NCBI GenBank assembly: GCA_023701125.1
Contig: JAMPXO010000017.1
Location: 1 to 58,497 of the forward strand
DNA: 58,497 bases
DNA from: Vicinamibacteria bacterium
GTDB lineage: Bacteria > Acidobacteriota > Vicinamibacteria > Fen-336
Reading direction: 5' to 3'
Below, in pieces: positions 1 to 58,497 of the stretch. Below the pieces are notes generated by a model that was given only the letters and a program-made list of their open reading frames with translations, had not been told where the DNA came from and did not search any database. Every line of letters starts with the position of its first letter. Position 1 is the first letter of the stretch. Made by a program: the position numbers and the translations under genes.

Positions 1-1074
1 GCGGTCGCGCTCGATCCGCGCGACCGCGCGCGGCGCCTCGGCCACGGCGTGCTCGCCCTCGCCGGCTGCCTGCTCGTGCAGACCCTCGCGCGCTGGGCCT
101 ACTACGGCGAGCTGCTGCCCAACACCTACGCGCTCAAGGTCGAGGGCGGGGCGCTCCTGCCCCGTGTCAGCCACGGCCTGGCCGTGGCCTGGACCTTCTT
201 CGAGCGCATGGGGTTCGCCGCCCTGCTGCTGCCGTGGGTGGCCTGGCGCAGCGCCCGCGACCCGCGCCGGCGGTTGCCGGCGGCCGTGTTCCTGGCGCTG
301 CTCGCCTACAGCGTGTGGGTCGGCGGCGACGCCTGGGACTGGTGGGGCGGGGCCAACCGGTTCCTCAGCCCGGCCATGCCCGCGTTCTTCGTCCTCGTGG
401 CACTGGCCGCCGACGACCTGCGGCTGCTGGCGCCGCAGCACCTGCGCACCGCCGCAGCCGGCCTGGCCCTGCTGCTGCTGCCGTGCGCCCTGGTCGCGTT
501 CAACGACATCAACGCCGTGGCCCGCGACGTGTGGCTGCTGCGGATGCCGCCGCTGCACGTGGTCGACCACGCCAAGATGGTGCGCCGCGCGCGCACGCTG
601 CAGGCGATCGCCGGCCCGCGCGCCACCATCGCGGTCACCGCCGCGGGCACCACCCCGTACCACACGGACTTCACGTTCGTCGACCTGCTGGGCAAGAGCG
701 ACCGCCACGTCGCCCGCCAGCCGATGCACGACGGGTTCCAACGCCGGGCGGAGCCCGGCGCCGGTCCCCTGGGGGCTCCGTCGCAAACGGAACTCCTCCG
801 CCCCCAAACCCCCGGCGTGAAGTTCCACCCGGGCCACATGAAGTGGGACTACGCGCACTCGATCGGGGCGCTGCGCCCCGACGCGATCCTCGAGTCGTGG
901 CCGGACCAGGCGGCGATGTGGCCGTTCGTGCGCCACGACTTCGTCCAGGTCCGCCTCGGCGAGTTCGTGTGGCTGCTGCGGATCGGCTCGCCCCACCTCG
1001 ACTGGCGCAAGATCGCCCGCCTCAGCGGCCGCCCCGAGCTGGCCGCGCCCGCGACCGGTCCGGGCCCCGGCTAG
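1..1074 (+). CDS. GT-C-type membrane glycosyltransferase, C-terminal part (5' end outside window)
   Basis: The frame is open from base 1, so the gene starts upstream of the window and only the last 357 codons are seen. The visible protein has several hydrophobic spans, then a soluble C-terminal half. An LPNTY-K motif near the start, a VGGD...RFLSPAMP stretch after the next membrane spans, and a later FVDLLGKSD segment resemble the polyprenyl-phosphate-sugar transferases related to mycobacterial AftB. By family these move a sugar from a lipid carrier to a cell-envelope acceptor on the outer face of the membrane. The N-terminal catalytic loop is not in view, so the donor and acceptor cannot be named. 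A Pro/Gly-rich stretch at about residues 250-270 looks like an insertion. The TAG stop shares CTAG with the convergent peptidase gene. Confidence 0.6.
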   Translation, partial: AVALDPRDRARRLGHGVLALAGCLLVQTLARWAYYGELLPNTYALKVEGGALLPRVSHGLAVAWTFFERMGFAALLLPWVAWRSARDPRRRLPAAVFLALLAYSVWVGGDAWDWWGGANRFLSPAMPAFFVLVALAADDLRLLAPQHLRTAAAGLALLLLPCALVAFNDINAVARDVWLLRMPPLHVVDHAKMVRRARTLQAIAGPRATIAVTAAGTTPYHTDFTFVDLLGKSDRHVARQPMHDGFQRRAEPGAGPLGAPSQTELLRPQTPGVKFHPGHMKWDYAHSIGALRPDAILESWPDQAAMWPFVRHDFVQVRLGEFVWLLRIGSPHLDWRKIARLSGRPELAAPATGPGPG

Positions 1075-2018
1075 AGGTCCGCGAAGTCGTCCGTCGCCTG
1101 CACGAGCGCGCTGCGGATGCCCGGCTCCTTCATGCTGTGGCCGGCGTCCGGGACCATCTCCAGCTTCGCCTTCGGCCAGCGCTTGTGCAGCTCCCAGGCC
1201 GAGGCCGCCGGGCACACCACGTCGTAGCGGCCCTGCACGATCACGCCCGGCAGGTGGGCGATCTTCGGCACGTCGTCGAGCAGCTGGGTGTCGGTGCGGA
1301 AGAACGCGCCGTTGACGAAGTAATGGCACTCGATCCGCGCGAACGCGTCGGCGAACGCGTCGCCGCCGTAGCGCGCGATCAGGTCGACATCCGGGATCAG
1401 CTTGCTGGTGGTGCCTTCCCAGATCGACCACGCCTTCGCGGCCGCCGCGCGCACCGCCGGCTCGGGTGAGGTCAGCCGCCGGTAGTAGGCGCTCATCAGG
1501 TCGCCGCGCTCGACCTCGGGGATCGGCTTCAGGTACTCGTCCCAGGCGTCGGGATACAGCCACGACGCGCCCTCCTGGTAGAACCAGAGCAGCTCCCTGC
1601 GGCGCAGCAGGAAGATGCCGCGCAGCACCAGCTCCGTGCAGCGCTCGGGATGGGCCTGGGCGTAGGCCAGCGCCAGCGTGCTGCCCCACGAGCCGCCGAA
1701 CACCATCCACTTGTCGACGCCCAGGTGGTGACGCAGGCGCTCGATGTCGGCGACCAGGTCCCAGGTCGTGTTCTCGCTCAGCTCGGCGGCCGGCGTGCTC
1801 TTGCCGCTGCCACGCTGATCGAACAGCGCCACCCGATAGCGCTGCGGGTCGAAGTAGCGCCGGTAGTCGGGGTCGAGCCCGCCACCGGGGCCGCCGTGCA
1901 GGAACAGCGCGGGCTTGCCCTGCGGGTTACCGACCTGCTCGTAGTGGATCGTGTGCAGGTCCGACACCTTGAGGAAGCCGTCGTCGTAGGGCTCGATCGC
2001 GGGATACAGGTCGCGCAC
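1071..2018 (-). CDS. pip: Prolyl aminopeptidase (proline iminopeptidase)
   Basis: A 315-residue alpha/beta hydrolase of the length normal for proline iminopeptidase, family S33. It removes N-terminal proline from peptides in the cytoplasm; no signal peptide is seen. The oxyanion-hole motif HGGPGGG is at residues 41-47. The nucleophile elbow GGSWGS puts the catalytic Ser at 110, and Asp266 (GRYD) and His294 (DAGHS) complete the triad. The GTG start at 2018 is chosen because AAGGAG lies six bases upstream and the protein then begins MRDLYPAIEPY, as in the family. The long open frame upstream is a GC-rich shadow of the divergent peptidase gene. Convergent with the glycosyltransferase, sharing CTAG at 1071-1074. 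Confidence 0.93.
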   Translation of the reverse strand: MRDLYPAIEPYDDGFLKVSDLHTIHYEQVGNPQGKPALFLHGGPGGGLDPDYRRYFDPQRYRVALFDQRGSGKSTPAAELSENTTWDLVADIERLRHHLGVDKWMVFGGSWGSTLALAYAQAHPERCTELVLRGIFLLRRRELLWFYQEGASWLYPDAWDEYLKPIPEVERGDLMSAYYRRLTSPEPAVRAAAAKAWSIWEGTTSKLIPDVDLIARYGGDAFADAFARIECHYFVNGAFFRTDTQLLDDVPKIAHLPGVIVQGRYDVVCPAASAWELHKRWPKAKLEMVPDAGHSMKEPGIRSALVQATDDFADL

Positions 2019-2156
2019 GGGGGTCTCCTTGCTCCTTGGTCGTTCCGACTCTACCTCCGAACTCGTTCTCCGGCTTGCAGTTCGGCAGCCCGGCCCGCTT
2101 TTGTGCGAAACATTGCGGACGCCGACACGTATCCTCCTCACGGAGGGTTCAATTTC

Positions 2157-4823
<2,667 letters not shown>

Positions 4824-4836
4824 GAACCGAACGACG

Positions 4837-4867
4837 GCTCCCCCCGGGGCCAGGCCCCGGGGGGAGC
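4837..4867. terminator. Bidirectional intrinsic terminator-like hairpin
   Basis: A perfect 15-base inverted repeat (left arm 4837-4851, right arm 4853-4867) around a single central A at 4852. The arms begin GCTCCCCCC and end GGGGGGAGC, so the fold would be very stable even after opening a few central pairs for the loop. It sits between the convergent ends of the S9 peptidase (4823) and the RGG-repeat protein (4878). No T-run follows, which is common for terminators in such GC-rich genomes. Confidence 0.75.
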
Positions 4868-4877
4868 GGACGGGTCG

Positions 4878-5462
4878 TTACCAGCCGAACCGGATGCCCA
4901 CGCTCACGCGCGGACGCGGGGCCGGGTAATACGGGACGCCGGGGCGGTAGCCGTAGGCATACGCGCCGTAGGCGTACGGGTCGTCGTAGTACGCGTCGTA
5001 GTACGGGTCGTAGTTGTAGTAGACGCCGACGACGGGGGCGCCGTAGTAGCGGCCGCCGCGGTAGTAGCGAGCGCCGTGGTTGTAGGCGCCACCCCGGTAG
5101 TACGAGCCACCCCGGTAGTAGGAGCCTCCGCGAGAGTAGTAGGAGCCGCCACCGCGGTAGTAGGAGCCGCCGCGGTTGTACGAGCTGCCGCCGCGGTTGT
5201 AGGAGCCGCCGGAGCGCCCGTACGAACGCCCGCGGTCGTACGAACTCCCGCGGTTGTTGTACGAGCGATCCTGGCCGCGCGATCCGCCGCGGTTGTAGGA
5301 GTCGCCACGGTGGCCACCCGAGCCCCGGGACTGGCTGTAGCTGGAGCCGCCGCCACGCCCCCCGTCGTTACGGTCGCCACCGCCGCCGCGCTGGGCGACA
5401 GCGGGCAGCGCCAGCGCGCCGAGCGCGAGCGTCAGTGCTGCGGTACGCAAGCCGATCAACAT
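4878..5462 (-). CDS. Secreted Gly/Tyr/Arg-rich repeat protein (RGGSYY repeats)
   Basis: A 194-residue protein with a signal peptide (about residues 1-23, ending PAVAQ) and a mature part that is almost all Gly, Tyr, Ser and Arg. From about residue 85 the unit RGGSYY or RGGSYN repeats roughly every six residues, followed by a Tyr/Asp/Ala-rich stretch (about 145-175). The last ten residues, RVSVGIRFGW, look like an outer-membrane beta-strand ending in an aromatic residue. No enzyme motif is present. It may be a surface, matrix or RNA/polysaccharide-binding protein; the function is unknown. The ATG at 5462 has a GAGG ribosome site eight bases upstream that lies partly inside a predicted hairpin. 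The opposite-strand open frames here are repeat shadows. Confidence 0.7.
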   Translation of the reverse strand: MLIGLRTAALTLALGALALPAVAQRGGGGDRNDGGRGGGSSYSQSRGSGGHRGDSYNRGGSRGQDRSYNNRGSSYDRGRSYGRSGGSYNRGGSSYNRGGSYYRGGGSYYSRGGSYYRGGSYYRGGAYNHGARYYRGGRYYGAPVVGVYYNYDPYYDAYYDDPYAYGAYAYGYRPGVPYYPAPRPRVSVGIRFGW

Positions 5463-5470
5463 GGGGACAC

Positions 5471-5499
5471 CTCTACCCGAAACCTGCGAGAGGGTAGAG
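5471..5499 (-). promoter_or_regulatory. 5'-leader hairpin partly masking the ribosome binding site of the RGG-repeat gene
   Basis: On the minus strand the leader reads CTCTACCC, a 13-base loop, then GGGTAGAG, giving a perfect 8-bp stem (5492-5499 with 5471-5478). The ribosome site GAGG occupies 5473-5470, so three of its four bases are in the stem. The start codon is seven bases further on. This could lower translation until the stem opens (by temperature, a protein or another RNA); that role is inference. Confidence 0.4.
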
Positions 5500-5549
5500 C
5501 AGGCTCCGTGCCACCAGGCCGCCCACGTGCAATCAACGAGTTGCAGGCG

Positions 5550-6521
5550 TCACTGCGACCGTCTGTCGCCTGTGGGAGACGCCCCGCTGTCCTCGGGTCG
5601 AGCCTGGCCGGCGCGCACGGGCCCGGCCTCGGCGGGCGCGGGAGGCCTCCGGGAGCCGTAGTGGTGAGCGTAGCTCCACGTCAGCTCGGCGCCGAAGAAG
5701 AAGATCAGCGACGAGTAGTAGACCCAGAGCAGGAGCAGGACGACGGACCCGGCCGCGCCATAGGCGGAGGCCACGCCGGTCGTGCCGAGATAGGCGCCGA
5801 TCCCGAACTTGCCGGCCGTGAACAGGACTGAGGTCACCACGGCGCCGAGCCAGACGTCGCTCCACGACAGGCGGATGTCGGGCAGCACCTTGAAGATCAG
5901 CGCGAACAGCGTGGCCAGCACCGCGAAGGACAGGACCAGGTCGAGCCGGCGCAACACGGCGTCGAGGCCGGAGACGCGAGGGCCCAGGGAGGCGGCCAGC
6001 ACGGTGGTCAGGGTGCTGACGAACAGCGAGACGATCAGCAGCAGGCCCGTGGCCATGACGATGTTGAAGGCCAGCAGGCGTCCCTTCAGGAGCCCGCGCA
6101 ACAGCCCGCCGGCCGCCGGCACCCTCCAGATCAGGTTGAGCGCGTCGCGGAGCTCCACGAACACGCCGGTGGCCCCGAACAGCAGCACGAGCAGGCCGAG
6201 GCCGGCCGCCAACAGGCCCTCGCTCGGCTTCGAGGCGGTCTGCAGCATCTCCGCGAAGACGCGGCTGCCGTCCGCGCCGAGCAGCTCCGCGAGCTGGCGC
6301 AGTACACCTTCTTCGGCGAGCGATCGGCCGAAGATGCGGCCGGCCAGCCAGAGCGCGATCACCAGGATCGGTGGCATGGCGAGCAGCGCGTAGAAGGACA
6401 GCGCCGCGCCGAGGCGCAGGGCATTGTCCTGGTCCCAGCCGCGGCCCGCGTCGCGCACCACGGTCCAGGCGCCGTGGAGGCCACGGCCGAGTCGCGGGCA
6501 CCGGCTGGCGAGCCACTCCAT
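5550..6521 (-). CDS. YihY/BrkB-family inner-membrane protein
   Basis: A 323-residue integral membrane protein of the YihY/virulence-factor BrkB family (once wrongly called RNase BN). The N-terminal part shows the family pattern of a charged segment followed by LRLGAALSFYALLAMPP, then about six membrane spans and a charged C-terminal tail of about 40 residues. The family's transport substrate is not settled, so none is assigned. The ATG at 6521 has CGGAG six bases upstream and follows the transporter gene by only ten bases, so the two are probably one transcript. Confidence 0.88.
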   Translation of the reverse strand: MEWLASRCPRLGRGLHGAWTVVRDAGRGWDQDNALRLGAALSFYALLAMPPILVIALWLAGRIFGRSLAEEGVLRQLAELLGADGSRVFAEMLQTASKPSEGLLAAGLGLLVLLFGATGVFVELRDALNLIWRVPAAGGLLRGLLKGRLLAFNIVMATGLLLIVSLFVSTLTTVLAASLGPRVSGLDAVLRRLDLVLSFAVLATLFALIFKVLPDIRLSWSDVWLGAVVTSVLFTAGKFGIGAYLGTTGVASAYGAAGSVVLLLLWVYYSSLIFFFGAELTWSYAHHYGSRRPPAPAEAGPVRAGQARPEDSGASPTGDRRSQ

Positions 6522-6531
6522 TGGGACTCCG

Positions 6532-7788
6532 TCAGTCCGCGCCCGGCCCCTTCCCGGGAGTTTCCGGCGCGACCGTCGCGGCCGGGACCTCGGGCAGCTG
6601 GCTCTCTTCCTTGCGGCGGTCGTCCGACATCGCGACGGCGATCGCGGCCGCCTGCGCGACGGGCACGCCCTCGCTGCGGCGCTCGTACTCTTCTTCCGCG
6701 CGTTCGTCCCCGACCCGGGTCTCGACGTCGGCGACCAGCTCCTGCTCGCCCGGCAACTCCACCCGCAGCTCTTCCACCAGCATGCGCAGCGTCGCGGCGA
6801 CCGGCAGCGCCAGTAGCGCGCCGGGGATGCCCATCAGCGTCGCACCCGCGAGCAGCGAGATCAGCACGACCGACGAAGGCAGGCGCAGCGCCTGGCCGTA
6901 GATGCGCGGCACCAGCACCCGGCTCTCGAACTGCTCGTAGAACAGCATCGTCACCAGCACGACGGCCACGACGACCGGTCCGCTGGGCAACGCCGCCAGC
7001 ACCATCGGCCCGATCGAGAGCAGGGCGCCGATGTAGGGCAGGACGTCCGCCGCCGCCGCGAACAGCGCCAGGGGCATCGCGTTGGGCACCCCGCAGGCCA
7101 CCAGCAGCACGAACGCGAAGGCCCCGATCAACAGGCAGGTGACGAGCTGGCCGCGGATGTAGGCGCCGACGATCGGCTCCAGGTTCATCATCACGCGGGC
7201 CAGGCGGATGTGGTGTGAACGAGGGACCGCGGAGAACAGCGCGGCGCGCAGCCGGTCGCGGTCGATCATCATGTAGATGGCCAGGAACAGGGCGCTGACA
7301 CCGTACGCGGCCACCTCGAACAGCCGCACCGAGAAGGCCAGTGCGGAGTTGCGCAGGGCGTTGGTCGCGGCGTCGTACTCGAAGCCCCGCAGCCAGGCGG
7401 CGAGTGGCGCCGTCAGGTTCGAGCGAGCGAGTTGGTCGGCGACCCGGAAGCGGAAGATCGGCATCTGGTCGACCAGGGCCGAGGCCTGGGTCACCAGTGT
7501 CGGTACCGTCAGCACCAGGGCGAGCGCCACGCCGACGGCCAGGGTCGTGAACACGATCGCGATGCCCAGGCCCCGCTTCACACCGCGCTCCTCCAGCCAG
7601 GTCACGGACGGGCTGACGGTGCCGACGACGAGCAGCGCCACGACCAGCACCAGCAGCACCGGCCACAGCCGGATCAGCAGCCACAGTCCGGCGGCGAAGA
7701 GCACGGCCTGCAGCATCGTGACGAACGAGAACTCGAAGCGCACGACCCGCGGCTTCACGTCGGCGGCGACCGCCCCCCTTGGTTCCAA
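6532..7788 (-). CDS. AI-2E family (PerM-type) transporter
   Basis: A 418-residue protein with the family arrangement: two N-terminal membrane spans, a soluble amphipathic stretch (about residues 85-165), then five or six spans. Towards the end the family-typical PRIYGQALRLPSSVVLISLLAG region is recognisable. A hydrophilic tail of about 85 residues rich in Glu and Arg follows the last span and is longer than usual. Some family members export the AI-2 signal and others are Na+/H+ antiporters, so the substrate here is open. The start is uncertain: TTG at 7788 is given, but the GTG at the VKPRVVRFEF segment 11 codons later is possible. First gene of a pair with the YihY protein. Confidence 0.85.
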   Translation of the reverse strand: MEPRGAVAADVKPRVVRFEFSFVTMLQAVLFAAGLWLLIRLWPVLLVLVVALLVVGTVSPSVTWLEERGVKRGLGIAIVFTTLAVGVALALVLTVPTLVTQASALVDQMPIFRFRVADQLARSNLTAPLAAWLRGFEYDAATNALRNSALAFSVRLFEVAAYGVSALFLAIYMMIDRDRLRAALFSAVPRSHHIRLARVMMNLEPIVGAYIRGQLVTCLLIGAFAFVLLVACGVPNAMPLALFAAAADVLPYIGALLSIGPMVLAALPSGPVVVAVVLVTMLFYEQFESRVLVPRIYGQALRLPSSVVLISLLAGATLMGIPGALLALPVAATLRMLVEELRVELPGEQELVADVETRVGDERAEEEYERRSEGVPVAQAAAIAVAMSDDRRKEESQLPEVPAATVAPETPGKGPGAD

Positions 7789-7961
7789 GCCGCTCTCTTT
7801 CTTCCGGCCGTCTGCGCCCGCCAGCGACCGCGGTTTGTAGAAACGAGAGCGCGATCGCGAACTGCGGGCACGGCAGTCGTGACCCAGTCACACCGTCACC
7901 CGCCTAGAGAGCAAGGCGCGGGCCACCGGCTCCCCCGCCAGGAAGGGGCGGTCGGCTTCGG

Positions 7962-8348
7962 CTAGACCTTGCGCACGGGCCCGCCATAGCGAGCGAGCCG
8001 CGCGTCGGCGGTGAGCAGGGTGATGCCCTCGCAGAGGGCCTGCGCCAGCAGGATGCGGTCGAAAGGGTCCTTGTGGAGGGCGGGCAGGGTGTCGATGTTC
8101 ACGGCGTGCTCGCTCGTCACGGCCAACTCCGTGTAGCCGTTGTCGAGCAGGCCCCGGCGCAGCAGCCGCGGCTCGACGCGGAAATCGTCCCGCCCCAGGC
8201 CGCTCTTGATGGCGATCTCCCAGAGGCTCGCGGCGCTGAACAGGAGGTCGTGGCCCGGGTCGTTCAGCAGCTTGCGCGCGGAGGCGGGGAGACGGTCGGG
8301 CTGGCCCGCGGCCCACAGGAGGACCTGAGTGTCGAGCAGCAGCTTCAC
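7962..8348 (-). CDS. vapC: VapC-family PIN-domain toxin
   Basis: A 128-residue PIN-domain ribonuclease. The acidic metal-binding residues are visible: Asp6 (LLLDTQVLLW), Glu44 (SLWEIAIK), Asp94/Asp97 (KDPFDRILLAQA) and the late TADARL Asp. The LLLDTQVLLW...EIAIK pattern is typical of the PIN subgroup paired with Phd-type antitoxins. By family it cleaves RNA, often initiator tRNA or rRNA loops, when freed from its antitoxin. The GTG start at 8348 overlaps the antitoxin stop as GTGA, so translation is probably coupled. Confidence 0.92.
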   Translation of the reverse strand: MKLLLDTQVLLWAAGQPDRLPASARKLLNDPGHDLLFSAASLWEIAIKSGLGRDDFRVEPRLLRRGLLDNGYTELAVTSEHAVNIDTLPALHKDPFDRILLAQALCEGITLLTADARLARYGGPVRKV

Positions 8349-8584
8349 GCGCCGCCCCCGAACAGGGCCTCGATCTCCTCCTCGCCCATCCGGTCGAAAT
8401 CCCGGGGCACCGAGATCTCTCCTTTCAGGAAGCCCAGGCGCTTCCGCGCTCGCGGGGCGTCGAGGGCCGCGACCTTCACCAGCGGCTTGCCCGCCCGCGC
8501 GATCACGACCGGCTCGCCTTTCGCGGCCCGGTCGACCAGCTTCGAGAACTGGGTCTTGGCTTCGTGGATGTTGACGGTGACCAT
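8345..8584 (-). CDS. Phd/YefM-family antitoxin
   Basis: A 79-residue antitoxin. The N-terminal two-thirds (MVTVNIHEAKTQFSKLVDRA, then GEPVVIARAGKPLVKV) is a clear Phd/YefM DNA-binding fold; the C-terminal tail, which should wrap the toxin, ends EEEIEALFGGGA. It neutralises the PIN toxin encoded directly downstream and by family represses its own promoter. The ATG at 8584 follows GGAGG. An imperfect palindrome just upstream is a likely operator. Confidence 0.92.
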   Translation of the reverse strand: MVTVNIHEAKTQFSKLVDRAAKGEPVVIARAGKPLVKVAALDAPRARKRLGFLKGEISVPRDFDRMGEEEIEALFGGGA

Positions 8585-8610
8585 GGCGCCTCCAGGAACT
8601 CGTCGCGATG

Positions 8611-8633
8611 GACTAGATCCAGTGGACTAAGTC
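8611..8633. promoter_or_regulatory. Probable operator of the Phd/VapC operon
   Basis: A palindrome of the form GACT-N3-TCCA-N-TGGA-N3-AGTC, centred at 8622, with eight of eleven base pairs matching. It lies 27-49 bases upstream of the antitoxin ATG, where Phd-type repressors bind. A direct repeat TGGACTA (8609-8615 and 8623-8629) overlaps it. The site also includes one of the few AT-containing stretches nearby. Confidence 0.5.
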
Positions 8634-8667
8634 TACAGCCATGGGGCGCCGCGCGCGCGGGGAGCCG

Positions 8668-9171
8668 TCAGCTCCAGAGGTCGCGGCGGGCCGCGCAGAA
8701 CAGGGCGAGGGCCGCGACCAGACCCAGCAGGACGGGCTGGACGAAGACCGCGATCCACGAACCCACGATCGTGTCGGGGGCGTAGGGCCGGCCCGGCAGG
8801 TCAGGCAACACGATCAGCGGGAACGGGTCGCCGATCTGCAGCGACTCCTGGGGCCCGGTCAGGTGATGCGGCGCGTCGGGCAGGTAGTCCCGCCCGCCGA
8901 ACGTGTACCTCACGCGGGCGAAGCGCCAGTACTCCCAGCGCGTGCGATCCTCGCCGCCGCTGGTCAGCGTCGGCCGCCGCTTCTCGATGTCGATGCGGAC
9001 GATGGTGCCGACGACGCGCTGGCCGTCCTGCTCGAGCCGCGACAGCCGCCCCTGCTCGACGACGCTGTCCTTCGCCGACAGCCACGCGAGCCCGAGCAGC
9101 GCCGGCGCCAGCAGGCCGACGAAGACCCGCGCGACGAGGATCAACGCCGCCCGCAACCGCGCCTGGAACAT
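8668..9171 (-). CDS. DUF3592-like membrane protein
   Basis: A 167-residue protein with one membrane span near each end (about residues 8-30 and 138-160) and a beta-rich extracytoplasmic middle. The middle has the DUF3592 pattern: GTIVRIDIE, then an aromatic WRFARVRYTFGGRDY, and QIGDPFPLIVLPDLPGRPY. The family has no known biochemical function. It stands alone on its strand between the toxin-antitoxin pair and the permease gene. Confidence 0.6.
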   Translation of the reverse strand: MFQARLRAALILVARVFVGLLAPALLGLAWLSAKDSVVEQGRLSRLEQDGQRVVGTIVRIDIEKRRPTLTSGGEDRTRWEYWRFARVRYTFGGRDYLPDAPHHLTGPQESLQIGDPFPLIVLPDLPGRPYAPDTIVGSWIAVFVQPVLLGLVAALALFCAARRDLWS

Positions 9172-9203
9172 GCGGGCGCAAGCCTACCGCGAAGGCGGCC
9201 GGT

Positions 9204-11636
9204 CTACTCCCACCGGAGCGCGCTGATCGGGTCGACGCCCAGGGCTCTGCGGGCCGGGATCCAGCAGGCGGCGAGGGCGACCAGGGTCAGGATCACGGGG
9301 ACGGCCGCGAAGGTCGGCGGGTCCGTGGGGCTGACCCGGAACAGGATCTCGCCCAGCAGGCGGCCGAGGCCGAGCGCCAGGCCGAGGGCCAGGACCAGGC
9401 CGATGCCGACGCCGAGTGTCGCCAGCCGCATGCCCTGGCGCATCACCATCCTGAGGATGTCAGGGCGCTGGGCGCCGAGCGCCACGCGGATGCCGATCTC
9501 CAGCGTCTGCTGGGTGACCGCGTACGACATCACACCGTAGATGCCGATCGCGGAGAGCAGCAGCGCCAGCGCCGCGAAGGCGCCGAGCAGTTGCGCCGAG
9601 AGCCGCTTCTCGGCGAGGCCGTCGGAGACGATTTCTTCCAGTCCGCGCACCTGGAACAGCGGCACGTCGGGGTCGACGGCCTTGAGCGCCGCGCGCACGG
9701 CCCCGGACAGCGCCGCCGGGTCGCCGTTCTCGGCCTTCAGCAGGAAGCTCGCGAAGCCGATCGGCTCCTGCAGGTAGGGCACGTAGGTCTCGACCCGCGA
9801 GTCCTCGTCGACGCCGTAGTTCTTGACGTGGCGCACGACGCCGATCACGGTCCGCCACGGCTCGTCGGTGTCGTGGCCGGCGCCGAAGCGCAGCCGCTTG
9901 CCGATCGGGTCCTCGTTCGGCCACCAGGTCGACGCCATGGTCTCGTCGACGACGATCACCGGCGGCTGGTCGGCGCGGTCGTGCTCCGTGAAGTCGCGGC
10001 CCTTGAGCAGGGTCACGCCCATCGTCCGGAAGTAGCCCGGGCTGACCCGCGTGATGTCGGTCGACGGCGCCTGGCCCGGCAGCGCCTCGGGTCGGCCCTC
10101 GACCCCGAACGACGTCTGCCAGCCGCCGAGCAGCGGCGCGGTCGTCGCCAGCATCTGCACGCCGGGCGTGCCCTGCAGCCGGGCCAGCACCTGCTCGAAG
10201 AACGCCGCGCGCTGCGCCTCCTCGGGGTACTTGGCCTGGGGCAGGCCCACCGTCATCGTCAGCACGCCCTTCGGGTCGAAGCCCGGGTCGGCGTCGAGCA
10301 GTTGCAGGAAGCTCTTCGACATCAGCCCCGCGCCGACCAGCAGCACCAGCGACAGCGCGACTTCCGCCACCACCAGCGCGGCCCGCGCCCGCGAGCGCTC
10401 GGGGCCGCCGCTGCCGCCGCGACCGCCGTCCTTCAGGGTCTCGGCGTGGTCGTGGCGGGCGGTCTGCAGCGCCGGCAGCAAGCCGAACACGAGGCCGGTG
10501 ACGAGCGACACGGCGAACGTGAAGGCGAGCACCGAGAGGTCGAGCGAGACCTCGTCGATGCGCGGCGTGTTCTCGGGGCTGATCGCGATCAGGCCGCGGA
10601 TGCCGCCCCAGGCGACCAGCAGGCCGAGCAGGCCGCCGCCCGCCGCCAGCAGCAGGCTCTCGGTCAACAACTGGCGCACGATCCGCCAGCGGCCCGCGCC
10701 CAGCGCCTGGCGCACCGCGATCTCCTTCTGCCGCGCGGCGGCCCGCGACAGCAGCAGGTTGGCGACGTTGGCGCAGGCGATCAGCAACACGAAGCCGACC
10801 GCGCCGAGCAGGATCACGAGCGCGGCGCGCAGGTCGCCGACGACCGCCTCCAGCGCCGGCTCGACCGTCATGCTCTGGCGGGCGTTGCTCGGGTAGGTCT
10901 CGGCCAGCCGCTTCGCGATGCCGACCACGTCCGTGCGCGCCTGCTCCGGGCTGACGCCGGGCTTCATGCGGGCGAGCACGTAGATCCCGGGGTGGCTGCC
11001 GCGGCGCTGCGGACCGCCGATCTGGTCCTCGAGCCGCAGCAGCGACGTCCACACCTCGACGTTGCGGAACGTGCCGTGCATGGTGCCGGGCATCACGCCG
11101 ATCACCGTGTAGGGCTCGTTGTTGAGGGTGAGCGTGCGGCCGACGACGTCGGGGTCGCGGCCGAAGCGGCGGGTCCAGAAGCCCTCGGACAGCAGCGCCA
11201 CGCGCTCGGCGCCAGGCTTGTCCTCGGCCTCGCTGAACGGCCGGCCGAGCAGGGGCTGCAGCCCCAGGGTGCGGAACAGGCCCGAACTGGCCTGCCGGCC
11301 GCGCAACTGCTCGGCGTCGCCGTGGCCCGTGAGCACGTAGTTCTGGCCACGCGAAGCGACCACGCTCTCGAACACCTTGTTCTGGTCGCGCACGTCCTGG
11401 AAGTTGGCGACCGAGAAGCTCATGTTCGGGACCTGCTCCGACCACTCGGTCAGGAACACCAGCCGCTCGGCGTCCGGGTACGGCAGCGGCTTGAGCAGGA
11501 TCGCGTTCACGAAACTGAAGATGGCCGAGTTGGCGCCGATGCCGAGGGCCAGCGTCAGCAGGGCCACGGCGGTGAAGCCGGGCGACTTCAGCAACTGGCG
11601 GGCGCCGAAGCGCAGGTCCTGTCCAAGGGTTTGCAT
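9204..11636 (-). CDS. ADOP/MacB-like ABC transporter permease
   Basis: An 810-residue permease of the acidobacterial duplicated orphan permease type. Two FtsX/MacB core modules occur in one chain: an N-terminal span (LTLALGIGANSAIFSFVNAILLKPLPYP) with a large MacB-type periplasmic domain, a central three-span FtsX block, a second periplasmic domain, and a C-terminal three-span block ending IPARRALGVDPISALRWE. No ATPase is encoded beside it, as is usual for this class. The class is thought to couple cytoplasmic ATPase cycles to periplasmic work (export or mechanotransmission), but the substrate is unknown. The ATG at 11636 gives the typical MQTLGQDLRFGARQL start. Confidence 0.9.
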   Translation of the reverse strand: MQTLGQDLRFGARQLLKSPGFTAVALLTLALGIGANSAIFSFVNAILLKPLPYPDAERLVFLTEWSEQVPNMSFSVANFQDVRDQNKVFESVVASRGQNYVLTGHGDAEQLRGRQASSGLFRTLGLQPLLGRPFSEAEDKPGAERVALLSEGFWTRRFGRDPDVVGRTLTLNNEPYTVIGVMPGTMHGTFRNVEVWTSLLRLEDQIGGPQRRGSHPGIYVLARMKPGVSPEQARTDVVGIAKRLAETYPSNARQSMTVEPALEAVVGDLRAALVILLGAVGFVLLIACANVANLLLSRAAARQKEIAVRQALGAGRWRIVRQLLTESLLLAAGGGLLGLLVAWGGIRGLIAISPENTPRIDEVSLDLSVLAFTFAVSLVTGLVFGLLPALQTARHDHAETLKDGGRGGSGGPERSRARAALVVAEVALSLVLLVGAGLMSKSFLQLLDADPGFDPKGVLTMTVGLPQAKYPEEAQRAAFFEQVLARLQGTPGVQMLATTAPLLGGWQTSFGVEGRPEALPGQAPSTDITRVSPGYFRTMGVTLLKGRDFTEHDRADQPPVIVVDETMASTWWPNEDPIGKRLRFGAGHDTDEPWRTVIGVVRHVKNYGVDEDSRVETYVPYLQEPIGFASFLLKAENGDPAALSGAVRAALKAVDPDVPLFQVRGLEEIVSDGLAEKRLSAQLLGAFAALALLLSAIGIYGVMSYAVTQQTLEIGIRVALGAQRPDILRMVMRQGMRLATLGVGIGLVLALGLALGLGRLLGEILFRVSPTDPPTFAAVPVILTLVALAACWIPARRALGVDPISALRWE

Positions 11637-11730
11637 GGCAAGCGGTCTCCGGGTTGCCTGCTGAGACGCCGGCGAAGCCTCCCGGGTTGCAATAAAACGC
11701 GCGCCACGTCCTCGCATAGACTCTGCCGCC

Positions 11731-12528
11731 ATGATCGACGCCTGCCGCCGCCTCGCCGACAACCCCCGCTTCCAGCGCGCCATCCTGGGCGTGATCGTGG
11801 CCAACGCCGCGCTGATCGGGTTCGAGACCTCGCCCGCCCTGTGGGAGCGCCACGGCGACCTGTTCCACGCGTTGAACTTCGCGATCCAGGCCATCTTCGT
11901 GTTCGAGATCGTGGTCCGCCTGCTGGCCCACGTGCCGGGCATTCACCGCTTCTTCACCGACGGCTGGAACGTGTTCGACTTCACGATCGTCGCGGTGTCG
12001 CTGCTGCCGATGGCGGGGCCGCTCGCCAACGTCGCGCGGCTGGCGCGGCTGCTGCGGGCGCTGCGGCTGGTCTCCGCGCTGCCCGAGCTGCGGCTGCTGG
12101 TCAGCACGATGCTGCGCTCGCTGCCCTCGCTCGGCAACGTGCTGCTGCTGCTGTCGCTGATCCTCTACGTGTACGCCGTGATCGGCGTGACGCTGTTCGC
12201 GAAGGTGGACGCCGAGAACTGGGGCTCGCTGGGGATGGCCTTCCTGACCCTGTTCGAGATGCTCACGCTCGAGGGCTGGGTGGAGCTGATGAACGCCTCG
12301 GCCGTAGCCACGCCGTGGGCCTGGGTCTACTACGTGAGCTTCGTGGTGATGGCGGTGTTCGTCGTCGTCAACCTGTTCATCGCGATCGTGATCAACAACC
12401 TGGAGAGCGCCAAGCGCGAGGAACAGGCCGCGGGCGTCAGCCCGTCCCATCCCGCGGAGCAGATCGTCCGCATCCGCGAGCAGCTCGAGGAGCTGGAGCA
12501 GGTCCTGCGCACGCGCCCCACGGCGTGA
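11731..12528 (+). CDS. Bacterial one-domain voltage-gated cation channel (NaChBac/CavMr type)
   Basis: A 265-residue, six-span channel that should work as a homotetramer in the cytoplasmic membrane. S4 carries Arg at 103, 106, 109 and 112 (VARLARLLRALRLV), the voltage sensor. The pore loop has the filter TLEGWVE at residues 179-185, followed by S6 and a C-terminal coiled coil (about 244-261, IVRIREQLEELEQVL). NaChBac has TLESWAS. A Gly at the fourth filter position was reported as a determinant of Ca2+ selectivity in the Meiothermus ruber channel CavMr, so Ca2+ permeation is possible here. It sits between two ADOP permease genes and is divergent from the first. Confidence 0.93.
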   Translation: MIDACRRLADNPRFQRAILGVIVANAALIGFETSPALWERHGDLFHALNFAIQAIFVFEIVVRLLAHVPGIHRFFTDGWNVFDFTIVAVSLLPMAGPLANVARLARLLRALRLVSALPELRLLVSTMLRSLPSLGNVLLLLSLILYVYAVIGVTLFAKVDAENWGSLGMAFLTLFEMLTLEGWVELMNASAVATPWAWVYYVSFVVMAVFVVVNLFIAIVINNLESAKREEQAAGVSPSHPAEQIVRIREQLEELEQVLRTRPTA

Positions 12529-12545
12529 GCGGGCTGTGCGCGCGT

Positions 12546-12561
12546 GGGACGCCCGCGTCCC
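12546..12561 (+). terminator. Weak terminator candidate after the channel gene
   Basis: GGGACG and CGTCCC form a 6-bp stem with a four-base loop, 17 bases after the channel stop codon, followed by alternating GC sequence without a T-run. In DNA this GC-rich such hairpins arise often by chance. Confidence 0.25.
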
Positions 12562-12654
12562 GCGCGCGCGCGGGGGCGGCCCGCGGCGGGCGACGCAAGT
12601 CGTTGAGCCCCTTCGAAACGCCGACCCGGCACGGCGGTTGATAGGAAGGGAGCC

Positions 12655-15072
12655 ATGCGCTCCCTGATCCTCGACCTGCGCCAGGCCCTGCGCGGCCTCG
12701 CGCGGCGCCCGTCGTTCGCCGTCGTCGCCACGTTGACGCTGGGCCTCGCCTCCGGCGCCGCGACCGCCGTCTACTCGCTGGTGGACGCGGCGCTGCTGGC
12801 GCCGCTGCCCTACGGGGACCCGGCGCGTCTCGTGCGCGTCTACGAGCACGACACGCTCGAGGGCAGGCGCTTCGGCCAGGTCACGATCGCCGACTTCCGC
12901 GACTGGCGCAGGGCGGCGCGCACGCTGTCGGGCCTGTCGGCGGTCCGCGTCTCGACCGCGACGCTGACCGGCCACGGCGACGCCCAGCGGCTGCCCGCGT
13001 TGCGCGTCTCGGCGTCCTTCTTCGACGTGCTCCAGGCGCCGCCCGCGCGCGGACGCGGCTTCCGGCCCGACGAGGAGCGCCCGGGCGCTCCGCCAGTCGT
13101 GGTGATCTCGCACGGCCTCTTCGCGCGCGTCTTCGGCTCCGACCCGGCGATCGTCGGTGGTTCCATCGTGCTGGACGCGACGCCCACCACGATCGTCGGC
13201 GTGCTGCCCGAGGGTTTCCGCTCGCCGATCGGCTTCGAGGCCGACGTCTACCTCGCCGACGACTTCGAGACCCTGTTCCAGGACGCCAACCGCGCCCGCC
13301 GCATGCACTTCCTCGCCACCGTCGGCCGCCTCGCTCCCGGGGCCGGCCTCGACGAGGCGCGCACCGAGCTGGAGGGAATCGGGGCCCGGATCGAGGCCGA
13401 ACACCCGCGCGACAACCGCGGCCACCGCCCGCTGGCCGTGCCGGTGCGCGAGGCGCTGAATCAGGCCGCGGCGCCGATGATGAGCGCGACCTCGGCCGCC
13501 GTGCTGCTGCTGCTGGTGCTGGCTGCCGTCAACGTGGCGGGACTGTCGCTGGCCCGCGCCCTCGCCCGGCCCCAGGACGTGGCGGTGCGCGCCGCGCTCG
13601 GGGCCTCCGCTGCGCAGGCGGTGCGGGTTCCGCTGCTCGAGAGCCTGGTGGTGGCCGCCGCGGGCGGGGGCCTCGGGGTCGCGCTCGCCGCGTGGGGTGC
13701 CGAGGCGCTCGCCGCGCTCGCCGGGCCCGAGCTGGCCCCGTCCGGGGCCGCGGTGTCGTGGCGGCTGCTGGCCTTCGGGGCGGCGAGCTCGGCCGTGGTC
13801 GGGTTCGGCTGCGGCCTGGCCCCGGCGCTGGCCGCCCGCCGCGTGGAACTGGTCGGCGTGCTCAAGGCCGCGCCCCCCGGCGCAGGCCGTGGCGCCCGCC
13901 TCGGGACCCGCAACGCGCTGGTCGCGGTCCAGGTCGCGCTGGCCTGCGTGCTGCTCGTGGTCGGCGGCCTGCTGGCGCGCAGTGTCGCGGCGCTCGGCGA
14001 CGTCGATCCCGGGTTCCGCCCCGAGGGCGTGCTCAGCTTCCGCACGGCGTTGCCGTTCGCCCGCTACACCGACGCGACCGCTCGCGCCAGCGCCGCCGCG
14101 CGCCTCCGTGAGCGACTCGCGGCCCTGCCGGGCGTCACCCACGTGGGCTACGGCTACACGCTACCGGTCGGCAACATGGCGACCACCAGCTTCGTGATCG
14201 ACGGCGCGGAGTGGCCCGCCGACACGCCTCCGCCCGAGGTCGGCTACAACAGCGCGAGCCCCGGCTATTTCGAGGCGGCCGGGGTGCCGCTGCGGCGGGG
14301 GCGGCTGTTCGACGAACGCGACACCGCCGGAGCGGCGCCGGTGGTGCTCGTCAACGAGACTCTCGCGGACCGCTTCTTCCCCGGCCAGGACCCGGTCGGG
14401 AAACGGCTGCGGACCGGGCCGGACCGCGAGCGGGTCGAGATCGTCGGGGTCGTCGGCGACGTGCGCCGGGCCGGGCTCGACGCCGTCCCCGCGCCGGAGC
14501 TGTTCGAGTCGGCGCTGCAGGGCCCCTCGCCGGCGCCGCTGTTCCTGGTCCGCGCCGAGCCCGGCGCGCTCGCCGGGGTGCCGCAGGCGATCCGCGCCGC
14601 CGTGCGCGCCATCGATCCCGACCTCGCCGTCTACTCGGTCCAGACGATGGCCGAGGTGCTCGATCGCATGGTCGCGCCGCGGCGGCTGCTGCTGATCCTG
14701 CTGACCAGCTTCGGCAGTGCGGCGCTGTTGCTGGCGGGCCTCGGCGTGTTCGGCGTCGCATCCCAGCTCGTCACCCAGTCGCGGCGCGAGATCGCCGTGC
14801 GCATGGCGCTCGGTGCCCACGGGCCGGACGTCGTGCGGATGGTGGTGGGCCGCGGCCTCGCGCCGGTGGCCTTCGGGCTCGCCGCGGGCACGCTGGCGGC
14901 AGGCGCGGCGGCCCGCGGCCTGGGAGCGATGCTGTTCGGCGTCACCGCCGCCGACCTGCTGACCCACGCCAGCGCACTGACCGTGCTGGCGGCGACGGCG
15001 ACGCTGGCCTGCCTGCTGCCGGCGCGGCGCGCGGTGGCGGTCGCCCCCAGCGAGGTCCTGCGCGGGGACTAG
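12655..15072 (+). CDS. ADOP/MacB-like ABC transporter permease
   Basis: An 805-residue second permease of the same type as the one at 9.2-11.6 kb, on the opposite strand. It begins MRSLILDLRQALRGLARRP, has the N-terminal span (LTLGLASGAATAVYSLVDAALLAPLPY), two MacB-like periplasmic regions, a central FtsX block starting near residue 275 and a C-terminal block ending LLPARRAVAVAPSEVLRGD. The two proteins share architecture but only moderate sequence, so this is an old paralogue and not a recent duplication. No ATP-binding partner is adjacent. The ATG at 12655 is preceded by GGAAGGGAG. Confidence 0.9.
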   Translation: MRSLILDLRQALRGLARRPSFAVVATLTLGLASGAATAVYSLVDAALLAPLPYGDPARLVRVYEHDTLEGRRFGQVTIADFRDWRRAARTLSGLSAVRVSTATLTGHGDAQRLPALRVSASFFDVLQAPPARGRGFRPDEERPGAPPVVVISHGLFARVFGSDPAIVGGSIVLDATPTTIVGVLPEGFRSPIGFEADVYLADDFETLFQDANRARRMHFLATVGRLAPGAGLDEARTELEGIGARIEAEHPRDNRGHRPLAVPVREALNQAAAPMMSATSAAVLLLLVLAAVNVAGLSLARALARPQDVAVRAALGASAAQAVRVPLLESLVVAAAGGGLGVALAAWGAEALAALAGPELAPSGAAVSWRLLAFGAASSAVVGFGCGLAPALAARRVELVGVLKAAPPGAGRGARLGTRNALVAVQVALACVLLVVGGLLARSVAALGDVDPGFRPEGVLSFRTALPFARYTDATARASAAARLRERLAALPGVTHVGYGYTLPVGNMATTSFVIDGAEWPADTPPPEVGYNSASPGYFEAAGVPLRRGRLFDERDTAGAAPVVLVNETLADRFFPGQDPVGKRLRTGPDRERVEIVGVVGDVRRAGLDAVPAPELFESALQGPSPAPLFLVRAEPGALAGVPQAIRAAVRAIDPDLAVYSVQTMAEVLDRMVAPRRLLLILLTSFGSAALLLAGLGVFGVASQLVTQSRREIAVRMALGAHGPDVVRMVVGRGLAPVAFGLAAGTLAAGAAARGLGAMLFGVTAADLLTHASALTVLAATATLACLLPARRAVAVAPSEVLRGD

Positions 15073-15076
15073 ACGT

Positions 15077-15532
15077 TCATCGCCTGTCGCGCTGGACGTC
15101 GGTGCCGGCCAGCCAGTCGTGGAACGCGCGCTTGCGGGTCGTCCAGGCCACCAGCAGCAGGCCGGCGCAGCAGCAGCCGAACGAGGCGAGCTTCGCCACG
15201 TTGCGGACCAGCGCGCGGAACAGCCCCGCACGCCGACCCTCCGGCCCGACCACACGCACCCCCATCAGGCGCTTGCCGAGGGTCGCGCCCGAGGCGCCCT
15301 CGAGCAGCACGAAGTAGAACAGCGGCACGCCCAGGCCGAGCACGTCGCGGGCCAGTCCGTGCCACCCGCCGTAACGCGCGAACGTGCGGCCCTGGGCATC
15401 CAGCACCGCGCGCGTCAGCGCCTCCTCGAAGGCGAGTGCCGCAAGCCAGCGCAGGGCGAACACCAGCAGCGCCAGCAGCAGCGCGTCGGCGGCGAACGCG
15501 AAGGCGCGGCGCCAGAAGCCGGCCGCCGTCAC
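15077..15532 (-). CDS. RDD-family membrane protein
   Basis: A 151-residue RDD-domain protein. The first span begins AGFWRRAFAFAADALLLALLV (R-x-x-A-F-x-x-D), and the ASGATLGKRLMGVRVVGPEGRRAG loop is the conserved RDD core. The C-terminal KRAFHDWLAGTDV is the usual end motif. RDD proteins are small polytopic membrane proteins of mostly unknown role; a few have been linked to Na+/H+ exchange. The GTG start at 15532 overlaps the stop of the FHA-zincin gene as GTGA, implying coupled translation and a shared task. Confidence 0.88.
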   Translation of the reverse strand: MTAAGFWRRAFAFAADALLLALLVFALRWLAALAFEEALTRAVLDAQGRTFARYGGWHGLARDVLGLGVPLFYFVLLEGASGATLGKRLMGVRVVGPEGRRAGLFRALVRNVAKLASFGCCCAGLLLVAWTTRKRAFHDWLAGTDVQRDRR

Positions 15533-18500
15533 TGCGGGTTGCCCGTGGCCTTCCACAGCGCCTCCCACCAGCCCTCCGGCACCTCCGGCTTCACGCCCTC
15601 GGGGTAGAGCACCGTCGGCGGCACGGTCAGCCACAGCTTGCGGCCGGGCAGCTTGTAGACGAACGCGTTGAAGCCCGTCGGCACCAGGTCCTTGCCAACC
15701 CGCTCCAGCATGTGCAGCCGGGTGCCGCCGTGCTCCGCGGAGCCCGCGACCTCGAACGGCCGCTCCTCGCCGGCCATCAGGATCTGCCCCGGCGAGCCCA
15801 TCTTGAAGATCACCGCGTGGTGCAGGAACAGCACCTGCCCGCTCCAGGTGCCGGCGAGGTCGAAGTTCATGGCTTGCGGCTGGGCTTCGTCCGGCACCTC
15901 GAAGATCTCGCTCTCGGGCCCCTCGACGCCGGGCGCCTCGGGGTCGGCGGGGTCCGAAGTCACCACCTCCGACCAACTGACGCGGATCTTCTTCTGCTGG
16001 CCCTGGACCTGGGCGACGAAGTCGGCGATCGCCAGCATGTCCTGGATGTCGCGAGGGGACACCACCTGCAGCACCCGCCGCGCGAGGCCGGCTTGCGCGG
16101 GGTCGCCCACCTGGGTGCCCATCACCTGGGCCATGTCGATGTCCGCCGCGAGTTGGTCGCGGCCGAGGCTGATCGCCAGCGGGCGCTTGCCCGACAGCGA
16201 GCCGTGGAAACGAACCCGGATCTCGTGCGACTCGCCCAGCCGCCACAGCGGCGTGGCTGGCACCTCGACGTGGATCTGCTTGCGGTCCGCGCTCGCCCGC
16301 AGCCGCGGCGGCTCCTTCGGCGCCAGCAGCAGCAGCGCGGTCGTCGTCTCGCTGGGGCCGCCGAACCAGGCCGCGGCCGTGTAGCTCTCGATCCGCTGCA
16401 CCGCGAGCTTCTGGTGGGTCGGCCGTTTCGGGCCCGCGGCTGCGAGCGGCTCGACCGCCACCGCGCCGGCGACGTGCCTGAACTGCGTGGCCTCGCCGCG
16501 CACCCAGCCCCAGCGGTGGGTGATGCCGTGCTCGGCCACGCCGTGGGTGCGCAACATCAGCTTCGCGTCGCGCAGCTCCGGCTCGGGCACCGTGTTCCAG
16601 CGCAGTTCGACGCAAGGCGAGGACAGCGGCCCGGTGACCTTCCAGGTCTTGCGCGGCTCCTGCCGCGTGAATGCCCCCGCGACCGCCAGCGGCACGTTGT
16701 TGTAGATCGGCCAGCTCTCGCGGGCAGCGAACAGGGTGTAGTCCGCGCCCAGCACCTTCTCGCTCTGGCTCGTCACCTTGACCATCGCGTCGACCGGTCC
16801 GGTGCGGAAGGAGCCGAAGGTCTCCATCAGCTTCTTCAGGAAGTCGTCGCGGTTGGCCGCGTAGTAGCGGTCGCGCAAGGAGAGCAGGAAGCGGCTGGCG
16901 GCGTAGCCCTTGTGCTGGGTCTCCTCCTCGCCGTCCCCCTGAGCCTCCAGCGGCAGCTTGTAGAGGCCCATGAACTTGCCGGGCTCGAAGGTCTTCTTGA
17001 ACTGGCGCACCCAGCCGCGGCGCAGGTAGTGGGGCTCGGCCTCCTCCTCGATCATGACCGCGGTCGCCTCGGCGAACCACGCGAACTTGCCGCCGCCGCG
17101 GAAGTGGGACCAGTTGAGGTACTTCGTCCAGTTGAAGTACTCCTTCTGCACGACGTGGAAGAGCTCGTGCAGCGCGGTCGTGTGGAGGTCGTCGATCGCC
17201 TCCGAACCACCGGCGGTCTCGCGTCGCGCCGGCACCAGCGACAGGTTCACGTGGATGTAGGGATACGTGTACGAGCCGTCGAGGGTGTAGGCGAAGGCGC
17301 CGGCCGCGCCGTTCCAGGGATCGAGGAAGTGGATCTCGATCTGGTCGCCGCGGCGGCGGAAGCCGCGGGTCTGGTGCAGGTACTCGTGGGCGCGCTCGAA
17401 CGCGTCGAGGCTGTTGGCGACCGCCGGCGGGTAGTAGTTCGCCCGCTTCCAGGCCGGGTCCTCCATCAGCGCCTCGAGCCGCTTGGCCTCCGGGTCCGCC
17501 TGGAAAGCGTAGTAGCGCCCGGTCCAGACCTCGCGTTCGCTGCCGGTCGCGGGCCGGGCGAGGATCGCGTCCCAGCGCGCCTTCATCGCGGCGGCCACCC
17601 GGCGGCGCTCCGGCGTGTCGGCCAACGCCAGCTTGCGGGGCCAGAACAGGCGGAAGGGCCCCGCGCTGTCGGAGACGTGTGCGTCGAAGGTGCCCTGGTC
17701 GAACTGATCTTTGACGACGTTGATCGCCTCCCAGCCCGCGAAGCCGAGGAAGATCAGCAGGAAGACGCCGTTGTGGCGCAGCTCGGCGACGGCCTGGCCG
17801 GCCTCGAGCCGGGTCGCCAGCAGTTGCAGGCGCCCGTCCGGGGCTCGCCGCACGAGCTGGGCGTGGGCCCGGGCGGCCGGTGGCACGCCCAGCTTGTCCA
17901 GGTCCCAGCTCATCCGCAGCGCGCCGGGCAGGCAGTCGTCGTCGGTCATGCCGCCGTCGAGCTCGAAGCCGGCCACGGGCAGACCCGGCAGGCGGCGGAA
18001 CGCGTCGTCGAGTTCCGCGCTGGCCAGCGGCCGGGCGCTGAACGAGCGCGGGCGATCGAGCGCACCGCGGGCGGCCACGAGATGCAGCGCGGGATGCGGG
18101 CGCACGTCGACGGCCGGCGTGCGGGTCTCGGGCAGCGCGGCGGGACGCAGGCGACCCGACCAGCCGTTCTCGACGAGGCTGGCGAGTTGCGACGGCAGCA
18201 GCCGCAGGTCGCGCGACTCCCAGACCAGGAAGCCCGAGAGCCCGAACAGCACGGCCAGGGCCGCGACCGCCAGCAGTCCCGCGCCCAGCGCCCAACGCAG
18301 CCCGCGTCGGCGCTTGTGAGCCGGTGGCGCGATCGCGGGAGCGGGCTCCGGGAGCGGCAGCGCGGCCGGCTCGTCGTCCGCGACGACGAACTGGGTCTGG
18401 CCGAGGCGGAAGTACTCGCCCGCACGCAGGGGGTGGAGGCGGATGCGGGCGTCGCCGACCCACGTGCCGTTGGCGCTGCCCAGGTCCTCGAGCCACCACG

Positions 18501-18660
18501 TGCCCTCGCGCCAGGAGAGGCGGGCGTGGTGGCGGGACGTGCCGCCGTCGACGACGACGAGGTCGTTGTCCACGTCGCGGCCGAGGCCCAGGCCAGCCCG
18601 CGAGAGCGGGACCGGACGGCCCTCCTGCGAGCCCGGGGAGTAGATCCAAAGCCACGCCAT
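15529..18660 (-). CDS. FHA-domain, membrane-anchored HExxH zinc-peptidase-like protein
   Basis: A 1043-residue protein with an unusual architecture. Residues 1-95 are an FHA domain (GRDVDND at 27-33, SRHH at 42-45, GSANGTWV at 61-68), which by family reads phosphothreonine. A membrane span follows at about 121-147. Within the large C-terminal part HELFH (498-502) is followed by WFAEATAVMIEEE with Glu531, the layout of gluzincin metallopeptidases. A second hydrophobic stretch lies at about 297-316. The N-terminus would be cytoplasmic and the zincin outside, so the protein may link a kinase signal to peptidase activity outside the membrane. No close named family is recognised. Translationally coupled to the RDD gene. 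Confidence 0.75.
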   Translation of the reverse strand: MAWLWIYSPGSQEGRPVPLSRAGLGLGRDVDNDLVVVDGGTSRHHARLSWREGTWWLEDLGSANGTWVGDARIRLHPLRAGEYFRLGQTQFVVADDEPAALPLPEPAPAIAPPAHKRRRGLRWALGAGLLAVAALAVLFGLSGFLVWESRDLRLLPSQLASLVENGWSGRLRPAALPETRTPAVDVRPHPALHLVAARGALDRPRSFSARPLASAELDDAFRRLPGLPVAGFELDGGMTDDDCLPGALRMSWDLDKLGVPPAARAHAQLVRRAPDGRLQLLATRLEAGQAVAELRHNGVFLLIFLGFAGWEAINVVKDQFDQGTFDAHVSDSAGPFRLFWPRKLALADTPERRRVAAAMKARWDAILARPATGSEREVWTGRYYAFQADPEAKRLEALMEDPAWKRANYYPPAVANSLDAFERAHEYLHQTRGFRRRGDQIEIHFLDPWNGAAGAFAYTLDGSYTYPYIHVNLSLVPARRETAGGSEAIDDLHTTALHELFHVVQKEYFNWTKYLNWSHFRGGGKFAWFAEATAVMIEEEAEPHYLRRGWVRQFKKTFEPGKFMGLYKLPLEAQGDGEEETQHKGYAASRFLLSLRDRYYAANRDDFLKKLMETFGSFRTGPVDAMVKVTSQSEKVLGADYTLFAARESWPIYNNVPLAVAGAFTRQEPRKTWKVTGPLSSPCVELRWNTVPEPELRDAKLMLRTHGVAEHGITHRWGWVRGEATQFRHVAGAVAVEPLAAAGPKRPTHQKLAVQRIESYTAAAWFGGPSETTTALLLLAPKEPPRLRASADRKQIHVEVPATPLWRLGESHEIRVRFHGSLSGKRPLAISLGRDQLAADIDMAQVMGTQVGDPAQAGLARRVLQVVSPRDIQDMLAIADFVAQVQGQQKKIRVSWSEVVTSDPADPEAPGVEGPESEIFEVPDEAQPQAMNFDLAGTWSGQVLFLHHAVIFKMGSPGQILMAGEERPFEVAGSAEHGGTRLHMLERVGKDLVPTGFNAFVYKLPGRKLWLTVPPTVLYPEGVKPEVPEGWWEALWKATGNPQ

Positions 18661-18724
18661 GTCCGCCTCGCACGACCGACGACCGCCTCAAGCGTACCGC
18701 CGTCGGGACGACGTGTGGGCGCGA

Positions 18725-19672
18725 CTACGGCTCGGCGCCCGACGCCACTTCCGGCGGGATCGGCGCACCGCGGGCGGCGCGGGCACCGAGCACGATCAGG
18801 GCGACGCCCGCCAGCAGGATCAGCGCGCCGGCGACGAACGGCGCGCGCAGGCGGTCGCCCACGAACAGCCACGCCCAGAAGTTGGCGAGCGGCGGGTTCA
18901 AGAACACGAACGCCGCCACCTCGGAGGCGGGCAGCCGGCGCAGCGCCCAGTTCCAGGCGAGGTAGCCGATCAAGGTGCAGAAGACGCCGAGGTAGAGCGC
19001 CGCGCCGAGTGCCCCCGGGCTCGTGCGCAGCACGAAGAACAGCTCGCGGTCGAGGAACAGCGCCGTCGGCAGGCTGCCGACGAACAGGATCGCGAGCGTC
19101 GCGTCCAGGGTATCGACCTCGGGCGGCAGCTTCTTGCCGAGCACCGTGTAGCCCGCCCAGGTGGCGGGCGCGCAGGCCAGCAGCAGCGCCGCGCTCAGGT
19201 ACGGCCAGTCGAGCGGGCGAAGGGTGCCGAAGCGGATGACGACGAACACGCCGAGCATCGCCAGCGCCAGGCCGGCGGCCTTGCGCCTGCCGAACGGCTC
19301 GGCGAGGAAGAAGCGGGCGAACAGCGCGGTCAGCACCGGGCTGATCGCGACCACCAGCGCCGCGGTGCCCGAGGGCACGGTCTTGAGGCCGATGAAGAAG
19401 AAGACGTTGTAGGCGGGCACGCCGAGCAGGCCCATGCCGACGATCACCGGCCACGCCGCGCGCGGCAGCCGTGGTCGCCGCCACAGCAGCAGCAGGCCGG
19501 AGCCGATCAGTACCGACAGGAAGCGGGCGGCGACCGACTGGGCGACGCCGAGGTCGACCCGCACCCGCGCCGCGGCGAGGAACGACAGCGACCAGATGAC
19601 CAGCGTGCCGACCAGCAGCACGTGCGGCAGCAGGCCCGCGTCGGGCCGCCGGAGAGCGACGGCCCCGCTCAC
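18725..19672 (-). CDS. EamA/DMT-family exporter
   Basis: A 315-residue protein with ten membrane spans arranged as two EamA repeats, the drug/metabolite transporter layout. The first repeat holds [29 protein letters not shown]; the second holds [27 protein letters not shown]. Family members export amino acids or other small metabolites. The GTG start at 19672 overlaps the stop of the carboxyltransferase gene as GTGA, so it is read from the same message; a short-chain acid or amino-acid breakdown product could be the substrate, but that is inference. Confidence 0.88.
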
Positions 19673-21276
19673 ATCCTGAACACGCCGAAGCGGGTCTGCG
19701 GGATCTCCGCGTTCAGCGCCGCGGACAGGCCCAGCCCCAGCACGTTGCGGGTGTCGGCGGGCGCGATCACGCCGTCGTCCCACAGCCGCGCCGTGGAGTA
19801 GTAGGGGCTGCCCTCCTCCTCGTACTTGGCGAGGATCGGCGCCTTGACCGCGTCCAGCTCCGCGGCGGTCATCGTCTTGCCCTTGCGCTCGAGTTGCTCC
19901 TGCTTGACCTGGGCCAGCACCGACGCCGCCTGCTCGCCGCCCATCACCGAGATCCGCGCGTTGGGCCACATCCAGAGCTGGCGCGGCTGGTACGCGCGAC
20001 CGCACATGCCGTAGTTGCCGGCACCGAAGCTGCCGCCGATCACCACCGTGAACTTCGGCACGGCCGCGTTGGCGACGGCGTGCACCAGCTTGGCGCCGTC
20101 CTTGGCGATGCCCTTCTGCTCGTACTCCTTGCCGACGATGAAGCCGGTGATGTTCTGCAGGAACACGAGCGGGATGCGGCGCTGGCTGCACATCTCGATG
20201 AAGTGGGTGCCCTTCAGGGCACTCTCGGAGAACAGCACGCCGTTGTTGGCCAGGATGCCGACCGGGAAGCCGTGGAGGCGGGCGAAGCCGGTGACCAGCG
20301 TCGATCCGTAGAGGGCCTTGAACTCGTCGAAGCGGCTGCCGTCGACCACCCGCGCGATCACCTCGCGCACGTCGTAGGCCTTGCGGATGTTCTTCGGGAT
20401 CACGCCGCCGAGCTCCGCGGGGTCGTAGGCGGGCGCCTCCGGCTCGGCCACGTCCCACGGGCAGGTCTTGCGCGTGGTCAGGTGGCCGACGACGTCGCGC
20501 GCGATCTGCAGCGCGTGGGCCTCGTCCTGCGCGAAGTGGTCGGCCACGCCGGAGATGCGGCAGTGCACGTCGGCGCCGCCCAGCTCCTCCGCCGTCACCA
20601 CCTCGCCGGTCGCGGCCTTCACCAGCGGCGGGCCGCCGAGGAAGATGGTGCCGCGGCCCTTCACGATCACGGTCTCGTCGCTCATCGCCGGCACGTACGC
20701 GCCGCCGGCGGTGCAGGAGCCGAGCACGACGCTGATCTGGGCCAGGCCGGCGGCCGACATCCGCGCCTCGTTGTAGAAGATGCGGCCGAAGTGGTCGCGG
20801 TCGGGGAAGACCTCCGCCTGCAGCGGCAGGAACGCGCCGCCGCTGTCGACGAGATAGATCGACGGCAGGCCGTTCTCGGCCGCGACTTCCTGCGCGCGCA
20901 AGTGCTTCTTCACGGTCAGCGGGAAGTAGGTGCCGCCTTTGACGGTCGCGTCGTTGGCGACCACCATCACCTCGCGGCCACGCACGCGGCCGATGCCGGT
21001 GATCATGCCGGCCGCCGGCGCTGCGCCGTCGTACAGGCCGTGAGCCGCCAGCGCACCGATCTCGAGGAACGGGGTGCCGGGGTCGAGCAGCCGCTCGACG
21101 CGCTCGCGCGGCAGCAGCTTGCCCTGCTCCTTGTGGCGGGCCAGCGCATCCGCGCCGCCCCCCGCGCGGGCTTCGGCGAGCCGCGCCCGCAAGTCGGCGC
21201 ACAGGCCGTCCATCGCCTCCTGGTTCTCGCGGAACTCGGCGGACGCGGTCTCGATCCGGGTTTCGATCACGGGCAT
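19669..21276 (-). CDS. Acyl-CoA carboxylase carboxyltransferase (beta) subunit, methylcrotonyl-CoA type
   Basis: A 535-residue crotonase-fold carboxyltransferase, the usual length for the methylcrotonyl-CoA carboxylase beta subunit. It moves carboxyl from carboxybiotin to an acyl-CoA. Motifs are [10 protein letters not shown] (144-153), [12 protein letters not shown] (190-201) and [12 protein letters not shown] (214-225), which match the methylcrotonyl enzyme of leucine breakdown better than propionyl-CoA carboxylase. The biotin carboxylase/BCCP subunit and the other leucine genes are not in the window, so the partner must be elsewhere. Followed by a coupled DMT exporter. Confidence 0.88.
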
Positions 21277-21344
21277 AGCGACGGCAGTCTAGCAAGGCCG
21301 CCCGCGTTGACCCTGCCACCGCCGCGCGCTACGTTCGCCCCGTC

Positions 21345-22118
21345 ATGGGCTTGCTCCAGTGTGCGTCGTGCGCGGGACGTGGCGTGCGCCGCGAGGGCGG
21401 GCGCTTCGTCTGCTCGTGGTGCGGGCAGCCGGTGCTGCCGCGGCTGGAACCGGGCACGATCTGCGGCGACGAGCAGGACGGGCGACCGTGCCGCGCGCTC
21501 GCGGAGTCGCTGTGCGCCGGCTGCGCGCTGCCGTTGTGCACGCTCCACAACGACCCCGAGCGCTTCCACTGGCCCGAGCCGCTGTCGTGGCGGGTGCTGT
21601 GTCCGGGCTGGAGCGACGCCGACGCTGCGACGTGGCACCGCGTGCAGATGCCGCTGCCGTCGCTGCCGCTGGCGGGCTTCGAGCCGTTCCCGTGGGTCCG
21701 CCACGATCGCGAGGCGCTCTACGCGCTGGGCCAGCTCGAAGACGAGATTGCCGCCGCGCTGCGCCCGCGGGTCAAGGCGGTGGGCGGCGACCTCGACGGC
21801 GAAGTCGCCGCCTTCGAGCACGTCTGCACCCGCTGCGAGGCGACGACGATCGCGGCGCTGAAGCAGGGCACCGCGGGTTTCGCGCCGCGCTTCCGGCAGG
21901 CGGCGTTCGTCGACCGCGTCGAGGCGGTCGCGGCCGATCTCGCCCAGGCCCTGCGCTACGCGCTGGCCTGGCTGCCGACCGAGCCGCGGCCGGCGACGCC
22001 GGCGCGGGGGACCCTGCCCCTGCTCGACGAACACAGTCCGCGCGAGGACTGGGAGGTCTGGGTGGCGTCGCTGCGCGAACGCCTCGCCGAGCTGGAAGAC
22101 CTGCGCCGCCGGCTCTGA
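21345..22118 (+). CDS. Cys-rich zinc-ribbon/B-box-like protein of unknown function
   Basis: A 257-residue soluble protein I do not recognise as a named family. The N-terminus has a CxxC...CxxC zinc ribbon (Cys 6, 9, 23, 26), then a second cluster (Cys 40, 49, 57, 60, 65 and His68) whose spacing recalls a B-box finger, and a lone CTRC pair near residue 165. The C-terminal third is helical with a charged end (SLRERLAELEDLRRRL). It may be a metal-binding adaptor. It is divergent from the carboxyltransferase gene and convergent with the hemerythrin gene. Confidence 0.6.
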   Translation: MGLLQCASCAGRGVRREGGRFVCSWCGQPVLPRLEPGTICGDEQDGRPCRALAESLCAGCALPLCTLHNDPERFHWPEPLSWRVLCPGWSDADAATWHRVQMPLPSLPLAGFEPFPWVRHDREALYALGQLEDEIAAALRPRVKAVGGDLDGEVAAFEHVCTRCEATTIAALKQGTAGFAPRFRQAAFVDRVEAVAADLAQALRYALAWLPTEPRPATPARGTLPLLDEHSPREDWEVWVASLRERLAELEDLRRRL

Positions 22119-22213
22119 CCGGGGCGACTACCGGCAAAAGGACGGCGACATTCGGCGCGCTGGACGGGGCTCCGCTTGCGGCCGGCGGCAACGGGTGCGG
22201 CCCCGGGGCGAGG

Positions 22214-22609
22214 TCAGACCTGGACGGACACGCCCGAGGGGCGACCGTCCGCAACGGCGGTCGCGCCCTCCAGCCAGGTCTCGAAGATGCCGTCCTCGGT
22301 CTCGATGTGGGTCACGATCCAGTCGCGGACGGCCGCGGCCAGGTCGGCCGAGGCCTCGCGGTGACCGCTCTCGACGTGGTGCTCGAGGCCGCGGATCTCC
22401 TCCATCAACCGGGCGTGTTCGCCCACGTGGGCGTCGTAGCCGGGGTAGGAGTGGAGCCGCATCAGCAGCTCCTCCGACAGGAAGTGCACGTTGGCGTATT
22501 CGACCACCTGGTGGAGCAGGGCGGCCACCCGCGGCCGGTCCGGGCGGGCCCGCAACGCGGTCTCGAGCTCCTCGAGCAACCGGATCTGGACCTCGTGCTC
22601 GCTGTTCAC
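22214..22609 (-). CDS. Bacteriohemerythrin
   Basis: A 131-residue protein that is all hemerythrin domain. The di-iron ligands are present with the standard spacing: His5, His42-x3-Glu46, His61-x3-His65 and His101-x4-Asp106. Such proteins bind O2 reversibly, for storage or sensing. The N-terminus is shorter than in classical bacteriohemerythrins, which start WS--L-VG---ID-QH. The GTG at 22609 is chosen because GGGAGG lies seven bases upstream; frames further upstream lack family sequence. Confidence 0.85.
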   Translation of the reverse strand: MNSEHEVQIRLLEELETALRARPDRPRVAALLHQVVEYANVHFLSEELLMRLHSYPGYDAHVGEHARLMEEIRGLEHHVESGHREASADLAAAVRDWIVTHIETEDGIFETWLEGATAVADGRPSGVSVQV

Positions 22610-22697
22610 CCAAGCACCTCCCGGGAAAACGGTACCCCTCGCCCTGCACGATGCGGACCAGGCGCGGGGCGCGGCTTCTGCGCGGTAATCTCCCGGC

Positions 22698-23396
22698 GTG
22701 CAGAACCTGGAAACGCTTTTCATCGACGCCGGCGGCGTGCTCGTGTTCCCCTCCTGGCCGCGGGTCTCGGCGGCGCTCGGCCGGCACGGGGTGGAGTTGT
22801 CGGCCGCGGCCCTCGCCGCCGCCGACCACCACGCGCGGCACGAGCTGGACGCGCCGGCCGGGGTGGCCGCCACCAACGACGCCCAGCGCGGTTGGCTGTA
22901 CTTCAACCTGGTGCTCAAGCACGCGGGCCAGCCCCTCTCGGACGCGACCGACCGGGCGCTGGCCGAACTGCACGCGTACCACGCCCTTCACAACCTCTGG
23001 GAGCTGGTCGCCGACGGCGCGCCCGAGGCGCTGCGCCGCCTGCGCGCGCGCGGGCTGAAGCTGGTCGTCGTGTCCAACGCCAACGGCAAGCTGCGCCTGC
23101 TGATGGACCGCCTGGGCCTGGCCCCGCTGGTCGACGTGATGCTCGACTCGCACGAGGAGGGAGTCGAGAAGCCGGACCCGCGGCTGTTCGCGCTGGCCCT
23201 CGAGCGCAGCGGCGCGCAGCCGGCGACCACGATGCACGTCGGCGACCTCTACCACGTGGACGTGGTGGGCGCCCGCCGCGCGGGGCTGCATGCGGCGCTG
23301 ATCGACGGCGGCTCGCTCTATGCCGACGCCGACTGCCCGCGCTACGCGAGCCTGCTCGATCTCGCCGCGCAGCTCGACGGCGCGCCGCGAGCCTGA
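22698..23396 (+). CDS. HAD-superfamily hydrolase
   Basis: A 232-residue haloacid-dehalogenase-type hydrolase, likely a small-molecule phosphatase. Motif I is FIDAGGVL with the nucleophile Asp10; the second acidic position of DxD is Gly, as in the DAGGTL subgroup. Motif II is VVVSNANGK, motif III Lys is in GVEKPDPRLF, and motif IV is MHVGDLYHVDVVGA. An alpha-helical cap lies between motifs I and II. The substrate cannot be told from sequence. The GTG start at 22698 gives the shortest natural N-terminus. It is divergent from the hemerythrin gene and shares a short promoter region. Confidence 0.88.
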   Translation: MQNLETLFIDAGGVLVFPSWPRVSAALGRHGVELSAAALAAADHHARHELDAPAGVAATNDAQRGWLYFNLVLKHAGQPLSDATDRALAELHAYHALHNLWELVADGAPEALRRLRARGLKLVVVSNANGKLRLLMDRLGLAPLVDVMLDSHEEGVEKPDPRLFALALERSGAQPATTMHVGDLYHVDVVGARRAGLHAALIDGGSLYADADCPRYASLLDLAAQLDGAPRA

Positions 23397-23405
23397 CCGC
23401 CAGCT

Positions 23406-24173
23406 TCAGAGGATGGTGCGGTCCTCGAAGGAGCGGGCGCCGAGCCAGGTGAACAGCGCGCCGAACAGGGCGAGACCGGCCGCGATCCCGAGCGGGTCCA
23501 TGTGGGCGACCTCGGGCGTGACCGCCATCCGCATCGCCTCGCTCATGAACACCAGCGGATTCGCCAGGAACACGTAGCGCACGGGGCCGAGCGCCGCCAG
23601 CGCGGCCCACGGGTAGTAGGCGCAGCCGAACAGCATCATCGGCCCCAGCACCACCGCGAACAGCAGGCCCGAGAAGCGGGGCTGGACGCGGGTGCCGAGG
23701 TTCAGGCCGAAAGCGCCGGAGACGATGCCCGAGACCGCGACCAGCGGCAGCAGCAGCGCCCAGTGCGGCTTGACGTCGACGCCGGCGACCTGGTGCACGA
23801 GCAGCATCATCACGGGCAGCGCGACCAGGCCGGCGACCGACGACTGGATCGCGCCCGCCACGATCCGCTCGAAGGCGACCATCCGCGCGGAGAGCGGCGC
23901 CAGCAGCCGCTCCTCCACCTCGCGGGTGCCGGACAGGTCGGCGGCCAGCGGCATCAGCACGCCCTGCACGCCCGCCATCAGGATCGTGATCGCCATCAGC
24001 CCCGGCACCATCACGGTGCGGAACTCGTCGGCGACCAGGCCCAGCCGCGGCAGGATGTTGCCGAACACCAGCACGACCAGCGCCGGCTGGGTCAGCGCCG
24101 AGGTCAGCAGGAACGGCGCGCTGCGAAAGGCGACCAGCAGGTCGCGGCGCAGCAGGCCGAAAAAGGCGGTCAC
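23406..24173 (-). CDS. ABC-2 type transporter permease
   Basis: A 255-residue, six-span permease of the ABC-2/DrrB-NodJ class. The stretch MPLAADLSGTREVEERLLAPLSARMVAFERI is the conserved cytoplasmic coupling region, and the C-terminal part has YYPWAALAALGPVRYVFLANPLVFMSEAMR. It forms the membrane half of an exporter with the ATPase encoded directly upstream, whose stop overlaps this GTG start as GTGA. Substrate unknown; members export polysaccharides, antibiotics or lipids. Confidence 0.9.
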   Translation of the reverse strand: MTAFFGLLRRDLLVAFRSAPFLLTSALTQPALVVLVFGNILPRLGLVADEFRTVMVPGLMAITILMAGVQGVLMPLAADLSGTREVEERLLAPLSARMVAFERIVAGAIQSSVAGLVALPVMMLLVHQVAGVDVKPHWALLLPLVAVSGIVSGAFGLNLGTRVQPRFSGLLFAVVLGPMMLFGCAYYPWAALAALGPVRYVFLANPLVFMSEAMRMAVTPEVAHMDPLGIAAGLALFGALFTWLGARSFEDRTIL

Positions 24174-25147
24174 TCGCGCAGCTCCTTGCCGGTGAGGTGG
24201 ATGTAGACGTCCTCCAGGCTCGGCTGCGAGAGGCTGACGTGGTCGAGCTCGGCGCCGACGGAGCGCACCTCCTGCAAGACGCGGTCGAGCAGGCCGTCCT
24301 GGGTCTCGACGAACAGCCGCAGCCGCTCGACGCCCGGGTGGGCCGCCTGGTCGTCCGTCACCGGCTCCACGCCGAGCACGCCCGAAAGCGCGCCGAGCCG
24401 GTCGCCGAGCGGGGCGCCGCCGCGAGCCCACAGGTCGAGCACGCGGCCGCCGGGCAGCGAGCGGCGCAGCGCCGCCGGCGTGCCCTCGGTCAGGATGCGG
24501 CCGTGGTCGACGATCGCCAGCCGCTCGCACAGGCGATCGGCCTCCTCCATGTAGTGGGTGGTGAGCACGATCGTCAGCCCGCGATCGTGCTGCTCCTTCA
24601 GCAGCTCCCACAGCGAGCGCCGCGCCTGCGGGTCGAGGCCGGTGGTCGGCTCGTCGAGCAGCAGCAGAACGGGATCGTGCATCAGCGCGCGGGCGATCAT
24701 CGCCCGCTGCTGCATGCCGCCCGACAGCGAGGTCGGCTTGCTGTCCGCCTTGTCGGCGAGCTGCAGCTCGCGCAACAGGCGATCGGCGCGCGACTCGCGC
24801 TCGGCGCGGGGCAGGCCGAAGTAGATGCCGTGGAAGACCAGCAACTCGCGGATCGACAGGTCGCGGTCGAGGTTGCGGTTCTGCGGCACCACCGCCAGCC
24901 GGCGCTTGGCCTCGGCCGCCCCCGCGACGACGTCGATGCCGTCGACGCGAATGCGGCCGGCGGTGGGGCGCACCAGCGTCGTGATGCAGCCGATGGTCGT
25001 GCTCTTGCCGGCACCGTTGGGGCCGAGCAGGCCGAAGAACTCGCCCTTCTTGACCTCGAAGGAGAGGCCGCGCACCGCTTCCACCGCCGGCGCCTTGCCG
25101 GCCGCGGGATAGGTCTTTCGCAGGTCCTCGACGACGAGCGCGTTCAC
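24170..25147 (-). CDS. ABC transporter ATP-binding protein (ABC-2/DrrA type)
   Basis: A 325-residue ATPase with Walker A GPNGAGKST (42-50), Q-loop VPQN near 88-90, signature LSGGMQQ (141-147), Walker B LLLLDEP (161-167) and the H-loop in LTTHYMEEADRL. The C-terminal 90 residues form the extra domain common in DrrA-type exporter ATPases. It powers the permease encoded next. The GTG start at 25147 overlaps the imidazolonepropionase stop as GTGA, so the exporter is co-transcribed with that gene although the two have no obvious link. Confidence 0.93.
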   Translation of the reverse strand: MNALVVEDLRKTYPAAGKAPAVEAVRGLSFEVKKGEFFGLLGPNGAGKSTTIGCITTLVRPTAGRIRVDGIDVVAGAAEAKRRLAVVPQNRNLDRDLSIRELLVFHGIYFGLPRAERESRADRLLRELQLADKADSKPTSLSGGMQQRAMIARALMHDPVLLLLDEPTTGLDPQARRSLWELLKEQHDRGLTIVLTTHYMEEADRLCERLAIVDHGRILTEGTPAALRRSLPGGRVLDLWARGGAPLGDRLGALSGVLGVEPVTDDQAAHPGVERLRLFVETQDGLLDRVLQEVRSVGAELDHVSLSQPSLEDVYIHLTGKELRE

Positions 25148-26430
25148 GCGGCGGCGCCCGCCTCCACCCGGCGGCCGCCGTCGACCACCACGCGGCCGGT
25201 CTTGACGACGGTGCCGATGGCGCCGATGCCGACCCGCAGCAGGTCGAGCAGCCGCGTCCCGCGCAGCACGACCAGGTCGGCGCGCTTGCCGACCTCCAGG
25301 CTGCCGACCTCGTGGGCGACGTCGAGCGAGCAGGCCGCGTTGACCGTCGCCGCGCAGATCGCCTCTTCCAGCGACAGGCCCTGGGCGAAGCAGGCGACCG
25401 TCATCGCGAACGGCATGGAGGGCGACAGCCCGGCACCGGGGTTGACGTCGGAGCCGAGCGCCACCGTCACCCCGTCCGCGATCAGCTCGCGGGCCGGCGC
25501 GTAGCGCGGCAGCCGCAGGTAGAAGCAGGCCGACGGCAGCAGCGTCGCCGCGCAGCCGCTGTCCGCCAGCGCGCGCCGCCCCGCTTCGGAGACGTACACC
25601 AGGTGGTCCGCCGAGCGCGCCCCCAGCTCCGCCGCCAGCTCGGCGCCGCCCGTCCAGCACAGCTCGTCGGCGTGCACGCGCAGCTTGAGGCCCAGGTCGC
25701 GGGCGACGGTCAGCACCCGGCGGCTCTCCTCGACGCTGAACACGCCTCGCTCGCAGAACACGTCGGCGAAGCTGGCCAGCCCACGCCGCGCGACCTCCGG
25801 CAGCATCTCGTCGACCAGCATCGACAGGTAGCGCTCGCGGTCGCCGCGGAGCTCGACGGGCACCTCGTGGGCGCCCATGAACGTGGCGATGGTGCCGATC
25901 GGGTGCTTGGCGTCCGCGCGCGCGATGGCCTCGAGCTGGCGCAGCTCCGCGGCGGTCTCCAGGCCGTAGCCGCTCTTCACCTCGGCGGTCGTGGTGCCGC
26001 ACAGCAGCATCTCGTCGAAGCGGGCGAGCAGTCCCGTCTCCAGCTCCGCCGCGGTAGCGCCGCGGGTCGCGGTGACGGTGCTGACGATGCCGCCGCCTTC
26101 TGCCGCGATCTCCGCGTAGGTGGCGCCGGCCAGCCGGCGGCGAATCTCGTCGTCGCGCTGCCCCGCGAACACCGCGTGGGTGTGGGCGTCGACGAAGCCG
26201 GGCAGCACCGCGGCGCCGCCGGCGTCGACCACGGTGGACCCGGGATCGAGCTTGACGACCAGGTCGAACGCACCGTCGGCGCCCACCCACACGATCCGCC
26301 CGTTGTGGGCGGCGACCGCCGCGTGCTCGTGGCTGCCGAGATCGGCCATCGCCCGCCCGCTGCGCGGCACGGGCCCGGCCAGCGTGTACAGGGTGCCCGC
26401 GTTGCGCAGGGCGAAGTCGGCGGCTATCAC
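25144..26430 (-). CDS. hutI: Imidazolonepropionase
   Basis: A 428-residue amidohydrolase of the HutI family, cytoplasmic. It hydrolyses 4-imidazolone-5-propanoate to N-formimino-glutamate, the third step of histidine breakdown. Metal and substrate motifs are DAHTH (81-85), GAHEVP, HADEL and GSDVNPG in the right order, and GTTTAEVKSGYGL is highly typical. HutH, HutU and HutG are not in the window. The start is GTG at 26430, overlapping the DUF167 stop as GTGA. It is followed by an ABC exporter in the same operon. Confidence 0.93.
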   Translation of the reverse strand: MIAADFALRNAGTLYTLAGPVPRSGRAMADLGSHEHAAVAAHNGRIVWVGADGAFDLVVKLDPGSTVVDAGGAAVLPGFVDAHTHAVFAGQRDDEIRRRLAGATYAEIAAEGGGIVSTVTATRGATAAELETGLLARFDEMLLCGTTTAEVKSGYGLETAAELRQLEAIARADAKHPIGTIATFMGAHEVPVELRGDRERYLSMLVDEMLPEVARRGLASFADVFCERGVFSVEESRRVLTVARDLGLKLRVHADELCWTGGAELAAELGARSADHLVYVSEAGRRALADSGCAATLLPSACFYLRLPRYAPARELIADGVTVALGSDVNPGAGLSPSMPFAMTVACFAQGLSLEEAICAATVNAACSLDVAHEVGSLEVGKRADLVVLRGTRLLDLLRVGIGAIGTVVKTGRVVVDGGRRVEAGAAA

Positions 26431-26711
26431 GAGCGGACCTCCAGGCGGGCACGGGCGGCGGCGAGGTTGATCCCGTCGACGCGGACCAGCTTGTCGCGGC
26501 CGCGCTCGCCGCGCAGCAACTGGACCCGGGACGGCGGCACGCCGAGCGCGCGCCCGAGCAGCCTCGACAGCGCCTCGTTGGCCGCGCCTTCGACCGGCGG
26601 CGCCGACAGCCGCACGACCAGCGCGCCCTCGCGCAGGCCGGCGAGCCCCTCCTTCGACGCCCGCGGCTGCACCCGCACCCGCAGCGTCACGCCACCCCCG
26701 GCTTCGCGCAA
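26427..26711 (-). CDS. DUF167/YggU-family protein
   Basis: A 94-residue (or about 101-residue) small protein of the DUF167 family. RVRVQPRASKEGL, LSAPPVEGAANEALSRLLG and LLRGERGRDKLVRVDG match the family core. No molecular function is established. In many bacteria the gene neighbours yggS, yggT and divIVA-like genes, as here. The given start is TTG at 26711. A CTG at 26732 in the same frame overlaps the divIVA stop as CTGA and would add SVQDLD; the extra residues look genuine, so the longer form may be the real one. Confidence 0.85.
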   Translation of the reverse strand: MREAGGGVTLRVRVQPRASKEGLAGLREGALVVRLSAPPVEGAANEALSRLLGRALGVPPSRVQLLRGERGRDKLVRVDGINLAAARARLEVRS

Positions 26712-26728
26712 GTCGAGATCCTGGACGC

Positions 26729-27229
26729 TCAGGCTCCCTCCGCCTCGCGTCGCTTGAGGATGCGCAGGTTGTCCTCCACCTCGGCTTCTTCCTGCAGGTC
26801 GAGGATCTGGGTCACGCGGCCGATCAGCGCGCGCAGGTCGTCGCGCACGCCCTTGCGTTGCGCGCGCAGGTCGAGGATGCCGCGCTCGACCTCGTGGGCG
26901 CGCGACTGCGCCAGCTCGACCAGCCGGTCGGCGCGCAGCTCGGCCTCGCGCATGGTGGCCTCGGACTGCTTGCGGGCGGCCTCCTTGACCTCCTCCGACA
27001 CGCGCTGCGCCAGCAACAGCGTGTTCTTGAGGATGGCCTCGCGCTGGCGGTGCTCCTCGAGCAGCAGGCGGTGGGTCTCGTTCTCCTGCTTGAGCGCCGC
27101 GTGCTGCTGGAGCAGGCCCGCGACCTCCTCCGCCACGATGTTGAGGTAGGCCCGGACCTCGTCCGGATCGAACCCGCGGAGCTTGCGCTGGAACGGGTGG
27201 CGCTGGATGTCCATCGGCGTCAGGTTCAT
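26729..27229 (-). CDS. DivIVA-domain protein
   Basis: A 166-residue coiled-coil protein. The first 45 residues (MNLTPMDIQRHPFQRKLRGF, then DPDEVRAYLN) are the DivIVA membrane-curvature-binding module; the rest is a long coiled coil rich in Glu, Arg and Ala. In Gram-positive bacteria DivIVA marks poles and septa and recruits partners; in Gram-negative groups the role is less clear. Its place beside yggT, yggS and DUF167 matches the conserved cluster near cell-division genes. ATG at 27229 with AGGA upstream. Confidence 0.92.
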   Translation of the reverse strand: MNLTPMDIQRHPFQRKLRGFDPDEVRAYLNIVAEEVAGLLQQHAALKQENETHRLLLEEHRQREAILKNTLLLAQRVSEEVKEAARKQSEATMREAELRADRLVELAQSRAHEVERGILDLRAQRKGVRDDLRALIGRVTQILDLQEEAEVEDNLRILKRREAEGA

Positions 27230-27254
27230 CGCTCTTCCTCCCGGTGCAGCCGCC

Positions 27255-27569
27255 TCAGGCGGACAGCCGCAACCGCGCTCCGAAATCGAACAGCGTCTGC
27301 ACGACGGCGTGCTGGGCGAAGATCACCAGCCCGAACAGCACCAGGAAGGCGATGTCGAGCGGAAAGTAGCGCAGGCTCTCCGGCAGCAGCCGCCAGATCA
27401 CGCGCCGCGGCGGGTCGGTGGCCGTGCGCAGGAAGCGCACGATCGGGTTGTAGGGATCGGCGTTGACCCAGCTCACGACCGCCGCGCCGATCAACACGTA
27501 CTTGTAGATCTCGAGTGCCCAGGCCAGCGCCTGTGCCAGCCCCTGCAGCACGTTCCCCAGCACGAACAT
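27255..27569 (-). CDS. YggT-family membrane protein
   Basis: A 104-residue protein with two hydrophobic blocks (about 1-35 and 65-90) and the conserved YggT middle: VVSWVNADPYNPIVRFLRTATDPPRRVIWRLLP. The family is linked with osmotic tolerance and division-gene clusters. The ATG at 27569 directly follows the yggS stop codon, and divIVA comes 25 bases after this gene, so the group reads as one operon. Confidence 0.9.
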   Translation of the reverse strand: MFVLGNVLQGLAQALAWALEIYKYVLIGAAVVSWVNADPYNPIVRFLRTATDPPRRVIWRLLPESLRYFPLDIAFLVLFGLVIFAQHAVVQTLFDFGARLRLSA

Positions 27570-28274
27570 TCAGGCCGCCTGTCGTCGCTCGCCGAACAGC
27601 GCCGTGCCGACCCGAACCAGCGTGGCGCCCTCCTCGATCGCGATCTCGAAATCGTGGCTCATCCCCATCGACAGCTCCGCGCCCTCCAGGAGCAGGCCGC
27701 GCGCCGTCGCCGCCTCGCGCAGCTCGCGCAACCGGCGGAACCACGGCCGCACCGCCTCCGGCTCGAGGTCGAACGGCGGCAGCACCATCAGCCCCGAGCT
27801 GCGCAGTCCCGGCAGCCCGCGCAGCGCCTCGAGCAGCGGGTAGAGCGCGTCTTCGCCCGCGCCGTGCTTGGTCGGCTCGTGGGCGAGGTCGACCTGGACC
27901 AGCACCTGCAGAACGCGCCCGGCGTCGACGGCAGCCCGCGACAGCTTCTGCGCCAGCTCGGCGCTGTCGACCGAGTGGACCACGTCGAAGCAGGCTGCCG
28001 CCTTCTTCGCCTTGTTCGACTGGAGGTGGCCGATCAGGTGCAGGCGAAGATCGGCCCCTTCGCGCAGGTCGCGCAGCTCCGCGGCCTTGCGCTCGCCCTC
28101 CTGGACCTTGTTCTCGCCGAACTCGCGCAGGCCCGCCGCGTACGCCTCCCGCATCGCCTCGGCGGGAAAGGTCTTGCTGACCGCCACGAGGGTGACGTCC
28201 TCGGGGCGGCGGCCCGCGCGCTGCGCCGCCCGGGAGATGCGCTCCCGGACGGCGCGGACGCGGTCCACGATCAC
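27570..28274 (-). CDS. YggS-family pyridoxal-phosphate homeostasis protein
   Basis: A 234-residue PLP-binding protein with the alanine-racemase-like barrel fold. Lys34 in VAVSKTF is the PLP-binding residue; FGENKVQEG, HLIGHLQSNK and LSMGMSHDFEIAIEEGATLVRVG are diagnostic. It buffers PLP supply; no racemase activity is known. The GTG at 28274 overlaps the stop of the TPR gene as GTGA; a second GTG two codons later is also possible. Confidence 0.94.
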   Translation of the reverse strand: MIVDRVRAVRERISRAAQRAGRRPEDVTLVAVSKTFPAEAMREAYAAGLREFGENKVQEGERKAAELRDLREGADLRLHLIGHLQSNKAKKAAACFDVVHSVDSAELAQKLSRAAVDAGRVLQVLVQVDLAHEPTKHGAGEDALYPLLEALRGLPGLRSSGLMVLPPFDLEPEAVRPWFRRLRELREAATARGLLLEGAELSMGMSHDFEIAIEEGATLVRVGTALFGERRQAA

Positions 28275-29224
28275 TTCTTCATCGCCTTGATTGCCGCCGA
28301 CAGGCCCTGGGCCGCGGCCACGTTGCCGGGGTTCTTGGCGTCGGGCAGGGCCAGGTACTTGTCGAAGTAGGCGATCGCCTCGTCCATCTTGTTCGCCTGG
28401 AAAGTGGCGGAGCCGAGCTGGAAGAACAGCTCGGGGTCGCCCTCGCCCAGCGACTCGGCCTTCTTCAACGTGTCGACGGCCTCGGCCGCGCGACCCGTGT
28501 TGAACATCACGTAGCCGACCTGGTAGTGGCCGCGCGAGCTCTCCGGGAACTTGGTCACGATCACCTGTGCCTCTTCCAGCGCCTTGGCGGTGTCGTTGCC
28601 GATCAGGAACAGGTTCGACAGCGCGACGTAGGCTTCGATGTAGTCCTCGCGGGCCACGATCGCCGCCCGGAACGCCGCTTCGGCCGCCGCCGCGTCGCCC
28701 TTCTTCTGGTGGATCAGGCCGAGGTTGTGGTGAATCTGGGGCACGCTCGGGTTCTTGGCGATCTCGGCCGTGTAGATGGCCGCGGCCTCGTCCAGCTTGC
28801 CCGCGTTGGTCAGCTCGACCGCCTGGCCGAAGGCCTTCTGCAGCGCGCCGGCCACGTCGGCCGCTCCAGCGCCACCGGCGCCGCCGGCGGCCGAGGCGGA
28901 CTGCAGCTTGACGTCGGGCAGCGTGGTCGGCTCGCCGAGGTTGATCTTCCACTCCAGGAACGTGCCCTGGAAGCCGTCCTTCCCGTACGTGATCTTGTAC
29001 ATCCCGGGGTAGACGCCGACCTGCGTGTACTCGCCCTTCTTGTTGGTCTTGGTGTCGTGGGTCTTGGTCACACCGCCGAGGAACTCCAGGTGGATCTTGA
29101 CGTCCACCAGGGGCTGGCCCTGGGTGTCGGTGACCTTGCCGCGCGCGATGCCGGTCTGCGCGGAGGCGGGAGCGGACAGGAGCACTCCGGCGAGGAGCCC
29201 CCCGAGCACGAGCGCACGCTTCAT
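28271..29224 (-). CDS. Secreted carboxypeptidase-regulatory-like and TPR protein
   Basis: A 317-residue protein with a signal peptide (1-23, ending APASAQ). Residues about 25-105 are a beta-sandwich of the carboxypeptidase regulatory-like type (GKVTDTQGQPLVDVKIHL...GEYTQVGVYPGMYKITY). A Gly/Ala linker (110-124) leads to about five TPR units filling the rest. It is likely periplasmic and binds partner proteins; no catalytic motif is seen. ATG at 29224 follows GGAGG. First gene of the yggS-yggT-divIVA-DUF167-hutI-ABC run. Confidence 0.8.
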   Translation of the reverse strand: MKRALVLGGLLAGVLLSAPASAQTGIARGKVTDTQGQPLVDVKIHLEFLGGVTKTHDTKTNKKGEYTQVGVYPGMYKITYGKDGFQGTFLEWKINLGEPTTLPDVKLQSASAAGGAGGAGAADVAGALQKAFGQAVELTNAGKLDEAAAIYTAEIAKNPSVPQIHHNLGLIHQKKGDAAAAEAAFRAAIVAREDYIEAYVALSNLFLIGNDTAKALEEAQVIVTKFPESSRGHYQVGYVMFNTGRAAEAVDTLKKAESLGEGDPELFFQLGSATFQANKMDEAIAYFDKYLALPDAKNPGNVAAAQGLSAAIKAMKK

Positions 29225-29344
29225 CGTCTTCCTCCCGAGGGGTCTGGAGCTCCCAGCGGGAACCGCGACGGGTTGATCCCGGCGCCGGAACCCGGAGAGG
29301 CGGCAAGCCCCTGAAATCAAAAGAATTCTCGCACGCCTTGCGGT

Positions 29345-30025
29345 TCAGCCGCGATACGGGATGGGGTCGGCCACGCCGGCGTCGGCAAAGCCGCGCAGGC
29401 GCAGCCGGCACGACTCGCACGCGCCGCAGGCCTCGGCCTCGCCCTGGTAGCACGACCAGGTCTGCTCGAACGGCACCCGCAGCGCGACCCCGCGGCGCAC
29501 GATTTCGGCCTTGGTCGCGTGGATCAGCGGGGTCTCGATCCCGATCTTCGTGTCCGGCCTGGTGCCGGTGCGGATCGCCGCTGCGAAGGCCTCGTAGAAC
29601 TCGGGGCGGCAGTCGGGGTAACCCGAGCTGTCCTCCCACACGGCGCCGACGAAGATCGCCTCGGCGCCGATCACCTCGGCCCACGAGGTCGCCGCACAGA
29701 GCAGGTGGGCGTTGCGGAACGGCACGTACGAGGTCGGCACCACGCCGGCCTCGGGCTCGCCCTCGCGAACCGCGATCCTTCGGTCGGTCAGGCTGCTGCC
29801 GCCGATCGCGCGCAGCGAACCGAAGTCGACCACCAGCCGTGCCTCCGCGTGGAAGTGGTCGCAGAGCGCCTCGAAGCAGGCCCGCTCCTTCGCCTCGGTG
29901 CGCTGCCCGTAGTCGGCGTGCAGCAGGGCGAGGCGGTGGTCGAGGGCGGCGATCGCGGCGGTGACGCAGGAGTCCATGCCGCCGCTGACGCAGACGACCG
30001 CCAGCGGCCGGTTGCGCGGGCTCAT
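29345..30025 (-). CDS. queC: 7-cyano-7-deazaguanine synthase
   Basis: A 226-residue PP-loop ATPase. SGGMDS (14-19) is the ATP loop, and Cys192, Cys200, Cys203 and Cys206 (CYQGEAEACGACESC) bind zinc. It converts 7-carboxy-7-deazaguanine to preQ0 in the queuosine pathway. SYVPFRNAHLL is the family substrate segment. The ATG at 30025 overlaps the queE stop as ATGA. Upstream open frame extensions are shadows. Confidence 0.95.
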   Translation of the reverse strand: MSPRNRPLAVVCVSGGMDSCVTAAIAALDHRLALLHADYGQRTEAKERACFEALCDHFHAEARLVVDFGSLRAIGGSSLTDRRIAVREGEPEAGVVPTSYVPFRNAHLLCAATSWAEVIGAEAIFVGAVWEDSSGYPDCRPEFYEAFAAAIRTGTRPDTKIGIETPLIHATKAEIVRRGVALRVPFEQTWSCYQGEAEACGACESCRLRLRGFADAGVADPIPYRG

Positions 30026-30678
30026 ACGCCGCGCTCCACGCCGGGCCAGAGGATCTTGTGGAGCTGGACCTGCAAGCGCACGGGTAGCGCGTCCGCGAGC
30101 ACGAAGCCGGCCAGCGCGCCAGGGTCGAGCGCGCCGTGGACGGGCGAGAACAGCACCGCGTGGCGCTTCTCGTGCAAGGCGCGCTCGCGCACCACGTCGC
30201 GCGCCCACTCGTAGTCGGCGCGGTCGCGGATCACGAACTTGACCTCGTCCTGCGGCCGCGGCAGCTCGAGATTGCGCCACTCGTTGCGCTTCTCCTCGCC
30301 GCTGCCGGGGCACTTCACGTCGACGATCGCCACGGCCCGCGGGTCGAGGCGGTCGAGCAGCACGTGGCCCGAGGTCTCGACGCACACTTCGAGCCCGTGG
30401 TCGAGCAGGAACGTGACGAAGTCGAAGGCCGCGGGCTGGACCAGCGGCTCGCCGCCGGTCAGCAGCACGCGCCGGCAGCGGAAGCCCTCGATCTGCGCGA
30501 GCAGCTCCTCGGCCGTGCGCGGGCCGCCCTCGTGGAAGGCGTAGGCGGTGTCGCACCACGTGCAGCGCAGCGGGCAGCCGGTCAGCCGCACGAAGACCAT
30601 GGGCACACCGGTGCGCGTGCCCTCGCCCTGAATCGAGTGGAACACCTCGTTGACCTTCAGCACGATCTGCGACGACAA
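30022..30678 (-). CDS. queE: 7-carboxy-7-deazaguanine synthase (radical SAM)
   Basis: A 218-residue radical-SAM enzyme making 7-carboxy-7-deazaguanine from 6-carboxytetrahydropterin. The cluster motif CPLRCTWC (Cys 35, 39, 42) follows NEVFHSIQGEG; LLTGGEPLVQ is also diagnostic. The TTG at 30678 is chosen because AGGAGG lies eight bases upstream and the protein then begins SSQIVLKVNEVF, like family members. ATG codons at 30705 and 30735 would add residues not seen in the family and crowd the divergent GTG at 30726. Coupled with queC. Confidence 0.93.
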   Translation of the reverse strand: MSSQIVLKVNEVFHSIQGEGTRTGVPMVFVRLTGCPLRCTWCDTAYAFHEGGPRTAEELLAQIEGFRCRRVLLTGGEPLVQPAAFDFVTFLLDHGLEVCVETSGHVLLDRLDPRAVAIVDVKCPGSGEEKRNEWRNLELPRPQDEVKFVIRDRADYEWARDVVRERALHEKRHAVLFSPVHGALDPGALAGFVLADALPVRLQVQLHKILWPGVERGV

Positions 30679-30725
30679 GCCGGGCGCCTCCTTTTCGTGG
30701 CACATTCTCGCAGCAAGGAGCTGCC

Positions 30726-31304
30726 GTGCTGACATCCCATTTCGTCAACGCCGTGTCCTACGCGTTCGAGCTGCACGCCAGGCAGAACCGCAAGCAGACG
30801 GAGATCCCCTACATCTCCCACCTGATGTCGGTCAGCGCACTGGTGCTCGAGGACGGCGGCAGCGAGGACGAGGCGATCGCGGCGCTTCTGCACGACGCCG
30901 TCGAGGATCAGGGTGGCACCAGGATCCTGGAGGAGATCCGCAGGCGCTTTGGCCAACAGGTCGCCCTGATCGTGGAGGCGTGCAGCGACTCGGTGACGGA
31001 CGACCCGGCGAAGAAGGCGCCGTGGGACGAGCGCAAGCGGGCCTACCTCGACCACGTCGAACACAAGTCGAGCGGGGCACTGAGAGTGACGGCCGCCGAC
31101 AAGCTCCACAACGCCCGCGCCGTGCTGGCCGACTATCGCGTCGTCGGCGAGGCGCTGTGGGCCCGATTCAGCGGGGGCCGGGACGGGACGCTCTGGTACT
31201 ACCGGGCGCTCGCCGATCGGCTCGGTGCTCGCTGCCCCGAGTCGCGCCTGGCCGCCGAACTGAACCGCACCGTCAGCGAGCTGGAGCGCCTCGCCGCCCG
31301 CTGA
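30726..31304 (+). CDS. HD-domain protein, MESH1/small-alarmone-hydrolase-like
   Basis: A 192-residue HD-domain protein matching the hydrolase half of RelA/SpoT. Residues: His17, RKQTEIPYISHL with His32, the HD pair His56-Asp57 in LLHDAVED, and Asp125 in AADKLHNARAVL. This is the Mn2+ site that removes pyrophosphate from (p)ppGpp. No synthetase, TGS or ACT part is present, so it resembles a stand-alone small alarmone hydrolase. The substrate is inferred; other nucleotides are possible. GTG start at 30726 with AAGGAG upstream. Divergent from queE. Confidence 0.85.
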   Translation: MLTSHFVNAVSYAFELHARQNRKQTEIPYISHLMSVSALVLEDGGSEDEAIAALLHDAVEDQGGTRILEEIRRRFGQQVALIVEACSDSVTDDPAKKAPWDERKRAYLDHVEHKSSGALRVTAADKLHNARAVLADYRVVGEALWARFSGGRDGTLWYYRALADRLGARCPESRLAAELNRTVSELERLAAR

Positions 31305-31311
31305 GCCGGCG

Positions 31312-31689
31312 TCAGGCCCCGCCCGGGATATACGTTGCCGAACAGCCGGGGGCTTCCCACACCCGCACGCGGAGCAGGTGGCGGCCCTCGTCGCCCAGGC
31401 CCTTCTTCACCTCGTCGAAGAAATAGCGGGCGACCGCCTCGGCCGACGGGCTCTGGCCCATGAAGTCCGGGTGGGTCGTGATGTCGTTGTAGTGGAAGCG
31501 GGCGGCGACCTCCTTGACCGCTTCCTTCAGGTGCTCGAAGTCGACCACGACGCCGATCGCGTCGAGCGTCTCGCCGCCGGCCACCACCTCGACCCGCCAG
31601 TCGTGGCCGTGGTTGGGCTCGATCGGCGCGCCGTCGCGGGTCAGCACGTGGGTGGCGCAGAACGTCGTCTCGTAGGCGGCTTCGAACAT
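31312..31689 (-). CDS. QueD/PTPS-family pterin synthase with PTPS-III-like active site
   Basis: A 125-residue pterin synthase fold. The three zinc-binding His are at 14 (FCATH), 27 and 29 (NHGHDW). The catalytic Cys that should lie four residues before the HGH motif is Ile23, while Glu24 gives the pattern ExxHGH. In PTPS-III enzymes a Glu replaces the Cys, and they make 6-hydroxymethyl-dihydropterin for folate in place of FolB. True QueD, which makes 6-carboxytetrahydropterin, keeps the Cys. The nearby queC and queE favour a queuosine role, the active site favours folate; both may hold. ATG at 31689. Confidence 0.8.
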   Translation of the reverse strand: MFEAAYETTFCATHVLTRDGAPIEPNHGHDWRVEVVAGGETLDAIGVVVDFEHLKEAVKEVAARFHYNDITTHPDFMGQSPSAEAVARYFFDEVKKGLGDEGRHLLRVRVWEAPGCSATYIPGGA

Positions 31690-31723
31690 GCCCGATCGTA
31701 ACCCGCCGCTTATCATCAGGGCC

Positions 31724-32611
31724 GTGAGCGAGCGGCCTGTCGACCTGCGCCGCGGCGCCCTGAGCATGGTCACCTCGGGCCTGCTGTTCGCCTTCATGGG
31801 CGTGGCCATCAAGCTGGCGGCGGCCGAACTGCCCAACACCGTCGTGGTGTTCGCCCGCAACGCACTGGGCCTGCTCGCGTTCGTGCCGCTGCTGCCGCAG
31901 CTCTACCGCATCGGCTGGCGCACCCACGCGCTGCGCGAGCACCTGGTGCGGGGCCTGGCCGGGCTGGGCGCGATGTACGGCAACTTCTACGCGATCGCCC
32001 ACCTGCCGCTGGCCGACGCGGTGCTGATCAACTACTCGGTGCCGCTGTTCATGCCGCTGATCGAGCGCGCCTGGCTGGGCGAGCCGGTGCCGAAGGGGTT
32101 GCCGAGCCGGCTGGCACTGGGCTTCGTGGGCGTGCTGTTCGTGCTCAAGCCCGGCAGTGGCCTGTTCCAGGCCGCGGCCCTCGCCGGCCTGCTCGGGGCG
32201 CTGTCGGGGGCGCTGGCCCAGGTCGGCATCCGGCGCCTGACCGCGAGCGAGCCGACGCTGCGAATCGTCGTCTACTTCAGCGTGATCGCCACCCTCGCCT
32301 CGGCGACGCCGCTGCCGCTGTCGTGGCGGACCCCGCAGACGACCGGCGTGTGGGCCGCGCTGGTGGCGGCCGGCGTGCTGGCCAGCGTGGCGCAGTTGTT
32401 CCTGACCCGCTCGTACTTCTACGCCCCGGCGGGCAGCGTCGGCCCGTTCATGTTCGCCTCGGTGCTGTGGGCGGCCGCGCTCGACTACCTGTTCTTCGAC
32501 CGCCTGCCGGGCGCTTCGTCGCTGGCCGGCGGCGCGCTGATCGTGACCGCCGGCATCCTCTCGCTGCGCACGGCCCCGCGGATCACGGCCCCGACCACGA
32601 TCGACGACTAG
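31724..32611 (+). CDS. EamA/DMT-family exporter
   Basis: A 295-residue, ten-span transporter with two EamA repeats (SGLLFAFMGVAIKLAAAELPN and, in the second half, YFYAPAGSVGPFMFASVLWAAALDYLFFDRLP). It differs clearly from the DMT gene at 18.7 kb. Substrate unknown. GTG at 31724 is preferred; an in-frame ATG at 31688 would share CATG with the divergent pterin-synthase start and leave no promoter. Convergent with the helicase gene, sharing CTAG at 32608-32611. Confidence 0.88.
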   Translation: MSERPVDLRRGALSMVTSGLLFAFMGVAIKLAAAELPNTVVVFARNALGLLAFVPLLPQLYRIGWRTHALREHLVRGLAGLGAMYGNFYAIAHLPLADAVLINYSVPLFMPLIERAWLGEPVPKGLPSRLALGFVGVLFVLKPGSGLFQAAALAGLLGALSGALAQVGIRRLTASEPTLRIVVYFSVIATLASATPLPLSWRTPQTTGVWAALVAAGVLASVAQLFLTRSYFYAPAGSVGPFMFASVLWAAALDYLFFDRLPGASSLAGGALIVTAGILSLRTAPRITAPTTIDD

Positions 32612-34566
32612 AGCTGCGGCCGCGAGCCCGGCGGCTCGAGCCCGGCGGCGAACTCGCGCACCTGTTCCAGGTCGTGGACGAGGCGGGCCGGCGGCAGGCT
32701 CTGCAGGAAGCGCCGGCCGTAGCTCTTCTCGACCAGGCGCGAGTCGAGCACCGCCAGGATGCCGCGATCGGAGGCGCTGCGGATCAACCGGCCCAGGCCC
32801 TGCTTCAGCATCAGGATCGCGACCGGCACCTGGTACTCGGCGAACGGGTTGCCGCCCTGGTTCTTCAGCCGGTCGATGCGGGCCGAGACCACGGGGTCGG
32901 CCGGCGAAGCGAACGGCAGCTTGTCGACGATCACGCACGAGAGCTGCTCGCCCGCGACGTCGACGCCCTGCCAGAACGACGCGGTCGCCAGCAGCACCGC
33001 GTGCGGCGTGCGGCGGAACTGCTCGATCAGCGTCGCCCGCGGCGCTTCGCCCTGCACCAGCAGCGGCCACGGCACGCGGCCGGCCAGGCGCTCGGCCACC
33101 TTGTGCAGGTTCTGGTACGAGGTGAACAGCACGAACGCGCGGCCCTGCGACAGCTCGAGCAGCGCCTCGGTCTCCTCCGCCGCGCGGTCGACGAACGCCG
33201 GCGACTGCGGCTCCGGCATCCGCTTCGGCACGTACAGCACCGCCTGCCGCGCGAAGTCGTAGGGCGACGGCAACAGGACTTCTTCGACGTGGTCGGCCTC
33301 GAGCCCCAGCCGCGAGCGCAGGTGCGCGAAGCCGCCGTCGACGGCCAGCGTCGCCGAGGTCAGCACCGCGGCCCGGGCGGGCGTCCACAGCCGCTCGCGC
33401 AGCAGTGGTGCCACGTCGATCGGGGTCGCTCGCAGCGCCACGTAGCGGCCGCGCGCCTCGCAGAAGTAGACGTGGTCGGGGTCCTTCGCCTCCAGCAGGA
33501 AGCCGAGCTCGTCCTTGACCTGCGCGGCCCGCGTCGCCAGCCCGGTCAGGCCCTCGCCGCGCTCGGGCACCGCCAGGATCGCCGCCGACAAACCCTGCAG
33601 CCGGTTCAGCAGCGCGCCGCCCTCCTCGGCCGCGCGCCCGCTCATCCAGCCGGCCGCCAGCCGCTGCCCCGCCGCACGAGCCAGCAGCTTGAACGCGGAG
33701 TCGGCGCGGTGGCGCAGCGACTCGACCTGGCTGTAGACCTCGCGCGCGTCGAGGGTGGCCGCCTTCAGCTCGCGCTCGACGTCGCGGCACAGCTCGTCGA
33801 CCTTGAGCGAGCTGACCTGCTTGCCGAAGTACTGGGCGGCCGTGTCCTCGATCAGGTGCGCCTCGTCGAGCACCAGCGTGTCGTAGTCGGGGATCACCGC
33901 GCCGTAGCCCGCGTCCTTGACCGCGAGGTCGGCGCACAGCAGGTGATGGTTGACGATCACGAGGTCGGCGCGCTCGGCGTCCTGCCGCATCCGCGTCACG
34001 AAGCAGGACTGGAAGCTCGGGCACGAGCCGCCGACGCAGTTCTCGCTGGTGGCCGAGATCTCGCGCCAGAAGTCGACGCCGTCGGGCAGGTCCTCGATCT
34101 CGGCGCGGTCGCCGGTCGTCGTGTCCGGCAGCCAGCGCTCGACCGCCTGGAACAGCGGGATCTCCTCGAAGCGGCGGTAGGTGCCGGCCTTGCGGAACGA
34201 CTCGAAGCGGGTCAGGCACAGGTAGTTGCCGCGCCCCTTCATGACCGCCACGGAGAGCGGGCGACCCAGCGCCCGGGCCAGCACCGGGATGTCCTTGTCG
34301 ACGAGCTGCTCCTGCAGGTTCTTGGTGCCGGTCGAGATCACCACCCGGCGCCCGGCCTCGACCGCGGGCAACAGGTAGGCGAGCGTCTTGCCGGTGCCGG
34401 TGCCGGCCTCGGCCAGCAGCACGCCGCCGTCCTCGAGCACGCGCTCGACCGCCTCCGACAGCCTGCGCTGCGCGCCGCGGTCCTCGTAGCCCGGGAGCTG
34501 CCGCGCGAGCAGGCCGCTGCTGCCGAAGAAGTGGGCGGGGTCGACGCGGGACGGGGCTTGCGGCAT
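32608..34566 (-). CDS. DinG/XPD-type ATP-dependent DNA helicase
   Basis: A 652-residue superfamily-2 helicase with Walker A EAGTGTGKT (53-61), DEAH box (234-237), and the Fe-S cluster Cys 117, 177, 182 and 188 inserted between motifs Ia and II. Later motifs include FTSYQNLHKVAERL, ATASFWQGVDVAGEQL and a QGLGRLIRS arginine finger. It unwinds DNA 5'-3' with roles in repair and R-loop or fork processing. It resembles YoaA/DinG; no exonuclease domain is fused. ATG at 34566. Confidence 0.92.
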   Translation of the reverse strand: MPQAPSRVDPAHFFGSSGLLARQLPGYEDRGAQRRLSEAVERVLEDGGVLLAEAGTGTGKTLAYLLPAVEAGRRVVISTGTKNLQEQLVDKDIPVLARALGRPLSVAVMKGRGNYLCLTRFESFRKAGTYRRFEEIPLFQAVERWLPDTTTGDRAEIEDLPDGVDFWREISATSENCVGGSCPSFQSCFVTRMRQDAERADLVIVNHHLLCADLAVKDAGYGAVIPDYDTLVLDEAHLIEDTAAQYFGKQVSSLKVDELCRDVERELKAATLDAREVYSQVESLRHRADSAFKLLARAAGQRLAAGWMSGRAAEEGGALLNRLQGLSAAILAVPERGEGLTGLATRAAQVKDELGFLLEAKDPDHVYFCEARGRYVALRATPIDVAPLLRERLWTPARAAVLTSATLAVDGGFAHLRSRLGLEADHVEEVLLPSPYDFARQAVLYVPKRMPEPQSPAFVDRAAEETEALLELSQGRAFVLFTSYQNLHKVAERLAGRVPWPLLVQGEAPRATLIEQFRRTPHAVLLATASFWQGVDVAGEQLSCVIVDKLPFASPADPVVSARIDRLKNQGGNPFAEYQVPVAILMLKQGLGRLIRSASDRGILAVLDSRLVEKSYGRRFLQSLPPARLVHDLEQVREFAAGLEPPGSRPQL

Positions 34567-34632
34567 GGAACGCCAATGGTAAGCGGCGCCGCGCCCGCCG
34601 GCGGACCTGCGCGCTACACTCGGTTCTCCCGG

Positions 34633-35430
34633 ATGGCCACCTACGCGATCGGCGACGTGCAGGGCTGCTTCCGCACCCTCGAGCGGCTGCTGCGCCGGCT
34701 GGCGGTGCGCGATGACGATCGGCTGTGGCTGGCGGGCGACCTCGTCAACCGCGGCCCGCGCTCGCTGGAGGTGCTGCGCTGGGCGAAGCAGCAGGGCGAG
34801 CGGGCGACCGTCGTGCTCGGCAACCACGACCTCCACCTGCTCGGCGTCGCCGCAGGCTGGCGCCGCCACAAGCCGAGCGACACGCTGGTGCGGGTCCTGG
34901 AGGCGCCCGACCGCGAGCCGCTGCTCGCCTGGCTCCGCCAGCGCCCGCTGGTCCACCGCGAGGGCCGCTTCCTGCTCGTCCACGCCGGCCTGCTGCCCGC
35001 CTGGACCGCGGACCAGGCCGAGGCGCTGGCTCGCGAGGCCGAAGCTGCGTTGCAGGGCGAGGAGGCCGAGCGCGTGTTCGAAGAGCTGCGCGACGACCCG
35101 CCGGCCTGGCGCGACGACCTCAAGCGCCGCGCGCGGGTGCGGCTGGCGCTGTACGCGTTCACCCGGATGCGGGTGGTCGGCAAGGACGGCCAGCCCCGCG
35201 ACGGTTTCGCCGGCCCGCCGGAGAAGGCGCCCAAGGGCACCCAGCCGTGGTTCGACGCGTCAGGGCGCAAGAGCGCGAACGTGACGGTGGTGTGTGGACA
35301 CTGGGCTGCGGCCGGGCTGCGGGTGCGGCCTGACCGCATCGCGCTCGACAGCGGCTGCGTTTGGGGCCGCGCGCTGTCCGCGGTCCGCCTCGAGGACGGC
35401 ACGATCTACCAGGAACAGTTCTGTGACTAG
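34633..35430 (+). CDS. apaH: Symmetrical bis(5'-nucleosyl)-tetraphosphatase
   Basis: A 265-residue metallophosphatase. GDVQGC (7-12), GDLVNRGP (35-42), GNHD (63-66), LLVHAGLLP and VCGHWAAAGL follow the PPP-family order. It splits Ap4A to two ADP and so removes stress dinucleotides and RNA caps. The ATG at 34633 gives the standard MATYAIGDVQG start. The gene is divergent from the helicase gene with a 66-base gap. Confidence 0.94.
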   Translation: MATYAIGDVQGCFRTLERLLRRLAVRDDDRLWLAGDLVNRGPRSLEVLRWAKQQGERATVVLGNHDLHLLGVAAGWRRHKPSDTLVRVLEAPDREPLLAWLRQRPLVHREGRFLLVHAGLLPAWTADQAEALAREAEAALQGEEAERVFEELRDDPPAWRDDLKRRARVRLALYAFTRMRVVGKDGQPRDGFAGPPEKAPKGTQPWFDASGRKSANVTVVCGHWAAAGLRVRPDRIALDSGCVWGRALSAVRLEDGTIYQEQFCD

Positions 35431-35457
35431 CGCCGGTACTCCAGAATGGGGGCAGGG

Positions 35458-35994
35458 ATGATGACGAGGCCGGGGGCGGACGAGTTCGCGCCCTTCTACG
35501 CGGGCTACATCGCGCGGGTGCCGGAGACGGACGTGCTGGGCGTGCTGGCCGCTCAGCCCGCCGAGCTGCGCGCTCGGCTGTCGGCGCTGCCTCGCGATCA
35601 GGAGACGTTCCGGTACGCCGAGGGCAAATGGAGCGTGCGCGAAGTCGTCGGCCACATGGGCGACGCCGAGCGCGTGTTCGGCTACCGGGCGTTCTGCTTC
35701 GCCCGCAGTGACGAGGGCCCGCTGCCCGGGTTCGACGAGAACGCCTACGTCCAGCGCGCCGGCTTCGACGAGCTGCCGCTGACGGCGCTGGTCGAGGAGT
35801 TCGCCGCGCTGCGTGCCGCCAACGTCGCCGGCCTGCGCCGGGTCGGCACGGCCGGTTTCGGGCGCTCCGGCATCGCCAACGGCAACCGCGTCACCGTGCG
35901 GGCGCTGGCCTTCATGATGGCGGGCCACGTGCGGCACCACCTGGCCGTGCTCGAGGAGCGCTACCTGCGACGCTCCCCCGAGTCCTCCTCGTAG
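35458..35994 (+). CDS. DinB-family four-helix protein
   Basis: A 178-residue DinB/YfiT-like protein. The metal-binding His pattern is visible: His in VVGHMGDAERVF and two later His in [17 protein letters not shown]. Members are metal-dependent thiol transferases or hydrolases, mostly uncharacterised. Two adjacent ATG codons at 35458 and 35461 are both possible; an earlier ATG at 35446 is less likely because the GGGGGCAGG stretch then serves no start. Its 3' end overlaps the convergent kinase gene by 34 bases. Confidence 0.85.
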   Translation: MMTRPGADEFAPFYAGYIARVPETDVLGVLAAQPAELRARLSALPRDQETFRYAEGKWSVREVVGHMGDAERVFGYRAFCFARSDEGPLPGFDENAYVQRAGFDELPLTALVEEFAALRAANVAGLRRVGTAGFGRSGIANGNRVTVRALAFMMAGHVRHHLAVLEERYLRRSPESSS

Positions 35995-37223
35995 TCGACC
36001 AGGCGGCGGAACACCTCGGCCGCGGGCCACGGCGTGAAGCGGTAGGTCCAGCGCGCGCCGGGCCCCGGGGGCGGGGTGATCGACGCGAGCTTGTGGTAGC
36101 GCTCCTCGAAGCGCAGCGCGAGGCCGGGCGTCCAGTGCCCGCGCTCGCCCGAGGTGGCCAGCACCAGCGACCAGTCGGCGCCCGCGGACTCGTCCTCGAT
36201 CACCCAGTCGCCACTCGGCAGCCGCCGCCGCTGCGGTCCGGCGTGAGCGCGGGACAGCTCGGCCGCCAGCGCCGCCGCCGAGGCGGGCCGTCGCGCCGGG
36301 TCCTTGTGCAGGCAGGACAGCACCACCCGTTCGAGCCACGGCGGCAACTCGGGCCGGATCAGCCGCAGCGCGGGCGGGTCCTCGGTCTTGTGCTTGAGCG
36401 CCATCGCCAGCGGTGTCGGCGCCTGGAACGGCAGCCTGCCCGTCAGCGCCTCGTACAACACGACGCCGAGCGAGTAGAGGTCGGAGCGGCCGTCGAGCGG
36501 CCGGCCCTCGAACTGCTCCGGCGACATGTAGCTCGGGGTGCCGACGACGAGACCGGTGCGGGTCAGGGTCGCCAGGTCCTCGGCCTCGCCGCGCGCGAGG
36601 CCGAAGTCGAGCAGCTTGATGGCGCCGTCGTCGGCCCACATGATGTTCGCGGGCTTGACGTCGCGGTGGAGCACGCCGGCCGCGTGGGCCGCGGCCAGCG
36701 CCCGCGCGACCTCGGCACCGAGCCACAGCGCCTGGGCCAGGTCGAGCGGCCCGCTCTCGCGCACGATCTGGCGCAGGTCGCGGCCGCGCACCAGCTCCGT
36801 CGCGTACCACGGTGCCGCGCCCTCCACGCCGTGGGCGAGCACCCGTGGCACGGCGGGGTGGTCGATCCGCTCCAGGGCCGCGATCTCGCGGCGGAAGCGG
36901 CCCTCGCGGCCGGGATCGTCCTCGGTCGCCGGGCGCATCGCCTTCAGCGCCACGGCCTGGCCGCTCGAGAGATCGACCGCCGCGTAGACCTCGCCCATGC
37001 CACCGCGACCGAGCAGGGACTCGACCTGGAAGCGCGCGGCCACGGTGTGGCCGGCGAAGTTGCCGGCCGGCGCGCCGGGCGCCAGTCCGGCGATCAGCGT
37101 GGGGGCCTCGGACTCGACGACGGTGGCCTGGAACGACGCCGACGCCCCGCACAGCGGGCAGTCGGCGTCGGCCGGCGCGTTCTCGAACCCGCATCCCGGG
37201 CAGGTTCGGATCGGCGCCGGCAT
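35961..37223 (-). CDS. Zinc-ribbon Ser/Thr protein kinase
   Basis: A 420-residue Hanks-type kinase with no membrane span. A zinc ribbon (Cys 8, 11, 22, 25) leads to the kinase domain from about residue 63: Gly loop GRGGMG (72-77), Lys94, HRDVKPAN (186-193) and DFG (206-208), with an activation segment rich in Thr ([13 protein letters not shown]). A C-terminal 100-residue part with no known fold follows (about 325-420). It should phosphorylate protein Ser/Thr in the cytoplasm; FHA proteins such as that at 15.5 kb are typical readers. ATG at 37223. Confidence 0.92.
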
Positions 37224-37241
37224 CCTCCTGGACCTCTCCGC

Positions 37242-38516
37242 CTACACCGCCGCCAGCGAGCGCTCGTAGCGGGCGAGGCGCGCGGCGTAGAGCGGGAAGC
37301 GCTCGCACAGCGCGCTGACGTCGCGGCGCACGCCCGCCAGCTCGGTGTCGTTGTCGACCGCGGCCAGCGCGCGGGCGATGAAGCGGCCGATCTGCTCCAT
37401 CTCCGGCTCCTTCATGCCGCGGGTGGTGAGCGCCGGGGTGCCGAGGCGAATGCCGGAGCCCACCATCGGCGAGTTGGTGTCGAACGGGATGGTGTTCTTG
37501 TTGACCGTGATGCCGGCCTTGTCCAGGGCGTGCTCGGCGACCTTGCCGGTGACGCCCTTGGCGAACACGTCCACCAGCACCAGGTGGGTGTCGGTGCCGC
37601 CCGAGACCAGCCGGAAGCCCTCGCCCTGCAGCGTCGCCGCCAGCGCCTTGGCGTTGGCCAGCACCTGGCGCTGGTAGTCGGTGAAGTCGGGCCGCAGCGC
37701 CTCGGCGAAGGCCACCGCCTTGGCCGCGATCACGTGCACGAGCGGGCCACCCTGGATGCCGGGGAAGACCGCCTTGTCGAGCTCCTTCGCCCACTCCGAC
37801 GTGCACATCGCGAGGCCGCCGCGCGGCCCGCGCAACGTCTTGTGGGTGGTGGAGGTGACGAACTGGCAGTGCGGCACCGGGCTGGGGTGCAGGCCGGTGG
37901 CGACGAGACCCGCGATGTGGGCGATGTCCGCCATCACCAGCGCGCCGACCTGGTCGGCGGCCTGGCGCACGCGCGCGAAGTCGATCTGGCGCGGGTAGGC
38001 CGAGGCGCCGACGATGATCATCTTCGGCTGCGTCTCGTTGGCGAGGCGGCTGAGCTCGTCGTAGTCGAGCCGCTCGTCCTCCTTGCGCACGCCGTAGGCC
38101 GCGACCTTGAAGTACTTGCCCGAGAAGTTGAGCGGGTGGCCGTGGGTCAGGTGGCCGCCGTGCGACAGGTTCATGCCGAGGATCGGGTCGCCCGGCTTGA
38201 GCGTCGCGAGGTACACCGAGGTGTTGGCCTGGGCGCCCGAGTGCGGCTGGACGTTCGCGTGGTCGCAGCCGAACAGCTTCTTGACGCGCTCGATGGCCAG
38301 CCGCTCCGCCACGTCCGCGAACTCGCAGCCGCCGTAGTAGCGGCGGCCGGGGTAGCCCTCGGCGTACTTGTTCGTGAACGTGGTCCCCAGCGCCTCGAGC
38401 ACGGCCTCCGAGACGAAGTTCTCGGAGGCGATCAGCTCGAGCTGGGCGCCCTGGCGGCGGGTCTCGTTGCGGACGGCGTCGGCGATCTCGGGGTCGGTGG
38501 CTCGCAGGTTTTCCAT
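37242..38516 (-). CDS. glyA: Serine hydroxymethyltransferase
   Basis: A 424-residue PLP enzyme converting serine and tetrahydrofolate to glycine and methylene-THF. The PLP Lys is 226 in [44 protein letters not shown] and PHSGAQAN are diagnostic. Length is normal. ATG at 38516. The gene ends 18 bases before the kinase start, so the two may share a message. It is divergent from the methyltransferase gene with only 46 bases between starts. Confidence 0.97.
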
Positions 38517-38562
38517 AGGGGAAGCGGATCCTAGCGCTTCGAGGGCCGATAATCGCGGGGCT

Positions 38563-39744
38563 ATGACTCCCATCTCGACCGAACCCCGCGGCGTGGCCGT
38601 GCTGTCCCGCCGGGGGGAGGAGCGCCTGCGCACCGGCCACCCCTGGATCTTCCGCTCCGACGTCAAGCGCGCCGAGGCCGGACCCGGCGTGGTGGTGCGG
38701 GTCGAGGGCGACCGCGGCCGCACGCTCGGCTTCGCCCTCCACTCCGACCGCTCCGAGCTGCGGCTGCGCATGCTGGAGTGGGGCGAGCTGCTGCCCGAGA
38801 GCTGGCTGGCCGACCGGCTGGAGGCCGCCGTGCGCTGGCGGGAGACGATCGCCCCCGGCGTCGGCGCGTGTCGCCTGGTCCACGCCGAGGCCGACCGGCT
38901 GCCGTCGCTGATCGTGGATCGCTACGGCGACTTCCTGGTCGTGCAGACGCTGTCGCAGGGCATGGACGCGCTGAAGGCCAACGTCGTCGCGTGGCTCCTG
39001 GCACGGCTGAAGCCGGCCGGCGTGCTGGAGCGCAACGACCCCCGGGTGCGCCAGCTCGAGGGCCTCGAGCGCACGGTCGGCCTGCTCCACGGCGAGGTGC
39101 CGCCGCTGGTCGAGGTCGAAGAGGACGGCCTCGTGCTGCAGGCGGACCTGTGGAAGGGCCAGAAGACCGGCCTGTTCCTCGACCAGCGCGAGAACCACAC
39201 GCTGGCCCGGGTGTACGGCCGCGGCCGCGCGCTCGACGCCTTCTCCTACAACGGCGGGTTCGCGCTGCAGGCGGCGCGCAGCGCCTCGGCGGTGATCGCC
39301 CTCGACCAGTCGGCCGAGGCGGTGGCGCGCATCCAGGTCAACGCGGCCCGCAACAAGCTGGCCCACGTCGAGGCCCGCGAGGCCAACGTGTTCGACGCGC
39401 TGAAGGAGATGGACCGCGCGGGCGAGCGCTTCGACACGGTGATTCTCGACCCGCCGGCTTTCGCCAAGAGCAAGAGCGCCATCGAGCCGGCGCTGCGCGG
39501 CTACAAGGAGATCAACCTGCGCGCGCTGAAGATGCTGAACCAGGGCGGCGTGCTGATCACCTGCTCGTGCTCGGCCCACGTCGACGAGTGGACGCTCGAG
39601 CAGGTGCTCGAGGACGCCGCCGCCGACGCCGGCGTCAACGTGGCGATCGTGGAGAAGCGGCGCCAGGCCCGCGACCACCCGGTGCTGCTGGCCGCCCCGG
39701 AGACCCGTTACCTGAAGTGCTTCGTGCTGCGCCGCCTGAACTAG
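38563..39744 (+). CDS. RlmI-like class I SAM-dependent rRNA methyltransferase
   Basis: A 393-residue protein with an N-terminal PUA domain (about 8-80; [18 protein letters not shown]) and a C-terminal Rossmann methyltransferase. [14 protein letters not shown] and [14 protein letters not shown] form the SAM site; [11 protein letters not shown] (from residue 296) and CSCSAHV complete the m5C-type RlmI/RlmK-like pattern. RlmI makes m5C1962 in 23S rRNA; that exact target is inferred. Convergent with the esterase gene, sharing CTAG at 39741-39744. Confidence 0.9.
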
Positions 39745-40532
39745 CGCGCGGCGTTCGACAAGTACACGATCCCGGCGGGCAGCGTGGGCCGCAGGTGATC
39801 GGGGTCGTGGATGTCCCGCGGCACCTCGCTGTAGCGGAACACGTACTCCTTCAGTGCCAGCGTGTCGCGCAGGCGCTGATTGGCTTCGAGGAACACGACG
39901 CCGTTGGGCGAGCGGTGCGTTTCCCCGCTGCCCACCTCGATGTAGAAGCGCAGCGGGAGGCGCGGACGGTTGCGCAGCTCGTGCGTCAGCCATTCCGGTG
40001 GGTCGTTCGAACCCTCCTTGCCTCGCCAGAAGGCACCGCTCTGGGCGAGCACGTTGCCGAACACGTCGGGATGGAGGTGCGCGATGTACGCCGCGTTCAG
40101 TCCTCCCACGCTGAATCCAGCGATCACGACGTTCTCCGGCGCCGGCAGGCGGCCGAGCTTCGCCCGCAGCCAGGGCAGCAGGTCCGCGGTCACGAATCGA
40201 TCGAACTTCGCGCGATTCGCAATCTCCGTCGGCCGCTCCGTGGACGTGTCGAGCACCACCGCGATGGTCGGGGGGATCTCGCCGGCGGCCACGAGCTTCT
40301 CCAGCGTCGCCGGAACCGCGAGCTCGTCGACGTACTCGCGCTGCAGGAACACGAAGAGATGGGGCGTGCGCTTCGCCGGGTCGGCCGAACCGGGCGACCG
40401 GTACAGCCAGACCGGGCGCTGCCGGCCGTAGGCCGTATCGTCGATGACCAGGGCTTCGACCACCGGTTGTGCCGCGCGCGCCGCCGGCGCGAGCAGGAAC
40501 GCGGCGAGCAGGGCCAGCACGGGCCGCTTCAT
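39741..40532 (-). CDS. Secreted esterase, enterochelin-esterase-like
   Basis: A 263-residue alpha/beta hydrolase with a signal peptide (1-20, ending AARAAQ). The nucleophile motif is GFSVGG; a DxxTERPTEI stretch precedes it and HDPDHLRPT near the end likely carries the catalytic His. It fits the esterase D / Fes-like family that cuts esters of siderophores or cell-wall sugars. The ATG at 40532 overlaps the L,D-transpeptidase stop as ATGA, so a cell-wall or periplasmic ester is a fair guess for the substrate. Confidence 0.82.
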   Translation of the reverse strand: MKRPVLALLAAFLLAPAARAAQPVVEALVIDDTAYGRQRPVWLYRSPGSADPAKRTPHLFVFLQREYVDELAVPATLEKLVAAGEIPPTIAVVLDTSTERPTEIANRAKFDRFVTADLLPWLRAKLGRLPAPENVVIAGFSVGGLNAAYIAHLHPDVFGNVLAQSGAFWRGKEGSNDPPEWLTHELRNRPRLPLRFYIEVGSGETHRSPNGVVFLEANQRLRDTLALKEYVFRYSEVPRDIHDPDHLRPTLPAGIVYLSNAAR

Positions 40533-42229
40533 GGCTGGGAAGTATAGTGCCGGCGGCGGGCGCGCAGGGCCGCATCGAGCCGCGCGTCGTGGCCGTACAG
40601 GTCCTGGGCGAAGTGGACGACGCCCGCCGGGTCGACCCAGGCCGTGTCGTAGAAGACGAGGACCAGCGGCTCGCGCTCGAGGTCGACGCGCTCGGGCCGC
40701 GGCCCGCTCATCGCCTTCTCGATGCGCTCGCGGTCCCAGCCGGCCTGGCCGTGCAACACCCACTCCGCGAGCGCCGTCGGATCTTCGACGCGGATGCAGC
40801 CGTGGCTGAAGTCGCGACGCGCGCGGGAGAAGAGCGCGGTCGCCGGCGTGCCGTGCATGTACACGTCCTGCGGGTTTGGAAAGATGAACTTGGCGAGGCC
40901 GAGCGAGTTCTGCGGGCCGGGCCGCTGGCGCAGGAACAGGCGGCCGGCGGCCACCGCCGACAGGTGGGTCTCGGTCGCGGGCAGCGCCGGCGCCTGCTCG
41001 TCGCCGCGATCCACGATCTCGAGCTGCTGGCGGGCGAAGTAGCCCGGGTCACGGCGCTGCTGCGGCAGCAGTTCGCGGCGGACGATCGAGTACGGCGGGC
41101 TCCAGAGGGGCCGGAAGATGACGTGCTCCATGCGGGCGACGAAGAGCGGCGTGGCATGGCCCATCGACTGGCCGACGACCACCTTCATCTGCAGCGTGCG
41201 GCCGCGATCCGCCGGGTCCAGCGCCCACAGGCGGAACAGCGGGACGTTGACGAAGACGATCGGCGGCTCGCCCAGCGGCGGCAGCCAGCGCAGGCGTTCG
41301 AGGGCCAGTTCGATCTGGCGCACGCGGGCCGACGGCGACACGGCCAACGCCTCCAGCGTGCCGGCGCCGATCACACCGTCGGGCTCGAGCGCGTGCCGCG
41401 CCTGGAAGTGGCGCACGGCCGCGACCAGCGGGCCTTCGTAGGTCGGCGCTGCGTTCGCGGCCAGCGCTGGCAGCGAAGCGTCGGCTGCGAGGTCGCCGAA
41501 GGCCTGCAGCCGGACGGCCAACCCCGGCAGGCCGGCCCACGCCTCGCCGGGCGCGATCTTCTTGTGGCCTGCCGGCGGCGGCGGCAGGGGCGGGGGTTCA
41601 CCCGCGGCGGCGAGGGTGCGGTAGTGCGCGAGCGCGGCGATCAGCCGGTCGTGCGCTCCGAACGAGGGCTCGGCGGCGTGCACGGCGGCGGCCACGCTGC
41701 CGAGGTCACGCGCCGCGCGCAGCACCGCGACGAAATCGACCTGGCGCGGCGCGAGGTCGTAGTCGAAACCGACCTGGCGCGGTTCGACGCGGCCCTGGCG
41801 GACGTCGCGCAGCAGGCGCAGGGCGGACGCGGACAGCGCCACATCGAATTCCGCACGCGCGCGGGCGATGCCGAGATCGAGCCAGGCTGCGGCCAGGCGC
41901 TCGACGTCATAGTCGCCCGGGTCGAGACCCAACGCAGGCGTGGCGGCCAGCGTGCGCAGCGCGTCTGCGAGGGCAGGCCGCGCGCGGCCGCCCTCGAACC
42001 AGAAGAGGTCGCCCGGCTCGGCCGCGTACAGCTCGCGCAGCGGCGCCCGCTCCGCCTCGCCGACGACCGGCCAGCCGCGCCCCGGCTGCTGGCCGTGGGC
42101 GAGCAGCGAGTCACGCGCCTCGCGCACGGCGGCCGGGTCCTGGTCGTCGGCGAAACCCGCGACAGCGGCGGCCAGGCCGAGCGAGAACGCCAGGGCGCGG
42201 ACCGGGCCGGCGAGCGGGCACAGGCTCAT
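40529..42229 (-). CDS. L,D-transpeptidase, YcbB/LdtD type
   Basis: A 566-residue periplasmic enzyme with a signal peptide (about 1-27). A scaffold region (30-230) precedes a peptidoglycan-binding helix set (about 255-315, with VRHFQARHALEPDGVIGAGTLEAL) and the YkuD catalytic domain with HGTPAT and SHGCIRV, catalytic Cys about 478. The large insertion in the domain and the total length match E. coli LdtD (YcbB), which makes 3-3 cross-links between diaminopimelate residues. ATG at 42229 follows GGAGG. Coupled to the esterase gene and divergent from the MepK-like gene. Confidence 0.9.
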   Translation of the reverse strand: MSLCPLAGPVRALAFSLGLAAAVAGFADDQDPAAVREARDSLLAHGQQPGRGWPVVGEAERAPLRELYAAEPGDLFWFEGGRARPALADALRTLAATPALGLDPGDYDVERLAAAWLDLGIARARAEFDVALSASALRLLRDVRQGRVEPRQVGFDYDLAPRQVDFVAVLRAARDLGSVAAAVHAAEPSFGAHDRLIAALAHYRTLAAAGEPPPLPPPPAGHKKIAPGEAWAGLPGLAVRLQAFGDLAADASLPALAANAAPTYEGPLVAAVRHFQARHALEPDGVIGAGTLEALAVSPSARVRQIELALERLRWLPPLGEPPIVFVNVPLFRLWALDPADRGRTLQMKVVVGQSMGHATPLFVARMEHVIFRPLWSPPYSIVRRELLPQQRRDPGYFARQQLEIVDRGDEQAPALPATETHLSAVAAGRLFLRQRPGPQNSLGLAKFIFPNPQDVYMHGTPATALFSRARRDFSHGCIRVEDPTALAEWVLHGQAGWDRERIEKAMSGPRPERVDLEREPLVLVFYDTAWVDPAGVVHFAQDLYGHDARLDAALRARRRHYTSQP

Positions 42230-42311
42230 CGGGAGCCTCCGCTTCGATTTTAGGCGGCGGGCGCAGCGGCCCCGGCTTGCGCTGGCGGGACGGGATCCCT
42301 ACGATCGACGG

Positions 42312-42845
42312 ATGTCGCCTCGTCGGAGCTTCCTCCGCGGTCTGGGGGGCGCCCTCACCGTTGCCGCCGTCGCCCCCGGTCGCCTGCTGGCCGATCCGCG
42401 CGAAGAGCGCCTGCTGTCACTCGTCCACACCCACACCGGGGAGCGCGCGACCGTGCCGTACTTCGCCGACGGCACCTACCTGCCGACGGGTCTGTCGCGC
42501 CTGAACTCGTTCCTGCGCGATCACCGCACGGGCGACGAGCACCCGATCGACCCGGCGCTGCTCGACATCCTCAACGACCTGCGCCTCGCCACCGGCGCCC
42601 GCGAGCCGTTCCAGGTGATCTCGGGCTACCGCTCGCCGCACACGAACGACCGGCTGCGCCAGGGCAGCGGCGGGGTCGCGAAGGGCAGCCTGCACCTCGA
42701 AGGGCGCGCCATCGACGTGCGCCTGGGCGGGGTGCGCACGTCGACGCTGCGCGACGCGGCGCTCGAACTGCAGCGCGGCGGCGTCGGCTACTACCGCGAC
42801 TCCGACTTCGTCCACGTCGACACCGGCCGCGTCCGGCGCTGGTAG
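42312..42845 (+). CDS. MepK/YcbK-like murein endopeptidase (DUF882)
   Basis: A 177-residue protein with a Tat-type signal (SPRRSFLRGLGG, cut near residue 27). The M15-like zinc site is His128 and Asp135 (SLHLEGRAID) and His168 (DFVHVD). YcbK/MepK of E. coli cuts 3-3 cross-links and opens the wall for growth; the same role is inferred. The gene is divergent from the L,D-transpeptidase gene with 82 bases between starts, so maker and cutter of the same bond may share control. Confidence 0.9.
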   Translation: MSPRRSFLRGLGGALTVAAVAPGRLLADPREERLLSLVHTHTGERATVPYFADGTYLPTGLSRLNSFLRDHRTGDEHPIDPALLDILNDLRLATGAREPFQVISGYRSPHTNDRLRQGSGGVAKGSLHLEGRAIDVRLGGVRTSTLRDAALELQRGGVGYYRDSDFVHVDTGRVRRW

Positions 42846-42884
42846 ACGACCCGCCTCCACGCCGGGCGTGCGATCGAGGAGCGC

Positions 42885-43781
42885 TCACCGCTTCAGGTTG
42901 CAGACTCCGTAGAAGCTGCTGTTCTGGTCCTGCGACAGGCCGAACTTGCCGGGGCCCAGGATGCGGGAGAAGGTGCCTCGCAGCGAGCCGCTCTCGAACG
43001 TGATCTGGTCGCCGTCCACGCGGTAGCGGCCGGACTGGCCGCCGCGGTCGGAGTAGGTGCCGGCGTCGGCGATCGTGATGGGGAACTGACCGGCGCCGGG
43101 CATCGAGCAGGTGTACCGCCCGGGCGGAAGCGAGCCACCCGCGGGCCGCGGGGCTGCCGTGGGCTGTGGTCGCGGACGCGGCACGGGGACCGGCGCGGGC
43201 TCGTCGTCGTCGTCCGGCTCTGGACGCGGGGCGGGTCGGGGCACCTCGTCGTCGGACACGGGCGAGGTCGAGCACCGCTGCCCGGTCGCGGCGTCGTTGA
43301 GCTTCCACGAGCGGGGGTCGTACCACTCGCCGCGGGAACTCCACGAGAAGGTGACGCGGTACCAGCCGACGTGCGGCGGCTCGGTGCCGACCTCCGCGAT
43401 CGTGCCCGTGCCGCCCGCGTGCTCGCCGACGACGCGGGTGCCGATCGCGCAGGCGCTCGGCGCAGAGGGCGGCGGCTCGGGCCGCGGGGCGGGCGGCGCC
43501 GCCTGGCGCTGGGGCGAGCAGCGTTGCCGGGTGCCGGCCACGTACAGGTTCCATGTCGACGGGTCGTACCACTCGCCGCGCGGGCTCCAGGAGAAGGAGA
43601 CGCGGTACCAGCCGACGTGAGGCGATTCGCTGCCGATCTCCTCGATCGTGCCGCTGCCGCCGTTCTGGCTGTCCACCCGCGTGCCTGGCCCGCAGTAGAC
43701 GTTCTGGGCTCTGGCGGTCGCCGCCGGGCCGGTGAGGACGAAGAGGCAGAGCAGGAATGCGCGAGGGCTGATCCGAGTCAT
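42885..43781 (-). CDS. Secreted protein with two Cys-bounded repeats and a C-terminal domain
   Basis: A 298-residue protein with a signal peptide (1-25). Two repeats of about 60 residues, 30-88 and 111-170, each start and end with Cys and share GTRV, GTI-E-G-E-PHVGWYRV, FSWS-RGEWYDP-W. Pro-rich linkers (89-108 and 175-216, the latter with a run of Asp) join them to a C-terminal domain (about 220-298), itself bounded by Cys225 and Cys294. Each module is probably one disulfide-closed beta domain. I recognise no family; a binding role outside the cytoplasm is likely. Confidence 0.65.
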   Translation of the reverse strand: MTRISPRAFLLCLFVLTGPAATARAQNVYCGPGTRVDSQNGGSGTIEEIGSESPHVGWYRVSFSWSPRGEWYDPSTWNLYVAGTRQRCSPQRQAAPPAPRPEPPPSAPSACAIGTRVVGEHAGGTGTIAEVGTEPPHVGWYRVTFSWSSRGEWYDPRSWKLNDAATGQRCSTSPVSDDEVPRPAPRPEPDDDDEPAPVPVPRPRPQPTAAPRPAGGSLPPGRYTCSMPGAGQFPITIADAGTYSDRGGQSGRYRVDGDQITFESGSLRGTFSRILGPGKFGLSQDQNSSFYGVCNLKR

Positions 43782-43944
43782 GGAGTCGGTTCCTCTTGGC
43801 TGGGTACTGCGGTCGACGGAAAGTGCGACTGCCTGGGCAGCCAGAGCGACGGCGCGAGAATGGCGATCAGCGAGTCACTGCTGCGATCACGCAACCTCGC
43901 GTGCTCATCGACCCTCTCACGGACTCCGGGAAGCAACCAAGCAC

Positions 43945-44265
43945 CTAGAGGCGGTGGAGCGCAGCGCCACTGATGGACAGATTGGGGCGCCTCTCCGCCT
44001 GACCGCGGACGATGCGCTGGCGCAGGGCCAGGTAGGCGGGAAAGGCGACGATCCAGAGCAGGAACACTCGGATCGCGACCTGGATCGACGGCCGCCCCAT
44101 CCAGCCCTCGTAGCGTTCCACCTCGAGCCGGTCGGCGTCTCGATAGGCCCAGACCGTGGAGAGCAGGACCACGGGGAGCAGCGCCGGCACGCCGTTCGCC
44201 TCGAACAGGGCGGCGAAGGCGCCGAGTCCGAGGGTTCCAAGGACGGCCAGGACGTTGGGGTTCAT
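43945..44265 (-). CDS. Small membrane protein of unknown function
   Basis: A 106-residue protein with hydrophobic blocks at about 1-35 and 65-85 and a basic C-terminal tail. A conserved-looking loop DADRLEVERYEGWMGRPS joins them. No family is recognised. The ATG at 44265 has GAGG eight bases upstream, so the longer upstream frame is not used. It is divergent from clpB. Confidence 0.55.
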   Translation of the reverse strand: MNPNVLAVLGTLGLGAFAALFEANGVPALLPVVLLSTVWAYRDADRLEVERYEGWMGRPSIQVAIRVFLLWIVAFPAYLALRQRIVRGQAERRPNLSISGAALHRL

Positions 44266-44360
44266 TTCAATTACCTCACTGACAGACGCGCAGCAAACGG
44301 GCCGAGGGGGCACCCCCGTTTCCCGGCGCGCAGAATCTGACTGTGAAACACTAATATTCC

Positions 44361-44389
44361 TTGACTTTGATACGCTCACAACGTAGGTT
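44361..44389 (+). promoter_or_regulatory. Likely clpB promoter with partial heat-shock (HAIR-like) element
   Basis: TTGACT (44361-44366) and TAGGTT (44384-44389) are spaced by 17 bases, a plausible housekeeping-type promoter 23 bases upstream of the clpB ATG. The same place reads CTTGACT-N7-GCTCACA, whose left arm matches six of seven bases of the HspR site CTTGAGT-N7-ACTCAAG but whose right arm matches only four of seven. It is an AT-richer island in the window. HspR control is therefore only a possibility. Confidence 0.4.
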
Positions 44390-44411
44390 GTGGACGTTGG
44401 AGGGACGTGTC

Positions 44412-47006
<2,595 letters not shown>

Positions 47007-47057
47007 CCGCAGCGCCCGAGTCTCCAGGGGCGCGACGGGCGGAGCTATGATCCCCTG

Positions 47058-47294
47058 ATGCAGGAGCCCGCACACCTGCCGAAGGCACTCGGCTTGAAAG
47101 TCGAGCGTGTGGCACGTCGCCTCGGCAAGCCCCGCCGCGTCGTCCTCCGGGAGGCCATCGAGGAGTACGCCGCTCGCCACGACGCGGATGCGGTGACCAC
47201 GGCCATGAACCGCGCCGTCGCCGAGATCGATACCCGTGCTGATCCGGCTCTGGCAGAGGCCACTCGGACGTTGCTGGAGCGATCGGACTGGTGA
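47058..47294 (+). CDS. Ribbon-helix-helix antitoxin
   Basis: A 78-residue protein with an N-terminal ribbon-helix-helix-like stretch (LKVERVARRLGKPRRVVLREAIEEYAAR) and an acidic tail that should wrap the toxin. It precedes a MazF-type toxin with a GTGA overlap, the usual layout of such pairs. By family it binds DNA as a dimer and represses the operon. ATG at 47058, 52 bases after clpB stops, so read-through from clpB is possible. Confidence 0.8.
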   Translation: MQEPAHLPKALGLKVERVARRLGKPRRVVLREAIEEYAARHDADAVTTAMNRAVAEIDTRADPALAEATRTLLERSDW

Positions 47295-47632
47295 TCGGGC
47301 AGGGCGAGATCTGGTGGGCCGACCTGCCCGCCCCTCGCGGTTCAGAACCGGGCTTCCGAAGACCGGTGCTCGTCGTTCAGGGTGACGCTCTGAACTCGAG
47401 CCAGATCGCGACAGTCATCTGTGTCCCCATCACCAGCAACCTGAAGTGGGCTGACGCTCCCGGTAACGTCTTCGTGCGCGCTCGCCAATCCGGCCTCCCA
47501 AAGGACTCGGTGGCGAACGTCTCGCAGATCATCACCCTCGACCGTGCCACCCTGACCGAACGCGCCGGGCGCGTTCCTCGCGCTGTCCTGATCCGCGTGC
47601 TGGAGGGCATCGACATCGTCCTCGGTCGCTGA
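47291..47632 (+). CDS. MazF/PemK-family toxin endoribonuclease
   Basis: A 113-residue toxin. The family pattern GEIWWADLPAPRGSEPGFRRPVLVVQ, the strand TVICVPITSN and the late VANVSQIITLDRATL match MazF/PemK enzymes, which cut mRNA at short sequence motifs. Start GTG at 47291 overlaps the antitoxin stop as GTGA. The gene's stop TGA (47630-47632) lies in a GTCGCTGACGA stretch also found in clpB (46787-46797), at the edge of a clpB-like fragment. Confidence 0.92.
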   Translation: MIGQGEIWWADLPAPRGSEPGFRRPVLVVQGDALNSSQIATVICVPITSNLKWADAPGNVFVRARQSGLPKDSVANVSQIITLDRATLTERAGRVPRAVLIRVLEGIDIVLGR

Positions 47633-47650
47633 CGATCGGGCCGACAACGA

Positions 47651-47691
47651 CTGCTTGCGGAGCAGGCTTCGACCCCCTCGGCGCCCTCCCG
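47651..47691 (+). repeat. clpB fragment A (eroded)
   Basis: Matches clpB 46812-46856 (around the C-terminal [15 protein letters not shown] region). The match includes GCGGAGCAGG and CTTCGACCC, with about four small gaps. It starts 18 bases after the mazF stop codon, and the mazF end itself shares 11 bases with the clpB sequence just upstream of this region. Confidence 0.6.
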
Positions 47692-47747
47692 CCGAGTGCT
47701 ATCGCCCTTCCAGCGTGGAATCGTCCGCGGTCGGCCGGGTGGCCATT

Positions 47748-47764
47748 GCGGATTGAGGACCGGC
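47748..47764 (+). repeat. clpB fragment B (17 bases)
   Basis: Matches clpB 46094-46110 (codons for RIEDR) with 16 of 17 bases identical. It is short, so chance cannot be ruled out, but it lies between two other clpB pieces. Confidence 0.4.
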
Positions 47765-47782
47765 GCGCTTGCGCGTTGGAGG

Positions 47783-47902
47783 GACGCAGCACTCGAGCGG
47801 CGCTTCCAGCAGGTCTACGTGGGCGAGCCCGACGTGCCGGGCACGATCGCGATCCTGCGCGGGCGGAAGGAGCGCTACGAGGTCCACCCGGCGTGCGCAT
47901 CC
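47783..47902 (+). pseudogene. clpB fragment C (120 bp, about 97% identical)
   Basis: Matches clpB 45381-45501 with four base changes and one single-base deletion. It encodes [20 protein letters not shown] and the next few residues of the first AAA module, then is frameshifted near TCCACC. There is no start codon or continuing frame. The kinase gene begins about 120 bases later. The very high identity implies a recent copy or gene conversion with clpB. Confidence 0.85.
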
Positions 47903-48020
47903 TGGCCATTGGCGGCTCGGACTGCATCCTGGAGGTGGCCAAGCCGCGGCCTGCCCGAGGCTGCGCGGGACTGACCCGGCGGACCTACAATCCGCGGATG
48001 CGCACCCGCCACCGGGCCGA

Positions 48021-49823
48021 ATGATCGGCTCGACCGTCGGCCGCTACCGCATCCTCGCCAGGCTCGGCGGCGGCGGCATGGGCGTCGTCTACGAGGCCGA
48101 GGACGCCGAACTCGGCCGCCGCGTGGCCGTGAAGTTCCTGCCGCAGGACTCGGCGCGGAGCGCGGACGCGCTGGAGCGCTTCCGGCGGGAAGCGCGAGCG
48201 GCCTCGACCCTGTCGCACCCCAACATCTGCGTGGTGTACGACGTCGGCACCCACGAAGGCCAGCCGTTCCTGGTGATGGAGCGGCTCAGCGGCACCAGCC
48301 TGAAGGCCGCCATCGCCGGCCAGGCGCTGCCGGTGGAGCGGGTTCTCGCGCTCGGCGAGCAGATCGCCGACGCCCTCGTCGCCGCTCACGGCGCCGGCAT
48401 CGTCCACCGCGACCTCAAGCCCGCGAACCTCTGGGTCACGGACCGGGGCGAGGCGAAGGTCCTCGACTTCGGCCTCGCGAAGGTGGTGGCCCACCCCGAC
48501 ACCGCCCATGCGACCGAGGCCCGGACCCTCAGCGGCGAGTTGCTGACGGCGGCGGGGTCGGCCATGGGCACGGTCGCCTACATGTCGCCCGAACAGGCCC
48601 GCGGGGCGGCCGTCGACGCCCGCAGTGACATCTTCTCGCTGGGCATCGTGCTCTACGAGATGGCGACCGGGAGGCTTCCGTTCGAGGGCGGCAGTGCCGC
48701 CGAGTTCTTCGCGGGCATCCTCAAGAGCGAGCCGGCGCCGGCCTCCGGGATCAACCCGGCCGTGCCCCCGGAACTCGAGTGGATCCTCGCCAAGGCGCTC
48801 CAGAAGGACCCATCGCTGCGGTACCAGCACATGGCCGAGCTGCGAGCCGACCTGCGTCGCCTCCGCGCGGGGCACACCGAGCAGCTCTCGGCCCCGCGCA
48901 GCGAGCGCCGCCCGGCGCGATCCCGGCTGCGGCCCGTGGCCGCGGCCCTGCTCGCCCTCGCCGTCGGGGCCGGGGGGTTCGCCCTGTGGCAGCGAATGTC
49001 GCCCTCGAGCCGCAGACCCACCACTCCCTCGGTCGTCGTGCTGCCCTTTCTCGACCTCTCGGCCGAGAAGGACCAGGCGTTCCTCGCCGACGGGCTCGCG
49101 GAGGAACTGATGGGCGTCCTGGCTCGCGTGCCCGAGCTGCGCGTGATCGCCCGCACCTCCGCGTTCTCGTTCAAGGGCCAGCAGGTCGACGTGAAGGCGA
49201 TCGCCGAGAAGCTGGACGTGTCGTGGGTCGTCGAGGGTTCGGTGCGGCGATCGGGCGATCGCGTCCGCATCAGCGCCCAGCTCGTGCGCAGCGCGGACGC
49301 CTCGCAGCAGTGGAGCGAGAGCTACGACCGGCCGCTGGAGGACGCGCTGCAGGTCCAGGACGAGATCGCCGAAGCGGTGGCACGGCAACTGAAGGTGTCG
49401 CTGCTCGGCAGCGGGTCGACGCCGCGACAGGTGGACCCGCGAGCGCACGCGCTCTTCGTGCAGGCCCGGCAACTCAACCGCATGGCGCCGAAGGAGAGCC
49501 TGGACCAGGCCCTCGAGCTCGTCGACCGCGCGCTCACGATCGACCCGCTGTACGCCCCCGCCTGGGATCAGCGGGCCTACAACTTCCTGGCCCGCGCCAA
49601 TCGCGGGCTGATGGGAGAGGAGGAGGCGACGCGCCTGGCGCGCGAGGCGATCGATCGCACGCTCGCCGCCGACCCCGACTTCGCGCCCGCCCACGCCCGG
49701 CGCGGCGTGATCGCGGCCGAGGACGGCGACCTCGAGACGGCGGCCCGCCACCTGCGACGTGCCGTCGAGCTCGACCCGTCGAACCTGATCGTCCTCGCCG
49801 AGTCCACGACCCTGCTCGCCTAG
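48021..49823 (+). CDS. Membrane Ser/Thr kinase with TolB-like domain, ended early by an amber codon
   Basis: The open part is 600 residues. A kinase domain (9-285; GGGGMG, Lys38, HRDLKPAN from 129, DFG 149-151) precedes a membrane span (304-323), then a FlgO/TolB-like domain (338-457; [31 protein letters not shown]) and TPR units. This is the common acidobacterial kinase-TolB-TPR receptor. TAG at 49821-49823 ends it at TTLLA, but the same frame continues with more TPR to 50408. A C-to-T change of CAG would explain it. ATG at 48021. Confidence 0.85.
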
Positions 49824-50408
49824 CTCGGCCGCACGGCCGACTCGGTCCGCGTGCTCGAACACGTGGTCTCGCTCGATCCCGCGAATCCCGTGTTCCTCGT
49901 GAACCTCGCCTCGTCCTACTACGAGGATCGCCGCTACGGCGACGCGATCGAGGCGGCGCGCGGCGTGCTGCGGCTGTCGCCGGGCCGGCCGTCGGCGCTG
50001 CGCATCCTCGCGCGCGCGCAGCTCCTGGCCGGCAACGCCGCCGAGGCGCTGGCCCTAGCGCCGGAGCTGAAATCGGAGCGGGAACGCCGGACGGTCCTGG
50101 CGATGGCGTACCACGCCCTCGGCCGGAAGCCCGAGGCCGCAGCGGCTCTCGCCGAACTGCGGACCCTCGCGGCCCAGAGCACGGTCCACGTGCCCCAGGT
50201 CCTGGCCTTCCGCGGCGAGAAGGATGCGGCCTTCCGGTGGCTGGACGACGCCCGTGCCGTCGAGAGCGAGGCCTTCAAGACGAATGTCTTCGACCCGGCG
50301 TTCGACAACCTGCGGGCCGACCCGCGCTGGCAGGAGCTCCTGCGGCGGATCGGCTGCGCGCCGGAACAGGTGGCCCGGATCCCGTTCGAGGTGCGCCTCC
50401 CCGGCTGA
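49824..50408 (+). pseudogene. TPR C-terminal part of the broken kinase gene
   Basis: In the same frame as the kinase gene, reading LGRTADSVRVLEHVVSLDPA and on through several TPR units to a normal-looking end DPRWQELLRRIGCAPEQV. The two parts together would give a 795-codon protein. Re-initiation at the GTG at 49851 could make a 185-residue TPR protein. The stop codon TGA at 50406-50408 lies inside a clpB-derived fragment. Confidence 0.75.
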
Positions 50409-50452
50409 TCGGAGCGCCCCCGGGCCACGTCGGCTACGACGAAGGCGGCCAG
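50402..50452 (+). repeat. clpB fragment D (51 bp)
   Basis: Matches clpB 46347-46397 (codons around [16 protein letters not shown] of the second AAA module) with 48 of 51 bases identical. It supplies the stop codon of the broken kinase gene. Beyond 50453 the match fades, with only scattered GC-rich similarity. Confidence 0.8.
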
Positions 50453-50513
50453 CGGCCGGAAGGCCAAGAGCGGCGGCGACGACCGGAGCGGCGTACGGTC
50501 GGGGGCCGGGGCG

Positions 50514-51212
50514 CTACCGCGACGCTCGCCCGATCGCGAACAGCTTGACGAGCGCCAGCCCGGCGACGAAACCGCCGACGTGGGCCGCGTAGGCGACGCC
50601 GCCGCCCTCGGAGCCACCGCCCAGCATGCCCATGCCGGCGACGACCTGCAACACGAACCACATGCCGAGGGACACCCAGGCGGGCATGTCGCGGGTGCCG
50701 CGGCCCACCAGCATGCGCACGCGCCGGCCCGGGAACAGCAGCAGATAGCCGCCGAGTACGCCCGAGATGGCGCCCGAGGCCCCGAGGCTCGGCACCAGCA
50801 TGTTGCCGCCCGTCGCGGCCGTGGTGAAGACGTGGGCGAGCGAGGCGATGACGCCGCAGACGAGGTAGAAGGTCAGATATCGCAGGTGCCCGAGGGCGTT
50901 CTCGATGTTGTCGCCGAAGATCCAGAGATAGAGCATGTTGCCACCGAGGTGGGCGAGCCCGCCGTGCATGAACATGGAGACCAGCAGGGTCAGGTAGACC
51001 GTGATCGGCGTGGGTTGCAGCACCCCGGCCACCGCGTCTCGCCCGCTGACGATCTCCTGGGGCACCGTCGAAAACGCATAGGTGAAGCGCTCGTTCGTCC
51101 CCATCCCCTGCAACAGCACGAACACCGCGACGTTCACCGCGATCAGGACCCAGTTGACGTACGGGGTGACGGTGCGACCGGAGTCGTCGTCGGCGATCGG
51201 GATCATGCTCAT
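50514..51212 (-). CDS. Rhomboid-family intramembrane serine protease
   Basis: A 232-residue, six-span protease. The catalytic Ser146 is in GASGAISG and His211 in HVGGFVAG; HLGGNMLYLWIFGDNIE is the conserved loop-span pattern. It cuts membrane proteins near the outer face of the membrane. ATG at 51212 has GAGG six bases upstream; an ATG at 51206 is also possible. Divergent from the PQQ-propeller gene. Confidence 0.93.
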   Translation of the reverse strand: MSMIPIADDDSGRTVTPYVNWVLIAVNVAVFVLLQGMGTNERFTYAFSTVPQEIVSGRDAVAGVLQPTPITVYLTLLVSMFMHGGLAHLGGNMLYLWIFGDNIENALGHLRYLTFYLVCGVIASLAHVFTTAATGGNMLVPSLGASGAISGVLGGYLLLFPGRRVRMLVGRGTRDMPAWVSLGMWFVLQVVAGMGMLGGGSEGGGVAYAAHVGGFVAGLALVKLFAIGRASR

Positions 51213-51301
51213 GGCGAACCTCGCCGTTCGGGACGTGCAAGATCCAGACCGCCACTGAAATGCCTGCGGGGCAAGCCCCGCGCGGCGGGGCCGACGGGAG
51301 A

Positions 51302-51320
51302 CTTTGCAAGGATTGCAAAG
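51302..51320. promoter_or_regulatory. Perfect dyad CTTTGCAA-GGA-TTGCAAAG
   Basis: A perfect 8-bp inverted repeat with a three-base spacer, AT-rich in a GC-rich region, placed between the divergent rhomboid (start 51212) and PQQ-propeller (start 51458) genes. Its shape suits a dimeric repressor or activator. No other copy was noticed in the window. Confidence 0.45.
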
Positions 51321-51457
51321 ACGAGCGTCAGCCCCACTCTGCACCGGAGTCGTCCCGGCGAACCGGATCCAGCAGACGGAACGCGTACCTCGCGGTTCAC
51401 GTACTCTCCGGTAGCGTCGCCGGGACTCCCGTGCGGCTCGCACACGATGGGGGCCCG

Positions 51458-53329
51458 ATGACGACAGTGGCAGATACCGCGCGTCCGCTCCGCCTTTGGC
51501 CCGGCGTCGCCCTGGTCGCGGTGCAGTGGCTGGCCTGGTGGGTCGTGCCGAGGGTCGCGCCCGACGCCACGTTCGTGGCCGTGCTCACCTCGCTGGCGTG
51601 CGGCCCGGCGCTGCTGGTGTGGTGGGCCTTCTTCAGCCGCGCCCGCTGGCCGGACCGCCTTGGCGGGGTGGTCCTGGTGATCGCCGCCATGGCGGCGACG
51701 CCGTCACTGCTCCACGAATCGGTGGCGAAGGGGAACATGGGCTTCCAGTTCTTCCTTTGGGCGATCCCGTTCGTGAGCCTGGCGCTGGTCGCCTCGGCGG
51801 TGATCGGCCGCGGCCTGGCCGACGGACCCCGGCGCGCGATCATGGCCGCAGCCATCCTGCTGGCGTGTGGCGCGTTCATGCTGCTCCGCAGCAAGGGCGT
51901 CACCGGCGACGGCATGCCGGAGTTCACGTGGCGCTGGACGCCGACGGCGGAGGAGCAACTGCTGGCGCACGACGGGGAGTTGCCGGCGAGTGCGCCGGCG
52001 GCGACGACGCGGGTAGCCCCACCCGCTGTTGCAGCCGATCAAGGCCACAACGCCACCCCCGGCGCCGCGCCGGAGACGGCCGACGCGCCACGATCGCCCC
52101 TCGTGCCGGAGCCCACTGCGCCGGCCACCGCCGCCACGAAGCCGGCCGCGTGGCCCGGCTTCCGCGGACCGCATCGCGACGGTGTCGTCGCCGGCCTGAA
52201 GATCGCGACCGACTGGACCGCGTCGCCACCGGCCCTGCTGTGGCGGCGGCCGATCGGGCCCGGCGTGTCGTCGTTTGCGGTCCAGGGCGGCCGGCTCTAC
52301 ACGCACGAGCAGCGCGGCGAGGAGGAGATCGTCGCCGGTTACGACCTGGCCAACGGCGAGCCGCTGTGGACCCACCGCGACGCGGCGCGGTTCTGGGACT
52401 CGCACGTCGGCGCCGGGCCGCGCGCGACGCCGGCGCTCGGCGACGGCCGCGTGTTCACGCTGGGGGCGACCGGGATCCTGAACGCGCTCGACGCCGGCGA
52501 CGGCGCGCTGCTGTGGACGCGCGACGTGGCCATCGACGCCGGCGGCAAGCGGCCGCTGTGGGGTTTCGTGAGCTCGCCGCTGCTGGTCGACGGCCTGGTG
52601 ATCGTCCACGCCGGCGCGCTGGCCGCCTACGACGCCGCCACCGGCGAGCCGCGCTGGCGCGGCGCTGCCGAGAGCGGCAGCTACAGCTCTCCCCACCTGT
52701 TGACGCTGGGAGGCGTGCCACAGGTGCTGCTGACGACCCACACCGGCGTCACCAGCGTCGCGCCGGCCGACGGCACGCCGCTCTGGGAGCATGCCTGGGC
52801 GGGAGCCGACTGGCGGGGCATCGGCGTCATGCAACCGGTCGCCACCGCGGACGGCGACGTGCTGATCAGCATGGTGGACAGCAGCGCCTCCCCGATCGGC
52901 ACCCGCCGGCTGGCCGTGGGGCGCGGGCCGGAGGGCTGGACCGTCCAGGAGCGCTGGACCTCGATCGCGCTGAAGCCCGCCTTCAACCAGGTCGTCGTCC
53001 ACGACGGCCACGCCTTCGGCTTCGACAACCGCATCCTGTCGTGCATCGACGTGGCGAGCGGCGAGCGCAAGTGGAAGGGCGGCCGCTACGGCAGCGGCCA
53101 GCTCCTGCTGCTGCCCGAGCAGGACCTGCTGCTGGTGGTGACGGAGCAGGGCGAGCTGGCGCTGGTCCAGGCGGCGGCCGACGCGTTCGTGGAGCTCGCG
53201 CGCTTCCCCGCGATCGAAGGCAGGACCTGGAACCAGCCAGCCCTGATCGGCGACGTGCTGCTGGTCCGCAACGGCGAGGAGATGGCCGCGTTCCGGCTGC
53301 CGCGCGGCGGGGTCGGCGCCACGGACTAA
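51458..53329 (+). CDS. Membrane-anchored PQQ-type beta-propeller protein
   Basis: A 623-residue protein. Four membrane spans fill residues 10-150; a Pro/Ala/Thr-rich linker (about 175-230) follows; the rest is a propeller with PQQ-like blades such as GYDLANGEPLWTHRD, LDAGDGALLWTRDV and YDAATGEPRW. The start of the propeller, WPGFRGPHRDGV, is typical of outer-membrane-assembly-like and alcohol-dehydrogenase-like propellers. Catalytic Asp/Cys pairs of true quinoprotein dehydrogenases are not recognised, so binding is more likely than catalysis. ATG at 51458. Confidence 0.8.
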   Translation: MTTVADTARPLRLWPGVALVAVQWLAWWVVPRVAPDATFVAVLTSLACGPALLVWWAFFSRARWPDRLGGVVLVIAAMAATPSLLHESVAKGNMGFQFFLWAIPFVSLALVASAVIGRGLADGPRRAIMAAAILLACGAFMLLRSKGVTGDGMPEFTWRWTPTAEEQLLAHDGELPASAPAATTRVAPPAVAADQGHNATPGAAPETADAPRSPLVPEPTAPATAATKPAAWPGFRGPHRDGVVAGLKIATDWTASPPALLWRRPIGPGVSSFAVQGGRLYTHEQRGEEEIVAGYDLANGEPLWTHRDAARFWDSHVGAGPRATPALGDGRVFTLGATGILNALDAGDGALLWTRDVAIDAGGKRPLWGFVSSPLLVDGLVIVHAGALAAYDAATGEPRWRGAAESGSYSSPHLLTLGGVPQVLLTTHTGVTSVAPADGTPLWEHAWAGADWRGIGVMQPVATADGDVLISMVDSSASPIGTRRLAVGRGPEGWTVQERWTSIALKPAFNQVVVHDGHAFGFDNRILSCIDVASGERKWKGGRYGSGQLLLLPEQDLLLVVTEQGELALVQAAADAFVELARFPAIEGRTWNQPALIGDVLLVRNGEEMAAFRLPRGGVGATD

Positions 53330-54759
53330 GCCGTGGGCGCGGGCGCCGCGCGCGCAACCACCGCGAGTTGTTCCCGCCAGGCTGCTGCGTCGACACGTCC
53401 GTCCGCCAGCCGGTCGACCCATTCGAAGGGCTGTACTCGCACTCCTTCGCGTTCCAGGGTCGCCGTGGCGCCGGGCCCGGACACCACGAGGAGGCCGCGC
53501 TCGTGCAACCACAGCGCGAACCAGTGGGCGAGGATCGCGTGGCGCTGGCGCCGCCGCGCCTCGGCCGAATAGACGTTGAGTCCCACCCGCAGGCGATCCG
53601 AGAGGCCCTCGTCGGCCAGCAGCGCCGGGAGATTCGTGATGCGTGCACCGGCGAGGGCCGCGCGGCGCGGTTCGACGACACGATTCCAGAGCAGCGGCAG
53701 CACGGCATTCCCCCAGTCGTCCCACGAGAGCAGCCGCAACTCGCCAAATCGCTCCGGCTCGGCCAGCTCGGCGGCCACCAGGCGATCCTCGTACGCCGCC
53801 GAGCCCGCGAGCAGGCCCGGGCCCGACATCAACCGCGGCGGCGCCGGGTCGCAAGGCAGGCCGAGCGCAGCCAGCCGCTCGCGCAAGGGCGGGTGCGTGT
53901 CGTCCGCGGCCCCCGGGGCCTGCAGATGTTCGGCGAAGGCCTGGCGGTGGCGCTCGACTTCGATGTTGGACACGAAGCGCTGGTAGCCCTCCAGCAACGG
54001 CGCTCGAAAGCCCTCGTCGAGCGTGGGCCGGACGACCTGCTCCAGGTAGGCCCCCCACAGACCGTCGTGCTGCTCGAAGGCGATCAGCGCCGATCCCAGG
54101 TTCGCGGCGCCCGCGAGCCGCGCGGCCAGCGCGTCGGCCCGCGTCTCCTGTTCGCGCGAGGCGGGCCGGGTGAGCTTCAGGTAGAGACGGCCGTAGGCCT
54201 GGAACGGCAGGTGGAGCCAGACGTTCGAGCCCTCGAGCCGGTGCAACGCGGCGGCGATCGCGCGCGAGGTGCGGTACTGCCAGGGCCCGAGGCCCACGTC
54301 GCCGCCGACGTGGTGCCCCATCTCGTGAGCGACCACGGCCCGCAGCTCGGCCTCCGAGAGGATCACGAAGGCGGGCAGGCCGAGGCCGAGGATCGGTTCT
54401 CGCCGCAGCCCGAGCCAGCGCGGTCGGCTGCCGGCGAACGCGGTCAGGTCGCGGACCAGGTACACGTGCCGGGGCAGCGGATGGCCCGCGGCCCGCGCCA
54501 GGCTCTCCAGGACCTCGAACAGCCGCGGCTCGGCGCCGCGCTGCAGTTCCTGTCCCGGTTCCGACCATCGCTCGCGCGTGGGCAGCAGGCCCCATCCCAG
54601 GTATCCGGCGCCGACCAGCGCCAGCGCGCCGCCGAGCCCGACGGCGCCCTGGTACTTCAGCTCCAGCCACGGCAGGCTCAACAGGGCGGCGACCAGCACC
54701 AGCCCGGTGACGTAGAAGCCGAGGTAGAGCGCGAGAGCGACGAACGCCCTTCGCTTCAA
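53326..54759 (-). CDS. M48-family membrane metallopeptidase
   Basis: A 477-residue peptidase with two N-terminal spans (about 5-55). The zinc motif is HEMGH (145-149) in AVVAHEMGHHVGGD, and the third ligand is Glu205 in EQETRADALAARL. M48 (HtpX-like) enzymes degrade damaged membrane proteins. A 200-residue C-terminal part after about 290 has no recognised fold. TTG start at 54759 overlaps the TPR gene stop as TTGA. Convergent with the PQQ gene, sharing CTAA. Confidence 0.85.
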   Translation of the reverse strand: MKRRAFVALALYLGFYVTGLVLVAALLSLPWLELKYQGAVGLGGALALVGAGYLGWGLLPTRERWSEPGQELQRGAEPRLFEVLESLARAAGHPLPRHVYLVRDLTAFAGSRPRWLGLRREPILGLGLPAFVILSEAELRAVVAHEMGHHVGGDVGLGPWQYRTSRAIAAALHRLEGSNVWLHLPFQAYGRLYLKLTRPASREQETRADALAARLAGAANLGSALIAFEQHDGLWGAYLEQVVRPTLDEGFRAPLLEGYQRFVSNIEVERHRQAFAEHLQAPGAADDTHPPLRERLAALGLPCDPAPPRLMSGPGLLAGSAAYEDRLVAAELAEPERFGELRLLSWDDWGNAVLPLLWNRVVEPRRAALAGARITNLPALLADEGLSDRLRVGLNVYSAEARRRQRHAILAHWFALWLHERGLLVVSGPGATATLEREGVRVQPFEWVDRLADGRVDAAAWREQLAVVARAAPAPTA

Positions 54760-56882
54760 TCCGCCGGCCAGCTCTCGAGCGCGCGGCTCGCGAAACCGTG
54801 CACCGCGTCGCATCGCGCGGCCAGTTCGCGCAGCCGACGCACCTCGGCCGCGGGCAAGCCGGGCTGCCGGGAGCGCGCGACGTGGAGCGCGGCGCGCACT
54901 CCCATCGCCAACTCGTCGACCGCGTCGGTCCAGGCCCCCTGGGCGAGGTAGGCGTCGATGGCGTCGCCCGGCAGTGCATCGTCGACCAGCGGCTCCAGCC
55001 GGCTCAACGCCGCCGTGTCTCCGATCCGACGGGCCTCGCCGAGCAGCAGCACGAGCACCTCCTCGTCCAGCGCCTGCAGCGTCTCGGCCCGGGACGCGGG
55101 GATGCGGCCGAGCGCGCCGCGCGGCTCGAAGTGCGCCGCGTGCGTGAGCTGCCAGTAGTCGGCGAACGGGCCCTGCCCGACCTTCGCGACGTCGACCTGA
55201 CGGGGTGCGGTCCAGAAGCGGATGCCCCAGCGAGCGAGATCCTCGGGCTGCTGCTCCGGGAGCTTCGCGAACAGCGCGTTCGCCTTCGCACCGCCACCCT
55301 CGAGCCAGCCGTAGGTCGCGGCCAGCCGCAGCTTCTGTTGGCCCTCCGCCAGCGTGAACGCCTCGGCGGCGACGCGCTTGGCCTCCTCGACCCGAGCCAG
55401 CGCCGCCAGCGCCAGCACGTGGTCCTCCGCGAGCGGGACCCACTCCTTTCGGGCCGCGTCGTGGACCCGCTCGAGGATCGCCAGGGCTTCGGCGAACTCC
55501 AGGGCCCGCACCGTCCCGAAGCTCACCAGTCGACCGAAGTGAACGTGCTCCGGGTGACGGGCCAACCACTCCCTCCCCATCACCAGCGCCTCGGCGTTGG
55601 GCAGCAGCCTCGCGTACAGGTACGCGGCGTCCGCGGCCTCGGGCGCCTCCGCGTGCCGGGCTCGATAGGCCTCGAGCAGTTCCGCCTGCTGGCCGGAAGC
55701 CTGGGCCAGGGTCTGGTACAAGCGGTGATGGTCGATGGAGTTCTGGTGCTTGCCAACGGCCGTCCTGGCGGCGACCAGGGCCTCGTCCGCGGCCCCCGCT
55801 GCTCGCATCAGGCTCACGCCGGTGTTCAGGCTGTCGAGGCCGCCGTCGTCCACCAGCAGCAGGGCGCGCGCCAGGGCGAGGCTGGACTTGAGTTTCGGCC
55901 TGGGCCGCGACATCAGGTAGCCGGCGCAAGCCCGCGCGCCCCCCTCGTCGAGGTCGAGCTGGTCGCGGCGGGCGACCTTCTGGCTCTTGGACATCTTGAT
56001 CGAGGACGGCGGGACCTGGAACAGGTAGTCCGGCCGCGGGGTGCGGATGTTGCGCTCGCCGCAGTAGACCGTCGGCTTGTCCTCGGGCTGCTTGCCGCCG
56101 TCCGCGACGTAGAAGACGGCGGCGCGGTACAGCGGCGCTGCGCCGGCGACGTTCCAGACGAACACGTCGGTTCCGCCCTCGACGTCCAGCTCTCCCGTCT
56201 CGATCTCCGCGCCACCCGCCGCCTTCACGCTGACCGCATGACGTCCGGCCGGAACGCTCACCGCGACCCGCCCGCCCGCGGGCACGCTCAATTCGGCGTC
56301 CGCGATGCGCGCGGTCACTGCGCGGGGGAGCGCGTTCACGAAGTGAACGTCGTTGTGCCGGGCCGCCCAGACCGCCTGGTACGCGGCGCCGGCCAGGGCG
56401 CCGAACACCCCGAGCACGACCAGGCGATTCCACAGCCAGATCGGCCACGACATCGGCAGCTTGCCGATGAAGTACCAGCCCTGCTTCTTGCCGCCTTCTT
56501 CGGCGTCGGCCACCAGGTACTGCGCCAGCGGAAAGAGCGGCACGAACACGACGGTCAGGAAGTGGGTCTTGACGTAGGTGCCGTCGGCGTCCGCATCGGC
56601 ACTGCCGTACACGCTGGCGCCGACTCCGTTGATGGTCGTGAGCACGGGCGTCCGCTTGGCGGGCGCGACGAACAGGCGTCGGTGGCGCAGCAACTCGTCG
56701 ACGACCGGTCGCAGGGCGCCGACCTTCCCGAGCAGTCGCGCCCACCACAGCGCTCGGTACACGCGATGCGGATCCCCTCGTTCGAGCGCGACCGCCACCG
56801 ACGGCACGCTGTCGGCGACGTTCCCCAACTCCGGCGCCCGCTCCAGCAGGCCTGCCGGATCCCTGTATCGCTGAGTCCCCAC
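54756..56882 (-). CDS. Large TPR-like membrane protein of unknown function
   Basis: A 708-residue protein. After about 90 residues, two membrane spans lie near 105-125 and 150-170 (HFLTVVFVPLFPLAQYLV and IWLWNRLVVLGVFGALAGAAY). A beta-rich domain (about 180-280; RVAVSVPAGRHAVSVKAAGG) and a long helical-repeat region follow. No enzyme motif is seen. GTG at 56882 is chosen because GGGGGAGG precedes it. It is coupled to the M48 gene by TTGA, so it may be the peptidase's adaptor or substrate selector (inference). Confidence 0.65.
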   Translation of the reverse strand: MGTQRYRDPAGLLERAPELGNVADSVPSVAVALERGDPHRVYRALWWARLLGKVGALRPVVDELLRHRRLFVAPAKRTPVLTTINGVGASVYGSADADADGTYVKTHFLTVVFVPLFPLAQYLVADAEEGGKKQGWYFIGKLPMSWPIWLWNRLVVLGVFGALAGAAYQAVWAARHNDVHFVNALPRAVTARIADAELSVPAGGRVAVSVPAGRHAVSVKAAGGAEIETGELDVEGGTDVFVWNVAGAAPLYRAAVFYVADGGKQPEDKPTVYCGERNIRTPRPDYLFQVPPSSIKMSKSQKVARRDQLDLDEGGARACAGYLMSRPRPKLKSSLALARALLLVDDGGLDSLNTGVSLMRAAGAADEALVAARTAVGKHQNSIDHHRLYQTLAQASGQQAELLEAYRARHAEAPEAADAAYLYARLLPNAEALVMGREWLARHPEHVHFGRLVSFGTVRALEFAEALAILERVHDAARKEWVPLAEDHVLALAALARVEEAKRVAAEAFTLAEGQQKLRLAATYGWLEGGGAKANALFAKLPEQQPEDLARWGIRFWTAPRQVDVAKVGQGPFADYWQLTHAAHFEPRGALGRIPASRAETLQALDEEVLVLLLGEARRIGDTAALSRLEPLVDDALPGDAIDAYLAQGAWTDAVDELAMGVRAALHVARSRQPGLPAAEVRRLRELAARCDAVHGFASRALESWPAD

Positions 56883-57042
56883 GCAACCTCCCCCGCGGCA
56901 GAGCAGCCCATGGGCCGCACCGCGTGCGCTCCTCGTTCGTTTTTCCCGGGACGGTGACGGGACTCTAGACAGGTCGTTCGCAGCGCGCAAGGGCAGAGCG
57001 CCGAACGGAGCGGCAACGGCCCGCGGCTAGACTCGCTCCCTG

Positions 57043-57762
57043 ATGGCAGGGAGCGAGGCAGGCGCGGGGAGCCGCGGCAGGGTCGCGAGGTCCGAGGACA
57101 CTTGGCTGTGGGTGGCGGCCGCCGTGTCGCTGGGGCTGAGCCTGACACCGTGGGCGTCGATCCTGCTGTACCCCTTCAAGCTGTTCACCACCTGGGTCCA
57201 CGAGTGCGGTCACGCCGTGGCCGCCGTCCTGGTGGGCGGCCAGGTGGCTTCGATCACGATCGCGTCGGATACCAGCGGCCTGACCCACAGCCTGGTGCCC
57301 GTCGGTCGGCTCTCCCAGGGCTTCGTCGCTGCCGCGGGTTACCTCGGTGCGGCCGTCGTGGGATGTCTGCTGATGGCCGCGACCCGCGTCGAGCGAGCCG
57401 CGCACGGGGTGCTGGCGGCGATCGGGACGCTGATGCTGCTCAGCCTCGTGCTCTGGGTCCGCAACCTGTTCGGGGCCCTGGTCGTGCTGGCCTGGAGTGC
57501 GGCGCTGGCCGCGCTCGCGCGGCGGGGAGGCGGGCCCGCGCCGCGATTCGTGCTCGGCTTGCTGGCGATCCAGGTCGCGCTGAACTCGGTCTTCGACATT
57601 CGCGTGCTGTTCCTGCTGGACGGCGGGCCGTCGGACGCCGCGACGATGGCGCAGCTCTTCCTCGTGCCCGCGTGGATGTGGGCCAGCGCGTGGATCGTGA
57701 TGGCGGTCGTGATGCTGGGGGCGACGCTGTGGCTGACGCGTGGGCGCGGCGCGCGGTCGTGA
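57043..57762 (+). CDS. M50-family membrane metallopeptidase
   Basis: A 239-residue, six-span protein of the M50B-like type. The zinc motif is HECGH (53-57) in WVHECGHAVAAVLVGG. The classical second motif N-x2-P-x2-LDG of site-2 proteases is not clear; a VRNLFGALVVLAW stretch may replace it. It should cut substrates within the membrane. ATG at 57043. It is divergent from the TPR gene and forms a group with the rhomboid and M48 enzymes nearby. Confidence 0.85.
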   Translation: MAGSEAGAGSRGRVARSEDTWLWVAAAVSLGLSLTPWASILLYPFKLFTTWVHECGHAVAAVLVGGQVASITIASDTSGLTHSLVPVGRLSQGFVAAAGYLGAAVVGCLLMAATRVERAAHGVLAAIGTLMLLSLVLWVRNLFGALVVLAWSAALAALARRGGGPAPRFVLGLLAIQVALNSVFDIRVLFLLDGGPSDAATMAQLFLVPAWMWASAWIVMAVVMLGATLWLTRGRGARS

Positions 57763-57765
57763 CCG

Positions 57766-58446
57766 TCAGCGCAGCTCGCGCAGCACGCGAAAGCCATAGT
57801 CCGCGTAGCGCGAGGCCGGGGGCAGGCTGCTGCGCGCGGAAGGCGGCGACCAGCGGACGTGATGCCGCCACGAGCCGCCACGGCTCGATCGACGCTCGCC
57901 ACAGCCGGTCACCGCCGCCAGGCCGGGCACCGTGTACACGTCCTCGCACCACTCGTGCACGATCGTGCCGATGTCCAGCAGGCCGTAGCCGTTCGGCGTA
58001 CCCAGGCCGACGCGCCAGGGCCCGCGCAGCGGCCCGCCCGGCACCTCGCCGGCGGGCATGTCGTTTCCCCACGCGGTCGCCGCCTGCTCGAGCCCGCCTC
58101 GCGCGCCGCGCTCCCACTCGCTCTCGGTGGGCAGCCGCCAGCGGGAGCCGTCCACGTCCGAGAGCCACTGGCAGTAATCCCTGGCCTCGAACCAGGTGAT
58201 CCCCACCACCGGCTGATCGGGCCGGCAGAAATCGGGGTCGGCCACGAACGGGGCGGGAGCCAGGCCGCGGGCCGCCGCGAACGCCGCGTACTGGAGGTTG
58301 GTGACCGGCGTGCGACCGAGGGCGAACCGCCGCACCTCGACCCGGGTCGGTGGCGCTTCGTCCGGGCGGCCGCGCGCTGAGCCACGCCAGAAGCAGCCGC
58401 CGGGCACTTCGCAAACCTCGGGTAGGACGAAGCCGGGCCTCTGCAC
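57766..58446 (-). CDS. FGE/SUMF1-fold protein lacking the catalytic Cys
   Basis: A 226-residue protein of the formylglycine-generating-enzyme fold: PGGCFWRGS, LGRTPVTNLQYAAF, GITWFEARDYCQWLS, RWRLPTESEWERGARGG, VHEWCEDVY and a C-terminal RGGSWRHHVRWSPPSARSSLPP-YADYGFRVL. The two Cys that catalyse in true FGE should lie just after RGGSW and are absent. It is therefore not a sulfatase activator; relatives act in ergothioneine-like chemistry or as binding modules. GTG at 58446 is a weak start choice. Convergent with the M50 gene with only three bases between stops. Confidence 0.8.
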   Translation of the reverse strand: MQRPGFVLPEVCEVPGGCFWRGSARGRPDEAPPTRVEVRRFALGRTPVTNLQYAAFAAARGLAPAPFVADPDFCRPDQPVVGITWFEARDYCQWLSDVDGSRWRLPTESEWERGARGGLEQAATAWGNDMPAGEVPGGPLRGPWRVGLGTPNGYGLLDIGTIVHEWCEDVYTVPGLAAVTGCGERRSSRGGSWRHHVRWSPPSARSSLPPASRYADYGFRVLRELR

Positions 58447-58497
58447 TCGGAGGATCCTATCGCTGTCGCGAGGGCGCCACGCGGCACCCTCGCGACC

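Follow-up and report, generated by a model that had tools for sequence, protein, structure and literature searches.

A probable folate-type PTPS in the queE-queC locus of a Vicinamibacteria genome without a detected FolB

The stretch of DNA analysed here, called the window below, is the whole of one contig (C127; 58,497 nucleotides) from a Vicinamibacteria bacterium whose 5.4 Mb genome, 95% complete, is spread over 254 contigs. Positions 31312-31689 hold a gene for a protein of 125 amino acids (MFEAAYETTFCATHVLTRDGAPIEPNHGHDW...), with an ATG start and a TGA stop, on the minus strand, an orientation added in this work, as the initial annotation gave none. The gene, its diagnostic codons and its neighbours are as follows.

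31312..31689, minus strand: PTPS-III-like gene (PF01242 and motif reading; AlphaFold model of the PTPS fold)
31603..31623, minus strand: signature codons I23-E24-P-N-H27-G-H29, with Ile at the Cys position and Glu24 as the PTPS-III residue (translation and alignment)
31489..31494, minus strand: codons for H66-Y67, at the positions that align with the catalytic Asp-His pair
30726..31304, plus strand: HD-domain gene (HD_4, RelA/SpoT-hydrolase-like) between the PTPS gene and queE (profile match, gene-order comparison)
30022..30735, minus strand: queE (NCBIfam TIGR04349, E=3.2e-81, 272 bits, cut-off 300)
29345..30025, minus strand: queC (PF06508, E=4e-64; TIGR00364 over cut-off)
28271..29320, minus strand: TPR-repeat-like gene, next after queC in genomes of the family (conserved order; named by sequence reading)
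27570..28265, start approximate, minus strand: yggS-like (PLP-binding) gene, a syntenic anchor (gene-order comparison)
26729..27229, minus strand: DivIVA-like gene, a syntenic anchor common to the genomes of family f10 (gene-order comparison)
31688..32611, plus strand: EamA transporter gene, the divergent neighbour (PF00892)
32608..34983, start probably later, minus strand: DinG-like helicase gene, the upstream anchor of the DinG-PTPS arrangement (gene-order comparison)

Elsewhere in the window, at 7962-8584 and 47058-47632, lie two small toxin-antitoxin-like pairs (Phd-like with PIN-like; RHH-like with MazF-like).

The encoded protein belongs to the PTPS/QueD family, matching Pfam PTPS (PF01242) with E=3.8e-29 and 101.5 bits (cut-off 22.4), and scores 63.6 bits against the NCBIfam QueD equivalog (TIGR03367), below the cut-off of 89.25. 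Its AlphaFold model (pLDDT 90) aligns to PTPS, QueD and PTPS-III chains at nearly equal Z scores of 12-16 (about 16 to PTPS/QueD), and because these chains tie, the fold cannot pick the function of the protein. With a dN/dS of about 0.1 against a same-genus genome (dN 0.04, dS 0.38), the gene appears to be under purifying selection.

Within the family, the published motif CxxxHGH denotes PTPS-I/QueD, and ExxHGH denotes PTPS-III (PMC5445326, PMC5041015). Counted from HGH (residues 27-29), the window protein has Ile at -4 (Ile23, codon 31621-31623) and Glu at -3 (Glu24, codon 31618-31620); translation thus bears out both the residues named in the initial annotation and its reading of them as a PTPS-III signature. 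Alignment identifies H14, H27 and H29 as the three zinc histidines, which are invariant in the clade, as are Glu24 and a C-terminal Glu112. The features that define PTPS-III, three zinc histidines in a COG0720/PF01242 protein and ExxHGH (here E24-P-N-H27-G-H29), are therefore both present. Of the features of PTPS-I/QueD, the catalytic Cys of CxxxHGH is absent (Ile23), and the catalytic Asp-His pair is replaced by His66-Tyr67, a substitution that the initial annotation did not mention. The hybrid PTPS-I/III motif CExxHGH is matched at its Glu and broken at its Cys, which is Ile, and the PTPS-II motif CxxxxxHGH fails at position -6, which is Ala21. As the Asp-His pair lies outside the published PTPS-III motif, we did not use its absence against membership and treat the loss as a variant. 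We also considered Cys11 (in FCATH) as a displaced catalytic Cys and ruled it out, since the residue is Ser in one relative (G150) and Ala in f10.

Inspection of the neighbourhood shows that the gene lies near queE and queC, as previously proposed, and is kept from direct adjacency by the HD-domain gene; the genomic link to queE/queC that is characteristic of PTPS-I/QueD is present, interrupted by this gene on the opposite strand. Among the genomes compared, of which the near relatives are Acidobacteria/Vicinamibacteria metagenome assemblies, the HD-domain gene occupies the PTPS-queE junction only in the window's genus; in a further member of the genus, G020, about 2.6 kb more (three further ORFs) is inserted there (L083:5410-8603). 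In most carriers of the window's family (f1, 14 genomes) outside this genus, the PTPS gene abuts or overlaps queE. Nine of the 14 genomes carry a Glu-type gene, always beside queE and, where the contig extends that far, queC. All nine keep [I/L]EPxHGH, which, together with the low dN/dS, argues that the ExxHGH of the window gene is not a chance occurrence. The Asp-His position in these proteins reads HY, HH or SY.

Genome-wide searches for folB and for a second, Cys-bearing QueD, both proposed in the initial annotation, bear directly on the function of the gene; gene absences reported here rest on family searches of genomes. The family search, which among the folate enzymes covered FolB, FolE and FolK, found no FolB (PF02152) in the host genome (95% complete, 254 contigs), an outcome that favours the PTPS-III reading, and recovered one FolK, two FolE-type genes, TGT, QueC and QueE, so the genomic setting of a PTPS-III, no FolB with the flanking FolE and FolK present, is found here. 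A second PTPS gene lies on contig C130 and encodes a 108-residue protein of the Cys type (AKCGRNHGH), with the Asp-His pair and the C-terminal Glu intact. This paralogue scores 81.2 bits against the NCBIfam QueD model, just below the cut-off of 89.25, and its counterpart in G014 scores 91.2 bits, above it; the genes around the Cys-type paralogue (epimerase, oxidoreductase and aminotransferase-like) show no pathway link. Because a Cys-bearing QueD-like gene is present on C130, the suggestion that the window gene replaced a true QueD finds no support in the host genome.

The same pattern recurs across f1. Twelve of the 14 genomes lack FolB, FolK is found in 12 and FolE in 13, and an intact Cys-type paralogue occurs in eight of the ten genomes with QueC. 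Selenocysteine at a TGA in the Cys-type genes of three relatives was considered and ruled out, the TGA being a plain stop after ...KWAEM. In G002 (99% complete), QueE, QueC and TGT are present and the Glu-type gene is the sole PTPS. The queE-queC locus of G005 lacks a PTPS, and that genome has a classical QueD (HKCGRLHGH) and a CETLHGH protein elsewhere; since G005 has neither FolB nor a Glu-type gene, the CETLHGH protein may be its source of 6-hydroxymethyl-dihydropterin. The gene for this 162-residue PTPS (L097:5172-5660) sits in a cluster that reads as tetrahydromethanopterin/C1-like (Mch-like, FhcC/D-like and ATP-grasp genes). FolB adjoins a second folK on one contig of G028, possibly contamination (reported contamination 5%). 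G017 (93% complete) has FolB and TGT and no PTPS, QueC or FolK, a combination that could reflect preQ/queuine salvage and a folate oddity, or an assembly artefact.

A profile search of 297 Acidobacteriota genomes divided them into 146 with a strong Glu-type match and 151 others, and FolB was found in 4 of the former versus 76 of the latter; among genomes with sequences read, 104 encode a Glu-type or CysGlu-type protein, and 2 of these have FolB. We rejected the absence of FolB as stand-alone proof, since FolB is also missing from 75 of the 151 genomes that have no strong Glu-type match; being common in the class and phylum without a Glu-type PTPS, it is weaker evidence than it appears. Many nearly complete genomes of the class, among them G003, G009, G037, G043 and G045, have no FolB and a single PTPS match, and the high-scoring PTPS proteins of the class that were read (loci L014-L039) are mostly long Cys-type forms with CKHPHGH and no Glu at -3.

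The PTPS proteins read number 135, drawn from about 120 genomes; 78 have both Cys and Glu, 24 Cys only, 29 Glu only and 4 fall outside these types. The Asp-His pair is kept in 102 of 102 Cys-bearing proteins versus 9 of 29 Cys-less Glu-type proteins, counts that ignore shared ancestry; the remaining Cys-less proteins have HY, DY, HH, SY, HD, HN or DG. Such loss is as expected if the Cys chemistry was given up. At least two PTPS genes are present in 28 of 29 genomes with a Cys-less form, G002 being the exception, as compared to 35 of 75 CysGlu genomes (shared ancestry uncorrected). Cys-less forms are spread over 11 family-level groups, and the tree requires at least two changes; the Cys-less clade of f45 is nested together with a CysGlu protein from f83 (support 100/96).

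Gene order further separates the types. Cys-less Glu-type genes lie beside queE/queC in 9 of 9 cases in f1 versus 0 of 20 outside it, and CysGlu genes do so at 41 of 77 loci. In f26, the DinG-PTPS-queE-queC slot is occupied by a CysGlu PTPS, and f10 has DinG, a Glu-type PTPS, YggS and DivIVA in a row with no queE-queC, the same anchors that flank the window gene. The occurrence of a CysGlu form in the same slot in f26 suggests that the window enzyme may have kept only the folate half of a dual activity. On descent of the window clade from a same-slot CysGlu form the tree is neutral, its 115 columns being too few to resolve the backbone; the closest proteins outside the clade are a pair of Glu types from Planctomycetes (87/74, not starred). 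Other arrangements were seen in passing. G363 (L163, L236) carries a tandem pair of near-identical PTPS genes with CENMHGH, as well as another paralogue that has GPATRLHGH and His-Tyr for Asp-His and resembles SCO6650-like proteins. At L222 (G195, f46), a PTPS beside DinG has neither Cys nor Glu (Gln-Asp) and has Asn-Gly for Asp-His, which suggests a degenerate or new-function occupant of the DinG slot.

Having set out these patterns, we consider the window gene to be probably a PTPS-III that stands in for FolB, with 6-carboxytetrahydropterin (CPH4) supplied by the C130 paralogue and with a bifunctional Cys+Glu enzyme as the former occupant of its slot. The window protein would make 6-hydroxymethyl-dihydropterin (6HMDP) for folate in place of the absent FolB, and the Cys-bearing paralogue would provide 6-carboxytetrahydropterin for QueE-QueC and queuosine. 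We propose that the gene stands beside queE-queC because, in other Acidobacteriota, the DinG-PTPS-queE-queC slot holds a bifunctional Cys+Glu PTPS-I/III; here, with Cys and Asp-His gone, the Cys-linked chemistry for CPH4 would have been lost and the Glu-driven side-chain cleavage of the folate half would remain. In f1 and f10 the slot is now Glu-only, and on the simplest account a separate Cys-type gene took over queuosine. Which reaction the enzyme catalyses, how the two genes share the work and which way the slot changed are what we infer. Against a PTPS-III that serves folate alone stand, among other points, the queE-queC address conserved in all nine f1 carriers, which is the one expected of a queD, and G002, which has QueC and TGT and no other PTPS.

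Both observations would fit a bifunctional enzyme that makes 6-hydroxymethyl-dihydropterin and 6-carboxytetrahydropterin and is still the QueD of its operon, the Cys paralogue being redundant or having another role. A precedent exists in the Glu-type PTPS of Plasmodium (FRETLHGH), with which the window motif shares its register: the wild-type enzyme yields 6HMDP and the conventional product in comparable amounts in vitro, so Cys is not absolutely required for PTPS-like chemistry, the Glu38Leu mutant is dead, and Glu38Cys makes the conventional product and no 6HMDP, for which Glu38 is needed (PMC2229834). Against this stand the Asp-His pair, universal among the Cys-bearing members read and gone from the window clade, the intact Cys-type paralogues in most f1 genomes with QueC, and the lack of Cys-less Glu types beside queE/queC outside f1. 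The initial annotation had offered service to both pathways as one of its two options; we regard it as unlikely, as both Cys and Asp-His pair are gone from the window protein, and leave it some room, as G002 has TGT, QueC, QueE and a Glu-type gene only. A little less likely still is the proposition that, in this acidobacterial family, a PTPS without the Cys-Asp-His triad supplies both CPH4 for the queE-queC operon that holds it and the folate precursor, for which G002 would be a living case. With FolB absent, FolE and FolK present, and a Cys-bearing QueD-like gene on C130, neither a dual role nor replacement of QueD is the likeliest account; the window gene most likely serves folate synthesis from a place among queuosine genes.

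Two further accounts would remove the enzyme from folate synthesis altogether. It could be a QueD with a rearranged active site, the FolB step falling to another, unrecognised enzyme; the gene neighbourhood would fit, as would the many class genomes without FolB whose PTPS proteins, where read, are mostly long Cys-type forms and which, if they make folate and lack a Glu-type PTPS, need such an enzyme. We consider this improbable, given that the Glu at -3 matters for the folate reaction (PMC2229834) and is invariant in the clade, that most of these genomes have a Cys-type QueD-like gene, and that the QueD equivalog score is far under its cut-off. More improbable again, if slightly, is that the protein has left these pathways or, like PTPS-IV/V, represents a separate subfamily that makes another product. 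The His-Tyr in place of Asp-His, the functional diversity of the PTPS family (PMC5041015) and the presence of SCO6650 among the phmmer hits of the window protein speak for such a change, SCO6650 being a PTPS homologue in which the alignment likewise shows no Asp-His pair; the invariant zinc ligands, Glu24 and Glu112 and the purifying selection speak against it, and SCO6650 has HGA instead of HGH and no ExxHGH motif.

The preferred reading, a PTPS-III in place of FolB, has precedents. Work cited in PMC4674097 has, by that account, already reported that folB is missing from Acidobacteria with PTPS-III as its replacement, and CExxHGH hybrids (PTPS-I/III) act in both the folate and queuosine pathways (PMC5041015). 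For the window gene, context alone points to queD and motif alone to PTPS-III, and the family appears to show the slot of a dual-purpose enzyme coming to hold a single-function occupant. In a family often mislabelled by automatic annotation, the Asp-His pair, lost from 20 of the 29 Cys-less proteins read and from no Cys-bearing one (102 of 102 kept), offers an additional marker, easy to read, of folate-type versus queuosine-type members. The primary literature on PTPS-III and on the hybrid enzyme is reportedly Pribat 2009 and Phillips 2012.

The window protein compares as follows with the closest known systems. The FolB dihydroneopterin aldolase has the same proposed product and a distantly similar tunnel fold (Z about 8-9) and belongs to another family. 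E. coli QueD (PTPS-I; 4NTK) shares the fold, the zinc site and the place beside queE-queC with the window protein, which differs in lacking the catalytic Cys and the Asp-His pair and in falling under the equivalog cut-off. The PTPS-I/III hybrids have the Glu at -3, the DinG-PTPS-queE-queC slot, as in f26, and genomes nearly all devoid of FolB in common with it, whereas the window protein has neither Cys nor Asp-His and its genome has a separate Cys-type QueD-like gene. With PTPS-III proteins (COG0720; Plasmodium 1Y13/2A0S; Pyrococcus PH0634 2DJ6, assigned by motif; bacterial members) it shares the three zinc histidines, the PTPS fold, an ExxHGH motif that lacks Cys at -4, and a FolB-less genome with FolE and FolK. 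The Plasmodium and Pyrococcus proteins retain the Asp-His pair (LDHH/LDHR), unlike the window protein with its His66-Tyr67 and its gene in a queE-queC locus, and transfer of function from them is therefore inexact. What is new is that Asp-His is lost along with Cys and that such an enzyme is encoded in a queE-queC locus, which would make the window protein a new if modest variant of PTPS-III.
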